64,000 nt of DNA. Source: Amyelois transitella. Its lineage: Eukaryota > Arthropoda > Insecta > Lepidoptera > Pyralidae. A program made the position numbers and the translations under genes. Location: the NCBI RefSeq assembly GCF_032362555.1, contig NC_083531.1, forward strand, positions 3,348,001-3,412,000. The letters run 5' to 3'. Below, one piece after another: positions 1 through 64,000 of the stretch. The notes beneath the pieces were generated by a model. The model had not been told where the DNA came from. It did not search any database and saw only the letters and a program-made list of their open reading frames with translations. Within the stretch, counting starts at the first letter, position 1. Every line of letters begins with the position of its first letter.

Positions 1-668
1 TCTCAAAATAAATGTACGTAACGAAAAAGTAGTTACGAAATATTGTTACGAAATAGTCCTAAGATGCAACTAAATAGTAAACGTAAGGCTTATTACACAA
101 TGGCAAACAAAATACAATTTAATTCATTTATTTATATATATTATATGTTTACGTATATATTTTTCAAAGTTATTTATGTACCCGTTTATTTATTGTATAC
201 ATATACATACATATTTTATAAGTGTGTGTGTACATATAAGTAATATATGTATAATAGTATAAAATAAAGTCCCTTCCCGCTCTGTCTGTCTGTCCCTATG
301 TATGCTTATATCTTTAAAACCACGCAACGGATTTTGATGCGGTTTTTTGTAATAGATACAGGGTTTCACCGGGAAGGTTTATAAGTACCCTGCGAAGCCG
401 GAGAGGGCCGCTAGTATATCTATATATGTGTATGTAATATGTTTATGTATGTATATATAAAATTTTATACATATATTACTTAGATACTCGTATTATTATG
501 TTATAGGGACCATTTATTTTATGGAGTTAAAAATAAAACAAGAGAGTATTCATTAACGTATTGTAATCAAATTACCAAGCTTTTTAAATTTTTAGTAGTA
601 CAATAGGTTTAAAAAAAAATTTTGGAATCGAAACAGTGTTTGTAATTTAAACATTTAAATTCGTAACT
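1..668. other. Intergenic, AT-rich, with degenerate repeat
   Basis: No supported gene. The first 60 bases carry several GTTACGAAA-like motifs that recur near 5265-5325. Positions 258-418 match a Lepidoptera-type degenerate repeat (ending GCCGCTAGTATA) seen inverted at 22738-22920. The short open frame at 43-243 is low-complexity TA-rich sequence. Confidence 0.6.
258..418 (+). repeat. Lepidoptera-type dispersed repeat, TCTGTCTGTCTGTCC...GCCGCTAGT
   Basis: It contains the block ACGCAACGGATTTTGATGCG, found reverse-complemented at about 22836-22856. It ends in a GCTAGT-type terminus like several other repeats in the window. These ends resemble non-autonomous Helitron-like repeats of Lepidoptera; that assignment is inferred. 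Confidence 0.6.
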
Positions 669-1158
669 TTAATTTGAGTCAGTATCCTTTAGAGCTTTGT
701 AAATTTCTTCCTTATCTTTATAATAATTAAAAACATTCTGTTTCATAATCGAAGTTCCTGATCTAAGTTTTTCAGACTTTGGTTTATTATTTCGTTTTGG
801 TGCATTAATATAATTATTTAATGATAGGGGTTTCAGTGACTTATAAACCACTTTATTTTTCGTATCTTTATTTTCCAGTCTTTCGTCTTTGATAATAGTC
901 AGTCCAGGTATTTTGCGTTTTATTTTGTGAGTATCTATAATTGGTATGACACTTTCATTGCTACCATTCTCATTTTCAGTGTTATTTTCTTTCGCATTAT
1001 CCTTTTCTATTATCATATCATCAATATTAATATTATCATCAAAATAGTTTAAATTATATTCTGGTTCATTAAATATCGTTGCATCAAGCTTATATTCATC
1101 GTTCGTAACTAAAACTTCGTCACTTACTAAATTATCAAAGAAAATAATTGGCAGAGAA
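669..1158 (-). pseudogene. Severed C-terminal coding segment of the transposase-like gene
   Basis: This is an open frame of about 160 codons ending in a stop at 669-671. It begins at the target-site copy (encoding STDLN) just beyond the SINE at 1173-1444. The same STDLN codons end the coding part on the other side of the SINE, in the matching frame. The two parts were therefore one exon before insertion. The segment is hydrophilic and rich in Asn, Asp, Lys and Glu, with no recognised domain. It can no longer be translated with the rest of the gene unless the SINE is spliced out. Confidence 0.8.
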
Positions 1159-1172
1159 TTCAAATCAGTTGA

Positions 1173-1444
1173 ATGACAGTCAGTGCCGTGTGGTTCCCGG
1201 CACCAATACAAAAAAGAATAGGACCACTCCATCTCTTTCTCGTGGATGTCGTAAAAGGCGACTAAGGGATAGGCTAACAAACTTGGGATTCTTTTTAGGC
1301 GATGGGCTAGCAACCTGTCACTATTGGAATCTCAATTCTATCATTAAGCCAAATAGCTGCTATGTGGCCATTCAGCCTTTTCAAGACTGTTGGCTCTGTC
1401 TACCCCGCAAGGGATATAGACGTGACCATATGTATGTATGTATG
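1173..1444 (+). mobile_element. RTE-tailed SINE inserted in a coding exon
   Basis: The head GCCGTGTGGTTCCCGGCACC starts near 1184 and the tail is ATATGTATGTATGTATG. Perfect 14-bp target duplications TTCAAATCAGTTGA lie at 1159-1172 and 1445-1458. The element lies antisense to the gene it breaks and supplies a new stop codon at 1381. Confidence 0.92.
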
Positions 1445-4400
1445 TTCAAATCAGTTGATGATCTTTCTTCTCTGCGACTTTTTAAATCTTTACTAGATTG
1501 TTCTGTGTCATCTATTTGTCTTAATACATTCATTGTATCAATTGGATATTTTTCTTCTTTTATAAGTTGTTGGTGTTTTACTGTCTTTTTTCCAATGCCT
1601 TTTCCTTTATATTTTCTTGTTTCTTTGCCTTCTTGTGTAGAATATATTTCGTTTTCCGTAGTCAATCCTTCTGCCTTGTCGACTTTATTTTCGGGGTTAT
1701 AGAAAGCACGATTTGCAGACATAAATCTTGATGAAGATAACGTTGTTACTTTTTCGTTTTCTGTAGGTTCTCGTTTCTTGCCTGTTTTCTTTTCCCATGA
1801 GTCCTGAAAAAATGTTCATTAAAATTTGTTTTTAAATAAACGCTATAAGACATTTGTAATTTAAGGGATTTATTGTAGTATTTTACCTGTGTTTCCTTGT
1901 CTTTAAACCTAAATTGCGTTATCTCTTCAATATCAGAGACCAGATCAATTTTTACTTCTTGTTCAAAATTCTTCATAAAGTCTGTAACTTTATCATTGTC
2001 TTCATTTTCAAATTCCACATCTGAGTCCTGAAAAAAGTGTTCATTAAAGTTTGTTTTTAAGAAAAATGCTATGAGAAATTTGTAAATTTTGAATTTAAAG
2101 AGACTTATTTTAGTATTTTACCTGAGTTTCTCTATCTTTAAACCTTAAATGCGTTAGCTCTTCTATATCTGAAACTAGATCAACTTTCTCTACTTTTTTA
2201 AAATTCTTTATAAAGTCTGTAATTTTATCATCGCCTTCACTCTCAAATTCTACATCTCTCGGATCTAAATCATCATAATATCTTACACTGACGTCACTTT
2301 CCGTTGTAGTAGAACTATTTATTCTTTTGAATCTTTTTGCTGGTGTGTTCTGTATTTTTAAGGCGTTTCGTTTATTACGACATGGTACAGCTTTTGGCCC
2401 TGTTAGGTAGTTGGTGGGTAGAAGTTCGTGTTCTTTTGTGTGGTAACAGTCGCAACAGATGTTATTTTTTTTGCAATCAAAGCAGCTCAACAGTTTATAT
2501 TTAATTTTCGTATTATCGTCGATTACGATTTGATGAATCTTCATTGTACCTTTTATGGGAATAACATTTTTAGGTATCATTTTCATCATATTTTGTATGT
2601 TATTTTCATTTATATAAAACATTTTTACTCTGCTGTTAATTAATAAATATTCATATGCTTCTTTTGCGTTGATTATGTCATTGCCATGTGAAATATGATT
2701 ATCAAGTTGTCGTTTTAAAGCTCCACCAACCCCATCAGCTGGACCTTTGCCGTGTGAGGCTTCAAAGAAATTCCAAGTAGCATATTCATATTTATATTCT
2801 TTTATATTTTTTTGAAACAAGTAGAAATTATGTTTTTGGCGGTACTGCGTTGCTGGGCTATCAGAAAATATATGAATATTTTTTATGTTAAAGCCTTTGC
2901 ATAGTTTCATTATTGGATCCAAATGAGCCCAGATTGCTCCAGGACCATGCTCATTACTTGGTGATACGGAGCATATCGATCGGGGATTCGCATTTTTCCT
3001 GTAAAGAACGCAAGTGTGCAATGTGACTTGATTCCGGGATCCTCCAAAGTGGACAGCCTGAATTTCTTCAGATTGCTTGCATGAAAAGTTTTCTGAAAAA
3101 TCGCAAATCAATGCTGCTTCCTCTTCATCAAGGTTTTCAATACACTTTTTCCACGCCAAGTACTGATGCGAAACATTGAAGTAATGAGTTTTAAATTTTT
3201 GTATATCATCTTGAAATTCTTTAATTAATGTAGTCACTGTTCCTTTCACTATCTGTTTTAAATACTTCTTTGTCTGTTTTTCTTCTGATTTCTTTTTGCC
3301 AATTTTAGTATAGGTATACGTGCTCATTTTCCATTGGAGCCATTGCACGGGACTATCTTCACTTATCGTCAAATCAATAGCTAATTTCTTATCTTTGCAT
3401 TCAGAACACTCGGAGTACATGCACTTGAAAGAATTGCTGCAACTTACATTTTTCATAAGTTCATCAATGTCAGATGTTTGAAGTAAACCTAGCTTCTTCA
3501 AAGATATTGCCTTAAACAATAAATTGCAATGCTTTATGCAAGCACAAGTATTCCTATCTTGAAGTCTTGGTTTCACAACAAAGAATGGTCGGAACCGATA
3601 AAAAGTTTGCAAAGATGCTTTACCACCTTCTGTCCTGTATTTTCTATAGAGCTTGTATATTGGTTCAATTAAATATCTCTTTTGTACTTTTTCTTTATTT
3701 CTCGTTATGCACTCTTTTTTCCCTGCGCTAGGTCTACTTACATCTTCTCTTGCAAAGAAATTTTGGATTTCTTTTTTATATTTCTTTCTCATTTGGTTAC
3801 TTCCTTTTGTCGTCGTTCTGATTCTTCCTTTCAGGCCAAGAACATTAGAAATAGCTGTTTTTAATTTTTTTTTATTTGCAATTTCGTTTGTAGCTACCTT
3901 TTTTAGTATTGTCCTCTCTTTGGGATCTGCTTTATTAAACTCTGTCTTTAAAGAATCTGTAATTGTGTTTAGTAAAAGTAACTTCTTTTTCACCCTTTCT
4001 TTTTCTACCAGAGACACATTTGGTAAAACTTCTTTTATGAAACTATTTGATTTCGTTAATGGTGTGTCGTCACATTGGGGTGTTTTAGCAGTTGGTTCAA
4101 TGGAAATAACGTCATTATTAGTCACAGTTTGTTGATGTAGTAGTTTTTTCAGATTGACCATTCGCTTTCTCATCCGATTACAGGCTTGCTTTAAATTCTT
4201 ATTACGTCTTTTTAACTGATTATTTTCTTCAATTAGGTTTTTTAGTGTTTCCTTTAAGATTTTTGTATTAGAATAAGTGTTTTTTCTAACTTCTAATGTA
4301 TTTTTGTCATGTGTGGTAAGGTTAGCCTTCTTTTTTCTTTCAGCTCTTTTAGCATTGGCTTGTCTCCACTTTTCTCGTAACTCTTCTTTTTCTTTTTCTG

Positions 4401-4542
4401 TAAGCATTTCCTTTTTCTTTTTGTTATTTTCTTTTATTTTTTCCAAATGCTTAACTCGAATTTTCTCATATTTTGCTGGCTTTTCCTTTTTTAGTTTTTC
4501 TCTGTAAGCTTTTTGCCTTTCGGCATTAGTTTTAGGTGGCAT
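1381..4542 (-). CDS. DDE-transposase-like protein, three exons, C-terminus replaced by SINE sequence
   Basis: Exons are 4542-2122, 2027-1887 and 1803-1381, all joined in phase 0 at CAG|GTAAAA donors and TTTTTTCAG acceptors, giving about 994 residues. Residues 1-140 are a Lys/Glu-rich coiled-coil region. Cys-rich motifs occur near 333-382 and again near the C-terminal end of exon 1. The core has the pattern of an RNase H-fold nuclease: CDFSEN (D481), FSDSPATQYR (D561) and FFEASHGKGPADG (E594, H597, D603). Proteins with these three motifs are multicopy and uncharacterised in insects and cnidarians, so a transposon origin is likely. The final residues come from the SINE at 1173-1444. Exon 2 duplicates the end of exon 1. 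Whether this is a live transposase or a domesticated gene cannot be told from the window. Confidence 0.75.
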
Positions 4543-5760
4543 TCCTAAAATAAAATAAAGATATAAATGTTATGCTCACAAAGAAATCAAATCCCTACTT
4601 TTCTACTAATATTATACATGCGAATGTGTGTAGTATGTGTGATCATAAGTATGTTCTATTTCCACGACAAAAGGGTTGAAAAAATTTAGATAAAAAAATA
4701 CACGATTTAGACAAAAACATACATGTCGCGGGCAGAGCCGCAGGGAACAGCTAGTGAGTTCATAAAATTCATAATTTTATGTAAACACACCATAACGTGT
4801 TGAAAATGGCTGCTCTACAGAATTAAGTGTCCTCAGCAGAAGTAGTATATCTTGAACTAGCCGCCCGCCTCGATTTACACTCGTGGTACATAAACATATT
4901 ATACACTAAAACCTTCCTTTTAAACCGCCTCAAGGGCCTCCGACATGGTTTATATAACGACCACTGTCAAAGACAGCAACAGGGATCGCCGGTTTAACGT
5001 GCCCTCCGAAGCACGCATCATCTTTCTTATCAGACAATCAAATTTTGCAATGTCGTAATGCGACTGAAAACAACTTTTACAAAGTATGCTTTCCGTGGGA
5101 TTCGAACCCACAACCTCCTCTTGTAAGGCGCACACCTTAACCACTCGTCTACGGAGGCAGTCAAGTCTTTTGCTGATGATGCACTATCATTACTAAGATC
5201 TATTTTTTATGAATTCGGCAGTGAATATTATCAGGTTGGAACTGTATGAACACAGCTTTATACTGTACTTTTTCGTAACGTTACGAAATTCATAAAAATC
5301 GTTACGAAATTGTAATAGAAATTTTACAAAACGAGGTTATAAAAAGGAAATTGTTTGTTATAAGCTGAAACTGCCAATATATAGGCTTTCCAAATGATAT
5401 TACCACACGATTTATAAAAGATGAGTAAATCAAGACTTACCGTTATGTGAAAAAAGGCTGTTTTAATTCCTGTCACGAAATAGTATTCCCACTCAACAAA
5501 ACACGTGTACATCTGATTTTCACAATAAATGTAATGGCGGAGACGTCAAACCAACAACCAATCAGAAAGCAGCTAGGGTTGCCCGTTTGAAAATTAAATT
5601 AATGCGTTCAGAAATTACTTGGAAGTAAAATAAAACGCAACTAAAGAGTAGTTACTAAAAAGTAAAATGACGCGACTCATTTATATTTTTTGCATTTAAT
5701 TATGAATTTATTAAGCAACCCCATAGAAAATCACTTATTTTCAGTAACTACATTTCATGA
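4543..5760. other. 5' flank of transposase-like gene
   Basis: It holds a degenerate repeat (about 4620-4760, ending GGAACAGCTAGTGAG), a tRNA-like SINE (4860-5160), GTTACGAAA motifs at 5265-5325 and a CCAATCAG box near 5560. No further coding sequence is supported. Confidence 0.5.
4860..5160 (-). mobile_element. tRNA-headed SINE (family S1)
   Basis: On the minus strand the head has an A-box-like TAGACGAGTGG and a perfect B box GGTTCGAATCC at about 5095-5105. It is followed by an unrelated body of about 230 bases that ends near GCGGCTAGTTC. The head does not close a tRNA acceptor stem, so this is a SINE and not a tRNA gene. Confidence 0.75.
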
Positions 5761-6009
5761 AGAACCACAATACACAAAAATGCACAATATTCATGTTACA
5801 GTTCGCATTTTATGAAGTGTAAAAGTATGAGGTAGGTAGGGTGGCAATTCGATTTTTGTATGAATGGTAAAAAAACGTTATTTAAAAACTAAACGAAAAA
5901 AATAGTAATAATACGATTAAGCTGTTTATTTCACATTATTCTAAAGTTTAATAGTTATCCTACATTTTGGTGTATAAATTATTTCTATGATTAAATACTA
6001 CAGACTACA

Positions 6010-6215
6010 ACATGAACAAAGGCCACGTTCAGCTGTATGGCTTAATAATGGAATCAAGATTGAAATACATAGTTATTATACTTCTAGGTTAAGTACTAAC
6101 CCATCGTCTACAACAATGTTAAGTTTATAAGCCTTACCCTTAGTCGCCTTTTACGACATATGTACATGGGAAAGATATGGAGTAGTCCTATTCTCTAATG
6201 CCAGAAACTACATGG
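6010..6215 (-). mobile_element. RTE-tailed SINE, diverged
   Basis: The body and head of the family run in reverse from about 6018 (GGCCACGTTCAGCTG) to CATGGCAC at 6218. The tail is missing or decayed. The hAT-type MITE sits directly at its 5' end. Confidence 0.75.
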
Positions 6216-6223
6216 CACTTAAT

Positions 6224-6508
6224 TAGGGTTGCCACCTATTTTTTGAAAAAAAATAGTATATTTTTTTTTAATCAAAAAAATATAGTACTTTTGGGAAATT
6301 AAGGAAAAAAAATAGTATACATCTATTTTCAATCATTATTTATTTTTCCATGACGCTGCGGGTGCGTTCCATTCACAGTTAATTAAAAAAAAGCGACAAT
6401 TGAATTAGCGATATAATATAGTATTTTTCGTCCTATATTGTTTTTCTATAATATATAGTACAATTGACTAAAATATAGTACGATACTATATAATGGGTGG
6501 TAACCCTA
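6224..6508. mobile_element. hAT-type MITE, 285 bp
   Basis: The left end is TAGGGTTGCCACCTATT. The right end, reverse-complemented, is TAGGGTTACCACCCATT (15 of 17 match). The element is flanked by perfect 8-bp duplications CACTTAAT at 6216-6223 and 6509-6516. An 8-bp target duplication with TAGGG ends is the hAT signature. The interior is AT-rich and noncoding. Confidence 0.9.
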
Positions 6509-6534
6509 CACTTAATGCATATTATTTTTTTTAC

Positions 6535-6801
6535 ATAAATAGATACATATAATCACGTCTATATCCCTTGCGGGGTAGACAGAGCCAGCAGTCTTAAAAA
6601 GACTGATATGCCACGTTGAGCTTTTTGGCCAAATGATAGAATAGAATTGAGATTCAAATAGTGACAGGTTGCTAGCCCATCGCCTAAAAAATAATCCCAA
6701 TTTTGTAAGCCTATCCCTTAGTGGCCTTTTACAACATCCATGGGAAAGAGATGGAGTGGTTCTATTCTTTTTTGTATTGGTGCCGGGAACCACACGGTAC
6801 G
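6535..6801 (-). mobile_element. RTE-tailed SINE
   Basis: Near full length, from the tail ATAATCACGTCTATATCCCTTGCGG to the head GGTGCCGGGAACCACACGG. Confidence 0.9.
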
Positions 6802-6927
6802 ATTGCTTTGACGATAACAAAGCCCATACGGGTACCACGTCGTCCCTTGATAACGAAAACATTCGGTTACCCAGGTGTAACCAGTCTTTTGAAAAAGTCT
6901 TTCAGTTATTTACTACAACCTCTTTAA

Positions 6928-7636
6928 CCTTTTAACCGCGCGAGTCGCATATATGCGACAAATATTGCCGTGCCCCTACCGCCCGTGTCGTATTTCTGCG
7001 ACAGAGAATATCCATGATTTTTTCGTTCTATTATCGTCCTATTAACTTCGTGGTATAACTAAAACTATTATTGAATAGAGCTATTTATTACAACAATTAC
7101 TTAAAATTATGTTTCATAGCTCTAAGCATTGAAAAAACTTAAACAAAAATAAGTAATTGGCAGCTCGGACTTTTCTTCGGTGTCTATCGCGCGTGTCGCA
7201 TAAATATGACCATAGGGATGGGATACAATGCAATGCGCATTTTAAAAACAAAATAACAAACAGTTAAATAATCAGGTATAATGCATCATTCAGCATGAAA
7301 TAAACAGTGTCATACGAAATAAAGTTAAATTAACAAGTATAACTTTAAACATAAGAATTATTAAAACGGTCGCTCCATTCGCTCTCACAAAGAATTAGTC
7401 AAAATAAGTTAGATTTCGGAAATTTTACTAATTTTCACTTAGAGATAAGCTTTCACCTTAAAGATGAATGATTGTGATACAAGAAGGCTGATTTTAAATA
7501 AAAACATAAAAACTTTTTGACTTTTTTTTATCGATACAACGATTACTCCTCCTTATTTATTGTAGGTATTATTTTATCGATTTTTAGCGGCGCGCTAGGG
7601 GCACGACAATTGATATTTAGCCAAGCGCTTAAAAGG
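6928..7636. mobile_element. piggyBac-type MITE, about 709 bp
   Basis: Flanked by TTAA at 6924-6927 and 7637-7640. The ends are CCTTTTAACCGCGCG on the left and CCTTTTAAGCGCTTG reverse-complemented on the right, so the first eight bases match exactly. Subterminal palindromes such as GTCGCATATATGCGAC occur. No transposase frame is present. It lies upstream of the first visible exon of the U1-type zinc-finger gene, perhaps in an intron. Confidence 0.7.
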
Positions 7637-7652
7637 TTAATGTTTAACACGT

Positions 7653-7694
7653 TAGAAGCAATCAAGAGAGTCAGTACTCTCTTGATTGCTTCTA
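7653..7694. repeat. Perfect 19-bp inverted repeat, 4-base loop
   Basis: Arms 7653-7671 and 7676-7694 are exact reverse complements around CAGT. It lies 12 bases beyond the piggyBac-type MITE target site and 100 bases before a splice acceptor. Confidence 0.9.
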
Positions 7695-7794
7695 CCCCAG
7701 TGGGTTATCATATTTTTCAATTGCCGGAAATTACACGACACGTATTTAAATTTTTTGTAAGAAAAATGTTTAATTACTATTCAATTCTTTTCAG

Positions 7795-10700
7795 ACGACC
7801 TCTCATATGACACTCAACTATGCCATATTTGCAACATACATGTTCCACTACAATACATAAATGAGCACAGAAACAGTATAACTCATACTAATATGAAGAA
7901 AATACAAGATTTAATATTACGGCGAGGTAAAAAGAGTCTTAATTGCAATGCCGTAACATCGAAATCAGATGCTAATTATTACTGCGACGATTGTTCAATA
8001 GTTGTTTCGAAAAGCAGAAAAGAAAAACACGAATCATCATATACTCATAAGATGTCTCTAAGAAACAAAGATTTGATCGAAGAGTTCCTGAAATTCTATT
8101 CGAAAGATTTGTACGATGTGAATGTTAAGAAAACATTACTATACCAAGAATATTACAATAAGTTTGTTAACAGAAAGAATCTGTCATACAAAATTGAAAT
8201 TGTCGACGATGATTTTCTATCAGTTATTATAAAGGGAAAGCATCTAAAGATAGACGCTGATAAATATCACGGTTTCATGAAAACTGACGTTGAACTAATT
8301 TGTGTTCTATGTGAGGTTCAATTTAGAGCGGTCATTGAAATAATCAAGACCCATGTAGAAGGAAAAAAGCATCGGAAAAAGATAGCTTGTGATATGCATG
8401 ACGAGCATTGTATTCGCGAGGTAAGCACAGAATTTGAAAGTATACCAAACATATCCAGGCTCTTACGATGAGGGAAAACGTCGCGAGGAAACCTGCACAT
8501 TCAGGTAACTGGATGTTTGACCATAGATCCAATTCGGGTTAGATTCACCTGCAAAGGTTGCGGAAGCCAGATGGGTGTCGCTTCGTGTAAAAACCTGCCT
8601 CACCCTGGATCCATGGTCAAAGGCATACCCCGGGCTCCTCTTTTAGTTTTTCTTCCCGCGAGAATTCCGGGAAAACCTCTTCCTTCATCCTCGTTCTTTG
8701 CAGGTAAACCTAACCCGTATTGGATCCATTGTTACACGCCCAGTTCCGTAAATGTGCAGGATTCCTCACGATCTTTTCCTCACCGTAAGACCATCGGTTA
8801 GTATTCAAACTAATGTACATAACTGTGAAAATAGTCATTGGTACATGGCAGAGGTGGGATTTGAACCTGTGCCTTTCTGCGCATCACGCATTTTAACTTA
8901 CCGATTCGACTACCGAAGCTCATTCCTCCCTTCTCCCCCGGAATTCCTCATACCTAAATGACACATAATGCAGTACATACATACATATGATGACGTCTTT
9001 ATCCCTTACGGGGTAGACAGAGCCAATAGTCTTGAAAAGACTGATAGGCCACGTTCAGCTGTTTGGTTTAATGATAGAATTGAGATTCAAATAGTGACGG
9101 GTTGCTAGCCCATCGCCTAAAAGAAGAATCCCAAGTTTATAAGCCTATCCCTTAGTCGCCTTTACGACATCCATGGGAACGAGATGGAGTGGCCCTATTC
9201 TTTTTTTTATTGGTGCCGGGAACCACACGGCACTGCATAATGCAGTAACACGACTATTTCCGAAACTACAGACCCGCTCATTCAGCCTTCTTTATATGCA
9301 GAAGAGTGCCGATCTTATTGAGTCTCAGTGCAATGGTTTCTTTATATTTTGTGTTCAATTAGACTGCCAAAGCAAAACCCTATACTGATTTACTTCTGGC
9401 AGGATGAAGCCTCTCGTCTGACCTCCCGACTGAACTTACGTAGGTCAAATGCACAAGTGAAAGAGATACTGAGGGAATTGATAAAAATGCAAATTTCTAG
9501 GTTCTAAGTGTCCATTTTGAAAATAAATTAATTTCGTGTCATATCTTTCCTAACAACCAATAATGGCATCTTATTCTAATATTATTTTTCTTTTTAGATA
9601 AACGACCTCATCGCTCACTGCGTGCTTTGCAACGAATTAATTCCACGAGCCAGAATCGCCGGCCACAAGGTTCTGATTTCACATTTAGTTAAACTTTATC
9701 GCGCACAAGGTAAAAAAGATATCGAAGATTTTAACAAAAACTATGTAATAACTGGAGATAATAAGTTTAGGAATTTAACCGATGAAGTAACTGATCATGT
9801 AGGTAATATAAGTGAAAGTAGTTCTCAAGAATATAAGGAAGAAGTAGGTAATAATGGGAACTGGGCAATGGTACAAAATGAAAATTTAACATTCGATAAT
9901 ACCTCTTACATCAATCAAACATATTGCAATGTATGTTCTGTATATATAGACACACATAATTTTAAAAGTCATACAATGGGTAATATTCATAAACAGTTAC
10001 AATCCAGTAAATGTAAAGTTGATGAGAATAATCTCGTAAAAATAAAGAATATTATTAACATGGATTTAGCTGTACATGGTGACGATGTAAAGTTTACAGC
10101 ATCAAATATATTGTCTGACGCTACAAATGTGGTTGAAGAGCGCAATGTAAAAGTAATTGATACAAATAAAATTCGTACTGATCTGGAAAACGAAATTACT
10201 AAACCAGTTTCAGAAAATAACGTTCAAAATTCTGATTTAGCGTCAGAATTAAAAGAAGCATCTACCTCTACTATGGTTAAAATAGATAAATCCACATCTG
10301 ATTCTTCTATAGAAAAAATTGATTTAAGAAACGTTAACGATAAAATATCAAAACCAAATAATTACACTGAACTTTCAGAAACGGAATCAATAGAAATTCC
10401 ATCAGATTTTATGGAAAATATAAAATATCTGCTCCTTGAAACAATCATTGAAAAAGAAATAATTTGCAAAGTTTGTAACCTTTTGACATCTAATACAGGC
10501 ACGAATGTATACAATCATATCAATGGGGAAAATCATACTTCAAGATACAACGAATTATTGAGAACAAATAAACTGACAAAAGCTCAAAATAAATTCTTTT
10601 GCCATTTATGTAAATTATTAGTTACCAGCAAAAACGAAATAGCACATGTATTTGGCAATAAACATAGAAATAAATTTCCCAATAATGGCAATAATTCGGC

Positions 10701-12897
10701 ACATCTTTACTGTGAATTTTGTAAGATTCATACAGCTGATTCTGTTCAAGAACATCAAAACAGTAAAATTCATAAATTTTCTACCAAAGAAAACACAACT
10801 AACACTTCACATGACTCGTGTATTCAATCTGCAAATGATAAAAGTGATCAAAGGCTAGCAGAAGCGAAAGCAAACAATAAATCTCTTGCAAAAATTGATA
10901 TTGTGCAAGCAGACTTTCTAAAACTTCATTATCATTTCACAAAAACTGCCAACCTGACTGGAGCATTATGCAAAATTTGCAATGTGGTGATATCAAATTC
11001 TATGGGCAGTATTGACACTCATATTAATGGTTATAAACATAGAAATAAATATGCAATATTGTTAAAGTCGAACAGAGTGATAGAAAGAGATGACAAACAA
11101 TTTTATTGTGAAGTTTGTGATGTATCTTTTTTTAGCAAAAATGAAATAGAACATATAATGGGCCTTAAACATAAAAGAAAGATTCAAGAAGAGGTGGACA
11201 GAAATAATGTTCATGACACTGAGAATCTTGAATATTTCAATACCAATGGGGAAGATGAAGAAGAAGTTGAATATTCAGATGAAGAAGAATTTGAATACTC
11301 AGATGAAGAAGAAGTTGAATATTCTGATGAAGAAGAATTTGAATACTCAGATGAAGAAGAAGTTGAATATTCTGATGAAGAAGAATTTGAATACTCAGAT
11401 GAAGAAGAAGTTGAAGTTTACGAGCAACGCTATTATCAAGTTGCTGTAACTTCACATACCGAAGTTTTATGCAAAATTTGCAATGTGGTTCTACCGAACT
11501 TTATTTTTAATATTGAAACGCATGTATTAGGGATTAGTCACAGAGAAAGGTATAAAATATTATTAGAATCAAACAAAATAGTAAAAATGCGTGACAAAAC
11601 ATTTCATTGTGGTATTTGTGATGTAGTTATTAAAAGTAAGAATGAAATACAACATTTAATGGGGTTTAATCATGTAAGTAGGCTACAAGAAGAAACAGAC
11701 AAAAATTATGTTCATGATTCTGAAGTTGAATATTCAGATGAAGATGTTGAATATTATGAAAATTTAGGGCACGCAAAATCTCAGTCAACCGCTACTGAAA
11801 CGACAAAAGATCGTGTGTCTTTTGATAAAAATAATGCTGCAAGTTCTGTTCCTGCAACGGCTCAAACTTTTGACGCTGGAAATACGCAAGATGAGAATTT
11901 TCAGACGTCATCTGTCCCAAAATCTGATAATACACAAAGTAATGCGAATATCAAAGAGAAACGTCACTATCATGTTACTGTTACTTCAAATACAGAAGTT
12001 TTATGCAAAATTTGCAATGTGGTTTTAACAAACTCTAATGTTAATATCGAAACGCATGTATTAGGAATTAACCACAGGGAAAAATATCAAAGATTGTTAG
12101 AATCAAACAAAATAGCAGAAATGAACGATAAGACATATCATTGTGATATTTGTGATGCTGTTATAAGTAGTAAGAATGAAATAGGACATCTAAACGGTTT
12201 GAGACATAAAACTAATCTGCGGAATTATTCCGAGGTTCAAAATAAAGTTGGAAATTCAGAAGACGTTGAATATTCAGATGAAGAAGAAGTTGAATATTAT
12301 GAAAATTTAGGGCACGCAAAATCTCAGTCAACCGCTACTGAAACGACAAAAGATCGTGTGTATTTTGATAAAAATCATGCTGCAAGTTCTGTTCCTGCAA
12401 CTGCTCAAACTTTAGACGCTGGAAATACGCAAGATGACAATTTTCAGACGTCATCTGTCCCAAAATCTGATAAAACACAAAGTAATACAAATATTAAAGA
12501 GAAACGTCACCATCATGTTACTGTTAAATCTAATACAGAAGTTTTATGCAAAATTTGCAATGTGGTTTTAACAAACTCTAATGTTAACATCGAAACGCAT
12601 GTATTAGGAATTAACCACAGGGAAAAATATAAAATATTGTTAGAATCAAACAAAATAGAAGAAATGAACGATAACACATATCATTGTGATATTTGTGATG
12701 CTATTATTAGTTATAAGAATGAAATTCAACATTTGAACGGTTCGAGACATAAAACTAATCTGAGAAATATTTCAGAAGTGAGATGTGAAATTTGTGATAT
12801 AACTTTACCATCATACGCTTTAGAGCGACATCGTCGGAGTCCCGGTCATTTTTTAAAGAATTTGGAAAGATTCGGTTTTCGTACACTTGGATTTTAA
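7795..12897 (+). CDS. Large U1/matrin-type zinc-finger protein, 5' end not found
   Basis: Two exons are visible: 7795-8420 (acceptor TTCTTTTCAG, donor GAG|GTAAGC) and 9598-12897 (acceptor TTTTTAG, stop at 12895-12897). They join in phase 0. The first exon opens with two bases completing a codon, so an upstream exon with the start codon is missing here. The known part is about 1307 residues. It holds many CxxC-x10-12-H-x5-H fingers of the U1/matrin type, which in other proteins bind RNA or DNA. The modules come in pairs (CKICNVV... then CDICD...SKNEI..H). An acidic DEEEVEYS/DEEEFEYS repeat lies at 11262-11415. A 542-bp near-identical duplication spans 11710-12790. A last finger (CEICDITL) precedes the C-terminus. 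No orthologue was recognised; a role in nucleic-acid binding is inferred from the fingers. Confidence 0.8.
8460..8935 (-). mobile_element. tRNA-headed SINE (family S2), intronic
   Basis: On the minus strand the head (about 8850-8925) reads GAGCTTCGGTAGTCGAATCGG with a B-box-like GGTTCAAATCC. The body ends in the block with CTCACCC..ATCC and ATGGTCAAAGG. It sits in the intron 8421-9597. Confidence 0.7.
8965..9232 (-). mobile_element. RTE-tailed SINE, intronic
   Basis: Full-length copy with tail ATACATACATATGATGACG and head GCCGGGAACCACACGGCAC. Confidence 0.92.
11262..11415 (+). repeat. 48-bp coding minisatellite (acidic repeat)
   Basis: About three tandem copies of a 48-bp unit encode DEEEVEYSDEEEFEYS within the zinc-finger gene. 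The unit is a multiple of three, so copy-number change keeps the frame. Confidence 0.92.
11710..12790 (+). repeat. 542-bp coding tandem duplication
   Basis: The stretch beginning GAATATTATGAAAATTTAGG at about 11750 recurs at about 12292 with very few changes, including a whole two-finger module. The similarity implies a recent duplication or gene conversion. Confidence 0.88.
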
Positions 12898-13099
12898 ACT
12901 TATATTTGGTATTTGCGTATTTAGACAAAGACACTTAAGATTTCGTTGAAATTAAAAGAAAAAAGTGCATACGCACGGTGTAATAAAAACGATCTAGCTG
13001 CGTCAGGGATGTCCGGGAAAATACGTTTAATCCATGTTTTCGTCCAAAATCTTGTAAAGTTTTATTTTGTTTTTAAAAAAAATCTGGAGATTTTGTTAA

Positions 13100-13285
13100 A
13101 TAAGACTAAGGGATAGCCTTGTAAACTTGGGATTCTCCCTTTAGACGATGGGCTAGCAAACTGTCATTATTTCAATCTTAACTCTATCATTATGCCAAAC
13201 AGCTGTACGTGGCCTATCAGTATTTTCAAGAATGTTGGCTCTGTATAGCCCGCAATGAATATAAATTGAATTGTGTATGTAAATT
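13100..13285 (+). mobile_element. RTE-tailed SINE, 5'-truncated
   Basis: It starts within the body at GACTAAGGGATAGCC and runs to a decayed tail. Confidence 0.75.
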
Positions 13286-13424
13286 TTCTGACGCCATTGA
13301 AACAGTAAAATAAAAAGGATTTACCAGATACTAGTTACTAATTGAATACTGCAAAATTGCTTGATTGATTTAAGAATTTGAAGAACCCATGATTTCTATG
13401 CTGTGGAAAGTTTTTACCTGACCT

Positions 13425-13492
13425 ATCAGTCTTTTTAAGACTGTTGGCTCTGTCTACCCCGCAAGGGATATAGACGTGACTATATGTATGTA
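13425..13492 (+). mobile_element. RTE-tailed SINE, tail fragment
   Basis: It carries only the CAGTCTT/AAGACTG hairpin, the CTGTCTACCCCGCAAGGG hairpin and the TATG tail. Confidence 0.8.
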
Positions 13493-13984
13493 TGGAAATT
13501 TTTTATCGAAAACCATGTAACAGAAAAGCTTAGTTTGTATTAAAATTAAACCTTTTACTTTAACGTTAACTATAATATGAAAATAAATTACTTATTATAT
13601 TATTTATGTGCTCAAAACAGGTTTTAGTAATGTTTTCCTGCAATGGAAAAATTATTTCGCAAAGAGGAAGGAGTTACCAGTAATTATTATAGTTTTGTTT
13701 ATTTTTATTATTTTTTTGTTTTGTCCGAATTTATTAAATAATTGTTAATTTTGAATCTAGTTATAAGTTTCGATCTAAGTAATGAAAATAAAAAAAAATT
13801 ATTATGTATTTCTCTTTGATTTATCTTATTACTACCTAAGCTAGGTACTTTTAATAAAACATCTAATGATTATGCCATTAATTTATTGAATAAAAAATCT
13901 CAATAATGTAGTAAACATTACTTATAATAAAGCTTAAAAAACTAAATTTATGACTTACGGAATACATTTTCAAGTGAACTCGTA

Positions 13985-14248
13985 CTAGCTGTGCCCGCGA
14001 CTCCGTCCTCGTGGAAAAGTTATTTTGAGAATCACTGAAGCCCCTCAAGATTGAATAATGTTCCCCGTTTTTTTTTCACATTTTCCATTATTTCTTCATT
14101 CATAGTAGCAGCGTAATGTAATATAGCCTAAAGCCTTCCTCGATAAATGTTCTATTCAACACAAAATTTTTGCAATTCGATCCAGTAGTTCCTTGGATTA
14201 GCGCGTTCAAACAAACAAACTCTTCAGTTATATAATGTTAGTATAGAT
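13985..14248 (+). repeat. Lepidoptera-type repeat (ACTAGCTGTGCCCGCGACTC end)
   Basis: It matches 42170-42435 in the same orientation and 17515-17765 in reverse. It starts ACTAGCTGTGCCCGCGACTC and ends near TATAATGTTAGTATAG. The termini resemble Helitron-like non-autonomous elements of Lepidoptera (inference). Confidence 0.65.
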
Positions 14249-14809
14249 AAATAGTACAATGCATACAATCAGTTTATTAAAGAAATTTGAAAAAGCAACG
14301 GGCACACTGCGTTTTGTTTCCAAACCAACATTATTAGAATATTTCATTTATTATGGACTATAAAGTAAAATTGCATACCAAATAGTAACAATGTTACATA
14401 ATATTGTAATAGATTATATTTTAAGAATGTAAATATGAAAATGCAGCTTCTTAATTTAAAAATACATTACACAAATCTTAACAATACATTTATACGGATT
14501 ATATGAAAAAACAATAATTTTAAATTTATCCGAATGTTATATAGTTCATAGTTTTTAATACCATTAAATGCGACGACTTAGTTTAAAATATGAATTATAA
14601 ATATCAGATTTCATACAAAAAAATTGAAACACAATTCAATTTTTGAAGTCGTTTAAAACTAAATAGTGTCTAATGTTATTATTCTACGTAATTTCGACAA
14701 CTACCTTAATGACGTTTGCATACACGTCATTGTTTGCGTCAACTGTCAAAATTGACAAGATTCAGTTTTACTTCTGAATTTAATGTTAATGTCAAGTCTA
14801 AGAGAAAGG

Positions 14810-14975
14810 CGATTAAACTTGGGATTCCTCTTGTAGGCGATTGGCTAGCAACCTGTCACTATTTGTATCTCAATTCCATCATTAAGCCATACAGCTGAAC
14901 GTGGCCTTTCAGTCTGTCTCTGTCACCGGCAGGGGGTAAAGACGTGATAACATATACATATATATATATCAAAGA
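14810..14975 (+). mobile_element. RTE-tailed SINE, 5'-truncated
   Basis: The body starts at GCGATTAAACTTGGGATTCC. The tail hairpin is diverged (CTGTCACCGGCAGGGGG). Confidence 0.7.
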
Positions 14976-15038
14976 TTTTATCTAAAAGAAATAAACTTAC
15001 GTAATCACTGCACTCTCTGCTTTCACTTATTATAACAG

Positions 15039-15087
<49 letters not shown>

Positions 15088-15319
15088 GTTTTAAGTTTAT
15101 TTCTTTTAGATGAAATCTTTGAAACACACAAGTACATGACACAGCTGATGACAGAAGAGAATGAACAGTAGCTCTTATTTTGAATCAACTCGACACAATA
15201 TACAATGGGCAGGGTGTTCGTTATTGATATTAAACTCATGAAGGTTTGACAATGTCACATACAAAAGTGGTAATACTGTGTGTATTCTTCTCTTCATGTT
15301 GTCATGTGAAAGATGTAGT

Positions 15320-15634
15320 GACAAGAATATAAAAGGCTACGTTAAGATGGTTCGGTCATGTGGAGAGGATGAATGAAAGCAGGTTGACTAAGCAGATATA
15401 CAAGGAGAGTGTGGAGGGAAAGGTCAGAATTGGAAGACCTAGACGAACGTATCTTGATCAAATTAAGGACGTCCCGGCAAAGGGTCAGGTCAAGAGTACC
15501 CGAAACTGCCTAACTTGCATGAAGAGAATTATCAATGTGGACGAAGTGAAGGAAATATGCAGAGATCGTGGCAAGTGGAAAGATGTAGTCTCCGCTTACC
15601 CCACCGGGAAAGAGACGTGATTTTATGTTATACA
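15320..15634 (+). mobile_element. RTE-like LINE, 3'-end fragment
   Basis: The translation matches the C-terminal end of the 44-kb and 54-kb copies (VERMNESRLTKQIYKESVEG, then GRPRRTYLDQIKD, then CRDRGKW). It is 5'-truncated and carries substitutions. Confidence 0.88.
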
Positions 15635-15639
15635 TACAT

Positions 15640-15735
15640 AACATCACGCCTCTTTCCCGGAGGGGTAGGCAGAGACTACCTCTTCATTCTTCATACCTTC
15701 TTCCACATTCATAACTCTCTTCATGCAAGTATTTA
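15640..15735 (-). mobile_element. RTE-like LINE, short 3'-end fragment, tail-to-tail with the previous one
   Basis: The reverse complement carries GGTAGTCTCTGCCTACCCCT and the GGGAAAGAGGCGTGAT hairpin end. It is joined to the preceding fragment through a short ATGTTATACATACATAAC linker. Confidence 0.85.
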
Positions 15736-15822
15736 AGGATTTTATGTTATCGTTATGCTTCTCTTTGCCAATGTAGTTCCGTGACGTGGATTTCCGTAGA
15801 GTTCAGTTAAACCCCCGGCGGC

Positions 15823-43401
<27,579 letters not shown>

Positions 43402-43679
43402 GATTTTATCCAATAATTTACGAAATGTATATTTAAGACCTATGAATGTTTTTCCAAAGATTTTAGTACTTTACAAAGAGTTAGGCCTACTCATTGTGTG
43501 AGGAAGTATTTATCTAAACAAAATTTTAATTGTAGAAAGCAATTTGTTGATAAACAGCGTGAAAAACAAACAAAATCACAAATTTAGTCACGAAAATTCC
43601 TATTGCTACCATTTGGGGTGACAGGCAATAGTGTTGTGACTTCAAGCTTGCGGTTGCGGTTGCAATCGACACTTTGATA

Positions 43680-43687
43680 TATCGATA
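43680..43687. promoter_or_regulatory. DRE-like palindrome TATCGATA upstream of Sra-1
   Basis: Exact TATCGATA about 280 bases upstream of the Sra-1 start codon, with a second ATCGAT 10 bases away. In Drosophila this octamer is the DREF-bound core promoter element of housekeeping genes; function here is inferred. Confidence 0.45.
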
Positions 43688-43717
43688 GCGATTAATCGAT
43701 TTGCTCAGTGATATATT

Positions 43718-46700
43718 ACATACATACATACATACATACAATCACGCCTCTTTCCCGGAGGGGTAGGCAGAGACTACCTCTTTCCACTTGCCACGATCTC
43801 TGCATACTTCTTTCGCTTCGTCCACATTCATAACTCTCTTCATACAAGCTCGGCGGTTTCGGGTACTTTTGACCTGACCCTTTACCAGGACGTCCTTAAT
43901 TTGATCAAGATACGTTCGTCTAGGTCTTCCCACTCCGACCTTTCCCTCCACACTCTCCTTGTATATCTGCTTAGTCAACCTGCTTTCATTCATCCTCTCC
44001 ACATGACCGAACCATCTTAACATACCCTTTTCTATTCCTGTAACTACATCTTCTTTCACATCACAACATTCCCTTATCACGCTGTTCCTTATCCTGTCAC
44101 TCAATTTCACACCCATCATACTCCTTAACGCTCTCATTTCCACTGCATTTATTCTGCTTTCATGCTTCTTTTGCCATACCCAACTTTCACTCCCATACAT
44201 TAATGTCGGGACCAACACGCCCCTGTGCACAGCCAGTCGAGCCTTTTTGGATAGTTTCTGACTGCTCATAAAGGCATGCAAAGCTCCATTCATATCTATC
44301 ATACTTGCCATCTGATGTAAACTTTGATCCTAGATATACAAACTCTTTCACTTGCTCCACTTTTTCTCCTCCAATCAAAATATTACATGCTGTCATTTCT
44401 TTCTCCATTTCAAAAACCAGTGTTTTAGTTTTACTTACGTTCACTTTCATTCCTTTCTCTTTTAAAGCTTCATGCATACAGTTTACCATCTCCTGTAACT
44501 CCTCCGCTGATGACGACAGTATAACCTGATCGTCGGCATAGAGCAGACATTTGACGAGTAACTCATTCATCCATAATCCACTTTTAGACTCTTTCAAATC
44601 TGTCAAACAGCTATCCATAAATAGGTTGAACAGCCACGGTGACGCAACACATCCTTGCCTAACGCCTTTCTCAATCTTAAACCACTCAGTGTGCGCTCCG
44701 TTTATCCTGACACAAGCACTCGAATCCTCATATAAGGATTTCAGTGCTCGTATTAAGAGACTGCTCACCCCATGCATAGAAAGTGCTGACCACAATTCAT
44801 TCCTCTCAACTCTGTCATAGGCCTTTTCCAGATCTACGAATGTGCAATAGACTTTTTGACTCTTGGCCAAAAACTTTTCGGCTATGCACCGCAAGGAAAA
44901 GACCTGATCAGTACATCCCATTCCCTTTCGAAATCCCGCTTGAGCATCCCATATTTTGTCATCAGTTTCATTCCTGACTCTATTAATCAATACCTTAGCA
45001 TACAATTTGCCGACGACGCTAAGCAGGCTTATACCACGATAATTTTTGCAGTCCAGCTGTGACCCTTTTCCTTTGTAAAGTGGCACGATAACAGCCTTAC
45101 ACCAATCTTTTGGTACTCGGCCGCTTCTCCAACACAAATTGAAAAGGCAGTACAACTGACTAGCTACTACGCCTTTTCCTGCTTTAAGCATCTCGACCGA
45201 CACTCTATCACACCCAGCAGCCTTTCCCGCTTTCATACTCTTAAGTGCTTCCACAATTTCGAACATTTCAATTTCGCCTTCCATCTCATTCTCTTTTTCT
45301 TCGCTATAGCAGAAATCTTTCTTATTTCCTTCCTTTTTTTCAAATAAACTTTCAAAATAGTCCTTCCATATCTTTAGTACACATTCTTCTCCTTTCACAA
45401 CGCTACCATCCTGGCATCTGATCCTAGTCAGCTCTCTGGTTATAGTATTTCCTCGGGCTGACCTTACGGATTTCCAGAATACTTTCAGATTTGACTGAAA
45501 GTCTTCTGATAGCCTTTTATCAAAATCCTCTTTATACTCTTCTTTCTTTCTAATCACAGCTTTCTTAACCAAATCTTTCATTTTCTTATATTCCTTACGT
45601 GCTTCATTCACATCTTCATCTATAACCTCTTGCATTCTTAAGTTAGCTTTTGCTGCTAACAAATCCAGCCATGCTTTCTTCTTTAATCGCACAAGTTCTT
45701 GCACATCTTTACTCATCCACGCATTTTTGTGATTTTTTCCTTTCCTTCTTCTACTTACACCACACACTTCAACAGCTACTTTCACAATTCTTTCTTTAAA
45801 TTCCTTCCATCCATCTTCAATATCGCTCATTTCCTCTAAATCTTCAAATTCATCCTTCAGTCTATTAATATACTTCTTACCTACATCCATATCTTGCAAA
45901 TTTTCTACTTTTACTCTTTCCAAAGCGCTGGTTTGCTCCCTTACCCTGTGCCGCCAGCGATTGAAGATACCCCTTATCCGGGATATCACCAGTAAATGGT
46001 CCGAGTCAATGCCAGCACCGCGATATGCACGGGTATCCAGCACTTTGTTCTTCAATCTTTCATCTACAATCACAAAGTCTATCATACTTTTTAAAATACC
46101 TTCCACTCTTGTGTAGGTGTGGATCTCTTTATGTTGAAACATTGAGTTCGACACAAAAAGATCCCACTCTAGACAAATTTCTAATACACTTCTTCCATTA
46201 TCATTCACCTTTTCGTCACCAAACGCACCAAGCACCTTTTCATATCCATCACGCTTTACACCCACCCATCCATTAAAATCACCTAACATAATAATCTTCT
46301 CATTTGGCTTGGTAACTTTCAATACTTCTCTTACACTATTCCAGAACTCCTCGTTTTCGCTTTTTGCTGATGTTGTACCCCTCGAACCCACATCCCAAGG
46401 TGCATAAACACCTAGAACGAAGATCCGAGTGATTCCAACTTTCAGCCTAATCCATAGAAGACGAGGGCTGACACACTCATACTCATTCACGCACTCAGCC
46501 ATTCGTGCAGAAAGAATTAGACCGACCCCTTGACAGCCTCGGCTGGTACTGGAAATTCCAGACCAATACGCCGTGTAAGGGCCGTGCTGCGTCGCGTCGC
46601 ATCCTTTCCGCTTCGTTTCATTCACGCACAACACATCCAAACGTCTTTCATCCATCATCTGGCATACTTCCTCAATCTTATCCTTCATTCCTCCTCTTAC

Positions 46701-47113
46701 ATTCATCGTCGCAAAGCGGCTTTCAGCAGACCGCATACCGCTCCCGCCGGGAACGAGACGTGATGGGGTGCGGACACCATCGCCGCCATCTAGGTGCTCT
46801 TTCAAAAAATTTGCATCCATGCGATTCCCACGAGACGCTAGGGAAAAATTTTGTCCGCCCCAGCAGAGCCCCGCATGCCAGGGTAAGGCTAGCCATTACC
46901 TGGGGGTCGCCCAACCCCATGGCGGAAGTGGCACGCTCGAGACTAGGCTCGCCCCTAGCCATGCATCCATCGGCGCGGCAGACCTTAGATTGGCAGGGAT
47001 TTACATTAAAGAGGAATCCCAAGTCTATCCCTTAGTCGGCTCTTACGACATCCGTGGGAAAGAGATGGAGTGGTCCTATTCTTTTGTAATGGTGCCGGGA
47101 ACCACACGGCTTA
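43718..47113 (-). mobile_element. RTE-like LINE, near full length (copy A)
   Basis: Flanked by perfect TGATATATT duplications at 43709-43717 and 47114-47122. Reading on the minus strand, it opens with a SINE-like 5' end (GCCGTGTGGTTCCCGGCACC), then a 5' leader of about 290 nt, the coding region (46820-43742) and a (TATG)n tail. The short microsatellite tail and the single ORF with endonuclease plus reverse transcriptase fit the RTE clade. Confidence 0.9.
43742..46820 (-). pseudogene. RTE-like endonuclease/reverse transcriptase ORF, one frame break
   Basis: The main frame (46820-44187) encodes 877 residues: an N-terminal exonuclease-endonuclease-phosphatase domain (MNVRGGMKD at the start, NETK, the GDFNGWVG motif and SDHLLV near its end), then a reverse transcriptase with RQGC and YADD motifs (LLYADDQVIL). 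The rest (WQKKHESRINAVEMRALRSM through CRDRGKW) continues in another frame from 44311 to 43742. A small deletion after KFTSDGKYD (near 44310) causes the break. Such proteins nick target DNA and copy the element RNA into it. This copy is probably inactive. Confidence 0.9.
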
Positions 47114-47122
47114 TGATATATT

Positions 47123-49808
47123 CTAAATGAAAAAAAAATATATTTCGTTTATTAAACAGCTTGGCTAAACGAGCTCATTGCCTGAGTATAAAAAGAGTGT
47201 TATTAATTTAATGCTTTAATTAAAATAGATATGTATGTATATAAAATTGTTTGATATCGTTTCATTTAGTAGGTACCTATACGGTACCTTCTTTCTTCTC
47301 TTTTTGTAGTTCTAGATTGTATTTTGACAAATTTGACTCTTTTCTGTCTGCTCATTAGATACAAACCAAAACCATACGGGGGTTATGTTTATTGTGGGTG
47401 AACGGAAACAAACAAGTGTGGTATAACATTGTAAGGAAACCTGCACATTCTGGCAACTGGATGTGTAACCATGGATCCAATACGGATATGGTTTACCTGC
47501 AAAGGTTGCGGAGGTCAGATGTAAATAGCTTGGTGTAAAAACCTGACTCACCCAATCTAGAATCCATGGTTAAAGACATACCCCGGGCTCCACTCGAGAG
47601 GTCAGGCCAAAGTCAGGAGGAAGACTATTATCCACTACGAAACAGGTGCAAGATTGCGAATTTTGTTTCTTGGGACCACTTTGTCTTAAATCCTGACTGA
47701 CTTACCGACTTTACGATCGTGTTCACATAAGCGGAACCCGGGTTCCTCTGAAGAAAAGGGACTAACGCCAGGGGCATAATGATAAAATCAATAGTAGGTA
47801 CCAACTATTCGAATTTTATAACACTATAACATCAACTTTGTATCCTTCAAGCCGGATTGTGTCGAGACGAAGATTCGTGACCGATACGACCCTTCGACTA
47901 AATATTTTCTATTTGTCTCACGCCTAAACGTGGGCTCTGTTTCGTCAAGACTCGGTGGCACCGACTCCAACAAACTTTGTTAACTGCTTAATGCAACCTA
48001 CGACCTGCAACAACCGGTCATGTCATAAAGTCGAAACGACCGTCAGTGTTACCAACTCATCGTAAATCTGGCGTTATTTTTATTTTATGATATTTCATGA
48101 CTTTCAGGCAATCTCGAGGTTAATTTGAGGAAAATAATGTTTGTGTGTAGGTATGTACGAATGATTGTTACTCTATCACGCAAATACTTCTAAACCGGTT
48201 ACGAAGAAATTTGGTATGTAGGTAGCTGAAGATCCAGAATAACACATAGGCTACTTTTTATCCTTGTTCCCGCGGGATTGGTTGTTAGGATGAAGTCGCG
48301 GGCGGCCTCGCAAAACAACAAAAGCATTTTTAATGAAACAAATTCTTATATATGTACAATTTATTATGTACTTATAATTACAACGGTAATGTATCTATGT
48401 TTCGGGGACCAGTTTGCACACAAATACATTTATATAACAAAAAAAGGTGCTTAAAAGCAAAATAGACTTTTTATGATGGCATTAGAGCGTACTTAAAAAA
48501 AAACGTACAAATTAATATATGCATATATTTTTTACATGCGTACATTCATTTTCATTCATTCAGTCATTTTAGCTGTAATTCCAGTGTGATAATGAACATC
48601 TTTCATAGAACTACAGAATAACCATGCAATAAATATTTAAAAATAAAATAAACAAGTTAATATATGGCAAAACTTAAACATTAATAGCAATGATAATAAA
48701 TACAGCAGTAAGTACATAGTTAAACTTTTGTTACTAACAATGAATGCAGATACTCTTACAGGATAAACATTGAGACGAAACATGTTTATTCTGCAACTAG
48801 ACATAAAACTTTTTATGCTTGTTTATTTAAATATCTGCAAGTGTAAAAAAAAAATATATATATTATTGCTGAAATTAGAACAGAAATTTTAAATTTTATA
48901 AATTATACAAGTTTTAGTAAAACAATTTGTTTAATTCTTTTTACATTGCCTTATGATTGTAACTTTTTACACTAACTACTTTGTATAGTGAAATATATAT
49001 ATATCCATTGCAGGGTAGACAGAGCCAATAATCTTGAGAAGACGCTTATTTGTATGCTGTGAAACATTAAATGTGAAAATTACAAGAAATTTTTACATTC
49101 AGTGTTGCAATTAGCGCTTTTACCGCTAAACTAGCGCTTTTTTGTCCACGTTAGTGACCTAAGCTGAAAACTGAATATGTGGCCAGCGGTTTTATTTCGC
49201 GCGAAAACTAAAGCTGTCTCGTTTTAAGTCATCAGAAAATAGGTTCAAAGGGTTTATATATACTTGACAGGCAAATTATCAGTGTAGTCTACTCAAACGC
49301 TTCACAGAGAGAAAAATAACAAGCGCCGTAATGTAATCCCATATTCCCATATTGAGTAACGATATACAGCTTAGTATCATCTAATTTTTGTACTTAAATT
49401 AGTATAGGTATTGGTAAGAGTTAGCTATATTTACAATTTTCATACCTATTTGGAAAAAATATAATATCATGGTAAAACATAATTAAAAAGCCTTCATGGT
49501 CAAGCAGTAAAGGTACCAGACCCTTCAGACTTATAGCAAGTTAGTCGGGAACGAATTCTATTGCGTCCTGACATCATTAGTCTTATAATTTATATTATTG
49601 AATTTTCAATTTAAAATTCTATTGAGCACGCTCATTGGTCTAATTTTATTTAACCAACAAGTGTATAAATCACAAAAAAAATGTTTGTTTAACAAAACAA
49701 AAGAAGACAGTGACCAGTTCACACGATCACTTGCACCATGATCAAGTAACACTCATTGATTCTGTAGTATCAGAATCATTTTTAACTAGTAAATAATAAA
49801 ATATCTAC
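47123..49808. other. Intergenic, repeat remnants
   Basis: It holds an S2-type SINE tail part (47425-47640), a Lepidoptera-type repeat in reverse (48175-48312), a small SINE tail fragment near 49000-49040 and long AT-rich stretches. No coding sequence is supported. The part next to 49808 may hold the 3' UTR of the zinc-finger gene. Confidence 0.6.
48175..48312 (-). repeat. Lepidoptera-type repeat (reverse)
   Basis: Reverse relative of 41860-42055, ending GACGAAGTCGCGGGCGGCCTC-like on the plus strand. Confidence 0.7.
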
Positions 49809-51936
49809 TTAAAATTCTATCGGTACTTCTTGCATAACCACTTTATAACCTATATTCTGTAATGTATTATCATTAGGAATAAACTGTTCATCACCTTCAT
49901 TCAACGAAACTATTGGAGCGGGGATCTCAAAGTCTACAGAGTTCATGTAATCATCACTGTCCACTATATTAAAATTGTCAATACTGTTTTGAGTTAATTC
50001 ATTCAGGTTATCGAAATGTATCTCGGGACGGGCGTCTTCGAATGGCATTTCGGGAATAAAGGAGCGGATACATTTGTGAGTTTTAAGCAATGACGGCCAT
50101 ACAAATGTCTCCTCGCAGACTTTACATCGGAGGTTCTCGTAGTCTCCGTGTTGAGTTTCAATGTGACGATTCAGGCAGTATCTTGACGAGTAGAACTTAT
50201 GACAAGTCTGGAAATGAGATTTCATTTTGTTAAGACATTTTTTTTTCAGCTCTGGTCATATTAAACTCAAAGTCTAGTTTATCTATTTTCTGAAAATAAT
50301 ATCTTTATATAAATAATCTTATTAAAAATAACGATTTTGATAAACACTTTCGCATTTGTAATATAACTGTGGATTGCAGTTGACCACACTAAGCCTTGAA
50401 CATTATTTTATATAATAATACCAACATAACAACAAAAGGCGCACAATTATTTTGGTTCCTTTAAAACCCATGTTACGCTTCACAGCTATGGACTTACAAT
50501 TTGGAAATTAAAATTTTTTTTACCTCACACTGATGTCTAGAAACAATTGTCTTCTTGCTCCTAGGATCCACTACAGCCTTTTTGATCATCCCATTATGGA
50601 CATCGAAACTGTTCACATCCACAAAGTCTATAGTGTCCTCAAGGTCTTTCCCTCCCACTATGATCTTCTCCACAACCACACTCGGCAGCATATAATCCGG
50701 TATCTTTTCACCGACTTTAAACTTAGTTTTCACTTTTGGTGCGCTCTCTATACTTGCTCGTATCTGTGAATTGTCAGTTGTCTTTAGAAAATGTGACCAT
50801 TTGTGTTGCAGCATATCTTTCTCGGTGTCAAACTTCTTCAAGCATTGATCACAAAAATAATAATCCTTGTAACCTGTCATTGCACGGTTGGACAAGTCTG
50901 GCAACAAATGCAAATGAGCTTCTATCAAATCGCGTTCGACTGAGCTTTCGTCACAAAAGTTGCAAAGGTACAACCTTTCTGATCCGAGAGTCCTCATGTT
51001 GTATAATGATTTTGGTCTACGTTTGGAATGCAAGAATGATATATGGTGCGCAACCCCACATTTAGTTGCAAACTGATCTTTACATATATCGCAAATGAAA
51101 AATGTACCCAAATGTTCATAACTATGGTCTTTTAAGTCCATGAATTTAAAAAAAGAAGTTTTGCATGTTTTGCAATCATGAAGTTTGAACACACGACAGA
51201 CTATTCGCCGATGTTCATGTAGTTTTGATTTATTCTGTAGAAGAAGTCCACACACGTCACAATGTAGCCGTATATGGACTTTGAAGAACATCCTATCAAC
51301 AAATTTTTTATTACAATAATTACAAATATAACATTTACGTTTTCTATGCCACTTTTTCATATGACCTTTCAGCAACTTGTAATCTTCAAATATCCTAGGA
51401 CACTTTCTGCATTTATGATATTCTTTTACCTCATGCACAATTACATGGTCTGAGAAAGACACCTTTTTCTGTGGCTTGCTCTTAGGCCGGTAGACAATCA
51501 TGTGTTTGTTCTGTTGATGATTTTGTAGTTTCTTTTCACTGGAGTATATCTTTTCACAAATTTTACACCTTAAATGGCCCATTGCTTCGTCAATCTTGGA
51601 CTCTGAGATGTCCGAACGAGGAGACCGAATTAACAACAGACTTTGCAACTTCCTCAGGTCATCCCTGGCAACCCTTACTGAACAATTTCTCACATATTTC
51701 ATAAGACTGTCGAGATGATTATGTCGGCGGTCTGTGTTGGCGGTCATACAATGTTTCTTCAGATACGGAGTTACGTCGTAACGCGGCACGACGACAACGG
51801 GCTTCTTTACGAAGCCTCGGAAACTTTTAGGCGAGATATCTTCCTGGTCAAAACTGTTCTCGTTTTCAGAAACCCCTGATTCAAGAGTACTATTTTGTGA
51901 GCTGGTTTCAATGTTAACTCCATTGTAAAGGGACAT
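49809..51936 (-). CDS. C2H2 zinc-finger protein, two exons
   Basis: Exon 1 ends at 50524 (TGTGAG|GTAAAA) and exon 2 starts at 50207 (TTTCCAG|ACTTGT), joined in phase 0; the stop is at 49809-49811. The start chosen is the Met at 51936 (MSLYNGVNIETSS). The frame is open upstream to an ATG at 52008, but the extra 24 residues are a hydrophobic run more likely from the 5' UTR. The protein has about 603 residues and nine or ten C2H2 fingers, beginning with CKICEKIYSS and ending with CKVCEETF. One finger (CETCHKFYSS) is assembled across the splice junction. Tandem C2H2 arrays usually mean DNA binding in the nucleus. The N-terminal part is acidic and Ser-rich. No orthologue is named with confidence. 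Confidence 0.9.
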
Positions 51937-52008
51937 TTGATGATGGAATAATGATATGAAAACAATAAAATGAAAGTAAAAAACGAAATACGACAAAAAC
52001 GTCAACAA

Positions 52009-53228
52009 TATCTGTCATAGCAAGCAAGATTTTAGAGCAAGAACTGGGGCCGCCATAGTGCAGTGCCAGTACCACAGATATACCTAGATGCTAGGTATAG
52101 TAAATAGATACCTTGTTGAAACCTGTCATATCAATTGTCAAAAAAGATTCAAATTAAAAAGCGAATGAATGTACTATTGGAAAAAGGTACTATGCCCTTA
52201 AAATTCGAAATTAATCGATATGAAATTAATTTTTTTTTATCGAAATCAAAGTGTACATAATGATTGTTTCGACCAAAATAAATGAAGTGAAGTGAAATGA
52301 AATGTAGTAATATATGAAGCAGGAAATATCCCAGCCGGGCCCAAAAAGCTAACCAAACAATTAAAGGTACCTATGTGCTGTGTTGGTACTTTTCACATTG
52401 CCGCATTCCACTTCTTTTCAATCATCTCCTTAAACTCAAAAACTAGCCACCTCAATAATTTGTTTTTCCGATACCCTAATTTGTGGTCCTCCGAGCCGGA
52501 TAAAACCCACATGCAACCCACTTCATATTATTATTGACGATATTTAAAAACCGCGATTTCTGTAGGTAATCATAACCGCATTGCCGACATTCGGCCGGCA
52601 GCTATGTAGAAGTTTTCTACACGACTAATATTGCGTCCGCTCACAGTACTTTCACACTCACCTGTTATTTTGAATAAGATTTTGGTATATAGTGTTTTCT
52701 CTTATATAATTTTTGCAGTGCGCTTGTCTGTTTACCAAAGGTCCGGGTTCGAATTTCAGCCAGAGCATGATAAGAAAGGAATTTCTTAATTGGCCTGGGT
52801 CTTGGATATTTATCTATATTGGATTAGTATCTCGTAACACAAGTTCCGAACTTACTTCGAGACAAACTCAATCTGTGTAATCTGTTAAAACCCAGAATAG
52901 TCTTAATATAAGACTAATTATTAAATAAAGTCCATTGCCGTCTTAATAACATTGTCCCATATTCTCAATAATTAGGTACCTATTTTTTAATTTTATTTTT
53001 CTTCACTTTAGTTACTTAATATTCCTTCTACTTTACGCCACTCTAAGAGTGATTTCCTTTTGTTTTCCTTCTCAGAAAGCTATATGCTTAAGGCACCATA
53101 GGATCAACGCGACGCTTTATTTATATTGTTCCTATCCTTTTCAGTGATCTATCCTATCGTGACAGCATGTACGGTTTCTGCGGAGGTCAGTCGCTAAATG
53201 ACTTTCACTATAAGTAAATTATACGTAG
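52009..53228. other. Intergenic region with one degenerate SINE
   Basis: It includes the presumed promoter of the zinc-finger gene, an S3-family SINE remnant (52715-52890, B box GGTTCGAATTTC) and otherwise nothing recognised. Confidence 0.55.
52715..52890 (+). mobile_element. tRNA-headed SINE (family S3), degenerate
   Basis: It keeps GGGTTCGAATTTCAGCC and the CTGGGTCTTGGATATTTATC body shared with 23345-23585. The A box is damaged. Confidence 0.75.
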
Positions 53229-53241
53229 GTATTGATAAAAT

Positions 53242-55790
53242 CAAAAAGCGAAAACGAGGAGTTCTGGAATAGTGTAAGAGAAGTATTGAAAGTTACCAAG
53301 CCAAATGAGAAGATTATTATGTTAGGTGATTTTAATGGATGGGTGGGTGTAAAGCGTGATGGATATGAAAAGGTGCTTGGTGCGTTTGGTGACGAAAAGG
53401 TGAATGATAATGGAAGAAGTGTATTAGAAATTTGTCTAGAGTGGGATCTTTTTGTGTCGAACTCAATGTTTCAACATAAAGAGATCCACACCTATACAAG
53501 AGTGGAAGGTATTTTAAAAAGTATGATAGACTTTGTGATTGTAGATGAAAGATTGAAGAACAAAGTGCTGGATACCCGTGCATATCGCGGTGCTGGCATT
53601 GACTCGGACCATTTACTGGTGATATCCCGGATAAGGGGTATCTTCAATCGCTGGCGGCACAGGGTAAGGGAGCAAACCAGCGCTTTGGAAAGAGTGAAAG
53701 TAGAAAATTTGCAAGATATGGATGTAGGTAAGAAGTATATTAATAGATTGAAGGATGAAATTGAAGATTTAGATGAGAGGAGCAATATTGAAGATGGATG
53801 GAAGGGATTTAAAGAAAGAATTGTGAAAGTAGCTGTTGAAGTGTGTGGTGTAAGTAGAAGAAGAAAAGGGAAAAATCACAAAAATGCGTGGATGAGTAAA
53901 GATGTGCAAGAACTTGTGCGATTAAAGAAGAAAGCATGGCTGGATTTGTTAGCAGCAAAAGCTAACTTAAGAATGCAAGAGGTTATAGATGAGGATGTGA
54001 ATGAAGCACGTAAGGAATATAAAAAAATGAAAGATTTGGTTAAGAAAGCTGTGATTAGAAAGAAAGAAGAGTATAAAGAGGATTTTGATAAAAGGCTATC
54101 AGAAGACTTTCAGTCAAATCTGAAAGTATTCTGGAAATCCGTAAGGTCAGCCCGAGGAAAAACTATAACCAGAGAGCTGACTAGGATCAGATGCCAGGAT
54201 GGTAGCGTTGTGAAAGGAGAAGAATGTGTGCTAAAGATATGGAAGGACTATTTTGAGAGTTTATTTGAAAAAAAGGAAGAAAATAAGAAAGAGTTCTGCT
54301 ATAGCGAAGAAAAAGAGAATGAGGTGGAAGGCGAAATTGAAATGTTTGAAATTGTGGAAGCACTTAAGAGTATGAAAGCGGGTAAGGCTGCCGGGTATGA
54401 TAGAGTGTCGGTCGAGATGCTTAAAGCAGGAAAAGGCGTCGTAGCTAGACAGTTGTACTGCCTTTTCAATTTGTGTTGGAGAAGCGGCCGAGTACCAAAA
54501 GATTGGTGTAAGGCTGTTATTGTGCCACTTTACAAAGGAAAAGGGTCACAACTGGACTGCAAAAATTATCGTGGTATAAACCTGCTCAGCGTCGTCGGCA
54601 AATTGTATGCTAAGGTATTGATTAATAGAGTCAGGAATGAAACTGATGACAAAATATGGGATGCTCAAGCGGGATTTCGAAAGGGAATGGGATGTGCTGA
54701 TCAGGTCTTTTCTTTGCGGTGCATAGCCGAAAAGTTTTTGGCCAAGAGTCAAAAAGTCTATTGCACTTTCGTGGATTTGGAAAAGGCCTATGACAGAGTT
54801 GAGAGGAATGAATTGTGGTCAGCACTTTCTATGCATGGGGTGAGCAGTCTCTTGATACGAGCACTGAAATCCTTATATGAGGATTCGAGTGCTTGTGTCA
54901 GGATAAACGGAGCGCACACTGAGTGGTTTAAGATTGAGAAAGGTGTTAGGCAGGGATGTGTTGCGTCACCGTGGCTGTTCAACCTATTTATGGATAGTTG
55001 TTTGACAGATTTGAAAGAGTCTGAAAGTGGATTAAGGATGAATGAATTACTCGTCAAATGTCTGCTCTATGCCGACGATCAGGTTATACTGGCGTCATCA
55101 GCGGAGGAGTTACAGGAGATGGTAAACTGTATGCATGAAGCTTTAAAAGAGAAAGGAATGAAAGTGAACGTAAGTAAAACTAAAACACTGGTTTTTGAAA
55201 TGGAGAAAGAAATGACAGCATGTAATATTTTGATTGGAGGAGAAAAAGCTTTGCATGCCTTTATGAGCAGTCAGAAACTATCCAAAAAGGCTCGACTGGC
55301 TGTGCACAGGGGCGTGTTGGTCCCGACATTAATGTATGGGAGTGAAAGTTGGGTATGGCAAAAGAAGCACGAAAGCAGAATAAATGCAGTGGAAATGAGA
55401 GCGTTAAGGAGTATGTTGGGTGTGAAATTGAGTGACCGGATAAGGAACAGCGTGATAAGGGAGTGTTGTGATGTGAAAGAAGATGTAGTTACAGGAATAG
55501 AAAAGGGTATGTTGAGATGGTTCGGTCATGTGGAGAGGATGAATGAAAACAGGTTGACTAAGCAGATATACAAGGAGAGTGTGGAGGGAAAGGTCGGGGT
55601 GGGAAGACCTAGACGAACATATCTTGATCAAATTAAGGATGTCCTGGTGAAGGGTCAGGTCAAAAGTGCCCGAAGCCGCCGAGCTTGCATGAGGAGAGTT
55701 ATGAATGTGGATGAAGCAAAGGAAGTATGCAGGGATCGTGGCAAGTGGAAAGAGGTAGTCTCTGCCTACCCCTCCGGGAAAGAGGCGTGA
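53242..55790 (+). pseudogene. RTE-like endonuclease/reverse transcriptase ORF, N-terminus missing
   Basis: This single open frame of about 850 codons lacks roughly the first 150 residues of the endonuclease domain. It keeps GDFNGWVG, RQGC and YADD. Relative to copy A, it lacks about 36 residues between IGGEK and ALHAFMSS, joined in frame. With half the endonuclease gone it should not self-mobilise. The frame reaches the element's natural stop. Confidence 0.92.
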
Positions 55791-55816
55791 GTTTATGTAT
55801 GTATGTATGTATGTAT
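53242..55816 (+). mobile_element. RTE-like LINE, 5'-truncated (copy B)
   Basis: Perfect 13-bp target duplications GTATTGATAAAAT lie at 53229-53241 and 55817-55829. The element begins within the endonuclease domain (SKSENEEFWN) and ends with the GCGTGAGTTTATG tail and (TATG)n. Very high similarity to copy A suggests recent insertion. Confidence 0.93.
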
Positions 55817-56028
55817 GTATTGATAAAATGAGTACAACACTATTAAACCATCTGTCAGCGCAAATGTCAATGTCATGTTATGAATTGTTTTGACTTTTGA
55901 GTTTCGTTCGATTTATTGACTGTGGTTTGTTAATAGCGGACGTTACGCGAACGCGAATCAATTTACGGAAACTCTAAGAAAAATAAACAATTTATTTTTA
56001 AAGATAGCCGAAAGTGCTCGAATGAGAT

Positions 56029-57168
56029 ATGTTTCCGCCATCCTTAATACGAAGCTGCCTCCCAGTCATAAATCCGATGTTGAAACGGCGTCCTCACTGT
56101 CCGTTTCGCCAAACTTCCACTCTTCATAGCCACCAACACCAAACAAAGACTTCGCATTCACTTCAGAAGACGAAATGGATGAATTTGAGGACCATAATAA
56201 CTCGCTGGGTGCCCCTTGGCAGCGTTATGTACGTGGGCTGGTGTTACTTCAGAGCTAGCATCAATTACGAAGTTTCGAAAGTTGAAATACGTTTTTACGA
56301 AATGTTTCCTTTCCGGATTACAAGTCGACTTTGGGGGCACATCGCTGCCTGCGAGCTGCCGACTTCGCTGAGGAGTTTCGTTTACGGTACTTACGTGAAA
56401 ATGTTTAACGTTAATTTGAACGATGCTGCTATAAGTGATCTTACTTATTACAAAAGTTTATCGGCGTTCTTTACTCGTCCATTACGCGATGGTGCTAGGT
56501 ACATATCTCCAGCGCCTTGTGTGTCTCCTTGTGACGGAGTTGTGCTAAATTGTGGCCCAGCCGATACTGATAAAATAGAACAGGTGAAAGGAGTCACCTA
56601 CAGCCTTGAGGAGTTCCTGGGTGACAACAAATGGTCTCAAAAGAAAGGTAATGATTATTACGAATCCTTACTCAGTGATAAAAAGAATATTCTTCACCAA
56701 TGCATCATATACTTAGCACCTGGAGACTATCACAGGTTCCACACTCCGTGCGACTGGACAGCGACGTTCCGAAGACACTTTGCTGGAAAGCTTTTGTCCG
56801 TAAATCCTTGGATGGCGAAATTGATACCGGGTTTGTTCACAATGAACGAACGTGCCGTTTACGTTGGTAAATGGAAACATGGTTTCTTCAGCATGACTGC
56901 TGTTGGTGCAACAAATGTGGGATCAATAGAAATTTACGTCGATCCGGAATTACAAACGAATACTAAAGGAAAACGAAACCGAATTGACGAACGAGAACTA
57001 GGACGGGTGGAATTGAAGAAAGGTGAATTATTCGGACAGTTCAATATGGGCAGTACTATTATTCTGCTGTTTGAAGCTCCGAGAGATTTCAAATTTGAGT
57101 TTGCGGCGGGGGACCGTGTGCTAGTTGGTCAAGCGTTGACGGCAGCGGCTAAGGAACATGCGAGATGA
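56029..57168 (+). CDS. PISD: Phosphatidylserine decarboxylase, mitochondrial (single exon)
   Basis: 379 residues. The enzyme removes CO2 from phosphatidylserine to make phosphatidylethanolamine on the inner mitochondrial membrane. It uses a pyruvoyl group produced by self-cleavage. Visible here are a basic, Ser/Thr-rich N-terminus fitting a mitochondrial presequence, one membrane segment at about 60-76 (VPLGSVMYVGWCYF), SPCDGVV (D169), YHRFHTP (H235, H238) and the cleavage motif GST at 341-343 (MGST, in place of the usual LGST; cleavage falls between G341 and S342). D169, H238 and S342 correspond to the known Asp-His-Ser triad. The coding region is uninterrupted. An upstream overlapping ATG at 56022 opens a short frame of 35 codons in another phase. 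RTE copy B ends only 200 bases upstream. Confidence 0.95.
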   Translation: MFPPSLIRSCLPVINPMLKRRPHCPFRQTSTLHSHQHQTKTSHSLQKTKWMNLRTIITRWVPLGSVMYVGWCYFRASINYEVSKVEIRFYEMFPFRITSRLWGHIAACELPTSLRSFVYGTYVKMFNVNLNDAAISDLTYYKSLSAFFTRPLRDGARYISPAPCVSPCDGVVLNCGPADTDKIEQVKGVTYSLEEFLGDNKWSQKKGNDYYESLLSDKKNILHQCIIYLAPGDYHRFHTPCDWTATFRRHFAGKLLSVNPWMAKLIPGLFTMNERAVYVGKWKHGFFSMTAVGATNVGSIEIYVDPELQTNTKGKRNRIDERELGRVELKKGELFGQFNMGSTIILLFEAPRDFKFEFAAGDRVLVGQALTAAAKEHAR

Positions 57169-57297
57169 CCTGGATACAATGATTTAGTTCAGATCACCCA
57201 GTTTGTCCTTATTTTTTACATGGTCTCAGTTTTGCTGTGAGTTCTGTGAGAGGCTCCCATTAGATTCGTGTACATATTGAGATGGTAGCCTTAGCCT

Positions 57298-57310
57298 TAA
57301 ATAAATAAAG
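57298..57310 (+). terminator. Likely polyadenylation signals of PISD
   Basis: Two AATAAA hexamers (AAATAAATAAAG), about 130 bases after the stop codon, are the first in the 3' flank. Confidence 0.6.
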
Positions 57311-57930
57311 TTTTTATAAAATATAAACTCTGAAAACACATTACATTTTGAGAAAATAGTATAGAATAGATTTATTTTCAAAATTGGATACAAGGTATCA
57401 CTTATTGACAACAAATCTGTTGAGAATCAATCTACATTTACAGTACATGTGCCATATGAAGAAAAACAACTTTACTGCAACTTAGTAACTGTGTGATCAA
57501 AGTAAAAAGCTTATAAATTTAAGATTCTTATTAAACAAAGAAGCTTGCATTAAAATATAATTGTAGAAGCATGAGGAGTAAGTATGTACGGTGTAAACTA
57601 CTAAAAGATTGTTTTATTATTCATCTCAGAAAAAATATTTACTGCTATCATGGATATAAATTTTTATACTTGTATATTAAGAAAACTTTTTACATTTGGT
57701 GCAATAAAAAAAAATTGTCTATTACGATACTAAATAAGTTTTTGTCAACCAGAACCCCTTGGCATCACCAATTCTTTTTGTCTGTTAATTCTTATAAATA
57801 TCATTTTCTAAAAAACTTTTCAAACAATGAAATAAAATAAGTACATAAGTACAACTTTGCAAGCCAGATAAGTACCTGGAAATCAAATAAGATTTGAATT
57901 GAACATTGATGTCAGATGTTAAACATCATA
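57311..57930. other. Intergenic, AT-rich
   Basis: A partial family U repeat (57357-57420, reverse) and otherwise plain AT-rich DNA. The 89-codon frame at 57571-57840 is AT-driven and not supported as a gene. Confidence 0.5.
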
Positions 57931-57931
57931 A

Positions 57932-58172
57932 TACATACATACATATCACGTCTAGATCCCTTGCGGGGTAGACAGAGGCAACAGTCTTGAAAAAATTGAA
58001 TGGCCACGTTCAGCTTTATGGCTTAATGATAAAATTGAGATTCAAAGTAGTGACAGGTTGCTAACCCATCGCCTAAAAGAATCCCAAGTTTATAAGCCTA
58101 TCCCTTTTACGACATCCATGGGAAAGAGTGGTCCTATTCTTTTTTGTATTGGTGCTGGGAACCACACGGCAC
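57932..58172 (-). mobile_element. RTE-tailed SINE
   Basis: Near full-length copy with small deletions; the head reads GTGCTGGGAACCACACGG on the plus strand. Confidence 0.9.
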
Positions 58173-60534
58173 ATCATAATATAAATTGTTTTTTCTCAGT
58201 TTACATACTAGTCTGCCATCTCGTGTACATTAGTATTAATTCCGTAACTATATAGATGTTATTAAGAGTAGAATTCGGATATTACGACCGAAATACCGGT
58301 TATATTTAGTCGTACAAGCCGGACGACGTATTTAGCGGGGTTTTCTCAGTACCAATCTGTTTCAACAGCCATAGGTAATATAAAATTTGTTAGGTAAACG
58401 TGGGTTCTCATTTTGCACTCTTATATGGGACTCGATCCAACCCATACCTCTTTGTAATTACCTGACTTACCTATTCATAGAATAGGTACTTCGGGTAATA
58501 ACCTGACTTACCTATTTTTAGAACGTGGCCTAATGTGGACACTTCCTTACCAGAGACAAGTTGAAACAATCAATTGTCTGTTTGGTACTAAGAAAAATTG
58601 TAATACCGAAATTCTACTCGTACGACCAATGGCTTAGCGGTAAGAAAGATATTAGCTAGGCTGTTGTATTATTGTGACGGGAAAAGGGTAATATAGTGTA
58701 TTTTTTCAAAAATAAACCTATCTACCTCAAGCGATTTACAAACAATGACGAATCTATCCTATCCTTTAAAAAAGGTGCAAAATATTAGAAAAAAAAAATA
58801 AAGTTCGTCCAAATTAAAAAAAAATCCTTTATAACCTCCATATTGTGAAATACTATTGAACAAAAATAATAAATTGATCTTATTTTTAATCACCCAAATT
58901 ACAATGTTACTTTGGTATTAATATTCGGCTGATAGAGAATGCTTTATGGCATTAAGTCCACTTATTGTATATTATTGTAGGTGCAATAAAATTTGAATAA
59001 ATAAGTAAATAAAAAGCAGTTTTTTATATAAATTTCAATGTAATAAGTACATAGGCCTTTTTTAGTTTCAAAAGTACCTACCTACGTAATTTGAAAGCTA
59101 ACTTAACGGTTAGAAAAATTTTTACGATAAGATTGACTTTTAATAAAACGAATTTCGTCGCAAGATAATATAAATGTGTCTCGGAAAATGCATACATAAT
59201 TTAAAGTAATGTATGAACTATAAAATTAAGAATATTATATACCTACAGTACTTTTTTGTTGCAATAAATTAGAGATTCGTCATCGCGTGTAATTCGCCTT
59301 GTTCAAAACAGTTGGAATTGTTGTATTTAATGTTCTACTTATTCACTATCTCAGTGTTCCGTGAAGATTATTTCTAAAATGACAGAGCCGTAAATGACGA
59401 TGATTGTATCGAGAATCTGGGATCGATGTATGTATATGTATAACGTTGTAAACATTATAGTTAATCGGTGAATTAAAAAAGAGAGATTACTTAGTAGTAA
59501 GAGTATCTCACGACGTGTACAAAAAAGGAACCCCTCTGGGAAAGAGGCATGATTTTGTGAATGTACAAAGAATTATTGAGTTTACTATATATATATATAT
59601 CTATTTTAGAATTTATTTGACGCCAACAGCCTGGTTTGTGTAAGTGTATGTTATTTTGTAAAAGTGTTTAATGTTTAAAGTATTATGAATGTGTTAAAAC
59701 CTAGTAGAATTTTATAATACAAAAATGTGACCGAACAATATTTTTATTTTTTGCGCCCTTTGCCATTTACAGTTTATCTGCAACATGTTTCGTCAAAAAA
59801 AAGACGTATGTATTTTTTACTAGAGGCCGCCCGCGACTTCGTCCGCGTGGCATCATTCCCGCGGGGACTCCGGGATAAAAAGCCTATATGTTATTCTGGG
59901 TCTTCAGCTACCCACATATTAAATTTCATCGTAATCGGTTCAGTAGTTTTTGCGTGAAAGAGTAACAAACATCCATACATACTCACAAACTTTCGCATTT
60001 ATAATATTAGTAGGATTACAACGGTCAAATTTGGAACATATTTGTGTCACTGTGAAGAGAAGAGGTGTGGAGAAAGCATGGAATTTGACAAAAATTTGCA
60101 TAAATTCTCGGCACTTTTTAGAATGAGACCTATCCATATCTAGACCGTATCTTTCCAATGAATGACGAAAAATTGACTAAAGAAGGCTAATAAACTCCCA
60201 AGTTTATAAGCGTTTCCCTTTCTTGTACGCGAAGGGCTAACTGGTACTTCGACATAGTCTTACATGAGGGTAACCGCACCGAATACGTATATATTAAAAA
60301 ACTTATAACACGTTGTTGTTACATTGAGGGTAAAATCTCAGACCACTTGTTACTAAGACGAGGAATGACGATAGCAATTTTTTGATTATTTTATCATATC
60401 CCGACTCGTTATGTAAGTAACTAATCTAATATTACTTTTTTTATCGAAAAAGTGGTGTGATGTGAAGAGGTGATGACCGATAACAGGCCAGACGAAATAT
60501 TTTGATTAAAATTAGGTCAACTTTAGGCATACAT
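58173..60534. other. Intergenic, AT-rich, one Lepidoptera-type repeat
   Basis: It contains the repeat at 59820-60016 (ACTAGAGGCCGCCCGCGACT), an RTE 3'-end scrap near 59523-59560 (CCCCTCTGGGAAAGAGGC) and no supported gene. Confidence 0.55.
59820..60016 (+). repeat. Lepidoptera-type repeat (GAGGCCGCCCGCGACT end)
   Basis: Full copy from ACTAGAGGCCGCCCGCGACT to ATAATATTAGTAGGAT. Confidence 0.75.
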
Positions 60535-60772
60535 ATACTTACGTCTATTTCCTTGCGGGGTAGACAGCCAACAAAGTCTTGAAAAGATCGCCTTCAGCTT
60601 TTTGGCCTAATATATTTAGATACAAATAGTGACAGGTTGCTAGCACATTGCCTAAAAAAAGAATCCCAAGTTTATAAACATCCCCTAATCGCCTTTTACG
60701 ACATCACCGGGAAGGAGATGGAGTGGTCCTATTCTTTTTTGTATTTGTGCTGGGAAACACACGGCACAGGCT
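60535..60772 (-). mobile_element. RTE-tailed SINE
   Basis: Diverged full-length copy with losses in the first hairpin. Confidence 0.88.
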
Positions 60773-60984
60773 GAAAGTAGTATAAAAGTCGTTGTTACTT
60801 TATGATAGGTTTTCCACGCGGACGAAGTAGCGGGCAGCCTCTAGTCGTCACATAATTATTAAATGCATCGTGACCCGAGATTTTATACATGTAGGTATTA
60901 TAGGCAGTTTCCGGCATGACCATAAACATGGTTGAGTCAGAGTTTGATTCATGTATGTAATCCTTTGTTCATTACACTGGATTT

Positions 60985-61275
60985 ACATACATACATACAT
61001 AAAATCACGCCTCTTTCCCGGAGGGGTAGGCAGAGACTACCTCTTTCTACTTGTCACGATCTCTGCATACTTCCTTCGCTTCATCCACATTTATAACTCT
61101 CTTCATGGATTATATGGACCATTAGAAAAAAGAATAGGACCACTCCATCTCTTTCCCATGGATGTCGTAAAAGGCGACTAAGGGATAGGCTTACAAACTT
61201 GGGATTCTTCCTTTAGGCGGTGGGCTAGCACCCTGTCACTATTTGAATCTCAATTCTATCATAAAGCTAAACACT
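60985..61275. mobile_element. RTE-like LINE 3' end (minus) joined to a SINE head half (plus)
   Basis: 60985-61108 is the reverse LINE 3' end (CACGCCTCTTTCCCGGAGGG). From about 61125 a plus-strand SINE runs to AATTCTATCATAAAGC without a tail. Confidence 0.82.
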
Positions 61276-61599
61276 TACCAATTGGGTCTCTCTAACTGGC
61301 CATTATTTACAACAAACAGTTCTAAACATATCCTAAGCTCTTGATAATATGCTGTCTCGGCATACGCCACAAGAGAGAGAGAAAACAAAATATTTCAAAT
61401 TCTTTTTCATTTATTTGTATAATCAGTTTCAATTATTTTACATAAAAACATACATCATACATAACATGACGCCTGTTTCCCATTTGGGGTAGGCAGAGAC
61501 ACTCTACACTCATTACTCTTTTCATGCATACCTATTTGACATTTACATAAAAAAAAAACATCTGAATAATATCATTATCCAGATATTATGACATAAATC

Positions 61600-61850
61600 G
61601 TGTGGTTCCCGGCACCATTGGAAAACAAGAATAGGACCACTCCATCTCTTTCCCATGGATGTCGTAAAATGCGAATATGCTTACAAACTTTGGATTCTTT
61701 TTTTAGGCGATGTGCTAGCAACCTGTCACTATTCGAATCACAATTCCATCATTAAGCCATACAGCTGAACGTGGCCATTCAGCCTTTCAAGACCGTCGGC
61801 TCCGTCCACCCCGCAAGGGACATAGACGTGGCCATATGTACACATGTATG
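61600..61850 (+). mobile_element. RTE-tailed SINE in the 3' region of a zinc-finger gene
   Basis: Full-length copy; its tail ends within a few bases of the stop codon at 61856 of the opposite-strand gene. Confidence 0.9.
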
Positions 61851-61855
61851 CATGT

Positions 61856-63668
61856 CTATTCCGTATCAGAATCGCTCGTCTTCCTCCTCCTCCTCTTCTT
61901 CCCCCTTTTCTTCGTAACAACTCTCTTCGGCTCCGGCCTCAAGTGCTGATGGTATTGTCTGATGTGAGAGTGAATGTTGCCCTTGTGAGCGCACCGGTAC
62001 TCGCACAAGTGACATTTATATGGTCTCTCACCCGTGTGTATCTGTGTAAGACACGGGTAAAAATAGAAATAGATTTATTTTCAAAATAAGTAAATAAGAT
62101 TAAAGAGTTTATCTATATTTGTAAATTGACGTCGACTTAAATTTTCAAAAGTAACACAAGGTATCACTTATTTGACGTCGCATCACTTAAACCTAATTAT
62201 ATCTACTACCGCTTCCAAAGTGTAGAAGAAGCGGCGGAACAAACTGCACTGCAGCATTTTCTTCTACATTCATTCATGTTTTTTAATGTAGGTAGACAAT
62301 GTGCATTCGTCCACGATTTAGATTTAAAAGATCTATATTTGTAAATTGACGTCCGATGAAAATGCTGCAGTGTAGTTTGTTCCGCCGCTTCTTCTACACA
62401 TGCGCTTTGGAAGCGGTAGTTAGTAGTAATAATTAGATTTAAGTGATGTGACGTCAATAAGTGATACCTTGTATCCAATTTTGAAAATAAATCTATTCTA
62501 TTCTATTCTTTTCACCGGATGTCAATTTACAAATATACCTAGATAAACTCTTAAATCTTAAACGTGGACGAATGCACATAAATTGGTATAAATTAATTTA
62601 TGCCAGTTTCCCGTGTGGTTACCGGCACTATTCATGGAATAGGACCTCTCTTTCCTATTGCAGATTTTTATGTACCTACTGATTTAATCACTATGATTTA
62701 ATTGGGACCATGATCACGAGGTATAATTACATTATAAGTACAATACTTAAGCTATGTTCCTTAGAGATAAGCCTGTTATGACACGCTGTAATAAATTAAT
62801 GAACTAAACTATACTAACTAACTTAAAAAATTATAATAGAATAAATAAATGTGCCATCCGAAAAAAAAATTAAATAAATATTTCAATATAAGTTGGATTA
62901 GGTTTTCTGCAAAAAATGAACAGATCAGACGGGAGACGCTTCTTGTAAAAACCTGACTCGCCCAATCCAGAATCCATGGTCAAAGCCGTCACTCCGGGCT
63001 CCTCTTCAAAGGGGTCAAGAATACATACACATAAATAATTACATCTATATCTCTTGCGGGGTAGACAGGACCAACAGGCTTCAATGACTGAAAGGCTACG
63101 TTCAGCTGTACAGCTTAATTCAAATAGTGACAGGTTTTACGTATCTTATCGCCTCTATAAAGACGACAAGAAGAATGAAGAATACATGCACACATACATA
63201 TCGTCACTTCTATATCCCTTGCGGGGTAGACATAGCCACGTTCAGCTTCATGATGGAATTGAAGTCAAATAGTGACAGGTTGCTAGCCCATCGCCTAAAA
63301 GAAGAATCCCAAGTTTATAAGCCTATCCCTTAGTCGCCTTTTACGACATCCATGAGAAAGAGATGGAGTAGTCCTATTCTTTTTTGTATTGGTTCCGGGA
63401 ACTACACGGCAATGAAGAATAGATGTGGAAAATAACCCGGGCCTAAGAAGATAATACCACTCACCCTGATATGAATCTTCAAATCGCCCTTCGAGCCAAA
63501 CGACTTGTCGCAATAATCACATGTAGGACAGTTATTCTTGTTCTTCTTATTGTGTACGTACAATTTGTGGGCGAGCATTATGGGGTGGGACGAGTAGTAT
63601 TTGTTACAAATATCACATTTATGCTTAATTCCGGAATGTTTGTCTTTGTGTACTTTTAACTGTCTCTC
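61856..63668 (-). CDS. C2H2 zinc-finger protein, last two exons
   Basis: Exons 63668-63465 (acceptor CTTACTTAG, donor AGG|GTGAGT) and 62041-61856 (acceptor TTACACAG, stop TAG at 61858-61856) join in phase 0, giving 129 residues. They contain fingers beginning CDICNKYYSS and CDYCDKSFGS. The classic linker IHTGERPYKC crosses into the last exon, where a finger with CHLCEYRC follows. A basic tail (KKRGKKRRRRK) then ends in SDSDTE. The linker and basic tail point to a nuclear DNA-binding protein. The 5' part lies beyond the window. The intron holds inverted family U repeats and SINE fragments. Confidence 0.85.
62060..62585. repeat. Inverted pair of family U repeats
   Basis: A minus-orientation copy (62060-62265) faces a plus-orientation copy (62268-62515) that ends ATAAATCTATTCTATTC. 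A further reverse fragment lies at 62515-62585. Confidence 0.8.
62915..63015 (+). mobile_element. S2-type SINE, tail part
   Basis: It contains CTTGTAAAAACCTGACTCGCC and CCATGGTCAAAGCC-like blocks. Confidence 0.55.
63030..63130 (-). mobile_element. RTE-tailed SINE, 5'-truncated
   Basis: Tail half only (CTTGCGGGGTAGACAGGACC). Confidence 0.8.
63190..63415 (-). mobile_element. RTE-tailed SINE with internal deletion
   Basis: The hairpin segment between GGGTAGACATAG and CCACGTTCAGC is missing. Head at 63380-63411. Confidence 0.88.
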
Positions 63669-64000
63669 CTAAGTAAGAAAAAGAAATGGAAATTATTTTA
63701 ACTTGAAATGACGACCTTTAATTTTGATTTACTCTGTGTGTATAAGTACCTATTAGGTATATTTGAATTTGTAGTACCGACAAAAATTTTGAGGTGAACT
63801 TTTTGGCGGGAACCCAAACGTCATATTGTTTGTGAAGTAATATCTTTTTTTTTTAATGTGGTGTGTCCCGATAAAGGGCAAAGTAAATCACACACAGCTA
63901 AAAAAGAAACCCATAAAGAAGTTGCCCCAACAAAATAAGTTTGAGGCGGAATTTCCGTACAATTCTTTTGTCGGGTAAAGAGACGTCATTGATTTTTGGC
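63669..64000. other. Intron or 5' flank of the last zinc-finger gene
   Basis: Nothing recognised apart from a possible RTE 3'-end scrap at the very edge (GGGTAAAGAGACGTCATTG). Confidence 0.45.

Follow-up and report, generated by a model that had tools for sequence, protein, structure and literature searches.

A SINE-like head at the 5′ end of an RTE-like LINE family in Amyelois transitella

The 5′ end of a recently active, RTE-like LINE family in the genome of the pyralid moth Amyelois transitella is a 103-nt segment homologous to the head of an abundant SINE, and the homology between the two elements resumes in their 3′ tails. The shared head is a constant part of the LINE family. Comparison of the sequences points to a probable order of events, to which we assign a chance of about three in four: the two elements shared an old tail, the LINE then captured a SINE head, and the chimera was subsequently amplified. 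We infer the direction of capture from age evidence and from the unequal similarity of the two ends, and the route is a proposed one. The original prediction for this locus had posed two directions, namely, origin of the SINE from the LINE 5′ leader or capture of a SINE head by the LINE; both indeed needed weighing, and the evidence favours the latter over the former.

The window is the whole 64,000-nt stretch analysed here (positions 3348001-3412000 of contig NC_083531.1), and the genome searched comprises 327 Mb in 33 contigs. The term SINE is used in a loose sense, for a short, repeated element with a LINE-like 3′ tail and a simple repeat.

Structure and coding content of the LINE

The LINE-related features of the window are as follows.

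43718..47113, minus strand: LINE copy A, RTE-like, full length, with a TATG-repeat end (direct reading, sequence matches, domain search)
43709..43717, no strand: target-site duplication TGATATATT, LINE 3′ side (direct reading)
47114..47122, no strand: target-site duplication TGATATATT, LINE 5′ side (direct reading)
47111..47113, minus strand: TAA (element strand), 3 nt between the 5′ duplication and the head (direct reading)
47008..47110, minus strand: probable SINE-derived head, 103 nt, ending in the SINE's first TTTT run (alignment)
46821..47007, minus strand: remaining LINE leader, in which homology to the SINE body was not found (alignment against shuffles)
45987..46712, minus strand: endonuclease region, Exo_endo_phos_2, with Exo_endo_phos below its cut-off (domain search)
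44322..45062, minus strand: reverse transcriptase domain RVT_1 (domain search)
43722..43772, minus strand: LINE 3′ end homologous to the SINE tail (alignment)
53242..55815, plus strand: LINE copy B, similar to copy A from LINE position 757 onward only

Direct reading confirmed that the TGATATATT duplications flanking copy A are perfect. A single open frame encompasses RVT_1 (E 1.4e-41) and Exo_endo_phos_2 (E 1.9e-6, which narrowly clears its cut-off), that is, an AP-type endonuclease and a reverse transcriptase in one ORF, as in RTE-clade LINEs; the rest of the coding stretch is a second, overlapping frame. The last open frame ends at LINE position 3378, about 5 nt before the TATG repeat, and this very short 3′ UTR, together with the simple-repeat end and the target duplications, agrees with the features given for the RTE clade (PMC2887409). 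By its domain content, 3′ end and duplications, copy A can be classified as an RTE-like LINE. Copy B, with similarity to copy A starting only at position 757, is uninformative on the head.

Homology between the LINE and the SINE

The SINE is about 260 nt long, and its tail is identical to that of the LINE at 54 of 63 positions, in line with the loose definition given above. The claim that the 5′ part of the LINE matches the head of this SINE holds for 103 nt (47110-47008), with 5 mismatches in 103 aligned columns against the majority consensus of the window SINEs, in addition to gaps of 2 and 8 nt; the 8-nt gap corresponds to the dots in the motif GGGATAG..CTTGGGATTC of the original prediction. 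LINE positions 1-117 match 29 other places in the window at 75-91% identity (best E 7.3e-32), far beyond chance. The 5′ ends of the two elements agree to within 2 nt: LINE copies start at GCCGTGTGG in unrelated flanks, and the SINE starts at GTGCCGTGTGG, 2 nt further. On the other side, the homology ends at CCTCTTT, within the first T4 run of the SINE (2 of 16 copies of the TCC subfamily, defined below, have an earlier run).

The SINE body, that is, the next ~100 nt, has no detectable counterpart in the LINE, scoring 21 against a mean of 19.9 and a maximum of 27 for 100 shuffles. The comparison of the SINE middle part with the LINE leader that had been proposed as a check gave no homology, with 235 of 500 shuffles scoring as high against LINE 109-420, and derivation of the SINE body from the LINE leader was rejected on this alignment. 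The shared tail might form a hairpin, with the stem GCCT/AGGC in the LINE (43722-43772) and GTCT/AGAC in the SINE; such a two-sided stem change is what one would expect if the reverse transcriptase recognises this structure.

The head is a constant part of the LINE family

An exact piece of the LINE leader (LINE 121-146) occurs at 442 places in the genome, and an exact piece of the head (LINE 13-48) at 356. The first 100 listed of the 442 leader places (contigs C1-C7) were paired with the head list, and in 80 of these the exact head piece stands upstream at a constant distance of 108 nt. The remaining 20 were fetched: 15 start at LINE 13-16 with point changes, and 5 are truncated inside the head, at LINE 35, 78, 89, 95 and 105. 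The search for headless full-length copies, proposed as a refuting test, yielded no different leader among these first 100 places, with the head present in 95 and truncated in 5. A head-free query, the sample of which overlaps the leader-place sample in some copies, gave a compatible picture: 23 of 30 fetched copies begin at LINE 10-16, and 7 are truncated, at 35, 95, 95, 127, 127, 127 and 130. Four places with the exact head piece and without the exact leader piece in the paired span are LINE copies too. Because these queries select near-identical copies, the constancy of the head holds for the young family; the diverged copies L079 and L082 (96-97% over LINE 13-500) are also headed, although, having been found by their head, they provide no evidence that old copies carry it.

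The claim of the original prediction that LINE and SINE-like part were copied together is also borne out. The eight copies compared first, copy A among them, have an identical head start in eight different flanks, which answers the suspicion that a SINE was already present at the locus. Flanking repeats of 8-12 nt enclose head and LINE together in 5 of the 20 copies fetched with both sides (L013, L018, L021, L027 and L028); in the other 15, the flanking repeats are shorter or absent, and in three of these (L017, L020 and L026) no match with the LINE 3′ end was made. SINEs are dense in this region, so copy A could in principle have simply landed beside a pre-existing SINE head, but a head with an identical junction in 95 of the first 100 listed leader places, in unrelated flanks and inside flanking repeats, leaves this explanation with a negligible probability. 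The trinucleotides that precede the head in 67 distinct copies are most commonly TAA (11), AAA (7), TAT (6) and TTT (5).

Some 5′ truncations recur in different flanks, at LINE 127 (L037, L041, L054), 130 (L052) and 95 (L031, L048). The truncation points at 127-130 lie just inside the head/leader junction. Recurrent points of this kind, the one at 95 included, might reflect a reverse-transcriptase stop or a second RNA start. Separately, 7 of 40 listed places for the head query are on contig C32, which makes up ~4% of the genome, with the caveat that ties may be listed by contig; C32 is possibly a repeat-rich sex chromosome.

Direction of the transfer

The SINE copies vary at three sites of the head, CAAT/CATT, CCATGG/CCACGG and TTCT/TTCC. 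All three sites have the T, C and C states in 68 of 71 LINE head rows, and the other 3 rows have one site unread. Window SINEs of both kinds are exemplified by the following copies, all assigned by sequence comparison.

28281..28544, minus strand: SINE copy with the CATT and TTCC states common to the LINE head
29274..29558, minus strand: second SINE copy with CATT and TTCC
8974..9233, minus strand: typical SINE copy, showing CAAT, CCATGG and TTCT instead

A SINE with the T, C and C states (L093) was used as a query, for which 40 places were scored out of 2766 candidates and 38 were fetched; many of these 38 loci carry all three LINE-like states. Against the consensus of this TCC subfamily, the LINE head is identical at 101 of 103 positions, with gaps of 2 and 8 nt.

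In a tree built from the heads of 79 SINEs and 7 LINEs, those of the LINEs make up a single clade (97/97). This clade groups with 25 SINEs (98/82), of which 16 are typed TCC, and is nested in a wider group with 33 SINEs (98/86), leaving 46 SINEs outside. This 86-row tree is unrooted, is built from 126 columns with bootstrap values that had not settled, and includes 7 of the 71 LINE rows and, of the SINE rows, only those that span the head. Within the inner 32-row group, the LINE clade belongs to a polytomous fan and lies among or beside the TCC SINEs. A 35-row tree places the LINE, with weaker support (81/87), beside two CATT/CCTC SINEs, and a 53-row tree does not place it. The tree loci are partly selected, 38 because they resemble L093 and 16 because the 8 nt are missing, and the TCC subfamily looks young partly because of this selection.

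Polarity was sought in unselected SINE copies. The CCTC state is present in 4 of 15 such copies with body divergence below 0.08 and in 0 of 18 above (one-sided Fisher 0.033); the test drew on 48 unselected copies, 33 with a readable third state and 15 dropped as unreadable, and the 0.08 cut was set after seeing the data. The two ends of the LINE also differ in their similarity to the SINE: against the TCC consensus, the head has 2 mismatches in 103 positions and the tail 9 in 63 (Fisher 0.003), and against the ATT consensus, the head has 6 in 103 (97/103 identical) and the tail 9 in 51 (42/51; Fisher 0.039). Taken together, the CCTC age counts, which are modest age evidence, and the unequal ends would put the root among the CAAT/TTCT SINEs.

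The principal rival explanation derives the SINE from the LINE by internal deletion; the SINE would be a bipartite RTE derivative whose middle body came from another source, and the head would be the ancestral LINE leader. Internal-deletion derivatives are reported as common for RTE elements (PMC7245038), the unrooted 86-row tree can be read from the LINE end as well as from the SINE end, and a head that shows neither a tRNA, 5S or 7SL match in the three stretches compared nor A and B boxes above shuffles is easier to reconcile with a LINE leader than with derivation from a tRNA. On the other hand, a single deletion would have made both ends equally old, whereas head and tail are unequal in similarity; moreover, the more diverged unselected SINE copies have the non-LINE state (CCTC in 0 of 18), and no counterpart of the SINE body was found in the LINE. 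We consider this origin unlikely, with the qualification that a difference in apparent age could also arise if the head were under stronger constraint than the tail. A third donor, whether another repeat or a host gene, from which LINE and SINE would each have received the head, is less probable still: the three states mark the LINE heads and one SINE subfamily, and the shared piece starts and stops at SINE landmarks.

At the site of the 8-nt difference in the head, 29 of 31 readable unselected SINE copies have 10-12 nt and the other two have 5 and 9, so that none has the 3 nt of the LINE; with up to 3 mismatches allowed, there are 157 short-form SINE-like places, and the majority of the listed ones show break types other than that of the LINE. 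Conversely, a search for a LINE leader that keeps the 8 nt of the SINE, with one 38-letter pattern and up to 3 mismatches, gave 0 matches. The LINE head thus derives from one copy that lost the 8 nt, before or after the capture.

A scenario for head capture

Under the capture scenario, the LINE and the SINE would have come to share their 3′ tail long ago, in the usual SINE-LINE relation. Later, one LINE copy would have gained the 5′ 103 nt of a TCC-subfamily SINE as its new 5′ end, and this chimera would be the source of the present, recently active family with its 356 exact-head places. Capture requires a junction at the SINE's TTTTA, and two routes would fit. Along the first, a reverse transcriptase that had copied the LINE RNA would jump end-to-end onto a SINE RNA ending at the first U-run; comparable template jumps, which joined tRNA and U12 sequences to R2 5′ ends, are reported (PMC3414825), and so are Alu/LINE-1 chimeras (PMC13174262). 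Along the second, the LINE would insert into a SINE at TTTTA, and transcription would later begin at the SINE start (5′ transduction); at RTE-LINE insertion sites, a signature of a T-stretch plus TA is reported (PMC13295347). Neither a headless LINE of the copy A lineage nor a LINE-in-SINE source locus was seen.

The end-to-end jump has a possible present-day counterpart. Of 67 distinct headed copies, 5 carry a further, partial head no more than 10 nt upstream of the regular one, roughly 13-18 nt long overall: in L009, L011 and L022 it consists of the first 18 nt of the head, and in L044 and L077 the pieces are imperfect. L011 has one more short piece, and the one in L022 falls within the duplication as judged by eye; L008 and L080, with inverted pieces, were left out of the count. 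These extra pieces suggest that template jumping at the LINE 5′ end is still happening. In L080 (G000:C5:12528200-12528800), two inverted LINE heads have their 5′ ends ~30 nt apart, perhaps as a result of 5′ inversion.

The head may have been kept because it sets the RNA 5′ end, by start site or by processing, in both elements. In its fullest form, the proposal that a SINE donates a 5′ module, with an end-to-end jump onto a U-run-terminated SINE RNA, a head that defines the start in the new family and the extra pieces in 5 of 67 copies as the same reaction still going on, is tentative, and we would not put it at even odds.

Several candidate functions of the head were tried. A Pol III promoter as the reason for capture is not favoured: 298 of 300 SINE shuffles and 242 of 300 shuffles of the LINE head attain the best A+B box consensus score of the original sequence, by a crude scoring that degenerate boxes may escape, and two SINE copies and the LINE head have no match to tRNA, 5S or 7SL to E 10. 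The idea of a Pol III-terminated acceptor RNA is weakened because the SINE lacks recognisable Pol III boxes, and full-length Pol III transcription of the LINE is unlikely because the sense strand of copy A contains 12 runs of at least 4 T. The GACTAAGGGAT stretch resembles the HDV J4/2 region; an HDV-like ribozyme there was set aside as well, with Rfam empty at this place and a 7-bp P1 not found on paper. Rfam gave no HDV ribozyme match in the window at the gathering score and none to E 10 in the head, a search that divergent ribozymes can escape; matches to HCV_SL669 (E 1.8, outside the head) and Gl_U2 (E 2.4) were dismissed as chance. The predicted fold of the head is not more stable than those of shuffles (z -0.48, 0.20 and -0.31).

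Relation to known LINE/SINE systems

The original prediction regarded homology at both ends as a departure from standard LINE/SINE pairs, which is too strong: two-ended homology is known for RTE elements (PMC7245038 and PMC8010984, both citing Kojima 2018), for R2 (PMC3414825) and for trypanosomatid L1Tc/ingi, including L1Tc/NARTc (PMC4035085, PMC8190864). Each of these systems resembles the present one in part. In the bipartite non-autonomous RTE derivatives and the SINEs built on them, as described in these sources, an RTE-type LINE and a SINE share 5′ and 3′ sequence, as here, but the sequence passes from LINE to SINE, whereas in our case SINE sequence apparently became the outermost 5′ end of the LINE, and the ends are unequal in similarity. 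The R2 SIDEs likewise have 5′ and 3′ modules in common with the long element; they are described as deletion products of R2 with its ribozyme (PMC3414825), whereas here no ribozyme match was obtained and the direction is probably the reverse. L1Tc/ingi and the short elements also have a 5′ terminus in common, Pr77, which reportedly drives transcription and contains an HDV-like ribozyme (PMC4035085, PMC8190864); for the head described here, roles of this kind are conjectural. Alu/LINE-1 chimeras, reported to join SINE to LINE mostly in the sense orientation by template switch or RNA ligation, are similar in composition; they are, however, separate insertions, typically of a full-length Alu and a truncated L1 (PMC13174262), in contrast to a 103-nt head fixed on a family of hundreds.

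Among lepidopteran elements, SfSE1 and PxSE5 with PxLINE1 (PMC8010984) and HaSE1 with HaRTE1 (PMC3272025) likewise pair a SINE a few hundred bp in size with a LINE, RTE-like or other, that has a similar simple-repeat tail. SfSE1 and PxSE5, which we compare with our SINE by their description, end in ATGT repeats, and the 5′ regions of SfSE1, PxSE5 and PxLINE1 are described as widely divergent (PMC8010984), unlike the shared head here. The heads of these lepidopteran SINEs are called tRNA- or 5S-derived by the respective authors (PMC8010984, PMC3272025). Beyond the moth genome, a peptide pattern matched 5 stretches in viral contigs and 6 in genome contigs, none confirmed as relatives, and two SINE patterns had 0 matches in viral contigs. 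Two-ended sharing is already known, and a multi-copy LINE family with a SINE-derived 5′ terminus was not found described in the literature searched, a weak negative given that this consisted mainly of non-subscription papers.

LINE 5′ ends change in evolution, and the source of new ones is seldom known. If a SINE supplied the 5′ end of this LINE, the relation between parasite and host runs both ways. The family is young, with hundreds of near-identical copies, which makes a promoter or RNA-processing role of the head directly testable. For annotation, counts of the SINE by its head will take in LINE copies.

Other features of the window

A tRNA-His gene (GTG) is predicted at 23350-23421 on the plus strand; a few hundred bases further on stands a 131-bp tandem array (23804-24712), which has a continuation. 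At 34436-34990, a 111-bp unit is repeated five times with 98% matches and contains an AACT run.
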